Positions 1 through 64,000 of a stretch of DNA of 64,000 nucleotides are shown in pieces; position 1 is the first letter of the stretch; each line of letters opens with the position of its first letter. This DNA comes from Brasilonema sp. UFV-L1. Lineage in GTDB: Bacteria; Cyanobacteriota; Cyanobacteriia; Cyanobacteriales; Nostocaceae. The position numbers were made by a program, and so were the translations under genes. The notes below the pieces were generated by a model, which made no database searches, was not told where the DNA came from, and worked only from the letters and a program-made list of their open reading frames with translations. The DNA lies in assembly GCF_012912105.1 (NCBI RefSeq), contig NZ_QMEA01000018.1, positions 1-64,000 of the forward strand, read 5' to 3'.

Positions 1-98
1 TCAACGAGGGTATCCGCGCTTGGATGGCCCCAGCTGATCAACCTCACGAAAAATTTGTCTTCCCTGAGGAAGTTCTTCCTCGTGGTAACGCTTTGTAA
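1..98 (+). CDS. psbD: Photosystem II D2 protein, C-terminal end (partial)
   Basis: Only the last 31 codons are present, in the frame that starts at base 3, ending with TAA at 96-98. The translated tail ends [12 protein letters not shown], the invariant C-terminus of cyanobacterial D2, and contains [14 protein letters not shown] just before it. D2 is a core reaction-centre subunit of photosystem II in the thylakoid membrane. The gene runs off the left edge, so whether psbC overlaps or follows in another copy cannot be judged; no psbC follows here, which fits one of the extra, stand-alone psbD copies common in cyanobacteria. A strong terminator follows at once. Confidence 0.95.
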
Positions 99-134
99 TA
101 GTCATCCTGTAACAAGCGTTCATAGCTAAATTTT

Positions 135-157
135 CCCCGCCTCATGGCGGGGTTTTT
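135..157 (+). terminator. Intrinsic terminator of psbD
   Basis: A perfect 7-bp GC stem (CCCCGCC at 135-141, GGCGGGG at 146-152) with a TCAT loop is followed by TTTTT. It lies 37 bases after the psbD stop codon, as expected for a monocistronic psbD transcript. Confidence 0.9.
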
Positions 158-315
158 GTGTTTGTGACAAGAAAGAATAGAGGCGTTAGTCGCCAGAATT
201 CATACCAAGTTGCAGTCAAACATGGTATCCTGTCATTGCGACTGGAACAAAGTGGAAGGAAGCAATCTCATAAACCTGAACACTACAACAGAACGCAAAT
301 TGGTGAGAGTTGCTG

Positions 316-759
316 TTAAGAGTTTGATAGTTCAGCGTTGAACCGCTTGCTCAAAAGCTGTTCAAGATGTTCTAATAAAGCATCTACATCTTTACCAACT
401 CGTTCATAACAAGTTGGTGGTGCAAGTTCTGGTTCAAAGTAAACTAACTTAACTTCGTCTTTTCCAATTGCGATCATGAGAACTTCGACTTCGCTGTTGT
501 AGTGTTCCACAATCCCTAAAATTTCCTGAAGTCTGTTCTCAAGTCCATTATTGAGTTTTTCTATAGCTTCCTTCGGACAATAAACAAAATGTGGTGTTGG
601 CTGCAAATCAATACCAATTGTCCCTTTAGCGTCACCATTTTCTAACCACAAACCCCAAGACAGTGCTGCTAATTCTTGTTGATTTTCTTTGACGAATTTA
701 TCTAACTGGCGACGCCACTCGTTGTTTGGTGATTCAGGTTGGGTAGGAGTAAATATCAT
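316..759 (-). CDS. Conserved cyanobacterial hypothetical protein, possibly CcmS-like
   Basis: This encodes 147 residues, soluble, with no signal peptide or membrane segment. Visible features are an N-terminal proline-rich start, a helix-rich stretch (EWRRQLDKFVKENQQELAAL), an aromatic GLWLENGD segment, and a strand-like block (TIGIDLQPTPHFVYCP) followed by a long helix and a strand-rich C-terminal half. I recall a similar layout in the cyanobacterial family recently annotated as the beta-carboxysome assembly chaperone CcmS, but no carboxysome gene lies nearby and I could not align it, so the function is left open. It is transcribed in the same direction as the upstream ABC exporter gene, 43 bp away, and may share its transcript. 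Confidence 0.7.
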   Translation of the reverse strand: MIFTPTQPESPNNEWRRQLDKFVKENQQELAALSWGLWLENGDAKGTIGIDLQPTPHFVYCPKEAIEKLNNGLENRLQEILGIVEHYNSEVEVLMIAIGKDEVKLVYFEPELAPPTCYERVGKDVDALLEHLEQLLSKRFNAELSNS

Positions 760-802
760 ACAAATTTTAGATTTTGTTTTCGATTTGGAATTTTTGAAAA
801 GT

Positions 803-2638
803 TTACCTCACACCTGACTGCACGCGCCACAGATTTGTATAAACCCCGTTTTTTTCCAATAATTCTTGATGTGTTCCCGATTCAACAAATTGTCCGTATT
901 CCATGACATAAATGCAATTAGCATTGCAGATGGTGGAAAGACGGTGTGCGATCGCGATTGTTGTCCGGTTCACAGTAATATGTTCAAGCGATCGCGCAAT
1001 TGCTGCTTCTGTCTCATTATCCACTGCTGATGTTGCTTCATCTAAGATCAAAATCGGTGGATTTTTTAAGATGGCGCGAGCAATGGCAATCCGTTGTCGT
1101 TGTCCACCAGATAATTTTTGTCCGCGCTCACCCACAATCGTCTCATATCCTTGAGGCAGTCGTACAATAAATTCGTGTGCCTCAGCGACTTTAGCAGCGT
1201 TGATGATTTCATCATCTGAAGCATCAAAACTGCCATAAGCAATATTTTCTGCTACACTACCATGAAATAGGAAAACATCCTGACTAACAAGACCAACGCA
1301 ACGGCGTAAATCCCGTAGATTCAACTGTTGTATATTAATGCCATCAAGGCTTATGGTTCCTGATTGTACTTCATACAATCGCAACAGAAGTTTCACCAAA
1401 GTGCTTTTTCCAGAACCAGTAGAACCAACAATAGCAATTGTTTTACCTGCTGGAACCTGCAAAGACAGATTTGTAACGACTGGTAACCTATCTTGATAAG
1501 CAAAAGTGACATTTGTTAATTCCAATTCACCACGAACTGCATGAACTGGTAAATGTATTTCTCCGGTATGAATAGCGATAGGAGTATCCAACAAATTCAT
1601 GACTCGATTTGTGGAAGCCATTGCTCTTTGATACTGATCAAAAGTTTCACCTAATCTAGTTAAGGGCCAGAGTAACCGCTGAACGAGAAACAATAGTACA
1701 CTGTAGGTACCCACAGATATTTTGCCATTCACTGCTGCAATTCCAGCAAACAGCAATAATGCTGTAAAACTCACCAAAATCAACATCCTGATGAGAGGAA
1801 CAAATGCAGCTGAAAGTTTAATTGCTCTAGCGTTACTACGGCGATATGCTTCACTTTCTTGTGCTAAACGTGAAATTTCATAATCTTCGGAGGTAAAACT
1901 TTTAATAGTAGTAATACCGCCTAAATTATTAGCAAGACGCGAGTTGAGAAGACCAACCTTTTCTCTGACATCAGCATAACGAGGTGCCAGTAAATTTTGA
2001 AAAGCAAATGAACCCCAAAGAATAAATGGTATCGGCAACATTGCCATCCAAGCAACACTAGGAGCCAAAATAAAGAAAGCACCACCTATAATGACAACTG
2101 TTGTGACAACTTGGAGAAGATCATTTGCCCCGACATCTAAAAAACGTTCCAATTGGTTGATATCATCACTGAGAACAGACATCAAACCACCTGTACTGCG
2201 TTCTTCAAAATATGCGAGTTCTAACTCCTGCAAATGTTCATAAGCATCCAGACGCAAATCATGCTGAATATCCTGTGCTAAATGACGCCAAAGTCTTCCA
2301 TAAGCGTATTCAAAAACCGATTCTAGTATCCAGATGATGACAGTCAAAAAACAAAGAAGGAAAAATTGCCCAAAAACATCTTTGACTCCCCACTGAGCAA
2401 TGATAGAGTCTTGCTGCTTGACTACCACATCCACCGCGACACCAATCAGCCATGGTGGGGCCAAGTCGAAAAGTTTATTGAGGATAGAACAGGTCGTCGC
2501 CTGCCAAATTTGCTTACGATACTGGTGTCCGTATTCTAACAGCCGCATGAGTGGATGAGTTGGGGACGATATCTGACCATCACCTGCTACGCGTGTCTGT
2601 CTTCTCAACGCCCGATGAGATTTAAATACCATTACCAC
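803..2638 (-). CDS. ABC transporter, fused permease and ATPase (MsbA/exporter type)
   Basis: A half-transporter of 611 residues. Residues about 40-340 form a type-1 exporter membrane domain with roughly six hydrophobic segments. The C-terminal nucleotide-binding domain carries Walker [10 protein letters not shown] (about 400), the signature [14 protein letters not shown] (about 506) and Walker [13 protein letters not shown] (about 530), followed by the H-loop IAIAHRL. It should act as a homodimer in the cytoplasmic membrane and export a lipid, peptide or drug-like substrate by ATP hydrolysis; the substrate cannot be read from sequence. Length is normal. It is divergent from the prohibitin gene, with about 100 bp between them. 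The start may lie at either of two close methionines (MVMVFKSH). Confidence 0.93.
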
Positions 2639-2774
2639 AGTTGTTTGTAGATGCGTGGAGTTAAAATTTTACCACGATTAGTTTCAAAGGCTGCTCTTTG
2701 GAAGTCGCTAGCAGTAAAATATCACCATTCACCAAGAGTTGTCTGAAAACGCAAAACGCAAAGGAGATAGAGAC

Positions 2775-3617
2775 TTGAAAAATCAGCAATTGGGAAATTG
2801 GCAAACCTTAGTAGCAGGAATTCTTGCGGCAATCGTTGTCATTTTAAGCCTTAATTCCTTTATTATTGTAAATCCAGGGCAAGCAGGAGTACTGAGCATT
2901 TTGGGTAAAGCTAGAGATGGAGCATTGATAGAAGGGATTCACCTGATACCGCCTTTCATCTCAGTAGTAGATGTGTATGATTTGACCGTGCAAAAATTTG
3001 AAGTACCAGCAGAAAGTTCGACAAAGGATTTGCAAACCTTATCTGCTAGATTTGCGATTAACTTTCGTATTGATCCCACACAAATTGTTGATATAAGAAG
3101 GAAACAAGGAACTTTAGAAAATATTGTCAACAAAATTATTGCACCTCAAACTCAAGAATCCTTTAAAATCGCAGCTGCAAGAAGAACAGTTGAGGAAGCG
3201 ATTACTCAAAGAAGTCAATTGAAGGAAGACTTTGATATGGCACTGGGGCAACGCTTGGATAAATATGGAATAATTGTCTTAGACACCAGTGTCGTTGACT
3301 TAACATTTTCTCCGGAATTTGCCAGAGCAGTTGAGGAAAAACAAATCGCTGAGCAAAGAGCACAAAGAGCTGTATATATAGCGCGGGAAGCTGAACAAGA
3401 GGCTCAAGCAGAGATAAATCGTGCCAAGGGGAAAGCAGAAGCTCAAAGACTTTTAGCTGAAACTTTAAAAGCTCAAGGTGGAGAGTTGGTTTTGCAAAAG
3501 GAAGCGATTGAAGCCTGGAAGACTGGCGGTGCTCAAATGCCAAAAGTCCTCGTTATGAGTGGCGATACAAAAAGTAGTGTACCATTTCTGTTTAATTTAA
3601 GTAATATGCAAAATTAA
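2775..3617 (+). CDS. Prohibitin/SPFH family membrane protein
   Basis: The protein has one N-terminal membrane segment (about residues 8-30 from this start), then an SPFH/band-7 domain (GQAGVLSILGKARDGALIEGIHL; TVQKFEVPAESSTKDLQT) and a long charged coiled-coil rich in Glu, Ala and Gln, ending in a hydrophobic tail. Such proteins oligomerise into membrane ring scaffolds that modulate proteases and lipid domains. I chose the TTG at 2775 because AAGGAG sits 8 bases upstream; a TTG at 2739 would add 12 charged residues without a good ribosome binding site. The result is about 280 residues, close to other cyanobacterial prohibitins. It is divergent from the ABC exporter. Confidence 0.9.
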   Translation: MKNQQLGNWQTLVAGILAAIVVILSLNSFIIVNPGQAGVLSILGKARDGALIEGIHLIPPFISVVDVYDLTVQKFEVPAESSTKDLQTLSARFAINFRIDPTQIVDIRRKQGTLENIVNKIIAPQTQESFKIAAARRTVEEAITQRSQLKEDFDMALGQRLDKYGIIVLDTSVVDLTFSPEFARAVEEKQIAEQRAQRAVYIAREAEQEAQAEINRAKGKAEAQRLLAETLKAQGGELVLQKEAIEAWKTGGAQMPKVLVMSGDTKSSVPFLFNLSNMQN

Positions 3618-3697
3618 TCATGATTTAAAAACTGATTTCGAGTGTATACCCGACTTAATAAGTAAATTGTCAACAGGAAGGAATAATAAATCAATTT

Positions 3698-4117
3698 ATG
3701 TCAAGCAATCATCAGAGTAATATCACCATTCAAGAAGCCAAAAAGATTCTGAATAAATTCAACTGTGTAGACATTCCTCCCAAACTCAAACCCTCAGAAA
3801 AAACTTTAACTCGCCAAGCTTTAATTGTGCTTGCTAATATTTCTGACTACCAAATCTTAGGTATTTGTGCAGATACACCAGAGGAAGGAATACTAGCGAT
3901 GAAAACATATTCTCATGCCTTTGGTTATGAACCACCAAGCAATTTACCTAAAATAGAAGGTCCAGTTTACATCAAATTAAATGGTAAAAACGGTGTGTGT
4001 TATCTCGATTCTTACTCAGGACATCATCGAGGTGTATTAGTTTCTTGTCAGTCTTACTCTCAAGGGGGAATTAACGAAATGTACGGGCATTTACCTCTAG
4101 ATTTGTTTGTTGAGTAG
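3698..4117 (+). CDS. DUF1824 family protein
   Basis: A soluble protein of 139 residues matching the cyanobacterial DUF1824 family: N-terminal helix (ITIQEAKKILNKF), a central TRQALIVLANISDYQILGIC block, and the characteristic GPVYIKLNGKNGVCYLDSY followed by HHRGVLVSCQS. Length is typical and no catalytic motif is recognised. The family is conserved across cyanobacteria and its function is unknown. It is co-directional with the prohibitin gene 80 bp upstream and the ABC-F gene downstream, but spacing gives no strong evidence of a joint operon. Confidence 0.85.
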   Translation: MSSNHQSNITIQEAKKILNKFNCVDIPPKLKPSEKTLTRQALIVLANISDYQILGICADTPEEGILAMKTYSHAFGYEPPSNLPKIEGPVYIKLNGKNGVCYLDSYSGHHRGVLVSCQSYSQGGINEMYGHLPLDLFVE

Positions 4118-4245
4118 CGTAGGCTATGTTTATGCTGATAGTGTACTCCAAAATTGCAACTGCAGATGGGCACAGATAATGATGTCTTTTATCTGTGTTG
4201 CTCTGAGGTGAGAATCTAAAATCCAAATTGATACGAGTCATTGCT

Positions 4246-6174
4246 ATGAGTCTTATTACCCTACAATCTCTGAAAAAAGATTTTGGTATTAAGGAAATAT
4301 TAAAAGAAGCAAGCTTCAGCTTAGATGCAACTGATAAAGTTGGCTTAATTGGTACTAATGGTTCTGGCAAATCAACATTATTAAAAATGATTGCAGGACT
4401 AGAACCGATTGACAGTGGTCAAATTTTAGCAAATTCAGGAGCTAAAATTGTATACTTGCCTCAACAGCCAGATTTAGACGAAAATCATACAGTCTTGGAG
4501 CAAGTTTTCGCCGACAGTGGTGAGCAAATGACATTGGTACGTGAGTATGAGGAAATTTCTGATAAGTTAGCTCATACGCCGGAAGATAAACAACTGATGG
4601 CGCGTCTTTCTTCGGTGATGCAGCGCATGGACTCAGTTGGAGCATGGGAGGTGGAAACGAATGCTAAAATCATTCTTTCACAGTTAGGAATTACAGATTT
4701 TCATGCTCTGGTTGGAACTTTATCTGGTGGTTATCGTAAGCGCATTGCTTTAGCTACAGCATTGCTGTCAGAACCAGAGTTGTTGTTAATGGATGAACCG
4801 ACAAACCATTTAGATGCTAATTCTGTTGAGTGGTTACAAAGTTATTTGAATCGCTATCGCGGCGCACTTTTGCTCATCACTCACGACCGCTATTTTTTGG
4901 ATAAGGTCACCAATCGTATCATAGAAATTGACCGAGGAGACATTTACACTTACGCGGGTAACTATTCATATTACTTGGAAAAGAAGGCTCTGGCTGAAGA
5001 ATCTGCTGTTAGCAGTCAACGCAAACATCAAGGTGTATTGCGGCGTGAGTTAGAATGGTTAAAAAGAGGACCAAAAGCCCGCAGTACGAAACAAAAAGCG
5101 AGAATTGAACGTATTCAGGGTATGCAAGAAACTGAGTTTAAACAAGCTCAGGGGAAAGTTGATATTTCTACACCAACTCGTCGCATTGGCAAAAAAGTTA
5201 TAGAACTGAATAATATATCTAAGGCTTATGAGGGACGCACTTTAATTAAAGATTTTACCTACGAGTTTGGTCCAGAAGATCGCATTGGTATTATTGGCGG
5301 TAATGGTGCAGGAAAATCCACTTTATTAGATATGATCACCGAGCGTGTTCAGCCAGATTCTGGAAGTGTAGAAATTGGTACTACTATTCACATTGGTTAT
5401 TTTAACCAGCATTCTGAAGAATTACAATCAGCATTGAACGAAAATCAGCGCGTGATTGACTACATTAAAGAAGAAGGAGAATTTGTCCAAATTGCTGATG
5501 GAACGAGAATTACCGCCTCTCAAATGTTGGAACGTTTTCTCTTTCCTGGTAACCAACAGTATGCACCAATTCATAAACTTTCTGGTGGTGAAAAACGGCG
5601 GTTATTTCTGTTGCGTGTTCTGATGAGTGCGCCGAATGTTTTAATATTGGATGAACCTACTAATGATTTAGATGTACAGACATTGGCAGTTCTAGAGGAA
5701 TATTTAGAAGATTTTTCAGGTTGTGTGATTGTTGTTTCTCACGATCGCTATTTTCTAGATCGTACTGTAGAGACAATTTTTGCCTTTGAAGAGGGTGGAA
5801 ATATTCGACAATATCCAGGCAATTATTCAGTGTATCTAGATTATAAGCAAGCAGAAGAAGCACAACAGCAACAAACAAACAACACTAAGGAAAAACCAAA
5901 AAATACAGAAACGTTACAGACAACATCTCCCAAAGAAACAAAAACTAAAAAGCGGCGTAGTTTATCTACTTGGGAAAAGCGAGAGTTTGAACAATTGGAA
6001 GGTAAAATTGCCAAAATGGAAGCCGAAAAAGCAGAAGCAGAAAAAGCAATGACGAAAGTTTCTCCAGGGAATTACACTCAAGTGCAAAAATTGTATGAAC
6101 AAGTAGAAACGCTCAAGGAAGAAATTGATGCAGCGACTGAACGTTGGATGGAATTAGCGGAGATTGAGTCTTAA
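4246..6174 (+). CDS. ABC-F family ATPase (Uup/EttA-like ribosome-associated)
   Basis: Two ABC ATPase domains in one chain and no membrane segment define the ABC-F family, which binds the ribosomal E site and affects translation or antibiotic protection. The first domain has GTNGSGKST, LSGGYRKRIALA and LLLMDEPTNHLD; the second has GGNGAGKST, LSGGEKRRLFLLR and VLILDEPTNDLD. They are joined by the charged linker expected for the family (about residues 240-320), and a C-terminal Lys/Glu coiled coil (last 90 residues) resembles the DNA- or ribosome-binding tail of Uup. The start is the ATG at 4246 (MSLITLQSL); a TTG 18 bases upstream would add six residues without support. Confidence 0.92.
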   Translation: MSLITLQSLKKDFGIKEILKEASFSLDATDKVGLIGTNGSGKSTLLKMIAGLEPIDSGQILANSGAKIVYLPQQPDLDENHTVLEQVFADSGEQMTLVREYEEISDKLAHTPEDKQLMARLSSVMQRMDSVGAWEVETNAKIILSQLGITDFHALVGTLSGGYRKRIALATALLSEPELLLMDEPTNHLDANSVEWLQSYLNRYRGALLLITHDRYFLDKVTNRIIEIDRGDIYTYAGNYSYYLEKKALAEESAVSSQRKHQGVLRRELEWLKRGPKARSTKQKARIERIQGMQETEFKQAQGKVDISTPTRRIGKKVIELNNISKAYEGRTLIKDFTYEFGPEDRIGIIGGNGAGKSTLLDMITERVQPDSGSVEIGTTIHIGYFNQHSEELQSALNENQRVIDYIKEEGEFVQIADGTRITASQMLERFLFPGNQQYAPIHKLSGGEKRRLFLLRVLMSAPNVLILDEPTNDLDVQTLAVLEEYLEDFSGCVIVVSHDRYFLDRTVETIFAFEEGGNIRQYPGNYSVYLDYKQAEEAQQQQTNNTKEKPKNTETLQTTSPKETKTKKRRSLSTWEKREFEQLEGKIAKMEAEKAEAEKAMTKVSPGNYTQVQKLYEQVETLKEEIDAATERWMELAEIES

Positions 6175-6206
6175 TCTCCACATTAGTAGCGTGCTTATGG
6201 CTGTTT

Positions 6207-8819
6207 TCACTGCTGTTCTAGCAGACAAAACTTGTAATTATCATTCTTATCATCGGGTTTACACTTTCGTTGAACTCTGACTAAGACACCTAATTTATTT
6301 TTATCTTCGGGATTGACTTTGCGGTCATGCTGTGAATCAAATTGCACTTTTCCTGTAGCACCTTGTGTTGAAAAGTTAGGATCATCTAGGACATCGTATA
6401 AACCTTGGGGACTGGGATTATTCCCCTGCTTTTTCAGTCCTTCAACTATTACCTGAACTGCGTCATAAGCTGTAATAGTTCGCCAGCCTACAAATTTAGT
6501 TCCCCAAAGTTTTATAGATTCTTCCTTGAACGATTGAGTGGTGAGTTCTACATGAGTAGGTACAGCGAGTACCATATTTTCTGTTTTCTTACCAAAGTCG
6601 GTAGATAGCTTATCGTCACTATATAAAGCATCTCCACCTAGCAAAGGTAGTTGACTCTGATTTCTCTCAATAGCTAATAACACATCTGCCGCTTTTCCAA
6701 CACCAAAGTCTAGCATCCGAAACTTTGCGCTGTTTGTCTGCTTGACACAATAATCTACACTACGCTTGAATAAATCACACGAAACAATTTTCCCTGAGGC
6801 AAACTTTTTCTCAAATGCCTCTTTAAGAGATTTGCTATATATTTGTCTAGAGTTGAAAAAAATAGCTCCTTTCCCAGAGCCAGGAATTTTTTGCACATAC
6901 CAAAATAAATCATCAGCTGCAACAGAGTCATTGGTAGCCGTACGGAAAACGTATTTACTTAAATTAAATTTATAGTCTGAAGAGTTGGAATTAGATTGTC
7001 TGACAGCGGTACTTGTAGAAGAAACTGCAACAATTTTTTTGCTTTCATAAACGTCTCCTACTATCAGAGTGACATCACTGGTGAAATGACCAATAACTGC
7101 AAAGACATTACCATTAAAGTTTCTGTCACCAGGAATATTATGACTTGCCAGATGCATAGCCGCTCGTTTGGCTTTGTCGGGATCATTGTCGTCTCTGACA
7201 ATCATCACCTGCAACAATCGTCCTTGAATGCCATTACTTTTATTATTTAAGTTTTCCTGAATATGGGCAACCCCACGCAGCACATCTTCAGCAAGCTTAC
7301 TAAATTCATCGCTCCCGTTGATTGGAACAACAACTGCAATTGTGATCGGGGGGTTGTCTTTAATATTAGCTTTGGTATTGTTTAGGAAAATTAGGGTTTC
7401 GGGATCAACAGAGCAAGTCAGATTAGCTTGTTTAAATAGATCTATGGCAGCTTGGAATTTTTCCTTGGCAACTGGGAAATTTTGAGCACCAAAGGCTTGC
7501 ATTCCATCTCTCTTTTTATCAAAAGCTTGTTTACAAACTGTACTACTTGATTCAATATTTTCATGAAGCAGAGATTCTTCTCCTCTGGTGAAGTCGTTGG
7601 CAGAAAGTTGCGGTTCTTCTGGTGGAGAGGGCGCAAAGATTATTGACCAGATTTTTGGACTTGCAAGGGCGATCGCCAACCCCAGCAAAACAGCCCCTAC
7701 AACAAAAATCCACTTATACTTATTAACAAGTCTTTGCGGCCTCCTTATCAGCGGATTGAGAAAGGATGGGGTAGGCGGTACTGTAGAATCTTGCTTAAGA
7801 TCAATTACAGTGGGCTGTTCTGACAATAGTTGCTGAGAAAGAGCAGCCATTACCTGTTCAGCAGACTGAAACCGTTGTTGTGGCTCAGGTAACAGCATTC
7901 GGTCTAAAATACCTGCAAAATTATTGCTTACATTCGCATATTTTCTCCAATTCCACCTATCCTCGTGACGAAGATCTTTCGGATTTTTATCTGTCAGTAA
8001 ACAAACGCAGGTTGCAGCTAGAGAATACAAATCTGATGAAAAAGATACCGCTTTACCAGCTACCTGTTCTGGTGGTGCATAATGCGGAGTTGCAGGAAAT
8101 ACGGTTGATTGTTCGGTGGAAATTCCTGTGACTACGACTTGCTTAACTGCACCAAAATCTATCAGATATAATCTCCCATCCGTCTCACAACGCATGATGT
8201 TGGAAGGTTTGATATCTCTGTGTATGACTCCTTCATTGTGAACATACTTTAGTACTTCTAAGAGTTGTTGCAGAATCTTTGAAACTTCATCCTCTAAAAA
8301 TGGCCCTCTTTGCCTTAACTCTTGAGCCAAATTCTGTCCTTGAATATAGTCTTGCACTAAGTAAAACAACTTCTGCCAGTGGTTTGCTCCCTTAGCAAAT
8401 TGGTTTTGTAAATCCACAGCAGTCTCTACCGCAAAAAATGCTAAGGCTCGAGGGATTTGTGGGTGTCTGAGTCTTTCTAAAACGTTTCCCTCGCGCTTAA
8501 ACATCTTTTCTATCGCTTCAAGGTGTGACTGTGAAGGAGTACTTCTAGGGTGCAACTGCTTGATGACGCGCAGGTGTCGCTCATCAAAGTTAAGATCCCA
8601 TCCTGTAAATGTCCTACCAAATCCTCCTCTTTCTTCATCTGGGATTAATAGTCTTAATGGCAAGAACCGTCCCTCTAAAATTAACGGCATTCCACAGTTA
8701 GTACAATATAGTTGTCTAACAGGTCTGGTAGAAAGACGTTTCTCAGGAATCCTATTTATAGGATCTTGGCAGTTTGGGCGAGTGCAGTAAACTTCGACGA
8801 GAGAAGAGCTATTATACAT
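6207..8819 (-). CDS. Ser/Thr protein kinase fused to an extracytoplasmic periplasmic-binding-like sensor domain
   Basis: This encodes 870 residues in four parts. (1) A zinc-ribbon-like head with Cys at about 12, 17, 39 and 42. (2) A protein kinase domain (about 50-340) with glycine loop GGFGRTF, lysine in RVIKQLHP, HRDIKPSNIM, DFGAVKQ and APPEQ, so it looks catalytically complete. (3) One transmembrane helix (WIFVVGAVLLGLAIALA, about 370-388). (4) A C-terminal region of about 400 residues resembling the branched-chain amino acid/receptor ligand-binding fold (ITIAVVVPINGSDEFSKLAEDV; VFAVIGHFTSDVTL; AYDAVQVIVEGLKKQG). It therefore resembles a one-chain receptor kinase that senses a small molecule outside and phosphorylates Ser/Thr inside. 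The ligand is unknown. Confidence 0.92.
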   Translation of the reverse strand: MYNSSSLVEVYCTRPNCQDPINRIPEKRLSTRPVRQLYCTNCGMPLILEGRFLPLRLLIPDEERGGFGRTFTGWDLNFDERHLRVIKQLHPRSTPSQSHLEAIEKMFKREGNVLERLRHPQIPRALAFFAVETAVDLQNQFAKGANHWQKLFYLVQDYIQGQNLAQELRQRGPFLEDEVSKILQQLLEVLKYVHNEGVIHRDIKPSNIMRCETDGRLYLIDFGAVKQVVVTGISTEQSTVFPATPHYAPPEQVAGKAVSFSSDLYSLAATCVCLLTDKNPKDLRHEDRWNWRKYANVSNNFAGILDRMLLPEPQQRFQSAEQVMAALSQQLLSEQPTVIDLKQDSTVPPTPSFLNPLIRRPQRLVNKYKWIFVVGAVLLGLAIALASPKIWSIIFAPSPPEEPQLSANDFTRGEESLLHENIESSSTVCKQAFDKKRDGMQAFGAQNFPVAKEKFQAAIDLFKQANLTCSVDPETLIFLNNTKANIKDNPPITIAVVVPINGSDEFSKLAEDVLRGVAHIQENLNNKSNGIQGRLLQVMIVRDDNDPDKAKRAAMHLASHNIPGDRNFNGNVFAVIGHFTSDVTLIVGDVYESKKIVAVSSTSTAVRQSNSNSSDYKFNLSKYVFRTATNDSVAADDLFWYVQKIPGSGKGAIFFNSRQIYSKSLKEAFEKKFASGKIVSCDLFKRSVDYCVKQTNSAKFRMLDFGVGKAADVLLAIERNQSQLPLLGGDALYSDDKLSTDFGKKTENMVLAVPTHVELTTQSFKEESIKLWGTKFVGWRTITAYDAVQVIVEGLKKQGNNPSPQGLYDVLDDPNFSTQGATGKVQFDSQHDRKVNPEDKNKLGVLVRVQRKCKPDDKNDNYKFCLLEQQ

Positions 8820-9094
8820 TCATGAACCTTTAGAGTTACTCTCGCTTATAGATATAAATACATTACAAAAAGTTTAATTATAGAAAATACTTAGTTTACA
8901 TATCTTCGCCATCATCGTCCACCAGCCTCAGTAGACGCTCAAACTTCTTGGTCGCTAAAGGTCAAGAAAATTAAGTATATTTTTGTTCATAAAAGTGTCT
9001 AAAAACACAGTTATATTTCCGAACACTGCTGCAACTTTTTCAGATAGAAAAGTGCATAATGACTGTTGTACAAGTTGTCTTAAATTTTGTGTTG

Positions 9095-9721
9095 ATGACT
9101 TTAACTTGCAAACAACTCCTGCAAAATTATACTCAAGCTTGGCACGAAGCGACTGTGCATCCCTTCCTTGAGGGGTGCAAATTGGGAACAATTCGTCCCC
9201 AGCAATTTAACACATGGCTGGTACAAGATTATTTGTTCGTTATCGATTTCACACGGATGGTAGGACGAGTGTTGGCAATTGCACCCCCGCATCATTTTGA
9301 TGTTATACTCACAGGACTAGCAGCACTTAAAGATGAGCTCAATTGGTTTAAAGAAAAAGCAGCCCAACGACAGCTGAATCTCGACACAGCAAAACAACAA
9401 ACCTGTATCTCATACTGTGAGTATATGCATACCCTTGCAGCAATGCCTTATCCAGTGCAAGCAACTGCATTTTGGGCAATTGAATTAGCATACAATCAAG
9501 GTTGGCAATTACCTGGAGTCATGCCTAAACCATACACTGAATTTGCAGATAGATGGGGAAATGCAGGTTTTACTGAATATGTAAAACTTTTAGAACATCA
9601 AGCTGATGAGGTGTTGCAAACCGCTTCAGAATCTATTCACCATCAAGCAGAAGAAGCTTTTTTAAGGGTGGCAAAATTTGAAAAATATTTTTGGCAGATG
9701 GCTTTTCATGCGGCACAGTAG
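9095..9721 (+). CDS. tenA: TenA family protein (TenA_E-like, thiamine pyrimidine salvage)
   Basis: The 208-residue all-helical protein matches TenA/PqqC-like proteins: AWHEATVHPFLEGCKLG, the WLVQDYLFVIDFTRM block, and YPVQATAFWAIELAYNQGW near residue 130. The last motif resembles the plant and cyanobacterial TenA_E branch, which hydrolyses formylated aminopyrimidine breakdown products of thiamine, rather than the cysteine-dependent thiaminase II branch; this assignment is from memory of the families. I prefer the ATG at 9095 (MTLTCKQLL); an in-frame ATG at 9059 would add 12 hydrophobic residues. No other thiamine gene or TPP riboswitch is visible nearby. Confidence 0.87.
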   Translation: MTLTCKQLLQNYTQAWHEATVHPFLEGCKLGTIRPQQFNTWLVQDYLFVIDFTRMVGRVLAIAPPHHFDVILTGLAALKDELNWFKEKAAQRQLNLDTAKQQTCISYCEYMHTLAAMPYPVQATAFWAIELAYNQGWQLPGVMPKPYTEFADRWGNAGFTEYVKLLEHQADEVLQTASESIHHQAEEAFLRVAKFEKYFWQMAFHAAQ

Positions 9722-9746
9722 AAATATAAAATTAAACTATTTTCTA

Positions 9747-10310
9747 CTACGGTTCATACTTAACAACTCCCTGTCGCGATAATATAGAATTGACACAATC
9801 AACATTTCCTGTCAAATGTTTACATGGTTTTCTCACTTTTGAAAAACCTTCGACAATGCGAACGCGAAAACCATATTCTGTTGGAGAAACCTTATATAAA
9901 AGTGGTTTGTTATCACGTTTAGCAATGAGTGCTGCGGCGAGAACTGGTGTTGTGCAAATTATTGCTGGTTTATCTGGAGGTATATAGTAATCTATAAAAA
10001 AATCACGGTCTTCAGCATCATTTGTCCAGCCTCTACCTACCTCAGTTGTCGCCCACAATAAACATCTAGGATCAGGTCTTATATCAGAACCTAACCGCCT
10101 TTGTACATCAACTTTAGGAATAGCATTAGGATTTTCTGCTTGTGCTTCGCTTTCAATTTCTAATCTCTCAAGTACAAAATCAATTTCGACAAACTTTACT
10201 CTAACAATATTAGCAAAAAAGCTGGTCAATAATAGTGAAATAATCCCCAATAACATTGTTATTATTAGTATATAACCTTTCATTTTATACGGTATCATTG
10301 CTCTTTTCAT
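9747..10310 (-). CDS. Membrane-anchored hypothetical protein
   Basis: A protein of 187 residues with one N-terminal membrane helix (GYILIITMLLGIISLLLTSF, about 12-31) and no cleavable signal, so the rest probably faces the periplasm or lumen. Four cysteines (RCLLW, ICTTP, PCKHL, DCVNS) could form disulfides. The N-terminus superficially recalls type IV pilins, but the helix lacks the Gly/FTxxE processing motif. I do not recognise a family. It converges on tenA (25 bp between stops) and is preceded by a repeat-rich gap. Confidence 0.6.
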   Translation of the reverse strand: MKRAMIPYKMKGYILIITMLLGIISLLLTSFFANIVRVKFVEIDFVLERLEIESEAQAENPNAIPKVDVQRRLGSDIRPDPRCLLWATTEVGRGWTNDAEDRDFFIDYYIPPDKPAIICTTPVLAAALIAKRDNKPLLYKVSPTEYGFRVRIVEGFSKVRKPCKHLTGNVDCVNSILSRQGVVKYEP

Positions 10311-10481
10311 AATTGTTTCAACGACAAAAGTTATAACAATCTAACTTTACTAATAGTACTTACGATGACCCGGATGAAAGATTTACAGAAATTATCATCT
10401 CAGTATTATGTAGTATATATAACTCGGATGCTACTGATGATAGCAAGCTTTTTAGCATTTGTCCAAAATAAATAGCTATAG

Positions 10482-10746
10482 CAGTCCGCTTTGAGTTATA
10501 AAAATGATCAACTCAGATCTTGCACCTGAGTTAAAAACCGGGTTTCTTGAGAATGCCTGCTCTTAGAAACCTTAATTTCTGGTTCAGAAACCCGCTTGTT
10601 TGGGTCTTGTTGAGAATGGTGCAAGATATCACTCAACCGCCTTAGCGCAGCGTGCCCGCAGGGCATAGAACGCCAAGAAAAGAGAGAAGAGAGAATATTA
10701 TGTAAGCGCAAAGTGTGCCCGTAGGACTTATTTAAGATTGCTATAG
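10482..10746. repeat. Repeat-rich gap bounded by inverted GCTATAGCA-like ends
   Basis: The 478 bp between the hypothetical gene and the pentapeptide gene hold no gene I can support. A block begins with GCTATAGCAG and ends with GATTGCTATAG, an inverted pair. Inside lie short inverted pieces (AACTCAGATCTTGCACCTGAGTT; GGGTTTCT with AGAAACCC) and the palindromic unit GTGCCCGCAGGGCAT followed by CGCCAAGAAAAGAG. The last two recur near 30060-30160 and, in part, in the MITE-like elements at 42301, 50441 and 58254. Confidence 0.6.
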
Positions 10747-10788
10747 AAAGAGTTTAAATATCAATAGTACTACGATCATCTGAAAACT

Positions 10789-11280
10789 ATGCTCAATACA
10801 CCTACTCATAATCTTCGTAGTCGCGCTATTCAGTTTTTAGAACAAAATCCCCAACAACGTACAAAAATTCTCAGACAATTTGGCATAGCCCGCTATGATT
10901 TCTTAACTAAGATGCACCTGAATGAGGCAAATATAGTCTGCGTCATGCGATTTTTCCAAAATCCTAGTCAGTTAAAATTTCCCAATTTAATGCAAGCAGA
11001 CTTATCTGGTTTAATCTTAGACGAAGTTAATTTCATTCGTGGTAACTTATCAGGTGCAAATCTACAAGGAAGCCGTTTAGTGAATGCAGATCTTATTTTT
11101 GCTAATTTTACTAATGCAAACTTGAGAAATGCAAATTTGAATGGCGCGACTCTGAATGAAACGACATGGTTAGATGCTGTTGTAGAAGAGTGTGACTTTG
11201 GACAAGGGATTGGATTGACAAAAATTCAGCGTCAAGATTTGCTGCTTCGCGGTGCTAAATTTGAATATGCAGATTTCTAA
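10789..11280 (+). CDS. Pentapeptide-repeat protein
   Basis: A protein of 163 residues. The first 60 form a helical head ([22 protein letters not shown]), followed by about ten A(D/N)LXX pentapeptide units ([47 protein letters not shown]) that fold into a right-handed quadrilateral beta helix. These proteins are abundant in cyanobacteria and mostly of unknown role. The 3' end overlaps the convergent galU-like gene by 4 bases. Confidence 0.88.
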
Positions 11281-12161
11281 ATTCTAAAGTCAATCATTGT
11301 CTGCCGATACGCATCTGGCAATCCCGTATCAAAGCATTTTCCTTTGACAATATATCCTATCATTCCTTCTTCTTGACGCACTCTATCCAGACAGGATGTG
11401 AGCTGAAATTCCCCTCGTTCCCGAAAATTTTGATTAATATGTTCTTCCAAAAAGTCAAAGATTTTTGGCGTCAGCACATACAACCCAAAGATACAGAGAA
11501 ACTCATCATCAGCTATCCCCTCTACATACAAATGTTGACGAGCATAATCAATAGAAGGTTTTTCGTAAACTTGGGTGAGTGAAAGAAGCGAGTTAAATGA
11601 TTGCCAAATTCCTGTCACACAACCAGCTTTATGGATAATTTCTGCTGGCATAACTGTCAACCCAAGAACACTTTGATTGACTTGTTTGTAGATATCTATT
11701 ACTTGACTAGCACAGGATTTCTCAACATCTGATGAGTAAACATGGTCGCCTAACATCAGCAAAAATGGTTCATCTTTTACCCAATTCTTAGCACAAAAAA
11801 CGGCATGACCATAGCCTTCTTGTTCATCTTGCGTCAAAATTGTGATTCTGCTACCTAATTCTTGAAGGTATTTGCTGTATTCTTGATTTTGAGGCGAAAG
11901 TTTATTGAACAGTTCTTTTTTCGGTGGGTTTTTAAAAAACTCTGCAAATATTTCTTTGTCTTGTGGTTGCACCACAATCCCAACTTCTTCGATTCCTGCA
12001 CTCATAGCTTCTTCAACAATCGCCATAATCACAGGTTTTGCTCTGCCATCTTTATCGATAATCGGAAAAAGTTCTTTTTTAACGACTTTAGTAGCTGGAA
12101 ACAATCGAGTTCCGAAACCAGCCGCTGGAATCACAGCTTTTGTTACCTTATTTTGTTGCAT
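11277..12161 (-). CDS. galU: GalU-like sugar-1-phosphate nucleotidyltransferase (UTP-glucose-1-P uridylyltransferase family)
   Basis: A nucleotidyltransferase of 294 residues: the N-terminal signature [17 protein letters not shown] is the GalU nucleotide-binding loop, [18 protein letters not shown] follows, and LMLGDHVY matches the metal-binding aspartate region. It would make a UDP-sugar from UTP and a sugar 1-phosphate. Its start overlaps the end of the GHMP kinase gene upstream by 14 bases, so the two are almost certainly translated together. That pairing suggests its substrate may be the sugar 1-phosphate made by that kinase rather than only glucose 1-phosphate (inference). Confidence 0.87.
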
Positions 12162-13197
12162 AAATCGTCAATTTAAAACATTGCATTTGTGGGAAAGAAG
12201 ACTCAATAATTTCGATGACTTTTTGTTGACTTTCTTCGTTTTTGACAATAAACTGTGCAGTGCCATCTCCTTGAGAACCCACACCTTTGCCACCAAAAAT
12301 ATAAGGTTGAATCTGTTCATACTTCAGAAGTTGATGTAACACAGGAGCAGTTAACTCTTCTGGACAAACAGGCATTAAATACTTGTCAAATTCTGCTTGT
12401 GCTTGTTTCATCAGAATACCAATTTGCTCAGCATCACCTCTTTGCAAAGCATCAATAGCTGCTTGAGTTATTTGATAACTGATAAAACCGAGGTATTTCT
12501 GCACATTCGCTTGTACTTCATTCGTCGCAAAAGGATAGCACTCATTGAGTTGACTAAGAATTTTTTGAGTATTTTTGCTAGCACCAAGATCCACAATTAC
12601 AAAGAACAATTTCTTCGGTACTTTTAACTGTATCAAATGAGTGTCACTGCCATCAAATATCATGGCAATAGGACGATTACCGTAAGCACAAGCTTGATCC
12701 ATTCGTCCGCATTGAGAAGGTGTGGTAATTTCCCCCAGGTATGCAAACTCCATTTCCTGTTGAAGAGTCATTTTTAAGTCATACACTTGATTAAATGAAC
12801 GGGCTACCAACACGCAAATCGCAGCACTGGACGATAGCCCTTTCTTGAGTGGTAAATCTGTCAGGTAATTGTCAATCTCCAGTCCACCTACAGCAAAGTG
12901 AGTCAGGAATTGATAAGCAACACCAGAAGCATAACTAAAAAAACCACCTTTTTGAGCTGAAGTTAGTAAAGCCTCCTTTTCCATCAACACCGTTAAACTT
13001 CTACGAGTTCCATCATTCAAGCATGCGTGAAGCATAAACCGGGTTGGATGAGGTTTTACATAAGCAGCAAGTCCTTGATTGGTACCCACAAGTAGCGTGC
13101 AGCCTATCTCCAAATCAGGATTCAGACGACGATATCCTCCTGCCCAATCGCTGTGTTCGCCAAACAGACAAAGACGTCCAGGAACAAAAATGTGCAT
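12148..13197 (-). CDS. GHMP-family sugar kinase
   Basis: A GHMP kinase of 349 residues (galactokinase/mevalonate kinase superfamily). It shows the N-terminal substrate motif PGRLCLFGEHSDWAGGY, the ATP-binding motif LKKGLSSSAAICVLVARSF (about residue 115-135) and the C-terminal glycine motif IFGGKGVGSQGDGTAQF. The GEHSDWAGG element resembles the GEHTDY of sugar-1-kinases, so phosphorylation at the anomeric carbon is plausible (galactose, arabinose or glucuronate type), but the sugar cannot be named. It overlaps the following galU-like gene; kinase plus UDP-sugar pyrophosphorylase would convert a free sugar to a UDP-sugar in two steps. Confidence 0.87.
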   Translation of the reverse strand: MHIFVPGRLCLFGEHSDWAGGYRRLNPDLEIGCTLLVGTNQGLAAYVKPHPTRFMLHACLNDGTRRSLTVLMEKEALLTSAQKGGFFSYASGVAYQFLTHFAVGGLEIDNYLTDLPLKKGLSSSAAICVLVARSFNQVYDLKMTLQQEMEFAYLGEITTPSQCGRMDQACAYGNRPIAMIFDGSDTHLIQLKVPKKLFFVIVDLGASKNTQKILSQLNECYPFATNEVQANVQKYLGFISYQITQAAIDALQRGDAEQIGILMKQAQAEFDKYLMPVCPEELTAPVLHQLLKYEQIQPYIFGGKGVGSQGDGTAQFIVKNEESQQKVIEIIESSFPQMQCFKLTIYATK

Positions 13198-13684
13198 TCA
13201 GTCTACCTCGAAATCTCTCCACTCTCCAGTTATAAATGTCTATGACTTGATGAAATTGAAATGAATAGGTTAACACTAACACATGAATACGTAAAAAAAA
13301 GAGTTAAAATTCAAATTAAAAATTGAAAACAGTTTGACTTTTTTTAGATATAATTCTACTTATAAGGTTTCACAGTTATCTTGACTTTTTAGTCAAAAAA
13401 AGTATCAGCAGTCATTCCCGTAATGACTGCTAAATTCGTAACTTACCAACTAGGGTCAGTTGACAAACTGTCACTCAGTTAATTCCGCGTTTTATTGTAT
13501 GAGAGATACTCTTTAATTAGTGCAAGGAGTGATACCACTTCACCATATGTTTGCCACAAGTTATATTCGTAATTCGCCTCACTATGCGAATGTTGCGATT
13601 TTCAAATGTTGCATCAAGTAAGTGATTTGGTATTAAATTCTACAGAATAGGCGCTTGAATGAGACAATTTTCAAGCGCTTTTTT
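13198..13684 (+). ncRNA. Gap with a candidate plus-strand small transcript or micro-ORF
   Basis: This stretch lies between two minus-strand genes but carries plus-strand signals. TTGACA occurs at 13460-13465; AAGGAG at 13524-13529 overlaps a GTG and precedes an in-frame ATG at 13547 that opens a 24-codon frame (starts MFATSYIRNS, ends CCIK, stop at 13619-13621); and a strong terminator follows at 13651-13684. No -10 box at proper spacing from TTGACA is clear. It may be a small RNA, a micro-protein or both. I recognise no family. Confidence 0.35.
13651..13684 (+). terminator. Intrinsic terminator of an unassigned plus-strand transcript
   Basis: A 9-bp stem (GCGCTTGAA at 13651-13659 with TTCAAGCGC at 13670-13678) and a 10-base loop precede six T residues. 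Both neighbouring genes are on the minus strand, so the U-tract side serves a plus-strand transcript that must start in this gap. Confidence 0.8.
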
Positions 13685-13775
13685 GTGTACAAATAACACC
13701 ATATGACTCTGTGGGTAAGAATAAATTGAAACGACACAGAGTGCATAGAAGTGTAGTATAATTATTGATACTTAG

Positions 13776-14054
13776 TTAAAAATACTTCTCAAGCATTCTC
13801 TCCAACTGTTGTACTGTTGCCCTAGGAGAGGGACGAGGCAGAAGTAACTCCTTCTCCTCTTCTGTGGCTTGTGTACCTCTGCTCTTTGCTAAATAAAGCA
13901 CTGGCACTTCGTATTGGTAAACTTGAAACCAATCTTCACGAGTTGTAATATCCCGGATTTCTAGCTCAAACTTGAGGTTTTGTATCTGTTCTAGCTTTTG
14001 TTGCAAACCTTCACACAAATGACAACCTGGCTTGCTATATAAGATGATTCGCAT
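13776..14054 (-). CDS. Glutaredoxin-like thioredoxin-fold protein
   Basis: A protein of about 92 residues with the redox motif CHLC in YSKPGCHLCEGLQQKLEQI and the cis-proline region YEVPVLYLA, the two landmarks of the glutaredoxin/DUF836 fold. It probably reduces disulfides in the cytoplasm. I prefer the ATG at 14054 (MRIILYSKPG), which places the motif at the usual distance; a GTG at 14084 would add ten residues. Homologues in other cyanobacteria start at the same point as far as I recall. Confidence 0.82.
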   Translation of the reverse strand: MRIILYSKPGCHLCEGLQQKLEQIQNLKFELEIRDITTREDWFQVYQYEVPVLYLAKSRGTQATEEEKELLLPRPSPRATVQQLERMLEKYF

Positions 14055-14216
14055 TTGCTTCAACCAAAATAGATTCTGTTTCACTTCATCTTCACTACAA
14101 TAGTGACTTTCATTTCATCTCATCGTTACTCGATGAGGAACGCGATCTTAACAAATCAAAGGTCACAATTAAGGATGAATAAGACTCAAAGATGATGATA
14201 AAAGTTAAAATATTTT

Positions 14217-14891
14217 CTACTCCCGCAATGCATACCCGACACCACGCACTGTATGAATCAAGCGTTTTTCGTTATTTTCTTCCAACTTCAGACGTAAATA
14301 GCGAATGTAAACCTCAATAATATTAGAATCACCCATGAAGTTGTAACCCCAAACTTTCTCTAGAATTTGATCTCTTGTAAACACCTGACGGGGATGACTG
14401 AGGAGATATTCCAATAAATCAAACTCTTTTGCTGTTAACTCAATCGCACGTTTACCCCGAAAGACTTCACGAGTTCGCCGATTTAAGCTCAAGTCTTCAA
14501 ATTGCAATTTTTCCTCATCTGTTTCTTGAGTGCGACGCAGATGAGCGCGGATTCTTGCTAGCAGCTCTTCAATACTAAATGGTTTGACGACATAATCATC
14601 AGCTCCTGCGTCCAAACCTGCTACGCGATCGCTCACTTCATCTTTTGCTGTCAACAAAATCACTGGAACTTTGTTCCCCGTTGCACGCAAGCGACGACAA
14701 AGTTCCAAACCCGACAGCCCAGGTAGCATCCAATCTAGAATTGCCAAATCTGGCGATGACTCTCGCGCCAGCGTCAACCCAGTCATCCCATCATGTGCCA
14801 CACTGACTTTGTAACCTTCACTACTCAGTTCCAATTCAACAAACCGCGCTAATTTAACTTCATCTTCTACTAAGAGAATATGGGCAGTCAT
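14217..14891 (-). CDS. OmpR/PhoB-family response regulator
   Basis: A two-domain regulator of 224 residues. The receiver (1-120) has the acidic pair in LLVEDEVKL, the phospho-acceptor Asp in [10 protein letters not shown], the switch Thr in ILLTAKDE and Lys in DDYVVKPFS. The winged-helix DNA-binding domain (130-224) has [14 protein letters not shown] and the recognition helix [15 protein letters not shown] ending in [11 protein letters not shown]. It resembles the Nostoc regulators annotated NrrA or ManR, but I cannot choose between them. No histidine kinase is adjacent, so it is an orphan in this window. Confidence 0.9.
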
Positions 14892-15037
14892 ACTTTTTAC
14901 TTATTTCCGATAAAAGACTCCCACCATAGCAACTTGGGGAGTAGGATATCTTTCCAGATGTTATAATAAGGCACTTAGAAAGTGTAAATCTTACCAGAAT
15001 TTACCAAAAAATTTAGAGAGAGGACGGGTGAGGAATG

Positions 15038-15125
15038 CACCACTCTCGGCGATAGCTAGCCCCTTAGGGGGCCGGAGCGCTCCGCTTGCCTTACGAGCGC
15101 AAAGCGCACGCTACGCAAAGTAAGG
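15038..15125. repeat. Palindrome-rich repeat block upstream of vapB
   Basis: Nested short palindromes (GCCCCTTAGGGGGC, CGGAGCGCTCCG, and a CCTTAC...GTAAGG pair around GCGCAAAGCGCACGC) fill this stretch. The CGCACGCTACGC motif reappears in the MITE-like element at 58254 and in the one at 42301. It separates the response-regulator gene from the toxin-antitoxin operon; no gene is seen. Confidence 0.55.
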
Positions 15126-15141
15126 CAGATCGCTCAAGCCT

Positions 15142-15150
15142 TGCTATAAT
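15142..15150 (+). promoter_or_regulatory. Extended -10 promoter element of the vapBC operon
   Basis: TGCTATAAT is a perfect -10 hexamer with the TG extension, 35 bp before the vapB start. No matching -35 box is present, as is usual for extended -10 promoters. Confidence 0.55.
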
Positions 15151-15185
15151 CGAGGGCAAGCTGTTCAAATAATTAGAACTCTACT

Positions 15186-15437
15186 ATGGCTCAAGTTTTA
15201 GTAGAAGACATAGACCCTATCATTCTTGAAAAGATTGAAATCCTTGCGAAACAGCATGGTCGCTCTTTGCAAGAAGAATTAAAACACATACTACAGCAAG
15301 CTGCGGAACATGAGGCATATCATACGGGCGGTGATATGGCGAAGGCAACAGAAGCAGTAGCACGAGTTCAGGAAATGTTTGTAGGACGCACCTTCAGAGA
15401 CAGTGCTGAACTCATCCGTGAGGATAGGGAACGATGA
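15186..15437 (+). CDS. VapB/FitA-like antitoxin (ribbon-helix-helix)
   Basis: A protein of 83 residues. The N-terminal 45 (AQVLVEDIDPIILEKIEILA, then KQHGRSLQEELKHILQQA) match the ribbon-helix-helix fold of FitA/Phd-like antitoxins that dimerise on the operon promoter; the C-terminal part would wrap the toxin. Its stop overlaps the toxin start (ATGA at 15434-15437), the classic antitoxin-toxin coupling. The partner toxin is broken by an IS607 element, so this antitoxin is now unpaired at this locus. Confidence 0.87.
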   Translation: MAQVLVEDIDPIILEKIEILAKQHGRSLQEELKHILQQAAEHEAYHTGGDMAKATEAVARVQEMFVGRTFRDSAELIREDRER

Positions 15438-15715
15438 GCCGTTACGTTGTAGATGCCAACGTAGCTATCAAATGGTTTCTGCCTCAGGTGTACGCTGATG
15501 ATGCACGACGTTTGCTTACAGGTAACCACAGTTTGTTGGTTCCGGATTTGCTGTTTCCAGAGGTGGGAAATATCCTTTGGAAAGAGGTGCGTTTTGGCTT
15601 AGGCACTGCCAAGGAAGCAAGGGCGAGAAGCTGTCACTAAAAATCTGTAAATATCTGGACATAGCTTCCGGAATGAGTACATAATGAAGTGTAGTCTTGA
15701 CACGTAGCACTTGAG

Positions 15716-16357
15716 ATGGAAAACACTTCAGAGATGATCATAAGTATTGGAGATGCTGCCAAAGAGTTAGGCATCTCCATCAAGACTTTAAGACGATGGG
15801 CTGACGAAGGTAAGATACGTTCTGAGCGTTCCCCATCTGGGCATAGACGCTTTTACTTGGTAGATATTAAACGCATCACGCCACGAGAATTGAAACAACT
15901 GGATGACCGCATAACTATCAACTATGCTCGTGTTTCGAGTCATGACCAGAAGGCAGATTTAGTACGTCAAGCACAAGTTCTAGAAGCTTTTAGTTCTGCT
16001 AATGGCTGGCAGTTTGAAACCATCCAAGATTTAGGAAGTGGCTTGAACTACCAGAAGAAAGGACTCCAAAAGCTTCTCAAGCGCATTATGCAAGGTGATG
16101 TTGCCAGACTGGTTTTGACTCACAAGGATAGATTACTAAGATTTGGTGCAGAGCTTGTTTTTGCAATGTGTGAAGAGTTTGAGACTGAAGTTGTCATTAT
16201 CAACAAATCCAACGAGGAGGTACCTTTTGAGCAAGAATTAGTGCAAGACATGATTGAACTCATCACTGTATTCAGTGCTCGTCTTTATGGCTCTAGAAGC
16301 AAGAAAAATAAGAAATTGATTGATGGCATGACTCAAGTGGTTAACGAGGTGAAGTAA
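15716..16357 (+). CDS. tnpA: IS607-family serine recombinase TnpA
   Basis: A protein of 213 residues. An N-terminal MerR-like helix-turn-helix (SIGDAAKELGISIKTLRRWA, then SPSGHRRFY) precedes a resolvase-type catalytic domain with YARVSSHDQKADLVRQ, in which the Ser is the nucleophile, and HKDRLLRFGAEL. This domain order, DNA binding before catalysis, is diagnostic for IS607 transposases. An alternative start at the ATG at 15734 would remove six residues. The stop is directly followed by the tnpB ATG, giving tight translational coupling. Confidence 0.93.
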   Translation: MENTSEMIISIGDAAKELGISIKTLRRWADEGKIRSERSPSGHRRFYLVDIKRITPRELKQLDDRITINYARVSSHDQKADLVRQAQVLEAFSSANGWQFETIQDLGSGLNYQKKGLQKLLKRIMQGDVARLVLTHKDRLLRFGAELVFAMCEEFETEVVIINKSNEEVPFEQELVQDMIELITVFSARLYGSRSKKNKKLIDGMTQVVNEVK

Positions 16358-17461
16358 ATGTTGTTAGGTTTCAAGACTGAGTTGAAACTGAATAACCAAC
16401 AGCGGAAAGCATTTGCTCAACATTGTGGAGTAGCGCGTCACGCTTGGAATTGGGGATTGGCGCTGACTAAACAGATTTTGGATCACAACAAAGCTAATCC
16501 CGAGTCTAAGATTAAGTTTCCTAGCGCTATTGACCTACATAAATGGTTAGTGGCGTTAGTGAAATCAGAACATGAATGGTATTACGAAGTCAGTAAGTCT
16601 ACACCGCAACAAGCGTTAATGGCGTTACGCGAATCCTGGAAGCGTTGCTTCAACAAAACTGCTGGCGTTCCCAAATTCAAGAAAAAAGGTAAACGAGATT
16701 CTTTCACCTTAGAAGGTACAGTCAAGATACTTGGCAACAACAAAATTCAAGTACCAGTAATTGGTGCCCTCAAAACTTATGAACGACTCCCACAAGTCAA
16801 TCCAAAATCAGTGACAATTAGCCGTCAAGCCGATAGATGGTTTATTAGCTTCCGATTTGAGGTCGAGACTCAGGAGTCAAAGCACAGGACTGTTGCAGGT
16901 GTTGATTTAGGAATTAGTTGTTTAGCAGTTATTAGTTCTAATGGTAAAGCTCGGTTCGTGAAAAGTCCTGCACCTTACAGGAAGCACGAGTCCAAGCTGT
17001 CCAGAATGCAATGGTTAAATCGCCATAAAGTTATCGGTTCAGCTAGCTGGAAGAAGGCACAAATTAAGATTGCCCGATTACACAGAAAAATAGCCAACAT
17101 CCGAAAAGATACACTCCATAAGTTAACAACAATGCTCGCCAAGAACCACGGTGTAGTAGTCATTGAGGACTTAAATGTATCAGGCATGATGGCTAATCAA
17201 CGCTTGTCTAAATCAATCGCTGACATGGGATTTTATGAGTTTCGTCGTCAACTAACTTACAAGTGCGAGTTGTATGGTTCAAAACTTGTAATAGCTGACA
17301 GATGGTTTCCTAGTTCAAAGACTTGTTTTCGATGTGGAGCCAAAAAAGAGAAACTCAGCCTGAAAGAAAGAGTATTTGAGTGTGATCACTGCAAGGTCAT
17401 CATTAACCGTGACTTGAATGCAGCGATCAATCTTGAACATTACTACAAAGCCGTCAGTTAG
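16358..17461 (+). CDS. tnpB: TnpB RNA-guided nuclease of the IS607 element
   Basis: TnpB of 367 residues, normal length. All three RuvC residues are in place: Asp in AGVDLGISCLAV, Glu in VVIEDLNVSGM and Asp in INRDLNAAINL. The zinc finger is complete (CFRCGAKKEK...FECDHC). An N-terminal helix-turn-helix-like block (NNQQRKAFAQHCGVARHAWN) is typical. TnpB uses an RNA from the element's right end to cut re-formed empty sites and so helps retain the element. It starts one base after the tnpA stop. Nothing suggests inactivation. Confidence 0.93.
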   Translation: MLLGFKTELKLNNQQRKAFAQHCGVARHAWNWGLALTKQILDHNKANPESKIKFPSAIDLHKWLVALVKSEHEWYYEVSKSTPQQALMALRESWKRCFNKTAGVPKFKKKGKRDSFTLEGTVKILGNNKIQVPVIGALKTYERLPQVNPKSVTISRQADRWFISFRFEVETQESKHRTVAGVDLGISCLAVISSNGKARFVKSPAPYRKHESKLSRMQWLNRHKVIGSASWKKAQIKIARLHRKIANIRKDTLHKLTTMLAKNHGVVVIEDLNVSGMMANQRLSKSIADMGFYEFRRQLTYKCELYGSKLVIADRWFPSSKTCFRCGAKKEKLSLKERVFECDHCKVIINRDLNAAINLEHYYKAVS

Positions 17462-17604
17462 ACGGTCTTAGCCTGTGGACTGGTTAACGCCGACGTTGCC
17501 AGGATGAAGCAGGAAGTAAACGTAGCGTAGCGGTTCCTCTTAGGAACTAGCCCAAGGTAGATATTTCCAATTATGGGTAGCTTTGGGTAGGTGTTATATA
17601 ACGG
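17462..17604 (+). ncRNA. Putative omega (reRNA) guide scaffold and right end of the IS607 element
   Basis: The 141 bp between the tnpB stop and the element end contain stem-loops (for example GGTTCCTCTTAGGAACT near 17531-17547) and no gene. In this family the 3' part of tnpB plus this segment makes the TnpB guide RNA scaffold, with the guide read from the flank beyond the right end, here the 3' half of the broken toxin gene from 17605. This is placed by analogy; the RNA ends cannot be read by eye. Confidence 0.55.
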
Positions 17605-17935
17605 TAATAATGGCAGTGTTAAATGCGTTGCCTTTACAGGTGTATCCCTCCCAACCGTTGATGCTCCTTGGTATCGATATCGCATTACAGACGCAGCGAA
17701 CAGTTTATGACAGCCTTTATCTAGCTCTAGCTGTCACACAGGGATGCCAAATGGTCACAGCCGACAAAAAATTTTACAACGCACTCAATAATAGCACTTT
17801 TGCAAGCTCTCTGGTGTGGGTGGAAGAGATTTAAAAAAGCTAAAATGACTACAAAATATTAACAGAATCAAACTAGTACACGACGGCGCAAATAAACATA
17901 CCATTTCAAACACCCAAAAGCCTTGTCTTTTAAGC

Positions 17936-17967
17936 ATTTTGAATTTTGAATTTTGAATTTTGAATTC
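17936..17967. repeat. TTTTGAA heptamer tandem repeat
   Basis: Four to five copies of the heptamer TTTTGAA end in AATTCC within the 281-bp gap between the broken toxin gene and the amidase. The same heptamer array is at 43947-43977 and 61576-61612, and its reverse complement inside hypF (48921-48947) and after the monooxygenase gene. Short tandem heptamers like these are typical of heterocystous cyanobacteria. Confidence 0.85.
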
Positions 17968-18115
17968 CAAGGGAGCGGTACTAGTGTAATATAACTCTGG
18001 ATATACAAAATTCTCTTTTGGTTATAAAACGTAAAAATCGTAACCTTTTTGAAAGTGTAAAACAAAATCCAATCTCCAAAAATAGGGGATTTTTGTTTAA
18101 GAGGTCATTATTTTA

Positions 18116-19510
18116 ATGAATAAAACTGATTTAGCTTTTACTCCAGCATTAGAACAAGCACAGTTAATCCGACGCCGAGAGGTATCGCCGTTGGAGTTGG
18201 TGGAAGTTTATTTAGAACGCATTTCTAGGTTGAATCCCCAACTGGGAAGTTATTTTACGGTGATGGCAGAACAAGCGATCGCAGATGCCAAAGCCAAAAC
18301 AGAAATACTTTCCAATACTTCAGAACTACCACCGTTTTTTGGAGTGCCGATTTCTATCAAAGACCTCAACCCTGTTGCAGGTATCACTTGTACCTATGGA
18401 AGTCCCGCATTACTGAATAATATTGCTGACTATGATGATGGAGTCGTAGTCAAGATTAAACAAGCTGGATTTATTCTTTTGGGTAAAACAGCAACATCAG
18501 AAATTGGTTCGTTTCCTTACACAGAACCTACGGGATTTCCTCCAGCTATAAATCCGTGGAATTTGGACTACACCCCAGGCGGTTCTAGTGGTGGTGCAGC
18601 CGCAGCAGTAGCAGCAGGATTATGCGCGATCGCTCAAGGTTCTGATGGTGGTGGTTCGATTCGTGGACCTGCAGCTTGTTGTGGTTTAGTGGGAATTAAG
18701 CCATCAAGAGGACGGGTAACTCATGCACCGGTGGGCGATCGCCTCAGTGGTCTTGCAACAAATGGTCCCATAGCACGTACTGTTGCTGATGCGGCTGCTC
18801 TTTTGGATGTCATGTCTGGGTACGTCACGGGCGATCCATATTGGTTACCCAATCCAGAACCATCGTTTCTTGCTGTCACAAAAGAACAACCCAGCAGTTT
18901 GCGAATTGCTTATGCGACAAGTACTCCTCCTTTAGGGAAAGCTGACGCAAACTGTGAGCAAGGCGTTCTGCAAACAGTTCAGTTATTACAAGAACTTGGT
19001 CACACAGTTGATGCGACAAGTATAGACCTTGGTGGATTAGTTGAACCATTTCAATTTGTTTGGCAAACAAGCGTTGCTGCGTCGGGAATACCTGCTGAGG
19101 CTTTGCAACCAATGAATAATTGGTTGTTAGCTAGAACGGGTTCTGCAGGTGAGTATTTGCAAGCAGTTTCCCAAATGCAAGCAGTCGCACGACAAATCGT
19201 TGCATTTTTTGACACGATAGATGTGCTTGTGTTGCCAGTTTACCTACATTCACCCATCCGCGTGGGAGAGTGGGCAAACTTGAGTCCAGAAGAAACATTC
19301 CAAAAGATTATTAGTTGGGTTGCACCTTGTCCACCCGCAAATGCAACTGGACAACCGGCGATCGCTCTTCCAGTAGGTTTTGATGAGCAAGGTTTACCAA
19401 TGAGCGTACAATTGGTGGGACGCCCTGCAGCGGAAGCCACTCTCATTCGCTTAGCAGCGCAACTGGAAGCTGCAAAACCTTGGATTCAACATCGTCCAGC
19501 TTTAGGATGA
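18116..19510 (+). CDS. Amidase signature family hydrolase
   Basis: A protein of 464 residues with the full amidase signature: catalytic Lys in PISIKDLN (about 81), cis-Ser in the glycine-rich PGGSSGGAAAAVAAG, and nucleophile Ser in GSDGGGSIRGPAA. It should hydrolyse amide bonds in the cytoplasm. The family includes GatA, acetamidase, 6-aminohexanoate and indoleacetamide hydrolases. The absence of a neighbouring gatB/gatC and the C-terminal sequence AIALPVGFDEQGLPMSVQLVG make a stand-alone amidase more likely than the GatCAB subunit. The substrate is unknown. Confidence 0.9.
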   Translation: MNKTDLAFTPALEQAQLIRRREVSPLELVEVYLERISRLNPQLGSYFTVMAEQAIADAKAKTEILSNTSELPPFFGVPISIKDLNPVAGITCTYGSPALLNNIADYDDGVVVKIKQAGFILLGKTATSEIGSFPYTEPTGFPPAINPWNLDYTPGGSSGGAAAAVAAGLCAIAQGSDGGGSIRGPAACCGLVGIKPSRGRVTHAPVGDRLSGLATNGPIARTVADAAALLDVMSGYVTGDPYWLPNPEPSFLAVTKEQPSSLRIAYATSTPPLGKADANCEQGVLQTVQLLQELGHTVDATSIDLGGLVEPFQFVWQTSVAASGIPAEALQPMNNWLLARTGSAGEYLQAVSQMQAVARQIVAFFDTIDVLVLPVYLHSPIRVGEWANLSPEETFQKIISWVAPCPPANATGQPAIALPVGFDEQGLPMSVQLVGRPAAEATLIRLAAQLEAAKPWIQHRPALG

Positions 19511-19543
19511 ACGGTTTTTTTTAATCATGATGCAAGCAAGCAT

Positions 19544-20362
19544 TTATGATGCAGAACCAGAAAGGAAGCTTTCAATTGCGTCTGCGACTTCCTGCGTAAC
19601 TTCGACAGAAGGCAGATGGCTCCTCGAACTCGATCTATAAATGTGATACCAGTGGTATTTATTTGCAAAAACTTGTTGTGCTTCAAGATACTTAGTATCA
19701 TCCGGTAGGGAATAAAAGTTCTTTATTTGCGTTGGTGAGTAAATATTGAGCACTGTTGGAGCCGGAGCAAGCGTCTCAAGAAAGCGCAAAGCACTGCCAA
19801 AATCTCTGTATGACCTGCCTATTTCTCGACCCGCGCGCGACCACATGTCGAAATCGTAATTTGTCATAAACTCATGGAAAGGTTTAGCGAGGTTAGGATC
19901 ACCTACCGACCAACCGGTGAACAGTGCATCACGCGCACTTTGCCATTGATCGGGCTTTTGTAGCTTATCCAAAGTCTCAAAGAAGATCTGAGGCGGCTCA
20001 ATAATGATCCACTCCAGAAAGACCATCTTTGGAACGCGATGAACCAACCTACGCCTTAGTTCAATCGCTATCCATCCAGCGTGTGCTACTGAGACTGTAA
20101 CGAATTCATTTATGTTAAGTGAATCTATAAGCTTAATAGTTTCACGAATCATATCTTCACTGCCAAAGTCTCCCTCTGGACGCCGTGATTCGTTATGTCC
20201 CAGTAAATCGACGTTGATAACTCTTCGCTTTTTACTTTCGACTTGTGCAAGTGCTGCCAAAATCCCCCGATCAGCGCACCATCCTGGAAACAAGAGTAAG
20301 GCCGGTTCGCCTGTTCCTATGTCGTCGAAGGCAAGTTTTGATTTTCCAGTTAGCTCATCCAT
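19544..20362 (-). CDS. Alpha/beta-hydrolase-fold protein lacking the nucleophilic serine (cofactor-free dioxygenase-like)
   Basis: About 272 residues with an alpha/beta-hydrolase fold: LLLFPGWCADRG, NVDLLGHNESR, and the nucleophile elbow that reads VSVAHAGWIAIEL. The usual GxSxG serine position is Ala here. The overall pattern (PGWC, elbow with H-x-GW, W-x-x-x-x-P after the cap, late S-H) reminds me of the bacterial 2,4-dioxygenases that cleave 3-hydroxy-4-oxoquinolines without cofactor and rely on a His-Asp dyad rather than a nucleophile. The late His (RSHLPSVEV) is present. The start is uncertain: ATG at 20362 or TTG at 20383. A tnpB remnant lies directly upstream. Confidence 0.75.
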   Translation of the reverse strand: MDELTGKSKLAFDDIGTGEPALLLFPGWCADRGILAALAQVESKKRRVINVDLLGHNESRRPEGDFGSEDMIRETIKLIDSLNINEFVTVSVAHAGWIAIELRRRLVHRVPKMVFLEWIIIEPPQIFFETLDKLQKPDQWQSARDALFTGWSVGDPNLAKPFHEFMTNYDFDMWSRAGREIGRSYRDFGSALRFLETLAPAPTVLNIYSPTQIKNFYSLPDDTKYLEAQQVFANKYHWYHIYRSSSRSHLPSVEVTQEVADAIESFLSGSAS

Positions 20363-20429
20363 ACATACATTCAATTTTTTCAAGGAAAATCTTTATAAAC
20401 GAGATTGTAGTTGTTGTGCAACATTTAAA

Positions 20430-21407
20430 CTAAACAATTCCAATATTTCTACTTGAATCGATAGTTATGGCATCACCGTTAAAGGTGAAGGCAGTTGCCT
20501 GCAAAGCTCTAATCATAATGTTTAGAGCGCCATTCCAATCCCTTGGTGCAGCGTATTGGCACTTTGGGCATTGGAATTTTTTGTTTCCACCAAGCTTGTG
20601 GTGGACATGACCACATCTGGGGCATGTTTTACTGGTGTAGGACTCATTGACCTGCGCTACAATGACGCCTTTTCTTTGTGCCGCCTGCTTGAGGTGTTGC
20701 TCAAAACGGTAATGGGAAAGCGTTAACATTTGCCGTGCCGACTTACTGTTAATCCTGCGCTTTTTACCTTTCCCGTTGATTTTGACCACCATCTGAGAAC
20801 TATCAAAGGTTGGCAAGTAAATCAACTTGTAGGAATTGACAAGCAACGAAACGGCTTTGCTGTGCAAATCTTTGACCAAGTTCTGAATCTTTTCTCTGAT
20901 GCGATCTGCTGCAATCCGCATTTTTCTGCGCTGACGGCTTTTAACTTTGGTGGAACGGCTTATCAAATCATCAAGGTGCAGGCTAAGACGCTGTATCCGC
21001 CCAATATCTCCCTTGCCAATCTCTAAAACATTCTCTCCATCGTAGCCAGTCAGAAAAGTGCGGTTACCAGGGTCAAGAGCTATTACTCTGTCGCTTCCGG
21101 TTCCCACTACCTCAATCACTTGAGGAAAACATGCGAACCATTTCCCACGCTGGTAAACAAGCTGAGTGCCGTATTCGCACTGATATGGCACTGGTTGAGA
21201 AGCTTGGTATTTTAAACCTTTGGTTGTTTTTGGATACCAAGTCCCATTTTTGTAGTTGCCGGCTTTGAACTTGATAGCTTGGCTCTTGGCTTTGCAAGAT
21301 TTGAACTTAGCAAAACCGCGCTCTAGCTTAGCTTGCCGCCAGGAATCGCAAGCATCGTTACACGCTTCTTGCCGCTGGTGACCCGGTAGACTTACCCAGT
21401 CTCGGCA
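20430..21407 (-). pseudogene. tnpB: Truncated tnpB (IS200/IS605-type), N-terminus missing
   Basis: Reading the minus strand from just after the stop of the VOC gene (21408) gives CRDWVSLPGHQRQEACNDAC and continues without a stop to NIGIV at 20430. This lacks roughly the first 60-100 residues of TnpB and any proper start. The rest is typical: Asp in VIALDPGNRTFLTGY, a zinc finger CPRCGHVHHKL...CPKC and Asp in PRDWNGALNIM. The middle catalytic position, usually Glu, reads LPTFDSSQMV, that is Asp. No tnpA is nearby. It is probably a decaying remnant; internal starts (e.g. 21191) would give only a fragment. Confidence 0.83.
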
Positions 21408-21848
21408 TCAATAGAATGTCCACAGACCTGGAGTGATCAATTCAAGGAGGTGTTCATCCGGATCTCGGAAATACAAACTCCAGCCGCCCTGTTTCCAATG
21501 AACCTTGCTGTCGATGGGGATACTTCGAGAAGCCAGTCGTTTTTCCCAAAACTCTAGCTCGGACGTTGCAATTGAGAACGCCACGTGCAAGCGACCACTT
21601 CCACCATGAGGAGGAATCACTCCTTCTACCGTACCAACAGGAGACGTTGTCCTCCCTGGCTCCTGAGCGATGCTCTTTGGAAACAAGATGAGAGCTTGTC
21701 GGTTGGGCACCCGGAGCACACAGATCATTTCATCCATGATCTCTTTCTCAAATCCGAATAGGTCTTTATAGAACTCAACTGAGTGTGCCAAGTCCTCAAC
21801 ATATAACACGGATTCAACAATCCCATTGACAGTTTGCTTCTGGGTCAT
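21408..21848 (-). CDS. VOC-family (glyoxalase/bleomycin resistance/dioxygenase fold) protein
   Basis: A protein of 146 residues from ATG 21848, which has AGAGG about 10 bases upstream. Two beta-alpha-beta-beta-beta modules are visible: VESVLYVEDLAHSVEFYKDL at the start and WSLYFRDPDEHLLELITPG at the end, the latter with the metal-binding Glu of the family. It could be a dioxygenase, isomerase or antibiotic-binding protein. It is divergent from the MarR gene 22074-22571 with palindromes in between, so it is probably the target of that regulator. Confidence 0.85.
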   Translation of the reverse strand: MTQKQTVNGIVESVLYVEDLAHSVEFYKDLFGFEKEIMDEMICVLRVPNRQALILFPKSIAQEPGRTTSPVGTVEGVIPPHGGSGRLHVAFSIATSELEFWEKRLASRSIPIDSKVHWKQGGWSLYFRDPDEHLLELITPGLWTFY

Positions 21849-21902
21849 GGAATATAGCCTCTTCAAGAATAGCTACGACTCTTAAATTATAGTATTAGAT
21901 AT

Positions 21903-21959
21903 TTTAACGTTAAACTATTTAGTATCTAAAATACATATAAAGTAATATTTAGCGCTAAA
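21903..21959. promoter_or_regulatory. Two matching 12-bp palindromes, probable MarR operators
   Basis: TTTAACGTTAAA (21903-21914) and TTTAGCGCTAAA (21948-21959) are perfect palindromes sharing TTTA-N4-TAAA, 45 bp apart start to start, in the AT-rich divergent region between the VOC gene and the marR gene. MarR dimers bind palindromes of this kind, usually repressing both the neighbouring gene and their own gene. Confidence 0.6.
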
Positions 21960-22073
21960 ATATTAATGGTTGAACTCGCCGCTCTATTCACGCTTTTAAG
22001 TTGCTAGAGTGTTGTTTTTGAGCGGTTGAACAGTTCCTGGTCACTCAGTCGTAGGCAACTCACAAAGTTAAAG

Positions 22074-22571
22074 ATGAACAAAGCAGATACGATTAGACAA
22101 GTAGCGCTCGACTGGAAAGTGACGCGACCGGAAATCGACCCACGCCCGATGGTGCGAGTGCTGGCAGTGCTTCGTTCAGCCCTAGAACTCGAAAAGGCGA
22201 CTGAAAAGCTCTTTGCCCGGTATGACTTGAATACGGCAACGTTTGGAGTCCTCGCAACACTGCGCCGTTCTTCGCCACCTGAGGGGATGACCCTTTCTCA
22301 ATTAGCTCAATTTGTCCTGGTCACACCAGCTTCGATCACCAATCGCGTTGATCGTTTGGAAGCACGGGGTTTAGTCGAGCGGTATGATGCTACGAATGAT
22401 CGACGGTGTTGGTTAGTGCGTCTGACTCAGAAGGGATATGACCTCATCGATGAACTGATTCCGCAACACGTGGAGAATGAGCGCCAGTTGCTTTCTGGTT
22501 TAAATGAGCAGGAACAAGAGCAACTTTATTTGCTGCTACTCAAGCTACTGGCAAGTCTAGAGGATGACTAA
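22074..22571 (+). CDS. MarR-family transcriptional regulator
   Basis: A winged-helix regulator of 165 residues from ATG 22074. The region LNTATFGVLATLRRSSPPEG, MTLSQLAQFVLVTPASITN and RVDRLEARGLVERYDATNDR is the MarR DNA-binding core with the D-x-R wing (DRRCWLVRLT), and the terminal helices (ENERQLLSGLNEQEQEQLYLLLLKLLASL) form the dimer interface. MarR proteins release DNA on binding phenolic or oxidant ligands. A TTG at 22026 would extend it by 16 residues without support. The 3' end overlaps a frameshifted gene on the other strand. Confidence 0.9.
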   Translation: MNKADTIRQVALDWKVTRPEIDPRPMVRVLAVLRSALELEKATEKLFARYDLNTATFGVLATLRRSSPPEGMTLSQLAQFVLVTPASITNRVDRLEARGLVERYDATNDRRCWLVRLTQKGYDLIDELIPQHVENERQLLSGLNEQEQEQLYLLLLKLLASLEDD

Positions 22572-22809
22572 GTCATTTTTCAACCAATTGTAAAAAGCTG
22601 GTACTTTCTTAGTCAAAACGACTTTTGCAGTAGGCAAACTTTTCTTGAGCAAATCAATATCTAAGCTATCTAGCTGTTCTTTCAGTTCAGCAGAGTTAAG
22701 ACTCGGTGAGTGATTTTGAGAGTAACGCTTCTGACTGAGAATGGGAGAAATCTAAATATTGAGTGAAAGTTTCCAATGCGGTTTGGTGATTGAGGGTAGC
22801 ATTGTTCAT
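22557..22809 (-). pseudogene. Small conserved-looking gene broken by a 1-base frameshift
   Basis: A strong ribosome binding site (GGAGG, 8 bases before ATG 22809) starts MNNATLNHQTALETFTQYLD, which stops after 37 residues (TAA at 22696). In the +1 frame the coding sense continues directly: LNSAELKEQLDSLDIDLLKK, then SLPTAKVVLTKKVPAFYNW, to a TAG at 22557. The whole span is 253 bases, that is 84 codons plus one base, so a single insertion explains it. It may be a recent pseudogene, a sequencing error or a programmed shift. Family not recognised. Confidence 0.55.
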
Positions 22810-22901
22810 TTTTGTAACCTCCGAATTTATGCTATCCCTACTTTGCCAGGAACTGATTGTGCTGTCTTTGAGCTAGCTCAAAGTTATGATGGACAAACAG
22901 T

Positions 22902-23339
22902 CTACTTTAATTTATCAGAAGTCCACTGATTGACATTTTTGACTGAAGTGTGAGCTTCCACAGATGCTGATTGGCTCTGTTCAATACGTGTTTTTTCTGC
23001 AATGTTGTCAGCTTGGCGACATTGCCGTATGACAGATGATAACTCAAGGAATGCCCCAGAACGATTGTCATTTCCCATATTTGACAACGCCCGTCCGACA
23101 CCTTCTAGACAAACGCTCATGATCACAATCTCTGAATTTTTTGTGTTGAGCCGGTGGCGGAGCTTTTGGAGTTCTTGCTCATTATTGTTTAGCTGACTCT
23201 GTACTTCTTGAAGATGTTTTGTGGTTGTCTTTAACTCAAGATTAGCATTATCTAAATTTTGCTGTAAAGTGCATGCGTGTATTGTCAAGAAAGTCACGAC
23301 ACCAATTGTACAAAAATTGAGTCGAAAAGAGTTGTGCAT
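22902..23339 (-). CDS. Coiled-coil lipoprotein
   Basis: A protein of 145 residues. An N-terminal hydrophobic signal (IGVVTFLTIHA) ends in a lipobox-like IHAC with Cys at about 23, predicting lipid anchoring. Residues about 28-70 form a heptad coiled coil (LQQNLDNANLELKTTTKHLQ, continuing to LNTKNSEIV), followed by a short domain with Cys (MSVCLEGVGRALSNMGNDN, SVIRQCRQADNI). Function unknown. Confidence 0.7.
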   Translation of the reverse strand: MHNSFRLNFCTIGVVTFLTIHACTLQQNLDNANLELKTTTKHLQEVQSQLNNNEQELQKLRHRLNTKNSEIVIMSVCLEGVGRALSNMGNDNRSGAFLELSSVIRQCRQADNIAEKTRIEQSQSASVEAHTSVKNVNQWTSDKLK

Positions 23340-23401
23340 AGTAGAAATGCTCTCATTCAGACATCAATGATTTTCTGACTCGTTTTGCATATATTACAAG
23401 C

Positions 23402-23566
23402 TTATTGTTCTACAATTTCATAAAAGTTAATATTGCGTTTACTCAAATAGTCATAAACCGTATATTCATTGGAAAGTATTAGTAAGAATTCAGGAGCCAG
23501 CAATTCTTGATTCAGAATACCTGAAGAATCAAGAAGAAATTTGATGGAATGAATACTAATCATCAT
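23402..23566 (-). CDS. Small hypothetical protein (54 aa) with a strong ribosome binding site
   Basis: Reading the minus strand, AAGGAG lies 4 bases before the first ATG (23566) and 7 before the second (23563). The frame encodes MMISIHSIKFLLDSSGILNQ, then ELLAPEFLLILSNEYTVYD, ending FYEIVEQ at 23402. It has no signal peptide. The central part resembles the GAATTCAGGAGTCAG-type repeat seen just beside it, so part of the gene may have been built from a repeat. Family not recognised; the ribosome binding site is the main support. Confidence 0.5.
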   Translation of the reverse strand: MMISIHSIKFLLDSSGILNQELLAPEFLLILSNEYTVYDYLSKRNINFYEIVEQ

Positions 23567-24245
23567 AGACTCCTTATAAATTCTGACCGGAGGCGGAGCT
23601 TTCCTTGCTCCGCTTCTGACTCCTGAGTCCTGAATTCTTACAAGTATTAGTCTTTATTTTAAACAAAGCTACCGATAGACTACTTAAGTGTTGAGATTTT
23701 TACATATCATTTCATGGATACTTATTTTTACTAAAAAAGTATCATCTATGTGTTGCTTTTAAGGTGTTATAAACTTGACGAAAGAAGTTAATCATGAAAG
23801 TTAAACTATCTTCATGATTTTTTGTTAAGTGTGCCAAACTGGCAACATTACCTTATTAGATTTGTTATTCATTGATGTACCCGGACCATTTTATTTATCT
23901 CTACCTAATGAACAGGATAAAGCTTTTCATTCAAGGTTATGTGAGAAATATAATAGAATTAACCACCCTTGAACTATCTCATTTATTAGCAAAAAATGTT
24001 AGGTAAAGTGTGAAGTATGAACAGAAAAAGACAATGTTTAGATGTCCTTTAGGAAACTTTTTGTTCGCAGACGATTTTCCTAAAGGGATAGAAGAGTATG
24101 AAGTATGAACTAGAGGTAAAAGAGTGAAGGGTAAAGTATAAAAACTTTATCCCATATCTGATTCCATATCTTTTTGACTTCATCTTTTCTTTGGGTAGAT
24201 AAATGGGGAAGTATTGCAGTTATTTTTTAAAATTACCGTGACAAC
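23567..24245. repeat. Intergenic stretch with a palindromic repeat (23584-23639)
   Basis: At 23584-23639 a repeat reads TGACCGGAGGCGGAGC, a short spacer, then GCTCCGCTTCTGA and CTGAATTCTT. Its reverse complement recurs at 60121-60170. The rest of the gap up to the kinase gene is AT-rich with no gene or clear promoter; a hairpin-like pair AGGAAA...TTTCCTAAAGG (near 24051-24080) is the only other structure noticed. Confidence 0.6.
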
Positions 24246-25970
24246 ATGATTGGTCAGTTACTAGCAGGACGTTACAAAGTCCTTAAAGTCTTGGGTGAGG
24301 GGGGCTTCGGGCAAACTTATATTGCTGAGGACGTTCACCTCCCTGGAAACCCTAAATGCGTCCTCAAACATCTCAAAACTTCTAGTACCGACCCTGACAT
24401 TTTAGATACTATCAGAAGGCTTTTTCAAAAAGAAGCTGAAACTTTGCAACAGTTGGGCAACCACGACCAAATACCGAGGCTTTTAGCTTATTTTGAAGAA
24501 GACCAGGAATTTTACTTGGTACAAGAATTTATCAGTGGACATCCCCTGAGTATGGAACTTTCTCCAGGAAAAAGATGGACGGAACGCCATATTCTGGAAA
24601 TGCTGATTTCGCTACTGAGTATTTTAGAATTTGTTCATGAGCGAGAGGTCATTCATCGTGATATCAAACCAGAGAACATTATCAGACGTGCTTCAGATAA
24701 TAAATTAGTTTTGATAGACTTTGGAGCTATTAAGCAACTGCGAAGTCAAACGGCAGTTGGGATGGGGGCGAACAACATCACTCTCATCACGGGAACTCGC
24801 GGATATATGCCCTCTGAGCAAATTAGACGTTTACCACGTCCTAGTAGTGATATTTATGCTTTGGGGATGATGGGTATTCAGGGATTGACAGGGGTACATC
24901 CGCAAGAACTTGAAGATGATCCGCATACAGGAGAAACACTGTGGCAACATCTAGCAACTGTTAGTTCTGGGTTAGCTGCTGTCTTGACTAAAATGACGCG
25001 CTATCATTTTAAAGACCGTTACCAGACGGCGACTGAGGTATTGTTAGCACTTCAAGAATTAGCGGCAAACCCAGACAAATCACTGATAGAGGAAGCTTCT
25101 CCTACGACAAATATCCTTCATGAACTCTGTTTAGAGTGGGAGGAAAACGGACAAGTCAAAAATCGCAAAGTTCTCGAAAAGCAACAAAGTAAAAACCCCA
25201 GTCGAGGAGTCCGCATCGGTCGTGATCCCCAAGTATGCGACATTCTTGTCTGTGATGCAACAGTCTCTGCTTTACATATTGAAATTTTCTTTCATCAGGA
25301 AAAGCAAAGATTTTACTTGCGGAATCTGCGCCAGATGAATCCTCCGATTGTTGATAGACAATTACTTTTAGCTGGTGAAATGCCTCTTTCTGTTGGTAGC
25401 AATATACGTTTGGGGCAACAAAATTTTAAGGTGAGGGCTATTGTTTGCAAAGAGTATCCTAATGGATACGTACCTATAGAGTACTCTATTGTTCCAATCG
25501 CACTGCAACAACCTGTTGCTCAAACGATACGGATACCAAAAGTTAGAAAGACTGAGGAAACTTCACCAGAAGTTTTGTTGACTCCTGGTGAAGTACTCTC
25601 ACCTTCATCAATCAAAGTGCCAAGATTACTTGGGATGAGTGTGGCAGCTTGTATCAGTGCTGTTGGTGGCTTTACCTTTTTAAATCCTAATAACATAGGT
25701 GGGAGTCAGGCACAACAAAATTTCATCTCACAGCAGCCACAACTATGTCGTATTGTTTCTCCACCTGGTGGTAGATTTTTGGCTGGATTACGTCCTGAAC
25801 CTCAAACAGAAGTTGGCGCGCTCAAACAGTTGAATTTAGGCGAAAAAGTCTTATTTGTTCAGGTGCGCGGTGACTTTGTAGAAGTTAAACTGCCTGATGG
25901 AACTCAAGGCTGGCTTTTTAGAGATGAAGTATACCCTTGTACTGCATCAAAAGTGACCAATCAAAGATGA
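24246..25970 (+). CDS. Ser/Thr protein kinase with FHA and SH3-like domains
   Basis: A protein of 574 residues. The kinase domain (about 10-270) has GEGGFGQTY, Lys in CVLKHLKT, HRDIKPENII, DFGAIKQL and GTRGYMPSEQ, so it looks active. An FHA domain (about 318-395) has the phosphopeptide-binding RIGRDPQVCDILV and SALHIEIFF. A hydrophobic segment (about 460-478) may cross the membrane, and an SH3b-type domain follows (LNLGEKVLFVQVRGDFVEV, LPDGTQGWLFRDEV). The FHA domain could read autophosphorylated residues, and the outer SH3 could bind cell wall. It stands alone between long gaps. Confidence 0.92.
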   Translation: MIGQLLAGRYKVLKVLGEGGFGQTYIAEDVHLPGNPKCVLKHLKTSSTDPDILDTIRRLFQKEAETLQQLGNHDQIPRLLAYFEEDQEFYLVQEFISGHPLSMELSPGKRWTERHILEMLISLLSILEFVHEREVIHRDIKPENIIRRASDNKLVLIDFGAIKQLRSQTAVGMGANNITLITGTRGYMPSEQIRRLPRPSSDIYALGMMGIQGLTGVHPQELEDDPHTGETLWQHLATVSSGLAAVLTKMTRYHFKDRYQTATEVLLALQELAANPDKSLIEEASPTTNILHELCLEWEENGQVKNRKVLEKQQSKNPSRGVRIGRDPQVCDILVCDATVSALHIEIFFHQEKQRFYLRNLRQMNPPIVDRQLLLAGEMPLSVGSNIRLGQQNFKVRAIVCKEYPNGYVPIEYSIVPIALQQPVAQTIRIPKVRKTEETSPEVLLTPGEVLSPSSIKVPRLLGMSVAACISAVGGFTFLNPNNIGGSQAQQNFISQQPQLCRIVSPPGGRFLAGLRPEPQTEVGALKQLNLGEKVLFVQVRGDFVEVKLPDGTQGWLFRDEVYPCTASKVTNQR

Positions 25971-26225
25971 AAGATAAAGGATAAAACACAGAAATATTCA
26001 AAGCAATGAAAAATTTTATACTTCATTTTTCATCTTTTTGCCTTCAGTTCATACTTTAAATAACCATTTGATAGATGTGACTACACAGATGTGAAGAAAC
26101 TATAAAATGTAATAAACGTCTTCTAGATTTATCCTTATGACGACTAACAACTGTTGAAAAGAGTTTTTAAACTGGAATTATTTTGTTAGTCAATGTAACT
26201 TTATATTATTTGCAGAGGGGAATCT

Positions 26226-26498
26226 ATGTCACTAGACCAGGTAAATGCTTTTTACGAGGTTTTGATGTCGGATCAACTCATTTATGAGCAGTACCATAAC
26301 AAGTGCTGTGTTAGAGGCGTATTTGGTATTTGGGATTGGGATAAAACCAAGATAGTTAATTTTGCTGCTCATCTTGGCTATATATTTACGGAAAGCGACC
26401 TAGATGAAGTATGGTTTGGTCAAGAGCCTAGCATTTCTGAGAGTTCCTCAAATTTATCAAAATACCAGCGTTATTCTATTGACCTCTCCCTCGGCTGA
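26226..26498 (+). CDS. Nif11-like domain protein
   Basis: A protein of 90 residues beginning MSLDQVNAFYEVLMSDQLIY, the typical Nif11 opening, with the later IVNFAAHLGYIFTESDLDEV matching the helix that ends Nif11 domains. GAGGGG lies just upstream of the ATG. Nif11 proteins occur near nitrogen-fixation genes or serve as leader peptides of ribosomally made natural products. Here no double-glycine cleavage site or core peptide is obvious and no modifying enzyme is adjacent, so a leader role is not supported. Confidence 0.75.
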   Translation: MSLDQVNAFYEVLMSDQLIYEQYHNKCCVRGVFGIWDWDKTKIVNFAAHLGYIFTESDLDEVWFGQEPSISESSSNLSKYQRYSIDLSLG

Positions 26499-26559
26499 CA
26501 CACCGGGGAGAAGTCAACGTCTCATATCACTTACAAATCACTGATAGTGACTACTACAG

Positions 26560-26958
26560 TTACTCAAACTGCAGTTTGCCATCAATGTTGGCGATATGAT
26601 CATCGAGATTAATGCTTGTAGAAACAAAGTTTTGGTTTCTTGTTTTACACTCAGCTTTGAGTACGTTACTACCAGACAGTCCTGTACCCCTGCAAGTTTC
26701 AATGAAATTACTTGGCTGCCAGGTTAGCTTTCCATCCACATTTTCAATATATGGATTTAAGTTGATCGAGGTTTGATTAAATCCGCCATTCGCTTTTTCG
26801 CAAGAAGCTGATAGCTTTGAACCACTGATTGATATGTTTTCGCAGGTGCGGCTAAATTTGCCGAGTGCCCAAGCGTTGTCGGTTACTAAATTAAACGACA
26901 CAACAAGAGCGAACAAGAAGGCTACAGCAGCCTTTAATAGAAACAATCCTTTCTTCAT
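26560..26958 (-). CDS. Secreted cyanovirin-N homologue (mannose-binding lectin)
   Basis: A 31-residue signal peptide (hydrophobic core KAAVAFLFALVVSFNLV, cleavage after NAWA) precedes a mature part of exactly 101 residues starting LGKFSRTC and ending GKLQFE, the same length and ends as cyanovirin-N. Cysteines fall at mature positions 8, 22, 58 and 73, as in cyanovirin-N. By my recalled alignment about 70 percent of residues match. Domain B sugar-site residues (E41, N42, D44, S52, N53, E56, T57, K74, T75, R76, Q78) are all kept, while domain A has Arg for Gln6 and Ala for Thr25. It should bind high-mannose glycans in the periplasm or outside the cell. Confidence 0.93.
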   Translation of the reverse strand: MKKGLFLLKAAVAFLFALVVSFNLVTDNAWALGKFSRTCENISISGSKLSASCEKANGGFNQTSINLNPYIENVDGKLTWQPSNFIETCRGTGLSGSNVLKAECKTRNQNFVSTSINLDDHIANIDGKLQFE

Positions 26959-27392
26959 GTTGGGATAACCTGGGAATTACATTTACAAAATTAGCCTCTA
27001 TCTGCTGAATTTTTTTGTTTGGTTTTATCCAGCTTTTAGATGCGTCAAGATCAATCTAATACAGAATTTCACTTTTGTGTCAGTCTAATATAGAGACTTT
27101 ATCCAATTTTTTTTTTGTATACAGAAAAGCTATCCTATCATCAGCGCTCAGTATTGACCGCTTAGAATTATAGATTGGGTTACACAAAGACGGCGAGAAA
27201 GCCCGTTCCTTCTGAGGACGGGATGAATCGTCGTACGCCGTCTAAGTAAAACTTTTTATAAATTCACAACCTTATTTGTCGTGCTCAGCTCAACGGAGTG
27301 TAGTATCACACCAGTCTGTTGGCTTTAAAGCGCTTTCCTTGAGTCTCCGGCGTGTAAGCGCGCGGAGTTTTTAGCCAGCTGTTCCTAGCAAC
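26959..27392. other. Gene-free stretch upstream of the lectin gene
   Basis: No gene is seen. It contains the lectin promoter region, a long T-run near 27109-27117 and, at 27188-27243, a nested stem-loop listed separately. Confidence 0.6.
27188..27243 (+). ncRNA. Nested stem-loop resembling a TnpB right-end/omega RNA scaffold
   Basis: An outer 8-bp perfect stem (AGACGGCG 27188-27195, CGCCGTCT 27236-27243) encloses AAAGCCCGTTCC, TTCT, GAGGACGGGATGAAT. The inner AAGCCCG...CGGGATGAAT form is what I associate with the right ends of IS200/IS605 elements, where it belongs to the TnpB guide RNA. No tnpB is adjacent, so it would be an orphan relic or a captured RNA. It could instead be a simple bidirectional terminator, although no T-run follows. 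Confidence 0.4.
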
Positions 27393-27968
27393 TTAAAATG
27401 ATGAGCCTTTGTTCTTCAAAAACTCCGTTTCTTCTGGAGTTGAGACTCTTCCCAAAATTTCATTGCGATGAGGAAAGCGCCCAAAATGCTGTATCACTTG
27501 CATATGGCGCATCGCATAATCAATGGAACTTGCACTGTCAGGATCGTTGTTCAGTTGCTCAAACAGTTGTACTGCTTGATGCTGATGCTCCAAGTTTTCG
27601 CTATGTTCAAAAGGCAAGTAAACAAACCAGCGTTGTACGGGTAGCAACTTTTGGTCATATCCTCGTGCAACAGCGTGCTGAGCCGCTGAGAGTGCTTCCC
27701 AGTCAGTCGCAAAAGCTTCGGGAGTGTCACGAAACATATTTCTGGGAAACTGGTCCAATAGTAAAATCAATGCTAGACAACTTTCAGGAGAATCCATCCA
27801 GTCGTCTAGATATCCTGCTGCTGCTTTTTGGTAATCTGTCAGAAACCGAATTCGCAGCTCTTCGTCAAATTCTGGTTTTTTAATGAACCAGAAAGACTTT
27901 GGTTTACCGTAGTCTGGTTCATTAGGACTACCAAACCAAAAGTCTAATATTTCTGCCACCTGTGACAT
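27393..27968 (-). CDS. DUF924 family protein
   Basis: A protein of 191 residues matching DUF924: ILDFWFGSPNEPDYGKPKSF, then LALILLLDQFPRNMFRDTPEAF and the C-terminal HFGRFPHRNEILGR, the three most conserved blocks of the family. It is helical and soluble, with a tetratricopeptide-like fold. Function unknown. The SRPBCC gene upstream ends only 5 bp before its start, so the two probably form an operon. Confidence 0.9.
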   Translation of the reverse strand: MSQVAEILDFWFGSPNEPDYGKPKSFWFIKKPEFDEELRIRFLTDYQKAAAGYLDDWMDSPESCLALILLLDQFPRNMFRDTPEAFATDWEALSAAQHAVARGYDQKLLPVQRWFVYLPFEHSENLEHQHQAVQLFEQLNNDPDSASSIDYAMRHMQVIQHFGRFPHRNEILGRVSTPEETEFLKNKGSSF

Positions 27969-27973
27969 GAGTT

Positions 27974-28531
27974 TTACTGAGCATTACAAAGAACTTGTCG
28001 CATTTTACACATATTTGCAGGCAATTCAAAGTTCATTGCTTGTTGAATGAAAATTGATGGTATTGGAATAGTCGGGGTTGCTTGCACAGCATAGCTCAGT
28101 AAAGTTCCTTTACCATAGTCTTTGAACTCTAAGTTGGCTGTAAAATCATGAAAACTTCCTTTTTGCAGCCTAAATTGTATGTGCTGCCCAAGCTCTTCAA
28201 TAACATCAAGGTAAATTTCTACTTGGGCAGTTAGAAAGAAAAAAGATTTTTGTGCCGCTTGATACAGACGTTTGACATCACCGCGTTGTACTGCTTCACT
28301 TTTGGTGATATCTGGGAAATATTGTACCCAACGTGGGTAATCTGTGATCTGTTGCCAGACATATGATCGCACTAGGGGTAAATACATCCAGGCGGTAACA
28401 GCACCACCCCAAGCTGTGTGCGATCGCGTTTGTACCAGAACTTCGCCCTGCATCAGTAATCTTTGTTTATCTTGAGTCCAAGGCATATTTGAATCTGTAG
28501 GAAACGAGTCTGAGATAAAAGACGCAGACAT
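27974..28531 (-). CDS. SRPBCC-family (START/polyketide cyclase-like) protein
   Basis: About 185 residues with an SRPBCC lipid-binding-like fold: GAVTAWMYLPLVRSYVWQQI, DYPRWVQYFPDITKSEAV, and late strands IQFRLQKGSFHDFTANLEF. The long C-terminal helix expected for the fold is present (FIQQAMNFELPANMCKMRQV). The likely start is ATG 28531 (MSASFISD); a GTG at 28546 overlapping AGGAG is possible. It probably binds a hydrophobic ligand; the role is unknown. It lies just upstream of the DUF924 gene on the same strand. Confidence 0.8.
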   Translation of the reverse strand: MSASFISDSFPTDSNMPWTQDKQRLLMQGEVLVQTRSHTAWGGAVTAWMYLPLVRSYVWQQITDYPRWVQYFPDITKSEAVQRGDVKRLYQAAQKSFFFLTAQVEIYLDVIEELGQHIQFRLQKGSFHDFTANLEFKDYGKGTLLSYAVQATPTIPIPSIFIQQAMNFELPANMCKMRQVLCNAQ

Positions 28532-28546
28532 AATTTTTTCAGTCAC

Positions 28547-28851
28547 TCCTCAACATATCACCTAAAAAAGTTGAAACTGGTGAATACTTGCTTGATATTG
28601 AGTTCAACTCATTAATTACTAGTTCCAGTATGATATGAGAAGTTTCCGGAAATTGTGATCAATTTGTCATCATTACCAAAACTTTACTCAACTATCTGTC
28701 ATGTTTATCACTAAAATTAAAGTATTATGTTCTCTAGCAGCTTATAATAGCAATCTTCCGGGATAATCTTTCTTTACCATTCCCACATGTAGTGAATACG
28801 ATGGTGACTACAGATAAAATGCAGTGATTGTTGAGTTTTTTGGGAAATCAG
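28547..28851. other. Gap upstream of a small membrane-protein gene
   Basis: No gene is seen. A 10-bp palindrome TTTCCGGAAA lies at 28643-28652 and a perfect TATAAT at 28743-28748, about 100 bp before the start of the next gene, which may be its -10 box; no -35 box is at the right distance. Confidence 0.45.
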
Positions 28852-29046
28852 ATGAGTTCCTCTAAATTAAATCGGATATTAAACCAGGCTTTTGGGGTTT
28901 TTCTCGGTATGGCGATCGCTGTTTGGGTGCTGCGAGGTTTTGGTATTCTCGTTTTTCTTCCAGGAGGAGTGATTTGGCTGTTGGTTTTTGGGGCGATCGC
29001 TATGGCTGTTCTCAGTCACGTGCAAAAGACTTGGTGGCGTTACTAA
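28852..29046 (+). CDS. Small two-helix membrane protein
   Basis: A protein of 64 residues from ATG 28852 (MSSSKLNRILNQ); a TTG at 28828 would add eight. Two membrane helices (AFGVFLGMAIAVWVLRGFGI and GVIWLLVFGAIAMAVLSHV) are joined by a short turn with LPGG. The sequence is of a kind seen in many cyanobacterial genomes, but I know no function. Two GCGATCGC octamers fall within the gene. Confidence 0.65.
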   Translation: MSSSKLNRILNQAFGVFLGMAIAVWVLRGFGILVFLPGGVIWLLVFGAIAMAVLSHVQKTWWRY

Positions 29047-29166
29047 AAGAAGAATCCATCGTGTTGTGACTATCGAGCATTAAGCCCGACGGAGTGGACA
29101 AAGGGGAGAGAGCTAAGGAATTGTCCTTCACTGCCTCACTCCCCTACTGCTCTTTTTGAGGATATT

Positions 29167-29577
29167 TTAGAACTTGGTGACTGTGACGTTAATACCAGAA
29201 TCAAGTTTTGGAACTTTGAAATACTCAAATGCCTCTGTAGGTTGAGAAGTCTGGTTGATTTGAGAGGCTTGGTTCTTTGTTTCCTCTAAACATTGTTGGA
29301 GGGTATTCCCAGGAGATTTTATCACCTCAAGTGGGTTAAGATTTTTGCATTTTGACTCACGTACCACCACTATTGATTCAGAAATTTTTCTGAGATTGTT
29401 GGTTTGGTCTGTGCTATTAACTATTCCGTTATGAATTGTAGCTGGTTGAGTAACAAGAGCAGCCGCCCGACGGTGGTTAGTTATGGGAGAAGAAATATTT
29501 TCTTGGTTGGCGAAGGCAGGATGAGCTACAGTGCTAGTGCTCATTATTACGAAGAAGGCTGTCAGTAAGCGTTTCAT
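29167..29577 (-). CDS. Secreted hypothetical protein
   Basis: From ATG 29577 it encodes about 136 residues with a clean signal peptide (MKRLLTAFFVIMSTSTVAHP then AFA before NQEN). The mature part is polar, with two cysteines (CKNLNPLE and QQCLEE) that could pair, and a C-terminal FKVPKLDSGINVTVTKF. An upstream methionine (29634) would add 19 hydrophobic residues and is less likely. Family not recognised. Confidence 0.6.
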   Translation of the reverse strand: MKRLLTAFFVIMSTSTVAHPAFANQENISSPITNHRRAAALVTQPATIHNGIVNSTDQTNNLRKISESIVVVRESKCKNLNPLEVIKSPGNTLQQCLEETKNQASQINQTSQPTEAFEYFKVPKLDSGINVTVTKF

Positions 29578-29657
29578 GATATTTAAGAAGAACACAGAAC
29601 ACAGAACACAGAATCTAATTAGGTAGGGATTCAAAGGCTACCTTTATTATTGTCTCC

Positions 29658-29830
29658 CACCCAATATTTAAGTGTGGACATTGTGGTTTTGAGCATGACG
29701 CCCGACATTAACGCAGCACTGAATATTTCAGCTTTGGGGGTTTGCGTAAACAACCCAAAGTTTTGGGGATCGCTTGCTTGTTGGAAGGACAACACGCGTT
29801 TTTTCCGACAGGCGGTACTTTCTGAGACAA
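29658..29830 (+). pseudogene. tnpB relic (zinc finger and last catalytic block only)
   Basis: One frame reads HPIFKCGHCGFEHDA and, after a +1 shift at about 29703, the next frame reads DINAALNISALG. Together they are the second half of the TnpB zinc finger and the final RuvC aspartate block. Nothing of the upstream tnpB is present. It is an old, frameshifted fragment left from an IS200/IS605-type insertion. Confidence 0.7.
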
Positions 29831-30222
29831 AGCCCCACTATACGCCGAAGGCGTTATACCAATTCTCCATGATAGCTTGCCCGTAAAGTGCCATAGATGC
29901 ACTTTATTTTTAAAACGTAGACAAGGCAGCGGTGAGACAGCGCTGCAGGAGGAGCCAGTACGCCCAGGAGTGTCTCCCGACAGAGGTATCTGGCGTTGGT
30001 TTCAAGGGCAGAGGCGACTGCGAATCCGTTAGCGTTTGCGCAGCGCCCCTAAGAGGGGCTAGCGTGCCCGCAGGGCATAGGGCTTCCCGCAGGGTACCGC
30101 CAAGAACGCCTTAGACGCGCAGCGGCGTGCCGTAGGCTAGAACGCCAAGAAAAGAGCAAGAAGAGAGATTTAATTATTTAGTGCAAGTTTATAGAGAATC
30201 GGTATTAGTAATCGATCGTTTA
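29831..30222. repeat. Mosaic of palindromic repeats
   Basis: The gap holds several repeat types in a row: GGCAGCGGTGAGACAGCGCTG near 29935, GCGCCCCTAAGAGGGGCTAGC near 30042, GTGCCCGCAGGGCAT at about 30064-30078, CTTCCCGCAGGG, and CGCCAAGAAAAGAG near 30150. The last two motif types are shared with the block at 10482-10746. No gene is supported. Confidence 0.6.
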
Positions 30223-32097
30223 CTAACGATCATCACTCCCTAGTTCTAGTTGCCCATAGACGTTGATATTAAATGTAAATTGAATATTGATATAGTTTTC
30301 TGTATATGCTGTGGGAAAAGGAGCAAATGGTGCTGCTCGTTTCACAGCACTCAGTGCTGCCTCATCAGTCGTGCTAAATCCAGAACTTTGTGCAACTCGG
30401 AGATTACTTACCAAACCTGCTCGGCTGACAGTGAACACAAGCACTGTCCGCTGGGAAGATTGAGTTAGTCCGGGTATCCATTGCAGCTTCACTAGCTCCT
30501 GTAGTTGCTGCACATAAGCGCCAATATCTGCATCTTGACGCGCATCAATGCCTTGTGTTGCTGGATTAAGACGGTTAGAATTAGGTAAAGCTGCCAGATT
30601 ATTGCTTCCTAAATCACGATTAGATACACGAATCGGACCGCCTAAACTGCTCGCTCTACCTACTTTTGAAGATGGTTGAACTCCAGACAGCTTTCGCGAT
30701 GTAGTTGGCTGCTTTTGAGCAGGTGATTGTACTGCACTCCGCGTCTGTTCGGATACTGATGAGTTCATCCGATTCTCTAACTGTTCTGAAGAAGATTTTG
30801 CAGCAAGCCGCTCCCTATTTTCCCGACGAGTCAAAGGTACTGGCGGTGTAGTAGCAGAGGTAACAACCGTTTGCTGAGGTTTGAGTGCGAGTGGTTTGGT
30901 GGGTACAACTGCTGTTGGTGAAGGTTGCTGTTTTGGTAGTTTGGGTGTAGGTTTACTGATTGTTGGGGAGGGTTCGGCTTCTGATGCTGTAGCCTCAGGT
31001 GTCACCGTTGGTTGTCGCAGTTTGAATGCGAGTGGTTTAGTGGTGGGTTTACTGGCTGTTGGTGACGCTTGTGGTACTGATGCTGTAGCCTCAGGTGTCA
31101 CCGTTGGTTGTCGCAGTTTGAATGCGAGTGGTTTAGTGGTGGGTTTACTGGCTGTTGGTGACGCTTGTGGTACTGATGCTGTAGCCTCAGGTGTCACCGT
31201 TGGTTGTCGCAGTTTGAATGCGAGTGGTTTAGTGGTGGGTTTAGTGGCTGTTGGCGAAACTTGTGGTTCTGGTGGTGTCGCCTCAGGTGTCACCGTTGGT
31301 TGTCGCAGTTTGAATGCGAGTGGTTTAGTGGTGGGTTTAGTGGCTGTTGGCGAAACTTGTGGTTCTGGTGGTGTCGCCTCAGGTGTCACCGTTGGTTGTC
31401 GCAGTTTGAATGCGAGTGGTTTAGTGGTGGGTTTAGTGGCTGTTGGCGAAGCTTGTGGTTCTGGTGGTATCGCCTCAGGTGTCACCGTTGGTTGTCGCAG
31501 TTTGAGTGTGAGTGGTTTGGTGGCTGTTGGCGAAGCTTCTGGTACTGGTGGTTGGAGTTTTGGTTTACTGGCTGTTGGCGAAGCTTCTGCAAGTGGTTTG
31601 GTAACAGGAACTATCGCAATTTTTTGGGGTTTGGGTTGTAGGTTTTGAGGAGGTGGATTTGATGATATTATTGCTTGCTGCGTCTGTTCTGGCTGAGATA
31701 CTTCAGAAGGTGTAGAAGTATTAGAGGTTTTGGGTACAGTTGTTAATGCTGGCTTAGCATTAGAAATAGATCTTTCAGGTTTTGCTTTGCCACCTGCGAC
31801 AGAATCAATAGCCGCCCGTCGTGAAGTTTTCGGGGGCGTGTTTGTCTTATTTGGAGGAACTTCAACGTACTCAATTGGTATTGGTTCGGAAAGCTCTTGT
31901 TTAGGTGCAAAAGCCCGAAGCCAATAATCACTTCCAAGAAATAGAACAGAGTGCAGCAGGATGGAAGTCACAAGATAAAAGACCAGATTTCCTGGGCGAT
32001 CGCTTCTTGCGCGGCTCCCTTTATGAGTATCGGCTTCTAAGGTGTGACGGTCTGAGCCATCACTTCTGTTACTGTCTGATACATAAGACTTAGCCAT
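30223..32097 (-). CDS. TonB-family energy transducer with a proline-rich tandem-repeat linker
   Basis: About 624 residues from ATG 32097 (MAKSYVSD). An N-terminal membrane helix (NLVFYLVTSILLHSVLFLG) anchors it; a very long Pro/Thr/Lys-rich linker with 32-residue repeats follows (units like KPLAFKLRQPTVTPEA); the C-terminal TonB domain has IGAYVQQLQELVKLQWIPG, VLVFTVSRAGLVSNLRVAQS and AVKRAAPFAPFP. TonB couples inner-membrane proton force to outer-membrane receptors for siderophores or cobalamin. ExbB/ExbD and receptors are not in the window. The linker is longer than usual, because of the minisatellite. Confidence 0.9.
   Translation of the reverse strand: MAKSYVSDSNRSDGSDRHTLEADTHKGSRARSDRPGNLVFYLVTSILLHSVLFLGSDYWLRAFAPKQELSEPIPIEYVEVPPNKTNTPPKTSRRAAIDSVAGGKAKPERSISNAKPALTTVPKTSNTSTPSEVSQPEQTQQAIISSNPPPQNLQPKPQKIAIVPVTKPLAEASPTASKPKLQPPVPEASPTATKPLTLKLRQPTVTPEAIPPEPQASPTATKPTTKPLAFKLRQPTVTPEATPPEPQVSPTATKPTTKPLAFKLRQPTVTPEATPPEPQVSPTATKPTTKPLAFKLRQPTVTPEATASVPQASPTASKPTTKPLAFKLRQPTVTPEATASVPQASPTASKPTTKPLAFKLRQPTVTPEATASEAEPSPTISKPTPKLPKQQPSPTAVVPTKPLALKPQQTVVTSATTPPVPLTRRENRERLAAKSSSEQLENRMNSSVSEQTRSAVQSPAQKQPTTSRKLSGVQPSSKVGRASSLGGPIRVSNRDLGSNNLAALPNSNRLNPATQGIDARQDADIGAYVQQLQELVKLQWIPGLTQSSQRTVLVFTVSRAGLVSNLRVAQSSGFSTTDEAALSAVKRAAPFAPFPTAYTENYINIQFTFNINVYGQLELGSDDR
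30955..31570. repeat. 96-bp minisatellite encoding the TonB linker repeat
   Basis: GTCACCGTTGGTTGTCGCAG recurs at 31001, 31097, 31193, 31289, 31385 and 31481, exactly 96 bp apart, with degenerate edges. Because 96 is a multiple of 3, gain or loss of units lengthens or shortens the periplasm-spanning linker without a frameshift. Adjacent units are nearly identical in pairs, pointing to recent expansion. The open frames seen on the opposite strand are by-products of the repeat. Confidence 0.92.
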
Positions 32098-32487
32098 ATT
32101 ATTGTGCTTTCTTAACAGCAGCCTCAACAAGTTTATTCAACAATGTTGGTGTCGTGACTGGCAAACATCAGCACTACTTGAGCTTGCTTTGTGGCAATCT
32201 TTGACTTGAAAGATTTACCATCTATATCAATTGATAGGATAGCGCAAATCAGCTGCCATTCCTTGTGGAATCATACCATCAATTTCAGTTCATTCGATTT
32301 CATTGGAATATTCGAGATAACGACATTTTTGTCAATAAGCATTATTGCTTAGATTTCGGATTTGATTCGCAAGACTTTCGTTCCCAGGCTGAAGCCTGGG
32401 AACGAGACATGAGAGGGCAAACTGTCTGCCAATTCGCCAACACAGTCGATACGTTCAAAGAATCGTTTTTGCTTATAGCGGGGAGTG
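32098..32487. other. Gap with a perfect hairpin (32379-32404)
   Basis: No gene is supported. CGTTCCCAGGC (32379-32389) and GCCTGGGAACG (32394-32404) form an 11-bp perfect stem with a TGAA loop; a related hairpin TTCCCAGTC/GACTGGGAA is at 39317-39337, so this is a dispersed repeat. Confidence 0.6.
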
Positions 32488-33672
32488 TCAAAGGAAACGG
32501 ATATTAGCTTGCTTAAAACGGTGCAAAGCTTCGCCCAAGCGATCGCAATCAGCAATCAAGCTAATTCGTACATACCCTTCACCTGCAACTCCAAAAGCAT
32601 TACCTGGGGTAACTACGACTCCAGTTTGCTGTAACACCTTGAGAGCAAAATCTGTGGAACTCACACCAACAGGACAAGGAACCCACAAATACATTGTTGC
32701 TTTCGTTTTACTCAAATTCCAACCTAGTTCTGCTAAGCCTTGAATGAGAAAATCGCGGCGAGTACGGTAACGTTCTTGTACCTCGTGTAAATAATCATCG
32801 CTCAGTTGCAATGCGGTTTCTGCTGCGGTTTGCAATGCGGCAAAAATCCCATAATCCAAATTCGTTTTCAGTGTCCGTAAACCTTGAATGATATGGCGGT
32901 TACCAACGACAAAACCGACGCGCCAACCTGCCATATTATAAGTTTTGGAAAGAGTATGAAACTCAACGCCAATGTCTTTGGCACCAGGAATTTCTAATAA
33001 ACTGGTTGGCTGATAGCCATCAAAAGCTAACTCGGCATAACACAAGTCATGTACGAGCATGATCTCATATTTACGAGCAAAGGCAACAATTTCTTCAAAA
33101 AATTCGCGGGGTGCAGTCGCTGCTGTCGGATTACTGGGATAATTAAAATAAAGAATCTTTGCGCTTTGGGCAACACTATCAGGAATGGCAGCTAAATCAA
33201 TCAGCCAGTCATTCTCAGCTTTGAGAATTAAGCTGTGAACTTTGCCTCCAGCGATCACTGGACCACGAAAATGGGCGGGGTAGGCTGGAGTTGGTACTAA
33301 AATTAAGTCACCTGGATTAATGTAGGCGATCGCAAGATGTGCCAATCCTTCTTTAGAACCAAGCAGAGGTAATGCTTCACTATCTGGATCTAAATCGACT
33401 CCGTAACGACGATGATACCAGTTGGTAATCGCACGGCGGAAACTAGCTGTGCCTTCAAAAGGAGGATAGCCATGATTTGCTGGATTTTGTAAAGCTTTGA
33501 TCGCCGCTTCTATCACTGGTTGCGGTGTTGCACCATCTGGGTTTCCCATGCCCAAATCAATCAAATCCAGCCCTTGCTCTCGTGCTTTAGCTTTGAGTTC
33601 ATCTAGACGGGCAAATACGTAGGGCGGTAATTTCTGTACGCGTTCCGCTGGAGCCATCCAATCTGATATCAT
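32488..33672 (-). CDS. Class I/II PLP-dependent aminotransferase (aspartate/LL-DAP aminotransferase-like)
   Basis: A protein of 394 residues with fold-type I motifs: LIDLGMGNPDGATPQPVIEA, NYPSNPTAATAP, the Asp in MLVHDLCYAELAFDGY that contacts the pyridine nitrogen, and the PLP lysine in FHTLSKTYNMAGWRVGF, then Arg in YVRISLI that binds the substrate carboxylate. It should transfer amino groups between amino and keto acids. Close cyanobacterial relatives are annotated as aspartate aminotransferase or second LL-diaminopimelate aminotransferase; I cannot choose. The start MISDWMAPAERVQKLP is typical. Confidence 0.9.
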   Translation of the reverse strand: MISDWMAPAERVQKLPPYVFARLDELKAKAREQGLDLIDLGMGNPDGATPQPVIEAAIKALQNPANHGYPPFEGTASFRRAITNWYHRRYGVDLDPDSEALPLLGSKEGLAHLAIAYINPGDLILVPTPAYPAHFRGPVIAGGKVHSLILKAENDWLIDLAAIPDSVAQSAKILYFNYPSNPTAATAPREFFEEIVAFARKYEIMLVHDLCYAELAFDGYQPTSLLEIPGAKDIGVEFHTLSKTYNMAGWRVGFVVGNRHIIQGLRTLKTNLDYGIFAALQTAAETALQLSDDYLHEVQERYRTRRDFLIQGLAELGWNLSKTKATMYLWVPCPVGVSSTDFALKVLQQTGVVVTPGNAFGVAGEGYVRISLIADCDRLGEALHRFKQANIRFL

Positions 33673-33806
33673 TGAAGGAATTATGAATTATAAATGACAA
33701 ACTATTACAAACTATAAAAAACCACCAAATGAAGAGTCATCAATCGTCATCTACTCACAACTCATCATTTCTGTTGTTGTCTTGTGCATTTGATACGATT
33801 TAACAA

Positions 33807-34982
33807 TCATTCACCCTCATTCACAACAGGTGTCAAACTTATATGATTGCGTCCTTCTACTGGCGCAGTCGTGGAAACCATAGCTGCCATTAACTGTTCG
33901 AGTGCAACTTGAAATGGAAGTCGGTGAATGTCAGAATGAGGAGCTAAGGCAATTTCCGCAGCTTTTTGTAATTCGTTTAAGGTTATGTCGCCCAAATCCA
34001 AATCACTCAATTTTTGGGGTAATCCGATCTCTGCATAAAATTTTAATAATTGTTGCCGTGCTGCTGCTGCTAGCTGATTGCCTTGTACGATTTCTTCTAA
34101 ACGCAGTTGCACTAGAATACCATAGGCGACTTTTTCGCCGTGAATACTACCACCTTTACAAATGTGAGTTAAACCATTATGCACGGCATGAGCTGCTACG
34201 GTACGACACTGTGCGCCTCCTAATCCCCCAATGACTCCTGCTAAAAGAACTGTTGCATCTACGACTTGTTGCCAAACAACGCTTCCGGGTTCTTTAAGAG
34301 CAGCAACAGATTTTTGGAAAAGGATATCCCGCAAAACTCGTGCCTGTTGGACTGCTGCTATAATTAGGGTTTGTTCCGAGTGTCCGCTGCTGACTGAAGC
34401 TTCGTACCACTTGGCGATCGCATCTCCAATTCCTGCCACAAGTGTTCGTTGTGGTGCTGTTTTCATTAACTCATAATCGAGTATGAGTAAATCAGGACAT
34501 TTTGCCAATGGAACATCATAAAGAAATGCTCCTTCATCAGAATACACATTCGACAGGGCAGTCCAAGCTGCACATGTTGCTGCTGAGGTAGGAATTGTGA
34601 CGACTGGTAACTGCAATTGATGAGCAACGAGTTTAGCCGTATCCAGTGCTTTACCGCCACCAATACCAATAATGACATCAGCTTTATGCTCTTTCGTGGC
34701 TTTGTGTAAAGCTTTCAAACTCGCTTCACTACAATCAGGAGTGTAGAAGGCTTGGGCAATCTGTAACCGTTGATGCTTGAGAAGTGGTTGCAGACTTTCT
34801 TGAGTGACAGATTGAGTGTGTTCACCTGTGATCAGCAGAGGACGACTTCCCAACGAGGCGATCGCATCAGTTGCCTGTGCCAATATCTCCAACCCACGGA
34901 GAACCTTTGCTGGAGCCACCGAAAGAGTCAGTAACGGACTAGAGGTTTGAGTAGACAAAGTTTCAGTCGATTGATTAAACAT
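33807..34982 (-). CDS. Iron-containing alcohol dehydrogenase/glycerol dehydrogenase-like protein
   Basis: A protein of 391 residues with the GGGKALDTAK dinucleotide-binding motif, VVTIPTSAATCAAWTALSNV, and metal ligands consistent with the family: Asp in VAGIGDAIAKWYE and His in AAHAVHNGLTH and GSIHGEKVAYG. It resembles the glycerol dehydrogenase branch (NAD-dependent oxidation of a polyol to a ketone) more than long-chain alcohol dehydrogenases. The substrate is not known. It is 135 bp upstream of the aminotransferase gene, same strand. Confidence 0.87.
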   Translation of the reverse strand: MFNQSTETLSTQTSSPLLTLSVAPAKVLRGLEILAQATDAIASLGSRPLLITGEHTQSVTQESLQPLLKHQRLQIAQAFYTPDCSEASLKALHKATKEHKADVIIGIGGGKALDTAKLVAHQLQLPVVTIPTSAATCAAWTALSNVYSDEGAFLYDVPLAKCPDLLILDYELMKTAPQRTLVAGIGDAIAKWYEASVSSGHSEQTLIIAAVQQARVLRDILFQKSVAALKEPGSVVWQQVVDATVLLAGVIGGLGGAQCRTVAAHAVHNGLTHICKGGSIHGEKVAYGILVQLRLEEIVQGNQLAAAARQQLLKFYAEIGLPQKLSDLDLGDITLNELQKAAEIALAPHSDIHRLPFQVALEQLMAAMVSTTAPVEGRNHISLTPVVNEGE

Positions 34983-35303
34983 ACAACTTATTAATAAACT
35001 AACACTACCACTTTTAGATAATGTGTTGGAGAACCTTCTTCAAAAGCGCGAATGGGTGATGGCTAATTAGTTTATCATTCTGCCGTTTTAGTAAGTTTTG
35101 ATTGTTTTGACCTGAGTCAGTATTTTTGCCAAGGTTTCCATCTTAACAAAAATTCCCAAATATTTGTATTGTTGAACACAAAAAATCACGACTTTTTCAA
35201 TATGAGAATATTTTTTGAACCTGTCATAATATCTCTATGCTTCAGGCAATATCAGTAGTTTTATCAACTAGTGTAAAAAACTTTCATCTCCGTTGGAGGG
35301 GAT
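34983..35303. other. Divergent promoter region without genes
   Basis: AT-rich stretch between the divergent dehydrogenase gene and the peptidoglycan-binding gene. I see no palindrome or conserved site that stands out. A strong ribosome binding site (GGAGGGG, 35295-35301) serves the downstream gene. Confidence 0.5.
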
Positions 35304-35786
35304 ATGACATCTACCAGTGATACCAGAGATACAACAGAAGAGATCGTACAAATACAAATAAGCAAGCCAGTCCTACGGGAAGGTTCCCAAGGTAGAGCAG
35401 TCGAAGAACTGCAAAACCTCTTATCATATTGGGGTGTTTACACAGGACCAGTCAATGGTGACTTTGCAGAACAGACTGAACAAGGAGTGAAAGATTTTCA
35501 GCGCCGAGTCTTTTTGCAAGAAGATGGGATTGTAGCAGAACTGACTTGGCGTGCGCTTTATGTCGGTGCGCCAGTAGATATGCCAGAACTCAGTAAAGGC
35601 TGTAGTGGTCAACATGTCAAGACAGTACAACGGGCTTTAAAATCAGCTCATGATTACATAGGATGGGTCGATGGTGATTTTGGAGACTTGACAGAGGCAG
35701 CTGTCACTAGTTTTCAACGGCGCTGTGAACTTCCAGTGACAGGTGTGGTGGATGAGGACACTTGGTACGCTTTAAGTAAGGTGTAG
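35304..35786 (+). CDS. Peptidoglycan-binding protein with two PG_binding_1 domains
   Basis: A protein of 160 residues made of two tandem three-helix peptidoglycan-binding units: LREGSQGRAVEELQNLLSYW with GDFAEQTEQGVKDFQRR, and LSKGCSGQHVKTVQRALKSA with GDFGDLTEAAVTSFQRR. There is no signal peptide and no catalytic domain, so export is unclear. The GGAGGGG ribosome binding site is strong. Such double-domain proteins are common in filamentous cyanobacteria. Confidence 0.9.
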   Translation: MTSTSDTRDTTEEIVQIQISKPVLREGSQGRAVEELQNLLSYWGVYTGPVNGDFAEQTEQGVKDFQRRVFLQEDGIVAELTWRALYVGAPVDMPELSKGCSGQHVKTVQRALKSAHDYIGWVDGDFGDLTEAAVTSFQRRCELPVTGVVDEDTWYALSKV

Positions 35787-36006
35787 CAAAAAATAACTCA
35801 GTTTCAGGACTCAGAACTCAGCTTAAGCATCCTCATACCCCTTTGGGGAATTCACGCATTCGCAATCCGGAGAAATTCAAAAAAAAATTCTTATTTTTAG
35901 TGTTGAATTAATGATGCGTGAATTTTGAATGTTTGAGTCGCGAAGGAGGATTGTATTTTTTTGCCGTTTGTTATAGTTACGACTACTGAGTTTTGAGTTC
36001 TGATTT

Positions 36007-36528
36007 TTAAGAGGTCGTTTGTGGTAATTGAGCAAATTTGTCTTGGTAAATCTCGACACTCATTTGAGAATCTTCACGACTGGAGAGCGATCGCTTCACC
36101 TGACCTAGGTAAAGTGGTACAGAAACTCCTGGTTCTGGGTGTATAATAGTGCGTGCTCTAATATTCAACTGATTTTGCGTCATTGCACCCAAGCGACCAT
36201 AGGAATACAAATTACTAGCTGCTTGACGCAGGGTAGCTTCTAATTCTGATGGAGTAATTTCGACTGGAATGGTGATGACTGCTTGAGTTGCTCCGTTGTC
36301 ATAAACCAGACTATACCGTACTGCACCTGGAATGACAGTGCGAGACAAAGGGGCTAATGATAAAGCAAATAGACCACCGGTTACCACTAGCATAAAGCCA
36401 GCCGAACCAACAAGTCGAAAGCGAATGCCCCATTTAAAAACAAAACCCAAAATCGTCAAGACAGCAAATACTAACGTCGCAATACCCGACCACTGGGTAT
36501 ATTTGAGAAAGTCAGCAGGTGTAAGCAT
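36007..36528 (-). CDS. ycf51: Ycf51 family protein
   Basis: A protein of 173 residues matching Ycf51: N-terminal FLKYTQWSGIATLVFAVLTI, a second membrane helix GSAGFMLVVTGGLFALSLAP, then a soluble domain (YSLVYDNGATQAVITIPVEI; TPSELEATLRQAASNLYSYG; GVSVPLYLGQVKRS). The family is conserved in cyanobacteria and some plastids; its role is not established. It probably sits in the thylakoid or cytoplasmic membrane. Confidence 0.9.
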   Translation of the reverse strand: MLTPADFLKYTQWSGIATLVFAVLTILGFVFKWGIRFRLVGSAGFMLVVTGGLFALSLAPLSRTVIPGAVRYSLVYDNGATQAVITIPVEITPSELEATLRQAASNLYSYGRLGAMTQNQLNIRARTIIHPEPGVSVPLYLGQVKRSLSSREDSQMSVEIYQDKFAQLPQTTS

Positions 36529-36613
36529 AGAGGTTAGGTACTAGGCGTGTTTTTTGAACTCGTTTTTGCTACACCTATTTTAATGAGTTATGTTCATCTT
36601 TATTTCGGTTAAA

Positions 36614-36698
36614 CGGAGAAGGGGGGATTCGAACCCCCGTTAGGTTGCCCTAAAACGCATTTCGAGTGCGCCGCATTCAACCACTCTGCCACCTCTCC
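36614..36698 (-). tRNA. tRNA-Ser (anticodon CGA)
   Basis: On the minus strand, acceptor arms GGAGAGG and CTTCTCC pair (one G-U), the D arm GTGGCAGAGTGG is typical, the anticodon stem-loop GCGCA-CTCGAAA-TGCGT gives anticodon CGA, a long variable arm marks a class II tRNA, and GGGGGTTCGAATCCCCC is the T arm. The discriminator is G as in tRNA-Ser. CCA is not encoded. Confidence 0.95.
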
Positions 36699-37077
36699 CT
36701 ATTTATTTTTTAGCTGTATAGTATCGAATTGGATATCATTCGATAGCCCTAATTATTATAGCACGACATTTGATATATTGTATTTAAAAACTTTTTTATT
36801 GTTGGGGAACATACACCAACCCCAAAAAGTTTTTGATGGAGTCTTGGAGAAAAGTCAAGGATTTGGGTGGGTTGATAGTTTGACATTAGAAGCTATGGGA
36901 AGGCTCTTGAATGTAGTTGTTCTGATTCACAAAAGATGCAAAAGACCTTTAAACTGCATAAGTTGATTTTGGTAACATCTATGAAAAATACAGCAAGGAA
37001 AGCTATTTGTTGCTTAACTTCTGGCAAATGAAGTCATTTCTAAACTCAACAGCAGTACCAAACAGGGAAAGAAAAAT
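36699..37077. other. Gene-free stretch upstream of a hypothetical gene
   Basis: No convincing gene. A short plus-strand frame at 36778-36966 lacks a ribosome binding site and looks accidental. The region is AT-rich and should contain the promoters of the tRNA and of the next gene. Confidence 0.4.
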
Positions 37078-37419
37078 ATGTCTGAGACAACAACCTACTT
37101 ACCACCACAAATCTTTCAATCTTGGATTTCTTCTTACGAAGAAGATGAAGAAGATGTCAGAGTTTATAGAACTGCAGAATTTCAATTTCCTCCTGCTAGG
37201 TTTCGGGAAAAATTAAACTTCAAAGAGAATGGAGAATTCATTCTGACTGTTCCTGCAGCCACTGATGGAGATCAAGAAATTTTGGGGACTTGGGAATCTA
37301 GCGTCAAAGATAAAATTCTCGTGCAATTTCCCAATTCAGAAATTGAGGGTTTTATCCTGCATATTATCTTAATTGAAGAGGAAATTTTAAAAGTTCGCCG
37401 ATTTCCTATTGAACCATAA
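37078..37419 (+). CDS. Conserved cyanobacterial hypothetical protein
   Basis: A protein of 113 residues, acidic at the N-terminus (SSYEEDEEDVRVYRTAEF), then beta-rich: FQFPPARFREKLNFKENGEF and a C-terminal segment FILHIILIEEEILKVRRFPI. This looks like a small lipocalin-like cyanobacterial protein with the ending LKVRR, which I have seen in many hypothetical proteins of this group. No signal peptide. It converges on the orphan hupS gene. Confidence 0.65.
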   Translation: MSETTTYLPPQIFQSWISSYEEDEEDVRVYRTAEFQFPPARFREKLNFKENGEFILTVPAATDGDQEILGTWESSVKDKILVQFPNSEIEGFILHIILIEEEILKVRRFPIEP

Positions 37420-37443
37420 AAATACCCCACCCGCTCTACGGGC

Positions 37444-37468
37444 ACCCTCCCCTTACCAAGGGGAGGGT
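37444..37468. terminator. Perfect GC hairpin between convergent genes
   Basis: ACCCTCCCCTT (37444-37454) and AAGGGGAGGGT (37458-37468) form an 11-bp stem with a 3-base loop between the hypothetical gene and the orphan hupS. There is no T-run, so it may act as a bidirectional stop or be a dispersed repeat. Confidence 0.55.
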
Positions 37469-37521
37469 TGGGGAGGGGTATTGCAAGAATTAGGGGTAAT
37501 TTACCGCACATGATCTTATGA

Positions 37522-38484
37522 CTAAACAGTAAACATGTCTTCTTCAGCCCAAGTGGGTACCATGTTCTTTGCGACAACGGTAAGAAAGGCATAATCTTGT
37601 CTGTTCATTCCTGGTGGTATATCTTTGGGAACTCCCATGAGGGTTTGCGTTTTAAAGACTGTTCCAGGTGCGAGGTCATAGAAGGGGAATTCAGGTTCAG
37701 TACAGCCTATGCAAGGCATTCCAGCACGGGTTTTTGAGGAAACGCGATTCCACAAGATACGGTTGCAGGAAGAATGGGTCATTGGACCGCGACAACCTAA
37801 GTCGTAGAATAAACATCCTTTGCGCTGACCAAATTCAGCAACGGATGCTTTGTAGGCAAAGTGGATGTTACGGGTACAGCCTGTTTGTGTAAAACTTTTG
37901 AAAAATGTTTGTGGGCGATGGAATTCATCAAGAGTTATATCAGTAAGACGTCCTGTGGCGATCGCCACTAATATTTGACTAATCCAATCAGGATGTGCAG
38001 GACATCCAGGAATATTGATAACTGGAAGCCCTGCTTTTGATACGTACTCTGTTCCTAAAAAACCACCTTTTTGCCGTTTGAGAAATTGCAATCCCTCTGA
38101 CTCACTTGGATTAGGTGCAGTGGCGGGGATTCCTCCCCATGTCGCACAATCTCCCACTGCGACAACAAAGTTGGCAACTTTTGAAAGGTCAAGTAACCAA
38201 TCTTTCATGGGACGTTCAGCAAACCGATTCCAGTGACCAGTCCCATTGGGGGCGTTAACTACTGTACCTTCAAATACTAAGATATCTAAAGGAATTTTGC
38301 CTGAAATACAATCCCACAAAAGTGCTTGTAAGTTTTCACCTAGTTCTAACCCTAAAGATGGATGCCAAAGAATTTTAATTCCAAAATCAGCAATTAAATC
38401 ACAGACGGTAGGTTCTTCGGCATTCAGAAAAGATATGGTGTTACCTGAACAAGCACCACCTTGTAACCATAGTACGTTAGTCAT
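37522..38484 (-). CDS. hupS: [NiFe] uptake hydrogenase small subunit, orphan second copy
   Basis: A protein of 320 residues, full length for cyanobacterial HupS and without a Tat signal, as usual there. The iron-sulfur cluster ligands are all visible: LQGGACSGNT, VGDCATWGG, NIPGCPAHPDW, TGCTRNIHF, KGCLFYDLGCRGPMT and CIGCTEPEFPF. It would carry electrons from the NiFe site in HupL. It is an intact paralogue of the hupS next to hupL (roughly 78 percent identical by eye) but has no hupL behind it. A GTA-N8-TAC site lies 56 bp upstream. It may replace the other HupS in HupL complexes under some conditions. Confidence 0.93.
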   Translation of the reverse strand: MTNVLWLQGGACSGNTISFLNAEEPTVCDLIADFGIKILWHPSLGLELGENLQALLWDCISGKIPLDILVFEGTVVNAPNGTGHWNRFAERPMKDWLLDLSKVANFVVAVGDCATWGGIPATAPNPSESEGLQFLKRQKGGFLGTEYVSKAGLPVINIPGCPAHPDWISQILVAIATGRLTDITLDEFHRPQTFFKSFTQTGCTRNIHFAYKASVAEFGQRKGCLFYDLGCRGPMTHSSCNRILWNRVSSKTRAGMPCIGCTEPEFPFYDLAPGTVFKTQTLMGVPKDIPPGMNRQDYAFLTVVAKNMVPTWAEEDMFTV

Positions 38485-38539
38485 CTGCTATGTCTTTTTA
38501 TTGTCAGTAATGCGTAACTCTGATGATGAGTTTGGGAAA

Positions 38540-38553
38540 GTATAAACAGATAC
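38540..38553 (-). promoter_or_regulatory. Candidate NtcA binding site upstream of the orphan hupS
   Basis: GTATAAACAGATAC is a perfect GTA-N8-TAC palindrome, the consensus of the nitrogen regulator NtcA, 56-69 bp before the hupS start. NtcA sites also drive hupSL in other heterocystous strains. A clean -10 box at the ideal 22-base spacing is not obvious, which lowers confidence. Confidence 0.55.
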
Positions 38554-39404
38554 AGTTTGGTAAGAATGCTTTCCAACAAAATAGGCTTTGTACATATTCT
38601 AAGTACAAACTCTAACCCCTAATTCTGTTGAAATGAAATCGCCCTGTATTTACAAGTCACTTAGGAAGGGTAAAACCTGGCAAAACCGTGTAGAGGTTTT
38701 ACCTATTCCTGTTTATTCATATTTCCTTTAATTATGATCTATTTTTGGATATTCATCTCTACGAAATCATCTATCTTGATGAAAATATGACACTAAAATC
38801 AAGCTCTCTCAGTCAGGAAAATGTTATGAAACTGACATGGACAAGAATGACAAAAAAGTAACGTTGACAAGATGAAAATATTCTGAGCAGCACTTAACAT
38901 GAGTCAACTCGTATTTTCTCTTTACTAAGAGTAGAGTTTTTAAACTGTATCAGTAAGTCATTTATTCAATTATTTGAATAAATGACAAAGTATCATCAAT
39001 GACAGACAAATCGTACATTCATTAACTTTCACCTGAGATAGAGTATTTTAAAAAAATATAAACTAGCAATTCATAGAGTATTTTGGCTTTACTATTAGGG
39101 TATTGCAACAAAAATAGAAGAAAAGTGCTTTTACAGTAGTTTGAAGTTAGATAGAAACAGATTGACTGTAGAGGCACAGAGTATTGTTGACTGGTGTTAA
39201 TTGAAGCCAAAACCCTTTTCAAATCATGTTAAAATCTGGTTTCCAGATTCTACCTGGAAATGTCATCCAAGCGGCTCTGCTACGAGTAACGGAGGCAGCA
39301 GCCCTCGTAATGGGTATTCCCAGTCAGAGACTGGGAACAAGAGAATGAGGCAATAATTTTTTATAGAAAAATTTTTAGGTTTTTGCTATTGAGGAGAACA
39401 CAAA
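38554..39404. other. Long divergent region between orphan hupS and small membrane-protein genes
   Basis: No gene is supported. It holds a 10-bp-stem hairpin GGTAAAACCT/AGGTTTTACC (38669-38703), a TCATTTATTC/GAATAAATGA inverted pair near 38958-38983, and the dispersed hairpin TTCCCAGTC/GACTGGGAA (39317-39337). The promoters of both flanking transcription units must be here. Confidence 0.5.
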
Positions 39405-39641
39405 ATGACAGATTTACTGACAAGCTTAATAGTAGGTGATATTAATCTCATCACCGGATTGATATTGCTAGTAATAGCAACTCTTTTATCTGTTGTTGGT
39501 GGTGCTATTGGTGGCATGATGTTAGCTGGTAAGGAATTTGGTTATCAGTTTTCCGCCATGCTTGGTGGGTTATTAGCTCCTGCTGGTGTCATTCCAGTCG
39601 TGATTTTAGGACTCGTTATACTGAAGGTTCTCACAAATTAA
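39405..39641 (+). CDS. Small membrane protein, hydrogenase-linked (copy A of pair)
   Basis: A protein of 78 residues with two hydrophobic helices (TGLILLVIATLLSVVGGAIG and LLAPAGVIPVVILGLVILKV) around the motif GGMMLAGKEFGYQFSAMLGG. It is homologous to the protein at 45624-45890 in this window and, as I recall, to asr0689 of Nostoc PCC 7120, the first gene of the extended hyp operon. It is followed after 12 bp by its usual partner. A role in maturation or membrane attachment of the uptake hydrogenase is inferred from context only. Confidence 0.8.
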   Translation: MTDLLTSLIVGDINLITGLILLVIATLLSVVGGAIGGMMLAGKEFGYQFSAMLGGLLAPAGVIPVVILGLVILKVLTN

Positions 39642-39653
39642 CTAGGAGGAATT

Positions 39654-39878
39654 ATGTTTCAGCTTGGGTGGTTTTCTGCTCAGTTATTTTTCAAAGGTAA
39701 GTTAATACGTGACCCTGTGCATTTTGTACAACAAACTGCAATTGGTACTAGCATAGGCTCACTATTATTAGTGTTATTGGCATTTGTGAAACTACCCTTG
39801 TTATTATCAGTTGCAATTTCTAGCTTAGTCACAGGTACAATGATGCCATTTCTCCTAAAAGACTTCAAAATGAAGTAG
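39654..39878 (+). CDS. Small membrane protein, hydrogenase-linked (partner, copy A)
   Basis: A protein of 74 residues beginning MFQLGWFSAQLFFKGKLIRD, then two hydrophobic helices and the end MMPFLLKDFKMK. AGGAGGAATT gives a near-perfect ribosome binding site before the ATG. It is a paralogue of the gene at 45899-46123 and resembles asr0690 of the Nostoc extended hyp operon. The conserved amphipathic start with Lys/Arg-Asp could contact a soluble partner. The two small genes are always adjacent here, suggesting a complex. Confidence 0.8.
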   Translation: MFQLGWFSAQLFFKGKLIRDPVHFVQQTAIGTSIGSLLLVLLAFVKLPLLLSVAISSLVTGTMMPFLLKDFKMK

Positions 39879-39884
39879 CTTAGC

Positions 39885-40012
39885 CAAAATCAATGAACAA
39901 TGAACAATGAACAGTTATCAATGAACAACGAGCAATGAGCAATGAACAATTATCAAATCGATAATTGATAACTGATAACTGATAACTGATAATTGATAAT
40001 TGACAATTGATT
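39885..40012. repeat. Tandem heptamer repeats (CAATGAA, ATAACTG types)
   Basis: Copies of AACAATG and variants run from 39891 to about 39950, then TGATAACTGATAACTGATAA arrays to about 40010. These are simple short tandem repeats common between cyanobacterial genes and fill most of the gap before the NifU-like gene. Confidence 0.8.
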
Positions 40013-40070
40013 GGTCACAAGTGCTGAGTCCTGAGTAAAACTTTAAGGAATCTATCCTGCGAATTGAACA

Positions 40071-40553
40071 ATGACCGATGACACACTTGAAGAATTAGTC
40101 AAAGAAATCAGCCGTTATGAGGCAATTATTTCTGAATGGGATGAAACCCACAGGGGTGTCGTTGTAGGTCTAAAACGAGCTATTGAAACGTTGCATAAAG
40201 AAGCATTAACACGTTTAATTAAAACTGTGAAGCAAGAATCCATGCCAGCTCTACGTAGTGCTGTTAAAGACGAAGTTGTGTATGGAGTTTTGCTTTATCA
40301 CGAACTCGTAAAGCCTCCTAAACCACCACTAGCGCAACGTATTCAGCAAGCGCTTGATGAAGTGCGTCCAGGTTTGAAAAGCCACAATGGCGATGTAGAA
40401 TTAGTGAATATTAAACCACCGGATACAGTTGAAGTCAAATTAATTGGAGCTTGTGGTAATTGTCCAGCTTCAACTTTGACTTTATCTCAAGGAATTGAGC
40501 AAGCAATTAAGTCGTATTGTCCGGAAATTGTGAATGTGGTTGCGCTACATTGA
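40071..40553 (+). CDS. NifU C-terminal-domain protein linked to the hydrogenase locus
   Basis: A protein of 160 residues. The N-terminal half is a helical domain (LEELVKEISRYEAIISEWDE...ALTRLIKTVKQE); the C-terminal half is an NfU domain with SHNGDVELVNIKPPDTVEVK and the cluster-binding CGNC in LIGACGNCPASTLTLSQGIE. NfU domains carry and deliver 4Fe-4S clusters. A homologue, alr0692 as I recall, sits in the extended hyp operon of Nostoc. A natural client is HupS, which needs three Fe-S clusters. It converges on hupL, with a terminator hairpin between them. Confidence 0.87.
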   Translation: MTDDTLEELVKEISRYEAIISEWDETHRGVVVGLKRAIETLHKEALTRLIKTVKQESMPALRSAVKDEVVYGVLLYHELVKPPKPPLAQRIQQALDEVRPGLKSHNGDVELVNIKPPDTVEVKLIGACGNCPASTLTLSQGIEQAIKSYCPEIVNVVALH

Positions 40554-40581
40554 CGACGGTTGCATGAACAGCTGTCAACCT

Positions 40582-40612
40582 TAAGCCCTATGTCTGAAAA
40601 ACATAGGGCTTA
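40582..40612. terminator. Bidirectional hairpin between the NifU-like gene and hupL
   Basis: TAAGCCCTATGT (40582-40593) and ACATAGGGCTTA (40601-40612) form a perfect 12-bp stem with loop CTGAAAA in the 90-bp gap between two convergent stop codons. No long T-run follows, but the position fits transcript termination for both genes. Confidence 0.7.
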
Positions 40613-40643
40613 GCCAGTGTCAAATGAATTAACAGTACACAAC

Positions 40644-42239
40644 CTACGCAGTACGAAAACGTGCCAACTCTTTACCTGTCTTGGCATCATGGGCGTGAAC
40701 AGTACAAACCAGACACGAGTCAAACGATCGCGCCACATGACCCACTTCCACTGGATCAGTCGAGTCGTAAATCGGTGTCCCGACTAAAGCCTCTTCAATT
40801 GGTCCACGTATTCCTTCTGCGTCACGCGGTCCAATATTCCAAGTACTAGGTGCCATAATTTGGTAATTCTTAATCTTACCGCCCTCAATCTCTAACCAGT
40901 GACACAACGAACCTCGCGCTGCTTCTGTTGCACCCCAACCGCGTCCATCTTTTTCTTTGGGTTTGATATACCAAGGGTCATTAAGACGAAACTCGCGTAA
41001 GCAGCGTTCTGCTTGTCTATATAACTTGACAATTTCGTGAACTCGTGCAATCTGTCGTAGATGAATACTGGCACCACCCATTTGCCTGAATGCATCTAGG
41101 ATAAACCCGTCGAAATGCTGCCAAGACTCTCCATGTTTACCACCCGCGACTAACTGACGTGCGAGTGGTCCTGCTTCCAAACGTCCTAAGTCTTTGTGAC
41201 GGACAGCTGATGACCAAGAGTACCGTCCTTTGAAGTCTTTGGCATTATTTTGGCTGGGTTTTGTTGTGCGATCGTAAGGGTGAATATCTGATGTTAGTTC
41301 CTCATACCAGGAGTGAGTTGTATTTTCCCGGACGAAAGTCTGATCCATAAGAGTGTGGGTGTCGGTGAAACTGTCGTAAACTCCACTCTTCATAATCAAG
41401 GCAGAATTTCGTCCTTCTATTGTTGGCTTCTGGTATTTTGCTTCATGAGGTAAATATCCCCAACTGACATATCGACCTACACCAGCACCATATTTATCCA
41501 AACCAATATCTAAACCCATGCGCCAGTAAAAACCTAAGTCAGAATTGGCATGACTTGGGCTTTCATCTAGCCACACCATGAAGTCATTATAGGTCTTGAT
41601 TTCTTCATAGCGTTCTAAAGAACAACCTAACCACACAGGTTCTAACCAATTGGTGCGGAAATATTCCAGAATTGACCACGCGCGGGTGACATCTGTTAAA
41701 GTTGGGGCACACATCACGCCACCAGGAACCATGTAGCTAGAATGGGGCCATTGACCACCAAATAAGGCGTAAATTTCTACAGGTTTGGCAGAAATTGTGA
41801 TGCCAAGTTCGTAAGATTTACCAGTAAAAGCAGCAAAGCGTCTGCAAGCTTCTAGATAATAAGGGCTATACCGATACTTTTTATTAGTCAAATCTATTGC
41901 AAATAGACCATAAAAGTAGCGGGGTATGCTTTGGATTGATTCGACAATTTGACCTAAGTTTCTTGCCAAAATTGCATTACGCGGGACTTCTGTTCCCCAG
42001 GCGGTATCTAATGCCCAAGCTGCACTTGTCAGGTGAGAAGCACCACAAATACCGCAAACGCGAGGTGTGACGATTAATCCTGCTTGGGGGTCTTTCCCGC
42101 GTAGGATAACTTCAAATCCTCGAAAGAGTTCAGCATGTGTCCAAGCATTGACGACGTGTCCATCTTCTATTTCCACTCGGACATCTAAATCGCCTTCTAC
42201 TCTCCCGACTGGGGATATGTCTAATGTTTGAATTCCCAT
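40644..42239 (-). CDS. hupL: [NiFe] uptake hydrogenase large subunit
   Basis: A protein of 531 residues from ATG 42239 (AGGA upstream; an ATG at 42260 would add seven). The nickel ligands are in RVCGICGASH near the N-terminus and DSCLVCTVHAH near the C-terminus. The tail after the last His (AHDAKTGKELARFRTA) is the extension removed by a specific protease after nickel insertion. It oxidises H2 released by nitrogenase. The gene is uninterrupted, so there is no hupL excision element as in Anabaena PCC 7120. It follows hupS after 202 bp, most of which is a MITE-like insert. Confidence 0.96.
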   Translation of the reverse strand: MGIQTLDISPVGRVEGDLDVRVEIEDGHVVNAWTHAELFRGFEVILRGKDPQAGLIVTPRVCGICGASHLTSAAWALDTAWGTEVPRNAILARNLGQIVESIQSIPRYFYGLFAIDLTNKKYRYSPYYLEACRRFAAFTGKSYELGITISAKPVEIYALFGGQWPHSSYMVPGGVMCAPTLTDVTRAWSILEYFRTNWLEPVWLGCSLERYEEIKTYNDFMVWLDESPSHANSDLGFYWRMGLDIGLDKYGAGVGRYVSWGYLPHEAKYQKPTIEGRNSALIMKSGVYDSFTDTHTLMDQTFVRENTTHSWYEELTSDIHPYDRTTKPSQNNAKDFKGRYSWSSAVRHKDLGRLEAGPLARQLVAGGKHGESWQHFDGFILDAFRQMGGASIHLRQIARVHEIVKLYRQAERCLREFRLNDPWYIKPKEKDGRGWGATEAARGSLCHWLEIEGGKIKNYQIMAPSTWNIGPRDAEGIRGPIEEALVGTPIYDSTDPVEVGHVARSFDSCLVCTVHAHDAKTGKELARFRTA

Positions 42240-42300
42240 TTGTTTTTTATCCTGTGTCATTTGTGCTTTGTGCTTTGAATGAATGCTAATGATTAATGAC

Positions 42301-42430
42301 TACTCCCTTCTCGCCAGAAGAATACTTAAACGAACCGCAAAGACGCTTTAGCGTAGCGTGCGCCCTTGGCGCATAGGACACAAAGGAAGAAAAAAAGAAG
42401 ATAAGTAATCTTAGACCACTCAAGGGAGTA
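42301..42430 (-). repeat. MITE-like element, copy A (in the hupS-hupL spacer)
   Basis: 130 bp bounded by TACTCCC (42301) and GGGAGTA (42424-42430). Its reverse complement aligns with the elements at 50441 and 58254: TAAGATTACTTATCTTC near one end and GGTTCGTTTAAGTATTCTTC near the other. The middle is a variable palindromic block (GCGTGCGCCCTTGGCGCATAG). The 5-bp direct repeat ATGAC flanks it exactly, which looks like a target duplication. No coding capacity. Confidence 0.8.
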
Positions 42431-42441
42431 ATGACTAATGA

Positions 42442-43404
42442 CTAAACTGTGAAAAAGTCATCTTCTGCCCAATGAGGCATTGTGTCTTTCGCCACGATTG
42501 AAAGTAAGGCATAATCTTTCTTGTTCACTCCTGTGGGCAAGTCTTTGGGAACCCCCATGATGGTTTGCGTCTTAAATACGGTTCCTGGCTTGAGGTCGTA
42601 GAAGGGAAATTCAGGTTCAGTACAACCTAAACAAGGCATTCCAGCGCGGGTTTTCGAGGAGACGCGGTTCCACAAAATGCGGTTGCAGGAGGAACGAGTC
42701 ATTGGTCCGCGACAACCTAAGTCGTAGAACAAGCATCCTTTACGTTGACCAAATTCGCTTGTTGATGCTTTGTAAGCAAAGTGGATGTTGCGGGTACAAC
42801 CTGTTTGGGTATAGGTGTTGAAGAAGGTTTGTGGACGATGCAACTCGTCAAGGACAATATCGCCAATTCTATTGGTGGCGATCGCCACTAATATCTGTGT
42901 CATCCAATCCGGATGGGCGGGACATCCAGGAATATTAATCACGGGTAATCCCGATTTTGTCCGAAAATCTTTTCCTAAAAAGCCTCCTTCTTTCCGTTTG
43001 AGAAATTGTAATCCTTGAGATTCACTGGGGTTAGGTGACATGGCGGGAATTCCTCCCCAACTTGCACAGTCTCCCACTGCGACTATATAGTTAGCAACTT
43101 GGGATAGATCGCTTAACCAGTCTTTCATAGGGCGTGAGGCAAAACGGTTCCATTCTCCAGTCCCGTTGGGTGCGTTGACAACTGTGCCTTCAAAGACCAA
43201 AATATCCAAGGAAATCTTGCCCAAAAGACATTCCCAAAGTTTTGTCTGCAAGTTTGTACCTATTTCCAGTCCTAAAGATGGATGCCAAAGGATGTTTATA
43301 CCAAAGTCAGTCACCAAATCGCAAGCCGTGGGTTCTTCAGCGTTAAGAAATGACATGGTGTTGCCCGAACAAGCACCACCTTGCAGCCATAGTAAGTTAG
43401 TCAT
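42442..43404 (-). CDS. hupS: [NiFe] uptake hydrogenase small subunit, hupL-linked copy
   Basis: A protein of 320 residues starting MTNLLWLQGGACSGNT, with every iron-sulfur ligand block present (VGDCASWGG, NIPGCPAHPDW, TGCTRNIHF, KGCLFYDLGCRGPMT, CLGCTEPEFPF). It pairs with HupL as the electron-transfer subunit of the uptake hydrogenase. As the upstream gene of hupSL it is probably the canonical copy. A GTG directly before the ATG is an unlikely alternative start. By eye I find no perfect GTA-N8-TAC site in the 400 bp upstream, unlike the orphan copy. Confidence 0.95.
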   Translation of the reverse strand: MTNLLWLQGGACSGNTMSFLNAEEPTACDLVTDFGINILWHPSLGLEIGTNLQTKLWECLLGKISLDILVFEGTVVNAPNGTGEWNRFASRPMKDWLSDLSQVANYIVAVGDCASWGGIPAMSPNPSESQGLQFLKRKEGGFLGKDFRTKSGLPVINIPGCPAHPDWMTQILVAIATNRIGDIVLDELHRPQTFFNTYTQTGCTRNIHFAYKASTSEFGQRKGCLFYDLGCRGPMTRSSCNRILWNRVSSKTRAGMPCLGCTEPEFPFYDLKPGTVFKTQTIMGVPKDLPTGVNKKDYALLSIVAKDTMPHWAEDDFFTV

Positions 43405-44499
43405 CACCTATCTTTTTTTCTATTGTTGACCAAAACTAAGGGTGTAGGGGTGTAGGGGTGTAGGGGTGTAGGGAGGAAGAGGGGATTTTCTTTTTAGTAC
43501 ACCTTACCCTGGAACAGAGGGGGACCCCGCCCCCACTAAATCTTTGATCTAGTGGTGACCCCAAGCCCCCACTAATCACATCCCTTATACCCTTACACCC
43601 GTGACCCCCCTAGTTCAGTGACTCTGCATGATTCAGGAAACGTGATTTGTAGCGCCTCAACTATATTTGTCATATCATGTATTTTTTTATTCAACTGTTT
43701 ATTGTTTACATAAAGTTTTACTTGTTTGAATATAAATTTAGTCATTTTTTGAGCAAATGGTTAACCAATAACATTTTTATTTGATAATTAGAGATAAGAT
43801 GATGCCAATATCTACAGCGCGTTGCACTGAAGTAAAATACAGTGCCTAGACCAAAAAGCCAGACTCTAAGCCCTTTTTACACCAATTTGAAAAAAGAATG
43901 CGACACATACACATTCCCAAACCCAAGTTTCGTCTCGGCTTTCTTCATTTTGAATTTTGAATTTTGAATTTTGAATTGGTATTACTTCTGTCCCTTGTGC
44001 GTGCCCTCTGGGCATATTCTGACTCCTGCTGTATGTTCTAAAATCTTAATTATATTTCTGATCAGGTTTCATTTTGTCAATCAACTATCCATGACATAAA
44101 ATCAAGATTTTGACAATCGTTTCGTCATTGAAATCTGAGAGAATTCTCAATGTAATTTCAAAAAAACTTATATAAATAAATAACAAAAAAGTCTATTTTT
44201 TTCAAGTCATGTGTTCTATATTAAAAGAGAAGAGACATAGTAAATTAAAGGAGTATTTATCAGTTTTCCAGCAAAAGTACTGAACGCTTAACATCGCCCT
44301 TACCCGCTTTTCTCTTCAAGCCTCTGATTTCAAGGGAACTCAAGCGCCTAATTTTGCCAAGAGGGGATTTACCGGGACACAACTCATCATCTGCGTAAAT
44401 AAGCTTGGTTGGTACAGCCCAAAGACACAAGGAATATGCGTTTTGAGGGTGTGCGGACTTGAAAGACTCAATTCTCCAACCTGCGATAGGAAGATGGTA
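43405..44499. other. 1.1-kb gap upstream of hupSL with short tandem repeats
   Basis: No gene is supported. It holds four GGGTGTA heptamers (43439-43473), C-rich and G-rich stretches to 43620, a TTTTGAA heptamer array (43947-43977), and AT-rich sequence that should contain the divergent hupS and TPR-gene promoters. TGTTTATTGTTTACA (43697-43711) is a loose dyad. Confidence 0.55.
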
Positions 44500-45474
44500 A
44501 TGACCCCCAGCATGACAGATTCAGCTGTGAAGGTGGCAATGGATATTATTGCTTCATCTCCAGCAACAACGCAAGAAAAAATCGAGATGCTGCTTGAAAT
44601 GGCGCAGGGCTTTCAGAAAAAGCCAAAAACTGCCCAAGATTTATGGAATGCAGTTTCGCTATGTCACCAAGCATATGATTTGTGTGATGAGGATAACTTG
44701 TTGTGGCAAGCTAGGGCAAAGGTAGGAATCGCAGTTGCTTTAAAGGCTATTCCTGATATTGGGGAACAACTGTTGTTAGAAGCAAAAGAACGATTAGAAG
44801 AAGCGCTACCGATTTTGCAACAGACACTTGTTTCACCAGAAGAAATCGCAGAAGCCCAAATGAATTTTGGGTTAGTCTTGCAGTCGCTTGTTCCATTTCA
44901 TTTGGCGCGAATGACGGATAGTATCCAAGCTTATCAGAAAGCTTTGCAAGTCTTTACCTGGCAGAAGTACCCGCAGGAATATGCGATTTTACACAACAAT
45001 ATTGCAATTGCTTACCTCTCGACGCCCTTGACATCACAAAGAGAAGATTTGCGTCAAGGGTTAGCAGTGCAGACATTTGAGGAAGCGCTGAAGCATATTG
45101 AATTGATCAGCCATCCCAGGGAATATGCGATGTTGCAGAATAATCTGGGTAATGCTTTGCAATATCTACCGAGTTCTCATCCTTTGGAGAATATTGTGCG
45201 GGCGATCGCCGCTTACAACGAAGCGTTAAAAGTGCGTAACTCCAAAGATACGCCTCTGGAATACGCCAACACAATTTCTAACAAAGCCAACGCCTTATTG
45301 AACTTACCGGATGAACCGGAAAAACCGGAAGCCGGGAATCTCAAAAATCTCTTGCAAGCGCGTGCTTATTATCAAGAAGCTTGGGAAATTTTCACTCAGC
45401 ATGGACAAATAGAACAAGCGCAAGTTGTGGCACAGGTTTTGCAAGAAGTTGAGACAGAAATCGGTAATGCTTAG
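44500..45474 (+). CDS. TPR-type protein of the extended hyp operon
   Basis: About 324 residues from ATG 44500, with AGGAAG six bases upstream; longer starts are unsupported. The protein is nearly all helical, with TPR-like pairs such as EYAILHNNIAIAYLSTPLTS, EYAMLQNNLGNALQYLPSSH and EYANTISNKANALLNLPDEP. It likely acts as a protein-protein scaffold. Its place before the small membrane pair, the NHL protein and hypF matches the gene order I recall for Nostoc PCC 7120 (alr0691), where these genes are thought to help hydrogenase small-subunit maturation. Confidence 0.8.
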   Translation: MTPSMTDSAVKVAMDIIASSPATTQEKIEMLLEMAQGFQKKPKTAQDLWNAVSLCHQAYDLCDEDNLLWQARAKVGIAVALKAIPDIGEQLLLEAKERLEEALPILQQTLVSPEEIAEAQMNFGLVLQSLVPFHLARMTDSIQAYQKALQVFTWQKYPQEYAILHNNIAIAYLSTPLTSQREDLRQGLAVQTFEEALKHIELISHPREYAMLQNNLGNALQYLPSSHPLENIVRAIAAYNEALKVRNSKDTPLEYANTISNKANALLNLPDEPEKPEAGNLKNLLQARAYYQEAWEIFTQHGQIEQAQVVAQVLQEVETEIGNA

Positions 45475-45623
45475 TGGTTTTTAAATACAAACAACCACTC
45501 TCAAGAAACACAGGGGTGTAGGGGTGTAAGGGAAAACATGTTTATTTCATTCGTAACGGGTTGCAACGCCCCCCGTTAAGTGCTGACAAGCAACAAATAA
45601 CAATTTTTATTCTTGAGATGATA

Positions 45624-45890
45624 ATGACAGACCTTTTGACAAATCCTATTTTAAGAGATTTCTTCACAAGCTTCATGGCTGGTGACTTGAATCTGATGAC
45701 AGGATTTGTGTGGTTTTTACTAGCAACAGCCTTATCTATGATTGGCGGTGCAATTGGCGGAATCATTTTAGCTAAAGAAGATTTAGGCTATCAGTTAGCT
45801 GCACTTCTTGGTGGATTTTTTGGTCCGGCTGGCGTCATTCCTGGAGTTGTCTTAGGGCTAATCATCTTGAATGTGTTGAGAAATTTCTAG
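45624..45890 (+). CDS. Small membrane protein, hydrogenase-linked (copy B of pair)
   Basis: A protein of 89 residues from ATG 45624 (MTDLLTNPILRDF), chosen because its paralogue at 39405 starts with the same MTDLLT; an ATG at 45618 is two codons upstream. Two hydrophobic helices flank GGIILAKEDLGYQLAALLGG, and PAGVIPGVVLGLIILNVL ends the protein. It carries an insertion of about nine residues near the N-terminus relative to copy A. The partner gene follows after 8 bp. Confidence 0.8.
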   Translation: MTDLLTNPILRDFFTSFMAGDLNLMTGFVWFLLATALSMIGGAIGGIILAKEDLGYQLAALLGGFFGPAGVIPGVVLGLIILNVLRNF

Positions 45891-45898
45891 GAGGAATC

Positions 45899-46123
45899 AT
45901 GTTAGAGATAGGATGGTTCACTGCTAGACTATTTTTTCAAGGAAAGCTACTGCGCGATCCGATGCAGTTTGTCAAGCAAACTGCAATTGGTATTAGCATA
46001 ACTGTACTTATATTGTTCTTACTTGCACAAGTTCAAGTGAGTCTTTGGATACCAGTTGTCGTCTCTAGCTTTCTGACTGGTCTAGTTATGCCATTTCTAC
46101 ATAAAGACCTCAAATTAAAATAA
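45899..46123 (+). CDS. Small membrane protein, hydrogenase-linked (partner, copy B)
   Basis: A protein of 74 residues beginning MLEIGWFTARLFFQGKLLRD and ending VMPFLHKDLKLK, the same length as its paralogue at 39654-39878 and about half identical. The AGGAGGAATC ribosome binding site is strong. Two helices (SITVLILFLLAQV and LWIPVVVSSFLTGLV) suggest a membrane protein with both ends on the same side. It lies directly upstream of the NHL-repeat gene and hypF. Confidence 0.8.
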   Translation: MLEIGWFTARLFFQGKLLRDPMQFVKQTAIGISITVLILFLLAQVQVSLWIPVVVSSFLTGLVMPFLHKDLKLK

Positions 46124-46508
46124 GTTATGAGCTTTATTAGTCTTAAAATAAATTTAAGACTCAAAGCTAAAACTTGTTTGAACTGAGTCCGCCAAGGATG
46201 ATACCATTTTGGATTTTAGATAATGGAATTGGGAATTGCTTTGTGTGTCTGAGTTCTGTCAATCCATTTGTCGCAATCATTTTTAAAATTGGTGTTAAAA
46301 ACCCCTGGCTGATAGTGTAAGTTCTCGCGCATACGACTAAATATCTGCTCATCAGATTTTCAGTCCATTTTAATGGACTTAATCTATTAGCCTGGAACTT
46401 TAGTTCTAGGCGGGGAAACTGGTTAATAAGTTTCAACTAACTTAAGCTTTTACCTTCAGAAATATTTGAGGCTTATCAAAGCAGTATTTCTTGATTCAAA
46501 ATTCACTC
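46124..46508. other. Gap between the small membrane pair and the NHL-repeat gene
   Basis: No gene is supported; a minus-strand frame of 89 codons at 46167-46436 has no ribosome binding site and a composition like non-coding DNA. CAGATTTTCAGTCCATTTTAA and nearby sequence show no clear regulatory site. The gap may separate two transcripts. Confidence 0.45.
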
Positions 46509-47789
46509 ATGAACACAGCAACTAAAATGACTATCACACCAAAAGATGCAACAGAAGCGGCAAAAGTTTCCCAACTTTTACCTTTTTTGCCTCAAGGTGC
46601 AGAAGTTATTTTAGGAAAGACTTTTGAGGTGAGTCAACTAGTAACACCTGTTGTACCCAGCAGTAGAGAAATGTTTGGTCCTCGTGGTGCTTGTTTAATA
46701 TCTGAAAGTGGACCATTGTGGGTATCAGACACAGGACATCATCGTTTATTAGGATGGCGAAATTGTCCGACTCAAGATAGTCAACCTGCTGATTGGGTGA
46801 TTGGACAACCAGACTTTAACCATGAAGGACAAAATGCCAAAGGTAGTCCTGGAAGGACTACATTAAGTGTCCCAACTGGAATCTGTGCTTGTGGTGAAGG
46901 TTTAGCAGTTGCAGATGCTTGGAATCATCGGGTTTTGATTTGGAAAAATTTGCCAGAAGATAGCAATGTTCCAGCAGATTTTGTATTAGGTCAAACCTAT
47001 TTCACTGACAATGAACCAAACAGAGGAACTCAACAAGCAGCAGCAAATACTTTGAACTGGTGTTACGGAGTTTTCTATCATCAAGGAAAGCTATTTGTTG
47101 CTGATACAGGAAACCGTCGGGTTTTAATTTGGCATCAATTACCTGAAGAAAATGGTCAGCCGGCTGATGTTGTTTTGGGACAACCTTATATGATGTCCCG
47201 CGATGAAAATGGCGGCGGTACTCCTTCAGTATCGAGTATGCGTTGGTGTCATGATATCACTGTTTGGGGAGAAAATTTAGTTGTCACTGATGCGGGTAAT
47301 AACCGCGTGATGATTTGGCAGGGTATACCAACAGAAAACAATACTCCTTGTGCAGTGGTATTAGGACAGAAAAACTTTGATTCAGTTGAAATGAATCAAG
47401 GAGTTTATTTTCCTAGTGCTAATAGTTTGAGTATGCCTTATGGTGTTGCTGCTGCTGACGAGTGGTTGTTCGTTACAGATACAGCTAATTCAAGAATTTT
47501 AGCCTGGAAAAAGCCAGAATCTATTCTGTCTTTGCACGGAAGCGAAAGTCATGCAGTTGCTGGACAAAGAGACTTTAAAAGTAAAGGTGAAAATCGTGAT
47601 TTTGGTCTACCGAAACGAGATAGTTTGAATTGGTCGTATGGAATAAAAGTGTGTGGAAACACTGCGGTTATAGCAGATTCAGGAAATAATCGAGTCTTAG
47701 TTTGGAAGATAACTACGAAAGAACGGGCTGTGCCCTTGCACTCTACAGCAACTCCTGAATTAGAACACAGAAGAAGTTTTCTCAGGTAA
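46509..47789 (+). CDS. NHL-repeat beta-propeller protein of the extended hyp operon
   Basis: About 426 residues from ATG 46509 (MNTATKMTITPK). Six or so NHL-like blades repeat the pattern VADTGNRRVLIWH, VTDAGNNRVMIWQ, VTDTANSRILAWK and IADSGNNRVLVWK, each followed by a VLGQ element. There is no signal peptide or membrane helix. Beta-propellers bind proteins or nucleic acids. A homologue (alr0693 as I recall) lies just before hypF in Nostoc PCC 7120. Its place suggests a role in hydrogenase assembly. Confidence 0.85.
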   Translation: MNTATKMTITPKDATEAAKVSQLLPFLPQGAEVILGKTFEVSQLVTPVVPSSREMFGPRGACLISESGPLWVSDTGHHRLLGWRNCPTQDSQPADWVIGQPDFNHEGQNAKGSPGRTTLSVPTGICACGEGLAVADAWNHRVLIWKNLPEDSNVPADFVLGQTYFTDNEPNRGTQQAAANTLNWCYGVFYHQGKLFVADTGNRRVLIWHQLPEENGQPADVVLGQPYMMSRDENGGGTPSVSSMRWCHDITVWGENLVVTDAGNNRVMIWQGIPTENNTPCAVVLGQKNFDSVEMNQGVYFPSANSLSMPYGVAAADEWLFVTDTANSRILAWKKPESILSLHGSESHAVAGQRDFKSKGENRDFGLPKRDSLNWSYGIKVCGNTAVIADSGNNRVLVWKITTKERAVPLHSTATPELEHRRSFLR

Positions 47790-47901
47790 ACAGTCTCCAA
47801 AAGGATTGTACAAAAGCTTGATCTAAAAATAGGAAATCATTCTGTATTCTAAGTTCTGAGTTCTGTCTTTCCTTTGCATCTACGTAATTCGTTAAAATCT
47901 C

Positions 47902-50436
47902 ATGTCTACTGAAGAAATCATCAGGGTTCGCGGTATCGTTCAGGGAGTGGGATTCCGCCCCACTGTATATAGACTTGCAAAAGCATACGGGTTGCAAGGC
48001 AAAGTTTGTAATGACGGTCAAGGTGTCCTCATTTGGGTATCTGGCTGTGAAGAATCTATAGAAGAATTTGTCCAAAAATTACAGAAAGAGTGTCCGCCAT
48101 TAGCGAGAATTGATGAAGTAACGCGCAAGCGTTATGAAGGCAAATCTGGCTTTGGTGATTTTGTCATTTCTCACAGTATCAGTAGTGCGGTGAAAACAGA
48201 AATTCCTGCTGATGCTGCGACTTGTCCAAAATGTAAAGCGGAAATTTTTGACCCCTTCAGCCGCTGGTATCGTTATCCCTTCACGAACTGTACTCATTGC
48301 GGTCCCCGCTTAAGTATCATTCGCGCCATACCTTATGATCGCCGCAACACAAGTATGGCTGCTTTTGCTATGTGTGCAGAGTGTGAAACGGAATACAAAG
48401 ATGTTGAAAACCGTCGTTTTCACGCCCAACCCGTAGCGTGTCACATTTGCGGTCCTAAAGTTTGGTTAGAACGTTCTGATAGTAAACCAATTACATCCCA
48501 TATGTTTTCTATGCTTGACGATATTGACGCCGTTTGTACCTTATTACAAAAAGGCGAGATTGTTGCTATTAAAGGTAATGGTGGATTTCATCTCGCTTGC
48601 GACGCAACTCAGGAAAGTGCTGTGCAAAAATTGCGCGATCGTAAACAGCGCAATCAAAAACCTTTTGCTTTAATGGCAAAAGACATATCAGTTATTGAAG
48701 AGTACTGCACCCCTAACGCGAAAGAAAAAGAATTGCTGGAAAGTTCCGCCGCGCCTGTTGTGTTAATTCAGGCGAAAGGGGGAGACGATGAAGAAGAAAG
48801 GGGAAGTGGGAGAATACAATTCAAAATTCGTCTTGAAAAGTTTGCTACGGAGGGAAACCCTCCTGGCAACTTTTCGCAAAATTCAAAATCGCGTAGCGTC
48901 CGAACCGTGGAGAAGAATCTAATTCAAAATTCAAAATTCAAAATTCCTCCTATAGCCTCTTCGGTTGCACCTGGGCAAAATACTTTGGGTTTCATGTTAC
49001 CTTATACTCCATTACACCACCTCATTCTCAGGCGAATGAATCGCCCGATTGTTTTCACGAGTGGTAATCTTTCTGATGAACCGCTATGTATTGATAATGT
49101 CGAGGCGCGTGAGAAGTTAGAAAAGATTGCTGATTATTTTCTTCTGCACAATCGGGAGATTGTGAACCGAGTTGATGATTCGGTGGTGAGGGTTGTTGGT
49201 GATAAAGTCCTAACAATCCGTCGTGCTAGAGGATACGCACCGGTTCCGATCAATTTACCACCTGGATTTGAAAGCGTTCCTCACATTCTAGCAATGGGTA
49301 GTCAGCTAAAGAATACTTTTTGTTTATTGCGAGAAGGAAAAGCAATTCTCTCTCAACATATAGGAGATTTAAAAACTGCAGCGACTTTCAAATCTTATCA
49401 GGATACGCTCAATATCTACTTAAATTTATTTGAGCATCAACCAGAAGCGATCGCCGTTGATTTACATCCTGAATATCTCTCAACAAAACTTGGAAAAGAA
49501 CTTGCACACGCTAATCAGTATGGACACGGCACAGCCGTGCCCTTACTCCACATCCAACATCATCATGCTCATATTGCTGCCTGCATGGCAGAAAATGACA
49601 TAAATATTAATTCACCACCTGTTTTAGGTATTGCATTAGATGGATTGGGTTACGGTGAAGATGGAACGTTATGGGGCGGAGAATTTCTGTTAGCAGATTA
49701 TCGCCAGTTTAAGAGATTGGCGACATTTAAGCCAGTACCAATGATTGGTGGAACACAAGCAATGAGAGAACCCTGGCGTAATACCTACGCCCAGTTAATA
49801 TCTGCCTTTGACTGGAAAGATTTCAAACAAAAATACAGAAATTTAGAAATTTTAGATTTTCTAGAACAAAAGCCTCTAAAACTTCTCAATCAGCTTGTTG
49901 AAAAAGGAATAAACGCTCCCTTGACTTCATCAGTAGGGCGTTTATTTGATGCTGTCGCTGCTGCAATTGGTATCTGTAGAGAACAATGTAGCTATGAAGG
50001 ACAAGCAGCCATTGAAATGGAAGCTTTGGTTAATACTAGTTTATTAAAAAAAATATTAAACAATAAAGAATATTTAAATTATTCTTTTAACTTTCTTGTT
50101 TCAGATAATATTTATCATATAGATTCACAGCAAATGTGGCAAGCCTTGCTGAATGACTTACAGCAGCATACTCCTCCAGCAGTTATCGCTGCGAAATTTC
50201 ATACAGGTTTAGCTCATTCTATTGTAGAAATGGTTAATAACCTGCGTCAAAGAAATGACATTCATCAAGTTGTCCTCACAGGAGGAGTTTTTCAAAATTG
50301 TATTCTGTTAAAACAAGTTACTGAAGGCTTACAAGCATTAGGGATAAATGTACTGACTCACAGTTTAGTTCCAGCTAATGATGGTGGTTTATCGCTAGGA
50401 CAAGCTGTGATTGCAGCTGCAAAAGTCAAAAGTTAA
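47902..50436 (+). CDS. hypF: Carbamoyltransferase HypF with an in-frame repeat insertion
   Basis: HypF makes the thiocarbamate on HypE that becomes the CN ligand of the NiFe site. Domains in order: acylphosphatase (RGIVQGVGFRPTVYRLA), two zinc fingers (CPKCKAEIFDPFSRWYRYPF, CAECETEY...CHICG), a YrdC domain (about 210-390) and a Kae1-like carbamoyltransferase domain with HHHAHIAAC and VVLTGGVFQN. At 844 residues it is about 60 longer than usual. The extra residues, about 290-350, are encoded by dispersed repeats and replace a short linker before PIASSVAPGQNTLGFML. The insert keeps the frame, so the protein is probably still functional. Confidence 0.95.
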   Translation: MSTEEIIRVRGIVQGVGFRPTVYRLAKAYGLQGKVCNDGQGVLIWVSGCEESIEEFVQKLQKECPPLARIDEVTRKRYEGKSGFGDFVISHSISSAVKTEIPADAATCPKCKAEIFDPFSRWYRYPFTNCTHCGPRLSIIRAIPYDRRNTSMAAFAMCAECETEYKDVENRRFHAQPVACHICGPKVWLERSDSKPITSHMFSMLDDIDAVCTLLQKGEIVAIKGNGGFHLACDATQESAVQKLRDRKQRNQKPFALMAKDISVIEEYCTPNAKEKELLESSAAPVVLIQAKGGDDEEERGSGRIQFKIRLEKFATEGNPPGNFSQNSKSRSVRTVEKNLIQNSKFKIPPIASSVAPGQNTLGFMLPYTPLHHLILRRMNRPIVFTSGNLSDEPLCIDNVEAREKLEKIADYFLLHNREIVNRVDDSVVRVVGDKVLTIRRARGYAPVPINLPPGFESVPHILAMGSQLKNTFCLLREGKAILSQHIGDLKTAATFKSYQDTLNIYLNLFEHQPEAIAVDLHPEYLSTKLGKELAHANQYGHGTAVPLLHIQHHHAHIAACMAENDININSPPVLGIALDGLGYGEDGTLWGGEFLLADYRQFKRLATFKPVPMIGGTQAMREPWRNTYAQLISAFDWKDFKQKYRNLEILDFLEQKPLKLLNQLVEKGINAPLTSSVGRLFDAVAAAIGICREQCSYEGQAAIEMEALVNTSLLKKILNNKEYLNYSFNFLVSDNIYHIDSQQMWQALLNDLQQHTPPAVIAAKFHTGLAHSIVEMVNNLRQRNDIHQVVLTGGVFQNCILLKQVTEGLQALGINVLTHSLVPANDGGLSLGQAVIAAAKVKS
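48818..48947 (+). repeat. Dispersed palindromic repeat inserted in frame in hypF
   Basis: The first 72 bases (48818-48889) are identical to 54891-54962. The core is a hairpin, GAAAAGTTTGC...GGAGGG, AAA, CCCTCC...GCAACTTTTC, flanked by ATTCAAA heptamers; an ATTCAAA array closes the insert (48921-48947). It encodes part of the extra linker of HypF. Confidence 0.9.
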
Positions 50437-50440
50437 AAAC

Positions 50441-50575
50441 TACTCCCTTCGGTGGTGTAAGATTTCCTATCTTCTTTTTGATTTTCTTGGCGTCCTAGCC
50501 TACGGCACGCCGCTGCGCGTCTAAGGCGTCTTGGCGGTTCGTTAAATTAGGTATTCTTCTGGCGGTTTGGGAGTA
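50441..50575 (+). repeat. MITE-like element, copy B (between hypF and hypC)
   Basis: 135 bp from TACTCCC to GGGAGTA, with TAAGATTTCCTATCTTC near the left end and GGTTCGTTAAATTAGGTATT near the right, as in the copies at 42301 and 58254. The middle carries CCTACGGCACGCCGCTGCGC, a palindromic unit. No ORF. Confidence 0.8.
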
Positions 50576-50664
50576 ATCTCCTCATTGCCTTATTAACACA
50601 CCTTTCTCTCCTTCCTCTGTGTCCTCTCTTGCCTCTGCGGTTTATAAAAAAAAGAAAAGATAAA

Positions 50665-50919
50665 ATGTGTTTAGGAATCCCAGGTAAAATTATAGAAATA
50701 ACCGACGTTCAACAAAAGTTAGCTGTTGTCAATGTTGGTGGTGTGAAGCGTCAAGTCAATATTGCTTGTATCGTTAATGAACAGCATTCAGTTGAATCAT
50801 GTGTAGGCGATTGGGTGCTAGTTCATGTTGGCTTTGCCATGAATCGAATTCATGAAAAGGAAGCGATAGAAACATTGCGACTCTTGGAAGAATTAGCAGA
50901 AGCAGTAGCAATGGGTTGA
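50665..50919 (+). CDS. hypC: Hydrogenase assembly chaperone HypC
   Basis: A protein of 84 residues from ATG 50665, starting MCLGIPGKIIEI. The Cys directly after the start Met is essential in HypC, so longer starts (50629) are wrong. It continues GDWVLVHVGFAMNRIHEKEA, the other family block. HypC works with HypD to build and hold the Fe(CN)2CO unit and deliver it to HupL. It follows hypF after a MITE-like insert and precedes hypD. Confidence 0.95.
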   Translation: MCLGIPGKIIEITDVQQKLAVVNVGGVKRQVNIACIVNEQHSVESCVGDWVLVHVGFAMNRIHEKEAIETLRLLEELAEAVAMG

Positions 50920-50929
50920 TGAAAAAGCA

Positions 50930-50963
50930 AGAACCCCGACTTCGTAAAAGTTGTCGGGGTTCT
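50930..50963 (+). promoter_or_regulatory. Hairpin in the hypC-hypD spacer
   Basis: AGAACCCCGAC (50930-50940) and GTCGGGGTTCT (50953-50963) form a perfect 11-bp stem. No T-run follows, so it may stabilise or partly attenuate the transcript, or be a repeat. Confidence 0.5.
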
Positions 50964-51023
50964 GAATGCACAAAATTGTATAAGCGCTGTCCATAAAATT
51001 CAAAAATAATCTCAAATTTTAAT

Positions 51024-52169
51024 ATGAAATACGTTGATGAATTTCGAGAACCGAAAAAAGCTGATGCTTTATTCCGCGCCATTGAAAAGTTATCTCAACA
51101 CCTCATAAAGCCAATAAAAATAATGGAAGTGTGTGGCGGTCATACTCACTCTATTTTTAAATATGGTATTGAAGAAATTTTACCTGAGGCAATTGAATTA
51201 ATTCACGGTCCAGGTTGTCCTGTATGTGTGATGCCAAGAGGAAGATTAGATGATGCTATTTCTATCTCTCTAAATTCTAACGTCATCTTTACCACTTTTG
51301 GAGATGCCATGCGAGTTCCTGGTTCCCAAACAACCTTGTTGCAAGCTAAAGCACAAGGCGCGGACATTCGTATGGTTTACTCTCCTCTAGATAGTCTACG
51401 AATTGCTAAAGAGAACCCTGAGAAAGAAGTTGTCTTCTTCGCTTTAGGTTTTGAAACAACTGCCCCCAGCACTGCTTTTACTATTCTGCAAGCAGCATCT
51501 GAAAAAATTCAGAATTTCAGTATGTTTTCTAATCACGTCCTCGTGATTCCTGCCTTAAAAGCACTTTTAGATAATCCTGATTTACAACTCGATGGATTTA
51601 TTGGTCCTGGTCATGTCAGTATGGTGATTGGTACTGACCCTTATGAGTTTATTTCCCAACAATATCAAAAACCTATTGTCATTTCTGGTTTTGAACCTTT
51701 AGATATTATCCAATCCATTTGGATGCTATTGCAACAGATTGTAGAAAATCGTTGTCAGGTTGAGAATCAATATAACAGATTAGTCGAGAAGATCGGAAAT
51801 CAAGTGGCGATCGCCACTATGAATCAAGTTTTTGAAAACCGAGAAAGTTTTGAGTGGCGGGGTTTAGGAGAAATTCCTTATTCTGGATTAAAAATTCGTC
51901 CTGAATATGCCGAATTTGATGCAGAATTAAAATTTCCCCTTCCTAATCAAAAAGTTGCTGATCATAAAGCTTGTCAATGCGGAGAAATCCTCAAAGGAGT
52001 TTTGAAGCCTTGGCAGTGTAAAGTATTTGGAACAGCATGTACTCCAGAAACACCGATTGGAACCTGCATGGTTTCTTCTGAAGGTGCTTGTGCAGCTTAC
52101 TACAAGTATGGTCGCTTTTCTCACTTAGCTAAAAAAATGATGCTTGACAAAGAAAAGATAAAAGCGTAA
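51024..52169 (+). CDS. hypD: Hydrogenase formation protein HypD
   Basis: A protein of 381 residues, normal length. Conserved motifs: MEVCGGHTHSIFKYGI, HGPGCPVCV, TTFGDAMRVPG, FALGFETTAPSTA, FIGPGHVSMVIG and the C-terminal Fe-S cluster cysteines (ACQCGEILKG, CKVFGTACTPE, GTCMVSSEGACAAYYKY). HypD is the 4Fe-4S scaffold where HypC-bound iron receives its CN and CO ligands. It lies 104 bp after hypC and 48 bp before the tautomerase gene. Confidence 0.96.
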   Translation: MKYVDEFREPKKADALFRAIEKLSQHLIKPIKIMEVCGGHTHSIFKYGIEEILPEAIELIHGPGCPVCVMPRGRLDDAISISLNSNVIFTTFGDAMRVPGSQTTLLQAKAQGADIRMVYSPLDSLRIAKENPEKEVVFFALGFETTAPSTAFTILQAASEKIQNFSMFSNHVLVIPALKALLDNPDLQLDGFIGPGHVSMVIGTDPYEFISQQYQKPIVISGFEPLDIIQSIWMLLQQIVENRCQVENQYNRLVEKIGNQVAIATMNQVFENRESFEWRGLGEIPYSGLKIRPEYAEFDAELKFPLPNQKVADHKACQCGEILKGVLKPWQCKVFGTACTPETPIGTCMVSSEGACAAYYKYGRFSHLAKKMMLDKEKIKA

Positions 52170-52217
52170 AAAAATCACAAGTCAACAGTGAAAACAAAAA
52201 AATACAGAGGAATTCAT

Positions 52218-52460
52218 ATGCCATTTGTCACTATCCAAATTGCTGAAGATCATTCTATTGAACTTAAGCGAAAACTGGCGCAAGCAGTCACCAACGCACT
52301 TGTTTCGACTTTAAACACTAAACCTGAATGGGTAACAGTTCACATAGATGAATTTGAACGCGAAAATTGGGCAGTTGGAGGTGTACTGCATTCAGAGAAG
52401 TATAGTGGTAGACACGATGATCAAACCACAAAATCATTCCACATGACAACTGATAACTGA
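52218..52460 (+). CDS. 4-oxalocrotonate tautomerase-like protein in the hyp operon
   Basis: A protein of 80 residues from ATG 52218 with AGAGGA upstream; the start MPFVTIQIAEDHSIE exposes Pro as the mature N-terminus, the catalytic base of this superfamily. A start at 52188 would bury it. SIELKRKLAQAVTNALVSTL and the later VHIDEFERENWAVGG are typical. A homologue (asr0697 as I recall) also sits between hypD and hypE in Nostoc PCC 7120, so it is a stable operon member, although its role in hydrogenase maturation is unknown. Confidence 0.88.
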   Translation: MPFVTIQIAEDHSIELKRKLAQAVTNALVSTLNTKPEWVTVHIDEFERENWAVGGVLHSEKYSGRHDDQTTKSFHMTTDN

Positions 52461-52489
52461 TAACTGTTTTAACTTTTTATCCCGGTCAC

Positions 52490-53497
52490 TCATTGACATT
52501 TCTCGCCAGTTGATAAAGCCAACTGAATGGCAGCAATTCTCCCTTTCAAAATCGATATACTGCTGGAATCTATTCTGAAATGAAAAACCATTATTTTTTC
52601 TGACTGAGGACTACACTGACGTACATATTTTTCAACTCGTTTGTCAACGCAAACAACATCAAATTCTGACAAAAATTGAGGATTTTTCTGAAGATTATCT
52701 AAATCTAGAGTTTGAAAAATTATATGAGAAATACCAGCCAACTCCAGCATCCGTTTGATTTCTTCACTATCCGCTTTTGACCGACTCACAACTAGCATCT
52801 TTGTGTGACGAGGTTTTGACGAAATCTGTGTCAGAAGTTGTATATCTGGCTTGAGATTAACTGTAATGACTTCCTGTTCGGGAGAAGATAATTGAATAAC
52901 TTCCGATTGATATTCTGCTGTCGTAATTATAATATGAGCAGTCAACAATTCCTTCAAAACTGTTGGCTCATGAGCTTTGAAATCTTCCAAGCTGATTCTT
53001 AATACAGGAAGTCCTATTTCTAATTGAATGGCTTCATATGCATCTATATCATGTTGGAAGCATTCTATAAATACTAACTTTAAAGGGTATGGTTGATGCT
53101 GACTCAATCTCACAGCTTGTGCGTATGCAGCCACACCGAATTCAGATGGAGATAATCCGACTGTTGCTGCAGCACTAAAGGCTTGACTTAGCAGATTGTA
53201 AAATTCCTTGTGGATAATAATATCTTGTACAGCTTGGGTGTGAGCAACAAAAGTTCCTTTCCCTCTAGTTGCTACCAGATAACCAGATTCAATTAAAAAG
53301 TTATAAACTGCAGCAATCGTGTTGTGATTGACTCCTAAATGTTTGGCTAATTGAGTCACAGTTGGTAAAGTATTACCTGGCTGTAGTTCTCCAATAGCGA
53401 TTAGTAATTTAATCTGTTCAACAATCTGAGCATTAATTGTTATCGGTGCTGAGTTATCAATAGTAATTGGAAGCCAAACGGGAACAGAGAATACCAT
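52490..53497 (-). CDS. GntR-family transcriptional regulator
   Basis: A protein of 335 residues. The N-terminal winged helix reads INAQIVEQIKLLIAIGELQP, LPTVTQLAKHLGVNHNTIAA and VYNFLIESGYLVATRGKGTF, the GntR signature, with an effector domain after residue 90 (FGVAAYAQAVRLSQHQPYPL and later). The short linker and N-terminal type suggest the YtrA/HutC side of the family. It is opposite in direction to hyp genes and divergent from the FAD monooxygenase gene, which is its likely target. A perfect inverted repeat lies in the gap between them. Confidence 0.87.
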   Translation of the reverse strand: MVFSVPVWLPITIDNSAPITINAQIVEQIKLLIAIGELQPGNTLPTVTQLAKHLGVNHNTIAAVYNFLIESGYLVATRGKGTFVAHTQAVQDIIIHKEFYNLLSQAFSAAATVGLSPSEFGVAAYAQAVRLSQHQPYPLKLVFIECFQHDIDAYEAIQLEIGLPVLRISLEDFKAHEPTVLKELLTAHIIITTAEYQSEVIQLSSPEQEVITVNLKPDIQLLTQISSKPRHTKMLVVSRSKADSEEIKRMLELAGISHIIFQTLDLDNLQKNPQFLSEFDVVCVDKRVEKYVRQCSPQSEKIMVFHFRIDSSSISILKGRIAAIQLALSTGEKCQ

Positions 53498-53561
53498 ATG
53501 GATAGACAGAAGTGATTACGAATTATCCTTCATCGGTGAGTTGACTGGTATTGATATTATA

Positions 53562-53581
53562 CTGTTTTAGTAAAAAAACAG
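53562..53581. promoter_or_regulatory. Inverted repeat between gntR and the monooxygenase gene
   Basis: CTGTTTT (53562-53568), six bases, AAAACAG (53575-53581) is a perfect 7-bp inverted repeat in the 188-bp divergent region, a plausible operator for the GntR protein. It lies 65 bp before one start and 104 bp before the other. Confidence 0.45.
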
Positions 53582-53685
53582 ATTATCCAGGACAGAATTC
53601 TTCTGAGTTGTTGAGTTCTTTGTTGGTCACTTTCAATGGTAGAGTCAAACCTGTAGACTTTGACCAAGTGACATAAACTCTACAG

Positions 53686-54909
53686 ATGCATCTCCATGCA
53701 AGTCAAAGCGGACATCCACAACAGAACTCACGACGCCCTCGCGTCCTTATTGTAGGTGGTTCAATGGGTGGTTTATGTGCAGGGTTAGCGCTGCATTGTA
53801 TCGGTTGTGATGTAGAAATTTTTGAACGCGCCTCCTACCAAGAGATAACGCTTACCCCTGGTGGTGTGCAAAGTCGCGGTGCTGGTTTGATTGTGCAGAT
53901 GGAAATCAATCGGTTTCTTGCAGAACATAATATTACGACAGCACAAGCACTGGGTGTGACTTCGTGGAAGAGACAATACATAACTGGAGATGGAACCATA
54001 ATTTGGGAAGAATCAACACCTCAACTCATGACTTCTTGGGATATCCTGTATCGTCAACTGCGGAAAGTTTTCCCAGAGGAACGTTATCATCAAGGCAACA
54101 ATGTCATTGGTTTTGAGCAGAATGACGACTGCGTGGTGGTGCATTTTGAAGACGAACGGGAAGAAAAATGTGATTTACTCATTGGGGCTGACGGTATTGA
54201 TTCAACGATACGTCAGCAACTGATACTAAATGCTATGCCTCAGTATGCAGGCTATGTTGCATGGCGAGGACTAATAGATGAAAATGTTCTTTCATCAGAC
54301 GTTGCAAAATTCTTTGCCGATAAATTCACCTTCTTTAACGGACCAAGCATGCAAGCTTTATGCTATCTGGTACCCGGACCAAACGGGGAGTTAGACGAAG
54401 GAAAACGCCGCCTCAACTGGCTTTGGTACTTTAATGTCCCAGATGGCGAACAGTTGAATGCAGTCATGACTAACCACCAAGGACAACTACGAAAATTTTT
54501 CATGCCTCAAGGAGAGGTTCGCCAAGAAGTTGTCCAACAGATGAGAGTATTAGCAAAGACATATTTACCAGAAATTTTTCAATATCTATTTGAACTGACA
54601 GAGAAACCCTTTATTCAACCCATCTACGACTTATCTGTACCACGTATGGTTTTTGGACGGGTATGTTTAATTGGCGATGCTGCATTTGTCGTTCGTCCTC
54701 ACACGGCCGCAGGGACTTCTAAAGCTGTGACAAATGCTATTGAACTCGCGCAAGAGTTACAGGAATCTGGCGGTGATGTGATAGGGGCGCTAGAAAAATG
54801 GGAACCAATTCAGTTAGCGATGGGGAATTACCTTAAGGCTTTGGGAATTACTCTGGGAAATCGTTCTAGATTAGGTCACCCCCTCCGGGGAATTCAAAAT
54901 TCGTCTTGA
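53686..54909 (+). CDS. FAD-dependent aromatic monooxygenase
   Basis: A protein of 407 residues. The FAD-binding Rossmann motif is VLIVGGSMGGLCAGLAL at residue 20, with GADGIDSTIR and GDAAFVVRPHTAAGTSKAV later, the DG and GD motifs of flavin hydroxylases. Closest remembered types are 2,6-dihydroxypyridine and related N-heterocycle hydroxylases. With a tautomerase and a GntR regulator next to it, an aromatic degradation step is plausible. The C-terminus (GIQNSS) is read from a dispersed repeat, so the natural tail has been replaced or extended. It splits hypD from hypE. Confidence 0.87.
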   Translation: MHLHASQSGHPQQNSRRPRVLIVGGSMGGLCAGLALHCIGCDVEIFERASYQEITLTPGGVQSRGAGLIVQMEINRFLAEHNITTAQALGVTSWKRQYITGDGTIIWEESTPQLMTSWDILYRQLRKVFPEERYHQGNNVIGFEQNDDCVVVHFEDEREEKCDLLIGADGIDSTIRQQLILNAMPQYAGYVAWRGLIDENVLSSDVAKFFADKFTFFNGPSMQALCYLVPGPNGELDEGKRRLNWLWYFNVPDGEQLNAVMTNHQGQLRKFFMPQGEVRQEVVQQMRVLAKTYLPEIFQYLFELTEKPFIQPIYDLSVPRMVFGRVCLIGDAAFVVRPHTAAGTSKAVTNAIELAQELQESGGDVIGALEKWEPIQLAMGNYLKALGITLGNRSRLGHPLRGIQNSS

Positions 54910-54970
54910 AAAGTTTGCTACGGAGGGAAACCCTCCTGGCAACTTTTCGCAAAATTCAAAATTCAAAATT
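54891..54970 (+). repeat. Dispersed palindromic repeat at the 3' end of the monooxygenase gene
   Basis: The 72 bases at 54891-54962 are identical to the hypF insert (48818-48889), with the GGAGGG/CCCTCC hairpin and flanking ATTCAAA heptamers. The monooxygenase stop codon lies within it at 54907-54909. Confidence 0.9.
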
Positions 54971-55017
54971 ATCAATTCCACGGATGAATCCGCTAAAATA
55001 ATCAAACAGAATTTAGA

Positions 55018-56121
55018 ATGAACTTTTCCAATTCTCACTCAGCACAGCATTCCTTATTTCAAAAAATCGAAAAAGTTCGCCGTCATCGAGGGAAAGTGCG
55101 AGACACTCATATCACCCTCGCGCATGGTAGCGGTGGCAAAGCAATGCGTGATTTAATTGATGATATCTTTGTCCAGAATTTTGATAATTATACTCTGTCT
55201 CAATTAGAAGACCAAGCCAGTTTTGATTTGGCAAGTTTTATAAAACAGGGAGACAGACTTGCTTTTACAACAGATTCTTATGTTGTAGATCCGTTATTTT
55301 TTCCGGGTGGTGATATTGGAACATTAGCCATCAATGGTACGGTTAATGATTTAGCAATGAGTGGTGCCAAACCGTTATATCTTAGCTGCGGTGTCATTTT
55401 AGAAGAAGGACTTGCTGTAGAAACTTTACGGCGTGTTGCCCAAAGTATGCAAGCTGCTGCTCAAAAAGCTGGTGTAAAAGTTGTGACTGGTGACACAAAA
55501 GTTGTCCATCGCGGTGCGGCAGATAAATTGTTTATTAATACTTCTGGTATTGGTGTTATTCCAACAGGAGTAAATATTTCTGCCCACAATATTCAACCAG
55601 GAGATGCAGTCATTATTAATGGTGAGTTGGGCAATCATGGTACAGCAATTTTAATTGCCCGTGGAGAATTGGCATTAGATACTGATATTGAAAGCGACTG
55701 TCAGCCGTTGAATGGTTTAGTTGAAACTATCCTAAATGTCTGTCCTAATATTCATGCTATGCGGGATGCAACACGCGGTGGTTTAGCCACAGTGTTAAAT
55801 GAATTTGCTCTGGGTTCTGGTGTGGGAATTCGCTTAGATGAGCAATCTATCCCAGTGCGTGAAGAAGTCAAAGGTGTTTGTGAACTTTTAGGTTTAGATC
55901 CATTGTATCTGGCAAATGAAGGTAAGTTCGTAGTTGTAGTAGGACAAGAAAATGCTGACACTGTTGTCTCCGCAATGAAATCTCACCCAGCTGGAAAAGA
56001 TGCTTGTATTATCGGTGAAGTGATTCCTTCACCTGCTGGTGTTGTCTTTTTAAAAACTGCTTTTGGTACAGAACGTATTGTCGATATGCTTGTTGGCGAT
56101 CAATTACCAAGAATTTGTTAA
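55018..56121 (+). CDS. hypE: Hydrogenase maturation protein HypE
   Basis: A protein of 367 residues. Motifs: LAHGSGGKAMRDLIDDIF, FTTDSYVVDPLFFPGGDIG, LAINGTVNDLAMSGA and the C-terminal cysteine in PRIC, which is carbamoylated by HypF and dehydrated to thiocyanate. The last four residues PRIC are the functional tail and are intact. It is 108 bp after the monooxygenase gene and follows the repeat, so its promoter may have changed. An ATP-binding AIR-synthase fold is expected. The downstream gap separates it from hypA. Confidence 0.96.
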   Translation: MNFSNSHSAQHSLFQKIEKVRRHRGKVRDTHITLAHGSGGKAMRDLIDDIFVQNFDNYTLSQLEDQASFDLASFIKQGDRLAFTTDSYVVDPLFFPGGDIGTLAINGTVNDLAMSGAKPLYLSCGVILEEGLAVETLRRVAQSMQAAAQKAGVKVVTGDTKVVHRGAADKLFINTSGIGVIPTGVNISAHNIQPGDAVIINGELGNHGTAILIARGELALDTDIESDCQPLNGLVETILNVCPNIHAMRDATRGGLATVLNEFALGSGVGIRLDEQSIPVREEVKGVCELLGLDPLYLANEGKFVVVVGQENADTVVSAMKSHPAGKDACIIGEVIPSPAGVVFLKTAFGTERIVDMLVGDQLPRIC

Positions 56122-56476
56122 TTTTTGGACTTGGAACAAAAAGTAATGGTTCGCGTGTGCTTTGGCTTTGTTGGCGAAATATTTCTTAATATTAGGAATC
56201 TTACGAAAAACCCATGAAGACAGCTGAATGGCTTCGTGTTTATATCCTTCGAGTAGCATCTTGATGGCGATCGCGTAGCGGCAACTTCTGCATCGCCCGT
56301 TAAACTTCCCGCGTGTCTTGATTGTTCTCTATGAACTTAGATAATAATTCCGTCCAAATCATTACACCTTATATTTAATCACAATTAATACTATAGTATT
56401 TTCTCACAAATCATTTAGGATTGCTATAAGTGTGGGTTTGCATTATAACGTCCAATAAAATTATTAGGAGTTTTGA
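56122..56476. other. Gap between hypE and the small hypothetical gene
   Basis: No confident gene. A minus-strand frame about 56118-56330 is open but lacks a start and a ribosome binding site. GCGATCGC occurs at 56268-56275 and GATTGCTATA at 56420-56429, the latter like the ends of the repeat near 10482. AGGAG precedes the next gene. Confidence 0.45.
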
Positions 56477-56824
56477 ATGACAACTGGCTTTAGGTTTGAG
56501 ATTTACGCAATCAAAAAAACGACTGACTATAAATTAATTAAAAACGTTGAACAAGTACAAAAAATTTTGGATAACTTAAAGAAAGATTCGCTTTGGGGTT
56601 GGTGTGAGGTTGTAGTTAAGGTGTACTTTGATAAATTTACAGAACAGGCATCACTAGCGGATGCGTCGTATGCATCGGAAGAAGATTTTAAATCAAGTCC
56701 AGAGTATGAATTTCTCAAGGAAAGAGCAATTGAGGAATTACGAATCTATTTCGATTTTGTACTAAAAACGCTTGCGGTCAGAACAGAAGAATATTATCAA
56801 AATATAGGTAAAGAAAATCCCTAA
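56477..56824 (+). CDS. Hypothetical protein inserted between hypE and hypA
   Basis: A protein of 115 residues with a good ribosome binding site (AGGAG, 9 bases before the ATG). Soluble, helical and charged: FEIYAIKKTTDYKLIKNVEQ, VVVKVYFDKFTEQASLADAS and a C-terminal FLKERAIEELRIYFDFVLKT. No family recognised. Its place inside the hyp cluster is unusual and may be a later insertion. Confidence 0.7.
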   Translation: MTTGFRFEIYAIKKTTDYKLIKNVEQVQKILDNLKKDSLWGWCEVVVKVYFDKFTEQASLADASYASEEDFKSSPEYEFLKERAIEELRIYFDFVLKTLAVRTEEYYQNIGKENP

Positions 56825-57041
56825 TTGTAAATTTTCTTAGCTTCTAGTCGTTTGACTCAGTTTGAAAAATCATTGAGATTATTTATGATGAATGAATTGA
56901 TTTTTGCGTATAATAATCTATGCGAATTTCCTCTTTTGTGTCCAAAGTTCAATAATTTAAAATTTTGTTAAATCTGGTACGTTACACTCCGAAAACTGAC
57001 TCTACCATTGAAGATTGATTAAGCTTTCCCTCAGCACTTCA

Positions 57042-57383
57042 ATGCATGAATTAGGAATTACTCAAAATATTGTGGCTATTGTAGCTGAATATGCCAATGG
57101 TACACAAGTCAAAAGAGTATTGTTAGAAATTGGTAAGCTTTCAGCTATTTTGCCAGAAGCAGTACAATTTTGTTTTGATATTTGTACTCAAGGCACTGTT
57201 TTAGAAGGAGCAAAGTTAGATATTTTAGAAACCCCAGGATTAGCAAAGTGTCGTCAATGCGGTGCCGAAATTCCTTTAGAAAAACCTTTTGGAAGCTGTC
57301 AATGTGGTAGCGTCCATCTGGATTTAATCGCTGGGGAAGAACTGAAAATTAAGGAAATAGAAATAGAGGAAGTATGTGTGTAA
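57042..57383 (+). CDS. hypA: Hydrogenase nickel incorporation protein HypA
   Basis: A protein of 113 residues starting MHELGITQNIV; the His directly after Met binds nickel, so the ATG at 57042 is right and upstream starts are not. The zinc site is CRQCGAEI...CQCG. HypA delivers nickel with HypB into HupL after the iron centre is in place. Its stop overlaps the hypB start by 10 bases, showing translational coupling. Confidence 0.96.
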   Translation: MHELGITQNIVAIVAEYANGTQVKRVLLEIGKLSAILPEAVQFCFDICTQGTVLEGAKLDILETPGLAKCRQCGAEIPLEKPFGSCQCGSVHLDLIAGEELKIKEIEIEEVCV

Positions 57384-58240
57384 CCTGTGGTTGTTCTGAT
57401 GATGCTGAAGTGAAAATGACTAATCCTGAAACAGGTGAAGTCGCAACAATGGACTCTCCAAATAATACCGACCATCACCATCACCATCATCATACTCATA
57501 CTTTACCAGATGGTACTGTCATTACTCATTCCCATAATCACGACCATTCCACTGAAGCATCTCAAATTCATGCCAAGGTACATGGCACAACTCTCGCTTT
57601 AGAGCATGATATCTTAGCAAAAAATAACCTGATAGCTGCTCAAAATAGAGGATGGTTTAAGGGTAGAAATATCCTCGCATTAAATCTGATGAGTTCTCCT
57701 GGTGCAGGAAAAACAACTCTCTTAACTCGAACTATCAATGATTTAAAGCATCAGTTGCCTATCAACGTTATTGAAGGCGACCAAGAAACAACAAATGATG
57801 CCAAAAAAATTCAAGAAACTGGCTGTAAAGTTGTCCAAATCAATACCGGAACAGGCTGTCATTTAGATGCAGCAATGGTGGAAAGAGGGTTACAACAACT
57901 CAATCCACCTCTCGATTCAGTGGTGATGATTGAGAATGTTGGCAATCTTGTTTGTCCAGCTTTATTTGATTTAGGAGAACTTTTTAAAGTCGTCATTCTC
58001 TCAGTCACGGAAGGAGAAGATAAGCCGATAAAATATCCTCATATCTTCCGCGCTAGTCAGGTGATGATTCTCACGAAAATAGATTTGCTACCTCATGTAC
58101 AATTTGACGTGCAGCGTTGCATAGAATACGCCAAGCAAGTGAATCCTCAAATTCAAGTTTTTCAGGTTTCTGCAATAACAGGAACAGGATTAGAGAATTG
58201 GTATGAGTGGCTATTAGATAACGTAGCCTTAACCACTTGA
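57374..58240 (+). CDS. hypB: Hydrogenase nickel incorporation GTPase HypB
   Basis: A protein of 288 residues. The N-terminus MCVTCGCSDD is the high-affinity nickel motif; a His-rich stretch (seven consecutive His around residue 36 and more to about 62) can store nickel. The G domain has SSPGAGKTTLL, EGDQETTNDA, NVGNLVCPA and LTKIDLLPH. GTP hydrolysis drives nickel transfer with HypA. Overlaps hypA; it is the last hyp gene and is followed by a MITE-like element. Confidence 0.96.
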   Translation: MCVTCGCSDDAEVKMTNPETGEVATMDSPNNTDHHHHHHHTHTLPDGTVITHSHNHDHSTEASQIHAKVHGTTLALEHDILAKNNLIAAQNRGWFKGRNILALNLMSSPGAGKTTLLTRTINDLKHQLPINVIEGDQETTNDAKKIQETGCKVVQINTGTGCHLDAAMVERGLQQLNPPLDSVVMIENVGNLVCPALFDLGELFKVVILSVTEGEDKPIKYPHIFRASQVMILTKIDLLPHVQFDVQRCIEYAKQVNPQIQVFQVSAITGTGLENWYEWLLDNVALTT

Positions 58241-58253
58241 TACACGTTCTAAC

Positions 58254-58435
58254 TACTCCTTTCCCGCCTTAAGATTACCTATCTTCTTTTTTTCTTCCTA
58301 TGCGCCAAGGGCGCACGCTGCGCGCTCCGTGTCCTATGCCCTGCGGGCACGCTACGCTAATGCGCCTATGTCCTGCGGACACGCTGCGCTAATGCGGTTC
58401 GTTAAATTAAGTATTCTTCTGATGGAAAGGGAGTA
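58254..58435 (+). repeat. MITE-like element, copy C (downstream of hypB)
   Basis: 182 bp from TACTCCT to GGGAGTA, with TAAGATTACCTATCTTC near one end and GGTTCGTTAAATTAAGTATT near the other, as in the copies at 42301 and 50441. The middle is larger because palindromic units such as GTGTCCTATGCCCTGCGGGC and TATGTCCTGCGGACACGC are tandemly inserted. No ORF. Confidence 0.8.
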
Positions 58436-58482
58436 ACAGTACTGGATAATGAAATTTTGCTGGTTTTTAAAAATCATCCCGC

Positions 58483-59043
58483 ATGGCTATCATTGCTGAA
58501 ACTGAACGCCTCATTATCCGTACCTGGATTCCAGAAGAAGATGCAGAACACGCGTTTCAAATTTATAGTGATCCTGAAGTCACCCGCTTTCTCATAACTA
58601 AAGTAGATAGCGTTGAAAGTTCATACAAATTACTCCAACGATGGATTGCAAAATCGCAGGAGTGGAACAATGGAACTGGCTTGTGGGCGATAAGCCGGAG
58701 GCTTGACGCTACGCGTATCGCACTCAAAGAAACTGGAGAAATTATTGGAACAATCATCCTCATCCAACTACGAGATGAGGATGAACAATTGACGCAGGAT
58801 TACGAAATTGGATGGCATCTCAAGAGAACTGTTTGGGGTAATGGGTATGCAACTGAAGCTGCAAAAGCAATCTTGGATTACGGATTTAAAACCTTAAAAC
58901 TCTCCGTCATCTATTCAATTGCTCGTTCTGAGAATACAGCTTCACTTAAGGTGATCCAAAGGTTAGGAATGACGCCAATAGGACGCACAAGCCAATACTA
59001 CAAAATGGAACTCGAAATGTTTAAATTAGAAGCAACTACTTAG
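58483..59043 (+). CDS. GNAT-family N-acetyltransferase (RimJ/RimL type)
   Basis: A protein of 186 residues: AETERLIIRTWIPEEDAEHA at the start, YEIGWHLKRTVWGNGYATEA as the acetyl-CoA binding block and SVIYSIARSENTASLKVIQR LGM near the end are typical of RimJ/RimL/DUF-like acetyltransferases. Residues about 69-79 (read from ISRRLDATRI) interrupt the usual WAI-LKETGEIIG and come from a palindromic DNA insert at 58687-58721, which keeps the frame. It acetylates an amino group of an unknown substrate. Confidence 0.87.
   Translation: MAIIAETERLIIRTWIPEEDAEHAFQIYSDPEVTRFLITKVDSVESSYKLLQRWIAKSQEWNNGTGLWAISRRLDATRIALKETGEIIGTIILIQLRDEDEQLTQDYEIGWHLKRTVWGNGYATEAAKAILDYGFKTLKLSVIYSIARSENTASLKVIQRLGMTPIGRTSQYYKMELEMFKLEATT
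58687..58721. repeat. Palindromic insert inside the acetyltransferase gene
   Basis: GCGATA (58687-58692) and TATCGC (58716-58721) enclose AGCC-GGA-GGCT and TGACGCTACGCG. The structure looks like a small palindromic repeat unit; it encodes about 10 residues not expected in the family. Confidence 0.55.
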
Positions 59044-59104
59044 ACAAAAACAACATTCAGTTGTTGAACATTATCTAACTAATTACTTTGGTCACTCAAG
59101 ACTG

Positions 59105-59476
59105 TTATAACCAATCTCGATAAGCCGATATTTCATTGACGCTAATTTCAAATGGTGTCCCCTTCCCAAATGGCGGATAAACCCGAATTCTAGCGCTACT
59201 GGCAAACCGTTCTAGCCTATTTCCAATTGGTGCAATGTTGCTGACGATATGCCAGTAAGTCACGATGTCAGGACAGTCAATGACCAGCATTATAGCGCCA
59301 GCTTCTGAGGTAATATACCACTGACAACTAGACAACAATGCTCGTGTTATCTGGTCGCATGCTTCAAAAAAGCATCTACCAGTGGAATGTTCGAGTTGCG
59401 ATCGCAGTATTTTATCTAAGTGCGTCGCTTCTGTTGAAGGTAAATCATCTGGAGGAAGGAAGGGTTTATTTTTCAT
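59105..59476 (-). CDS. Hypothetical protein
   Basis: A protein of 123 residues, soluble, with a short N-terminal polar tail, a helix (THLDKILRSQLEHSTGRCFF) and a beta-rich part (AIMLVIDCPDIVTYWHIVSN, ARIRVYPPFGKGTPFEISVN). Such proteins recur in filamentous cyanobacteria, but I know no function. It follows the gene at 59532 on the same strand by 55 bp and may share its transcript. Confidence 0.65.
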   Translation of the reverse strand: MKNKPFLPPDDLPSTEATHLDKILRSQLEHSTGRCFFEACDQITRALLSSCQWYITSEAGAIMLVIDCPDIVTYWHIVSNIAPIGNRLERFASSARIRVYPPFGKGTPFEISVNEISAYRDWL

Positions 59477-59531
59477 AGGAACCCCTTCAGGTTATGAGTG
59501 AGTTTAGAAAAAGTTGCGTGTACGATTCTTC

Positions 59532-59867
59532 TTATGTTGTCACCCAATGCAAATCTAACCACAAACGTGGATATATATGCTTGAGCTTCGACATTGGATC
59601 GCGTAGCAGTCGCGTTGCGTTGAGGAAAACAACCTGAACTAGCCCCATATTTTCTGCTATTTCTCTCAAAACTTCTTTGTGAGTTTGCACATAGGGCATC
59701 ATTTTTTCAGAGCAATAAATTCCTACATATCGCAAGCGTTTAGGAGGTCGTCCCCAATAAGAGGAAATCACTTTCACATAACAGTCGTCTAGTAATTCTC
59801 CTACTTTTGGGTAATAGTGAATGACGACCCTCATGAATTCTTGTGCTAGGATTTCTTCACTAATCAT
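59532..59867 (-). CDS. Hypothetical protein
   Basis: A protein of 111 residues starting MISEEILAQEFMRVVIHYYP, with aromatic and basic stretches (YWGRPPKRLRYVGIYC, LRDPMSKLKHIYPRLWLDLH). No membrane segment or known motif. Near 59600 the DNA reads GCGTAGCAGTCGCGTTGCG, a repeat-like palindromic stretch inside the frame, so part of the C-terminal region may be repeat-derived. Probably co-transcribed with the next gene. Confidence 0.6.
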   Translation of the reverse strand: MISEEILAQEFMRVVIHYYPKVGELLDDCYVKVISSYWGRPPKRLRYVGIYCSEKMMPYVQTHKEVLREIAENMGLVQVVFLNATRLLRDPMSKLKHIYPRLWLDLHWVTT

Positions 59868-60030
59868 GACAAACTATTATTTTGTAGGGATTGTCACATC
59901 ATTTAATATAACATACCTTTGTGATATTTCTAGGAAAACATATCCTAATTTATTCTAAAATTAAAGTTTGACCTTGATCAGAATATTTCATATTTTTTCG
60001 TGAGTCATCTTAATTTAATAGCTTTATATA

Positions 60031-60067
60031 AAAAGTGTAGAGTAGACAATGCCTACTCTACACTTTT
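60031..60067 (-). terminator. Perfect 15-bp hairpin, terminator of the three-gene operon
   Basis: AAAAGTGTAGAGTAG (60031-60045) pairs perfectly with CTACTCTACACTTTT (60053-60067) across a 7-base loop. On the minus strand the stem ends in TTTTTATATAAA, so it can stop transcripts from the genes at 60367-61366; the A/T stem ends would also work on the plus strand. Confidence 0.75.
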
Positions 60068-60120
60068 CGTTGTCCAATAAAGGAAGATGAGTCAAATTTT
60101 AAACAAAACTCATCATTGTT

Positions 60121-60170
60121 GAAGAATTCAGAATTCAGAAGCGGAGCCTCTGATGCTCCGCCTCCGGTCA
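60121..60170 (-). repeat. Second copy of the CGGAGC/GCTCCG repeat
   Basis: Reverse complement of the unit at 23584-23639: GAATTCAGAAGCGGAGC, spacer, GCTCCGCCTCCGGTCA. The spacer differs between copies while the arms pair, as expected for a palindromic repeat. Confidence 0.7.
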
Positions 60171-60366
60171 AAATGCAATGAGTGGGAAATTCAAACCCGC
60201 TACTAATTGTAGACCACCCTTTTCACAATTTTGTGGGGGTATTAAACCCATTTGTTCAACCGAGCGTCGCACAGCACTTATACTGAATTATGACGACTGA
60301 CGCCTCTATTTTTTCTTATTAATCTTGCACAGTTATCGTGACAATTGTAGTTTTCAACTATCTTTT

Positions 60367-60678
60367 CTATCGGGCATTACGCTCTGATAGCAACACTTCT
60401 GCCACTAGAACTGGTAAATCATCAAGGTCAACATATCCTTGAGAACCACGGATAGGTGAAATAAAAGTATAATCTGGATCGCAAGCTGCAGTGTCGTAAA
60501 CTTGGATATACCACCTATCAGGAAATCCTGCGACAGCAAGTTCCACAACGTACCAACTTTGACCAATCAAGCGAGAGTTAACAATGATAAACCATTGTCT
60601 GTCTTCTTCTGACATATTCCACTCAGCCATGAGGAATTCTAACGCTATATTTCCCGCGTCAGTTGCAGTCAATAACAT
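60367..60678 (-). CDS. Hypothetical protein, last gene of a three-gene operon
   Basis: A protein of 103 residues: ATDAGNIALEFLMAEWNMSE then a beta-rich part with WFIIVNSRLIGQSWYVVELA and WYIQVYDTAACDPDYTFISP. It looks like a small NTF2- or cystatin-like fold seen in cyanobacterial hypotheticals, without a named domain. It starts 3 bp after the stop of the gene at 60682, so it is certainly in the same operon. Confidence 0.7.
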   Translation of the reverse strand: MLLTATDAGNIALEFLMAEWNMSEEDRQWFIIVNSRLIGQSWYVVELAVAGFPDRWYIQVYDTAACDPDYTFISPIRGSQGYVDLDDLPVLVAEVLLSERNAR

Positions 60679-60681
60679 TAT

Positions 60682-60951
60682 TTACTCCTTTTTTGGAATC
60701 TCAGGATACAATCCCAGTTGCTTAGATAGTTCACGTGCAACATGGATTAAAAACTGCGCTCCATCTTGATTACCTTGATGTGCAAATCCAGTCGCTACTT
60801 GTAACATTGTTTGTATTAAACCAGCATCAATCAATTCTGGCTGAGCTTCTATAACTTCTGGTTCTTGACCATTAGGACAACGAAGTAGTTGGTCAATAAG
60901 ATTAAAATACAAGTCTTGTCTTTGTTCTGTCATGTTCATGTTATTGTTCAA
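60682..60951 (-). CDS. Small helical protein like the N-terminal module of cyanobacterial CHAT/TPR proteins
   Basis: A protein of 89 residues: YFNLIDQLLRCPNGQEPEVI, AQPELIDAGLIQTMLQVATG and GAQFLIHVARELSKQLGL. This module also forms the start of large cyanobacterial TPR-CHAT proteins, from my memory of the family. Here it stands alone. It overlaps the upstream membrane-protein gene by 11 bases. Confidence 0.7.
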   Translation of the reverse strand: MNNNMNMTEQRQDLYFNLIDQLLRCPNGQEPEVIEAQPELIDAGLIQTMLQVATGFAHQGNQDGAQFLIHVARELSKQLGLYPEIPKKE

Positions 60952-61366
60952 TCCCTTCTTGCCAAAGTCTTTCTAACATTTCTACTTGCTGCTCAAAAAC
61001 AGCAGCACGATAAATCAGATATCTGTCATATAAAAAAATGAGTATTCCAAGAAGAACAGGAAATAACAAAAAAAACCATTGTAATATCTTGACAACTTTG
61101 TCTGGTTTTGTATTATTTAAAGATTGTTTGACAAAATTGCTGAGAGAAGATTCTACATGAGATTTACCTTGATCTGATTTTATCCCTTCTTGCAGAACTA
61201 ATGCAGCTTGATTTGTATGACTCTGATTCACTTCACAAGCTAAACCCTTTGTTTGTACTTGCTCCATATGACGCTCCCAAACCATACTAAAAACCACTAT
61301 TTCTGGAGAAAGCACCACTAAAGTCACTGTACAAACTGTGAGTAATTGAACAAGTTTCAATTTCAT
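60941..61366 (-). CDS. Two-helix membrane protein, first gene of the operon
   Basis: A protein of 141 residues with a first membrane helix (LVQLLTVCTVTLVVLSPEIVV) and a second one (ILQWFFLLFPVLLGILIFLY, about 95-114) separated by a polar loop of about 60 residues that would face the periplasm or lumen. The cytoplasmic tail (RAAVFEQQVEMLERLWQEGI) is helical and could bind the next two gene products. Family not recognised. Confidence 0.65.
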   Translation of the reverse strand: MKLKLVQLLTVCTVTLVVLSPEIVVFSMVWERHMEQVQTKGLACEVNQSHTNQAALVLQEGIKSDQGKSHVESSLSNFVKQSLNNTKPDKVVKILQWFFLLFPVLLGILIFLYDRYLIYRAAVFEQQVEMLERLWQEGIEQ

Positions 61367-62185
61367 TCAGCGATCATGAGAACTGTTAAGTGTTAACTGT
61401 TTAAGGACATAAGTTGTCATGCGTATAAAATGCACACAGCAACAAGCTGGACGATTTGCTATCACCGACTTTGTTCATTTTGTGCCGTACGAGGGTAAGT
61501 TCTTGAGTTCTTACAGACACACTATGATACATGCACCTTACTGTCTTACTGTTTTTCTTCATTCTTCATTCTTCATTTTGAATTTTGAATTTTGAATTTT
61601 GAATTTTGAATTTCTTAAGAAGTCCCCCCTCGTTCCTAGACTAGTATCTAGAAGTTTGGGGGGTAGAGGGGAATCTCTGCGTAAATCCTATATGTTTTAT
61701 ATCAGTTGTCTCGGCAGAGGAGGGTTTATCCAGGTTGGATTAAGATTATTAAATTAATTATGGTTGTACTCAAAGCCTGTTATTCTTACCTAATAAGTGT
61801 TCTAGAATTTTTTTGGGGCAGAGGTGCTAGACTTTTCATGCTAGGGTACTAGTATTTACAGTTGGAGGCTCTAGCTTTTGTGTACTCAACATCAAACTTA
61901 TATAGAGTTTAGTATTGATAAGTTTATTCTGCTATTTTCTTGAAAATCAAGCTTGTACTCAAAAGTTGTATGGTTATGCAAATCCGCAGTTTAGTATTAT
62001 GAAAATAAATCAAGATTTTCATGATGCGTGGACTTTGTTCAAAGATAACAAAAGATTAGTTAGAATCTTCAAATTACTTAAAATGAACTAGAATAACTTT
62101 TTCAAGTTTCTATTCATGCACTGACTAGCTGTCGTTTTCTTTCTACACACTTTGATCAAAAGATATCTTTTTTAGGAGTTAATAT
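61367..62185. other. Long gap upstream of cysK with heptamer repeats
   Basis: No gene is seen. A TTTTGAA array lies at 61576-61612, then CCCCCC...GGGGGG arms enclosing CTAGACTAGTATCTAG (about 61625-61664). The rest is AT-rich and includes the cysK promoter and its AGGAG ribosome binding site (62174-62178). Confidence 0.6.
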
Positions 62186-63139
62186 ATGCGGATTGCTCAT
62201 GACATTACAGAACTGGTTGGAAGAACTCCTTTAGTTCAACTAAACAAAATTCCTCAAGCTGAGGGGTGTGTCGGCAAGATTGTTGTGAAGTTAGAAGGAA
62301 TGAACCCAGCAGCTTCAGTAAAAGATCGTATTGCAGCTAGTATGGTGAAAGCGGCTGAGGAAGAAGGGTTCATTCAGCCAGGAAAAAGCATTTTAGTTGA
62401 GCCTACGTCTGGTAATACAGGAATTGGACTGGCGATGGTGGCGGCGGCGCTTGGCTACCGTTTGATTTTGACAATGCCCGAAACAATGAGTTTGGAACGA
62501 CGCGCTATGCTAAGAGCATATGGTGCTTCTTTGGAATTGACACCTGGGCTTGAAGGAATGCGAGGCGCGATTCGCAAAGCTGAAGAAATCGTTGCTACCA
62601 CTCCTGATGCTTTTATGTTGCAACAATTCCGCAACCCAGCTAATCCCAAAATACACAGAGAAACCACAGCAGAAGAAATTTGGGCAGATACCGACGGGCA
62701 AGTGGATATTGTGATTGCAGGTGTCGGTACTGGCGGAACAATCACTGGTGTTGCAGAAGTTCTTAAACAACGTAAACCAGAGTTTAAGGCTATTGTTGTA
62801 GAACCGAGTAACAGTCCTGTCCTTTCTGGAGGTCAACCAGGATCACATAAAATTCAAGGCATTGGTGCCGGATTTGTCCCTGAGGTTCTCCGCACGGATT
62901 TAGTAGATGAAATTATTACAGTCAGTGATGAGCAGGCGATCGCCTTTGGACGACGATTAGCAACAGAAGAAGGTTTATTATCTGGTATTTCCTCTGGCGC
63001 TGCTTTGTGTGCAGCGATTCAGGTTGCGAAACGCCTAGAAAATGCCGGTGCTTTAATCGTGATGATTCAGCCTTCGTTTGGCGAACGTTACCTCAGCACC
63101 CCAATGTTTCAGGATATGGCGTTGCAAACTACTCGATAA
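62186..63139 (+). CDS. cysK: Cysteine synthase A (O-acetylserine sulfhydrylase)
   Basis: A protein of 317 residues with the PLP lysine in [13 protein letters not shown] (about 44), the substrate loop [16 protein letters not shown], the PLP phosphate glycine loop [14 protein letters not shown] and the Ser in [10 protein letters not shown]. It makes cysteine from O-acetylserine and sulfide. AGGAG stands 7 bases before the ATG. Length and motifs are standard; CysM-type features are absent. Confidence 0.95.
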
Positions 63140-63656
63140 AGTTGACGTACTCCCCTGCTAAAAAAGTCAGGGGAACGCTCCTTCTGAATTGACACTCTCC
63201 GGACTAAAGCCACGGAGATTCTTAGAACTTTTCAGTCCTAATATCCTGATTTCTCAGGTTAAGCGGCTCAACACGTTTGCACAAAAGTGCGTATTGATAC
63301 GCCAGGTGCTTCAACCGGGGGGACCCCAACGCCAGATGCCTGCGCCAGGGTTACCCTCCCGCAGCACTGGCTCGGCAACGCACTGGCTCATCTCCTCAAG
63401 GTTGTTTCGGGCGTCTACTTTCCCGCAGTCCACGGGTAGGTTTTTAAATCTTGTACTGATATCGTGAGTGTACCACAAATTCAAATTGATGCTAAGCCAC
63501 AATTTTCATGAATCAGGCATAAATGCCTTCAACCGTTTTCATCTCGTGGCTCAAGCCACAAAGTTTTCAACGAGTGTCCTTATAATAAATACAAAAGGAA
63601 AAGGGTTCTATCAAACTCGCCTCCTTGAATCTATTTTAAAAAAAACGAGCGGCGTT
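63140..63656. repeat. Hairpin and repeat mosaic after cysK
   Basis: Two adjacent stem-loops share one design: CTCCCCTG, loop, CAGGGG, AACG (63149-63176) and CTCCG, loop, CGGAG, ATTCTT (63196-63222), reminiscent of the ends of IS200/IS605 elements. They are followed by GC-rich units (GGGGGGACCCC, CGCCAGATGCCTGCGCCAGGG, CCCGCAGCACTGGCTC). No gene is supported; short frames here are by-products. Confidence 0.5.
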
Positions 63657-64000
63657 GTGAGCGAAGAAGAATTTAGTCAGCGTATCCAAACTATCCGTCA
63701 GCAGATAGAGGCACTACACACATATATTATGTTAAATCCAACGCAGCAGCAACAGGTCGCTAAAGCGATGGAGGAAATAGCTGCCTCCTTGGAGAACCTG
63801 CTTGTACTTAGTGAACAAATGCAGACTAGCTCAGAAGCAATGGAGGTCATAGAGGAAGAACTGCTCAAGCAAAATGAGTATCTGGCAGAAGAACGTCAGC
63901 GTTATTATGACTTGTTCGAGTTTGCACCTGATGCTTATTTGCTGACAGATGCTCAAGGAGTGATTCTTTTAGCGAACCGCGCTGCTGGTGCATTATTTAA
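63657..64000 (+). CDS. PAS-domain signalling protein, N-terminal part (runs off the window)
   Basis: From the GTG at 63657 the frame is open to the edge. The first 85 residues form a coiled coil (EEEFSQRIQTIRQQIEALHT, AMEEIAASLENLLVLSEQMQ, EVIEEELLKQNEYLAEERQR), followed by the start of a PAS domain (YYDLFEFAPDAYLLTDAQGV, ILLANRAAGALF). In cyanobacteria such starts belong to sensor histidine kinases, diguanylate cyclases or phosphatases; the output domain is outside the window. The exact start is uncertain. Confidence 0.8.
   Translation, partial: MSEEEFSQRIQTIRQQIEALHTYIMLNPTQQQQVAKAMEEIAASLENLLVLSEQMQTSSEAMEVIEEELLKQNEYLAEERQRYYDLFEFAPDAYLLTDAQGVILLANRAAGALF

Follow-up and report, generated by a model that had tools for sequence, protein, structure and literature searches.

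How the uptake hydrogenase of cyanobacteria is attached to the membrane, and by which route its electrons reach the quinone pool, is little known according to the available part of PMC6616624. The question is raised anew by a 64,000-nucleotide stretch of Brasilonema sp. UFV-L1 DNA (contig NZ_QMEA01000018.1, positions 1 to 64,000; hereafter the window), which carries two hupS genes and two pairs of small genes, A and B. A preliminary description of this DNA had proposed that the pairs form an undescribed module, duplicated together with hupS, in which each pair anchors or matures its own HupS.

The first of the two small-subunit genes, hupS′ (37522-38484, minus strand; d-type, 320 aa; Pfam PF01058 and PF14720), encodes an intact second HupS and has no adjoining hupL. 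It is followed on the plus strand by A1 of the asr0689 family (39405-39641; d-type, 78 aa; 110.6 bits with the NCBIfam model NF052670), the asr0690 homologue B1 (39654-39878; d-type, 74 aa) and the alr0692 homologue, which encodes a NifU-like C-terminal domain protein (40071-40553; PF01106, E = 8.5e-25). The minus strand then carries hupL (40644-42260), which encodes the only HupL of the genome, and the main-type hupS (42442-43407; PF01058 and PF14720), with possible start codons GTG at 43407 and ATG at 43404. Further along the plus strand lie the alr0691 homologue, encoding a TPR protein (44443-45474; its TPR_12 match is weak and below the cut-off), A2 of the asr0689 family (45624-45890; main type, 88 aa; 110.5 bits), the asr0690 homologue B2 (45899-46123; main type, 74 aa), the alr0693 homologue, encoding an NHL-repeat protein (46491-47789; PF01436, E = 2.2e-21), and the first gene of the hyp run, hypF (47902-50436; 844 aa), which was assigned by eye from its open reading frame. 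Both A proteins exceed the curated NF052670 cut-off of 95 bits. The setting of A2B2 is TPR-A-B-NHL-hypF; the NifU-like gene instead accompanies A1B1. The TPR gene has the same location in many relatives, where hypF homologues are also similarly placed. Genome searches gave a single match each for hupL (E ≤ 1e-6) and the NifU-like gene (E ≤ 1e-25), and the TPR gene is present once in the window.

The four small reading frames are present where the preliminary description had placed them, with gene order and close spacing kept (12 and 8 intergenic bases) and AGGAGG directly 5′ of both B genes (39644-39649 and 45889-45894). The pairs are paralogous in both members, as had been claimed: A1 and A2 are 55% identical (78 aa, E = 2e-24), B1 and B2 58% (74 aa, E = 3e-30). 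HupS and HupS′ share 81% identity across 320 aa, and the Brasilonema genome holds exactly two copies each of A and hupS. Joint duplication of pair and hupS holds as co-inheritance but not as a recent event. The dS between hupS and hupS′ is ~1.2, and the two belong to different clades in both the HupS tree and the A+B tree; hupS′-A1B1 is therefore an old second module, and recent tandem duplication of one cluster is ruled out. In two relatives the second module retains a remnant of its own hupL, at the loci L033 and L034 hupL is already deleted, and in three two-copy genomes hupS′ lacks an intact hupL of its own. That hupS′ might be a decaying copy was also ruled out: it is intact, has 11 Cys at the same positions as hupS, and shows a pairwise dN/dS of 0.03-0.15 against its orthologues (0.15 between L033 and L034).

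The pair itself is not undescribed. It corresponds to asr0689/asr0690, published in 2008 and 2011 as members of an 'extended hyp-operon' of Nostoc/Anabaena PCC 7120, and the available parts of these papers report co-transcription of the extended operon with the hyp genes and suggest a role of the gene group in small-subunit maturation (PMC2408588, PMC3126725). No experimental test of such a role for asr0689/asr0690 was found in the literature searched, and the available parts of PMC6462935 and PMC4463661 contain nothing on the pair. Family, gene order and setting agree between PCC 7120 and the window, where small two-TM proteins are likewise encoded between hupSL and hypF, with TPR, NifU-like and NHL genes nearby. 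Unlike PCC 7120, the window has two pairs, one per hupS, and one of them adjoins an orphan hupS and the NifU-like gene. What looks new is the rule that links the pair to hupS in copy number and ancestry.

We profiled genomes with A, which is adjoined by B in 84 of 85 A matches on fetched DNA. Within the order, A and hupS occurred together in 115 of 388 genomes, hupS occurred alone in none, and A alone in two incomplete ones (85% and 79% complete); in the class-level set, both were present in 22 of 271 genomes and neither was found alone. The preliminary description had named frequent pairs without hupS as evidence against its proposal, and these were not seen in either set. An A match in G010 (21.5 bits) and a second match in G121 (24 bits) were discounted as chance; one set of A/hupS searches covered the genomes of 59 of the 80 loci. 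Two divergent A copies were found in ten genomes (G000, G191, G321, G359, G389, G393, G397, G398, G399 and G688), every one of which has two hupS genes, although the second is truncated in one genome, G321. The suggested check, whether two pairs occur only with two hupS, was thus positive. G689 is not among the ten; its two equal-scoring copies of each gene lie on separate contigs and are probably an assembly effect. G371 has a single A, although part of another hupS is found at the end of one of its contigs, and the named MAG G692 has hupS and lacks A.

In the ten two-pair genomes, each pair also shares sequence ancestry with its neighbouring hupS. The identity profiles of pair and hupS were positively correlated in all ten (r = 0.43-0.94), and trees of HupS and of A+B contained the same second lineage. 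Together with the matched copy number, this supports the proposal that each pair is tied to its own HupS. The trees comprised 80 of 94 modules, namely those for which the fetched DNA included A as well as B; repeats (L118, L121, L124), loci with hupS pieces (L114, L127, L130, L132) and the short loci L001-L032 were left out. Some agreement between the trees would be expected from the joint inheritance of neighbouring genes alone.

Co-loss was observed in G391, where the main hupS and A2B2 are missing from their places and a hupS fragment with stops remains; the NHL gene is kept, and because the TPR gene between the two lost segments is kept as well, at least two deletions must have occurred. 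In G376 the second hupS and B are missing and A is shortened, with the TPR, NifU-like and NHL genes retained. G321 has kept both pairs, though one of its two hupS genes, the second, is truncated at about residue 256. The second locus of G688 (L133) reads hupL-hupS-A-B, and no NifU-like, TPR, NHL or hypF gene was found within ~6-8 kb of it.

A1 is predicted to be a membrane hairpin of two long helices, spanning residues 15-41 and 47-77 of its AlphaFold2 model (mean pLDDT 83.6); the B1 model has an N-terminal helix followed by two long ones (mean pLDDT 77.5). No His or Cys column reaches 10% in A, and none is conserved in B (at most 11 of 80 sequences with His and 27 of 80 with Cys in a column); lacking conserved His, A and B offer no haem ligands. 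Foldseek searches with the models gave no match at E ≤ 1 (best E 4.6 for A, 6.9 for B). The A profile matched nothing in the PDB, the sole weak match of the B profile, to ATP synthase protein 8 (E = 0.034), was judged to be chance, and the four window pair proteins had no match in PHROGs.

The top PDB match of the hupS product is HucS (7uur/7utd; E = 1.8e-153), the small subunit of Huc, which we take to be a group 2a hydrogenase. Among PDB sequences, HupS and HupS′ are nearest to HucS over their full length, including the quinone-contact residues: equivalents of K212, Y229 and Y301, the menaquinone contacts of HucS (PMC10017518), are kept in 93 of 94 HupS. Cyanobacterial Hup is assigned to group 2a as well (PMC5186783).

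These observations suggest that HupS has its cognate membrane partner in A and B, which are most likely stable docking subunits, a reading to which we give a probability of about 0.5. A and B would together make a small four-helix membrane platform, and the conserved basic N-terminal part of B would face the cytoplasm and bind HupSL, an enzyme that itself lacks both a signal peptide and an anchor. The HucS-like HupS would hand electrons from H2 straight to a quinone in the membrane, using the site at its distal cluster, a reaction that would need no haem b subunit. The window would then hold two modules, hupS with A2B2 and hupS′ with A1B1; since there is only one copy here of HupL and of the NifU-like, TPR, NHL and Hyp proteins, HupS′ would have to share the single HupL. 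More tentatively, the cyanobacterial uptake hydrogenase may be a Huc-type, quinone-reducing HupS-HupL-A-B complex, seated on the membrane not by a stalk or a cytochrome b but by two hairpin proteins that carry no haem, and in some cyanobacteria two small-subunit/anchor sets may share one HupL. One large subunit would in that case serve two different membrane-bound enzymes.

As docking subunits, A and B would resemble HucM of the mycobacterial Huc in giving a small subunit of the HucS type access to membrane quinone. HucM, a protein of 188 aa with a C-terminal coiled-coil stalk, is peripheral to the membrane (PMC10017518), whereas A and B are predicted to be integral hairpins. In a PDB search at E ≤ 1 the A and B profiles hit none of the Huc chains, in a search file that may lack the HucM chain. 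In group 1 hydrogenases, the membrane partner of the small subunit is a cytochrome b anchor (HupC/HyaC); unlike it, A and B each contain two long helices, and neither has a conserved His. The position between structural and hyp genes and the tie to the small subunit recall the small-subunit maturation proteins HupGHIJ/HoxOQ, but the window pairs match no Pfam family, and BLAST found no HupGHIJ orthologues in cyanobacteria in the 2008 study, as far as its available part shows (PMC2408588).

The main rival to a docking role is that A and B are HupS-specific membrane assembly factors, which load or protect the FeS clusters of apo-HupS, or join HupS to HupL, and then leave. A dedicated assembly factor would produce an identical gene pattern. 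Such an assembly role is the 2008/2011 proposal for the gene group, and we regard it as possible, if doubtful: the operon of A and B in PCC 7120 also encodes the NifU-like and TPR proteins, and other bacteria have chaperones that act on a single hydrogenase small subunit (PMC3126725), but those genes of the group that probably encode soluble assembly proteins track hupS less strictly than A and B do. In nine two-copy genomes tested, the NifU-like gene is single in five and double in four (G359, G397, G398 and G399), so that its contrast with A/B is not clean; searches for it gave no match in the genomes that carry L090, L094, L095 and L063 (E 1e-20) or in G388 (E 1e-25). The TPR gene outlasted the lost module in G391 and G376, the second locus of G688 does without both genes, and it is not evident why FeS loading would require a membrane hairpin.

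It appears improbable that A and B make up a small transporter or channel, carrying for instance nickel, iron or some other solute and used only while HupSL is made. As small, glycine-rich membrane hairpins they would suit such a function, and an ABC transporter was the guess made for the pair in 2008 (PMC2408588), but no transporter family was found in Pfam or NCBIfam for the window proteins, for 64 A sequences searched against Pfam (weak DUF4013 and Yip1 matches only) or for 65 B sequences searched against NCBIfam, Pfam detected no ABC domain in the window pair proteins, and a transporter would have no need to match every HupS in number and ancestry. It is more improbable still that the pair is functionally unrelated to HupS and was merely copied, moved and lost along with an adjoining gene. 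A does lie within 15 kb of a hupS in 74 of the 115 genomes; against this, the co-occurrence persists in 17 of the 115 in which one contig carries both genes with 34 kb to 2.2 Mb between them (interruption elements may account for some of the shorter distances), two very small genomes (1.4 and 1.5 Mb) retain both at a distance of ~400 kb, and the co-loss in G391 went through separate deletions.

The attachment question is opened to a direct test by two named genes that can be deleted and whose presence, number and ancestry go with those of HupS; it is also relevant to raising H2 yield by crippling HupSL. The presence of mix-and-match small subunits is suggested as well. Scans of the intergenic gaps for promoters gave no DIF motif, and TGT-N9/10-ACA appeared in most gaps scanned only as loose patterns too weak for use. 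GTA-N8-TAC, considered with a view to NtcA control, matched once, at 38540 in the hupS′-A1 gap, with no match in the corresponding gap at L033 or L034.

The window carries a second hupS gene, hupS′ (37522-38484, minus strand), near a pair of small plus-strand genes, A1 (39405-39641) and B1 (39654-39878), which precede a NifU-like gene (alr0692 homologue; 40071-40553, plus). The main hupL and hupS follow (40644-43407, minus), then a TPR gene (alr0691 homologue; 44443-45474, plus), the second pair, A2 (45624-45890) and B2 (45899-46123), both on the plus strand, an NHL gene (alr0693 homologue) and the hyp run. Identity is 55% between A1 and A2, 58% between B1 and B2, and 81% between hupS and hupS′. 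By score both A proteins fall in the asr0689 family, exceeding the NCBIfam NF052670 cut-off; a family-model scan of the window proteins gave B1 and B2 no match over any cut-off. The view that two paralogous pairs lie beside two hupS genes is thus sound, and its support is stronger than the preliminary description could know. That the pair is an undescribed module was not borne out: its genes are known, as asr0689/asr0690, from the 'extended hyp-operon' described in Nostoc PCC 7120 and N. punctiforme, and mutants have been announced. A locus-tag literature search, covering few subscription journals, found no functional test of either gene. In PMC2821919, asr0689 and hupS are absent from an identical list of genomes (Table 5), and the streamlined genome CS-505 has kept hupSL and asr0689 and lacks alr0692 and alr0693. 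As far as literature searches show, a rule of one pair per HupS, with co-loss, is new to print; searching for second or orphan hupS genes yielded a single paper, on Kyrpidia.

Profiling across genomes followed A, which B adjoins in 84 of 85 matches on fetched DNA (the exception is the shortened A of G376). Among 388 genomes of the order, 118 had A and 115 had hupS, and A was present in all 115 hupS genomes. An A match of 21.5 bits in G010 was taken as chance, which left A without hupS in G348 and G357 only (85% and 79% complete). Among 271 genomes of the class, A and hupS occurred in the identical 22, seven of them outside the order. The 59 genomes reached via named loci, a set picked through hupS that tests only whether A accompanies it, had hupS in 59 and A in 58, the exception being a Rhizonema MAG; the three sets overlap, so that their counts are not additive. 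A Fisher value calculated for the association takes no account of relatedness and is given no weight here. Physical linkage does not fully account for this co-occurrence, because A and hupS, within 15 kb of each other in 74 of the 115 genomes, lie 34 kb to 2.2 Mb apart on one contig in 17 and on separate contigs in 24. Some of the smaller gaps among the 17 may be interruption elements. The 17 also include G275 and G287 (1.4 and 1.5 Mb; A and hupS ∼400 kb apart), highly reduced genomes that retain both genes and that, to guess from size, may be UCYN-A-like.

The expectation that two pairs occur only with two hupS genes held in all ten genomes with two divergent A copies: the window's genome, G191, G321 (one hupS truncated), G359, Brasilonema bromeliae SPC951 (G389), Scytonema tolypothrichoides VB-61278 (G393), Calothrix membranacea (G397), Nostoc linckia FACHB-104 (G398), Nostoc carneum (G399) and Mastigocoleus sp. 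MO_188.B34 (G688). Exceptions were G376, with one hupS and a shortened second A, and G371, with one A and, where a contig ends, part of a second hupS. G689 has both genes in duplicate, with copies that score equally and sit on separate contigs, which probably reflects the assembly. Within the window's genus, copy numbers agree in 7/7 genomes.

HupS and its pair also share ancestry. Trees of HupS and of A+B were built from 80 modules by a quick method with SH-aLRT support only. In both, G191, G321 and G359 have second modules that group with L061, L067 and L097 (support 97 for HupS; 86 for A+B, with an inner branch at 99) and first modules that are placed elsewhere. Likewise, hupS′-A1B1 of the window falls in a clade with L033, L034 and L113 (support 100 and 98). 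A separate clade unites the main module with its relatives (94 and 100). When, for each two-copy genome, HupS identity differences against all other modules were correlated with those of A+B, r was positive in 10/10 (0.43 to 0.94); a swapped assignment would yield equal values with a minus sign, and the ten are non-independent, several having a common second lineage. Linked genes are partly expected to have a common history, so the correlation shows co-inheritance, not contact.

The patterns of module loss indicate that hupS is tracked closely by the pairs and more loosely by the NifU-like and TPR genes. In G391 (completeness 96%, contamination 4%), one contig carries hupS′ together with a complete hupL, and a different contig carries A1B1 and the NifU-like gene. 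All that is left at the main hupS site is a fragment of 38 codons containing two stops, and A2B2 is absent between TPR and NHL; the TPR gene between the two lost parts is retained, which requires at least two deletions and leaves one hupS with one matching pair. G388, G390 and G392 have the main module only, and the latter two still carry the NifU-like gene elsewhere. In G376, inferred from its sister G321 to have once had a second hupS, that gene and B are absent and A is shortened, with TPR, NifU-like and NHL genes retained; G321 has kept both pairs though its second hupS ends after about residue 256. The second locus of G688 reads hupL-hupS-A-B, with no NifU-like, TPR, NHL or hypF gene within the 18 kb fetched. 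The NifU-like gene is double in G359, G397, G398 and G399 and single in the window's genome, G191, G321, G389 and G393. It seems dispensable: no alr0692 homologue was found in the genomes of L090, L094, L095 and L063 (E 1e-20) or in G388 (E 1e-25), all with hupS and A. The doubled NifU-like genes, and two TPR genes in G191 and G359 (one of the latter's partial), blur the contrast with the pair. At L135/L136, L137/L138, L139/L140, L127/L128 and L130/L131, the hupS coding sequence breaks off after about codon 13-20: the short piece adjoins TPR-A-B, and the remainder lies about 19-77 kb off or on a different contig. This arrangement is what a hupS interruption element, like those surveyed in PMC4874684, would be expected to give.

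The second copies do not look like genes in neutral decay, judged from their sequences. All 11 cysteines of hupS recur in hupS′. Pairwise dN/dS, estimated by the Nei-Gojobori method from short genes, ranges over 0.03-0.15 among hupS′ orthologues versus 0.06-0.12 for main hupS, and over 0.11-0.31 among A1 and B1 orthologues. B. bromeliae and S. tolypothrichoides carry beside intact hupS′ a hupL remnant (L033:10991-11147; L034:4759-4915) in which codons 2-28 are joined out of frame to 512-538, with an identical junction in both, so the second module formerly had its own hupL; none was found beside hupS′ of the window. hupS′ dN/dS between these two, after hupL loss in both, is 0.15. A 2016 survey (PMC5186783) describes hupS and hupL as clustered in every genome analysed. 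Since three species have hupS′ but no intact HupL to go with it alone, and the gene does not have the look of decay, hupS′ is best seen as probably working with the shared HupL.

What might the pair do? Single-protein models of moderate confidence predict helices 15-41 and 47-77 in A, and in B an N-terminal helix (2-13), helices 21-44 and 49-67 and a basic tail; positive charge at each end suggests that both ends of B face the cytoplasm. Gly33, Ala34, Gly37, Gly46, Gly54 and Pro64 are invariant in 64 A sequences, and Leu11, Gly15, Lys16 and Arg19 are among the invariant residues of 65 B sequences. Neither alignment has a conserved His or Cys column, so haem or FeS binding is unlikely. The best PDB sequence match of HupS, over its whole length, is HucS, the small subunit of mycobacterial Huc. 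According to PMC10017518, the Huc menaquinone head group contacts the HucS Lys212 backbone, Tyr229 and Tyr301; in the printed alignment (chain numbering one below the paper's) these correspond to HupS Lys212, Tyr227 and Tyr298, all kept in 93/94 HupS, with only the truncated copy of G321 departing. Such a HucS-like enzyme would need membrane access rather than cytochrome b.

Cyanobacterial HupSL is described in PMC6616624 as bound to the membrane although no part of it is transmembrane, the attachment probably being made by a third subunit or by contacts of another kind. We hypothesize that A/B anchors HupS: Huc reaches the membrane via its HucM stalk, whereas in HupSL the haem-free A/B hairpins would serve. 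This reading follows from hairpins that accompany HupS in presence, number and ancestry and fit the attachment gap. Because a HupS-specific, membrane-bound assembly factor would fit the gene pattern nearly as well, we give the anchor a probability of about 0.5 and regard the assembly factor as a possible but less probable role.

Two further features lie in the hyp run. HypF residues 306-338 (48817-48915) align with the segment 54890-54988 (70% over 33 aa) and, from sequence, may be a repeat-derived in-frame insert; in the relatives L084 and L107 the HypF alignment falls in two pieces flanking this region. The hypD-hypE interval (52490-54909) holds genes that by eye resemble a GntR-like regulator and an FAD monooxygenase.
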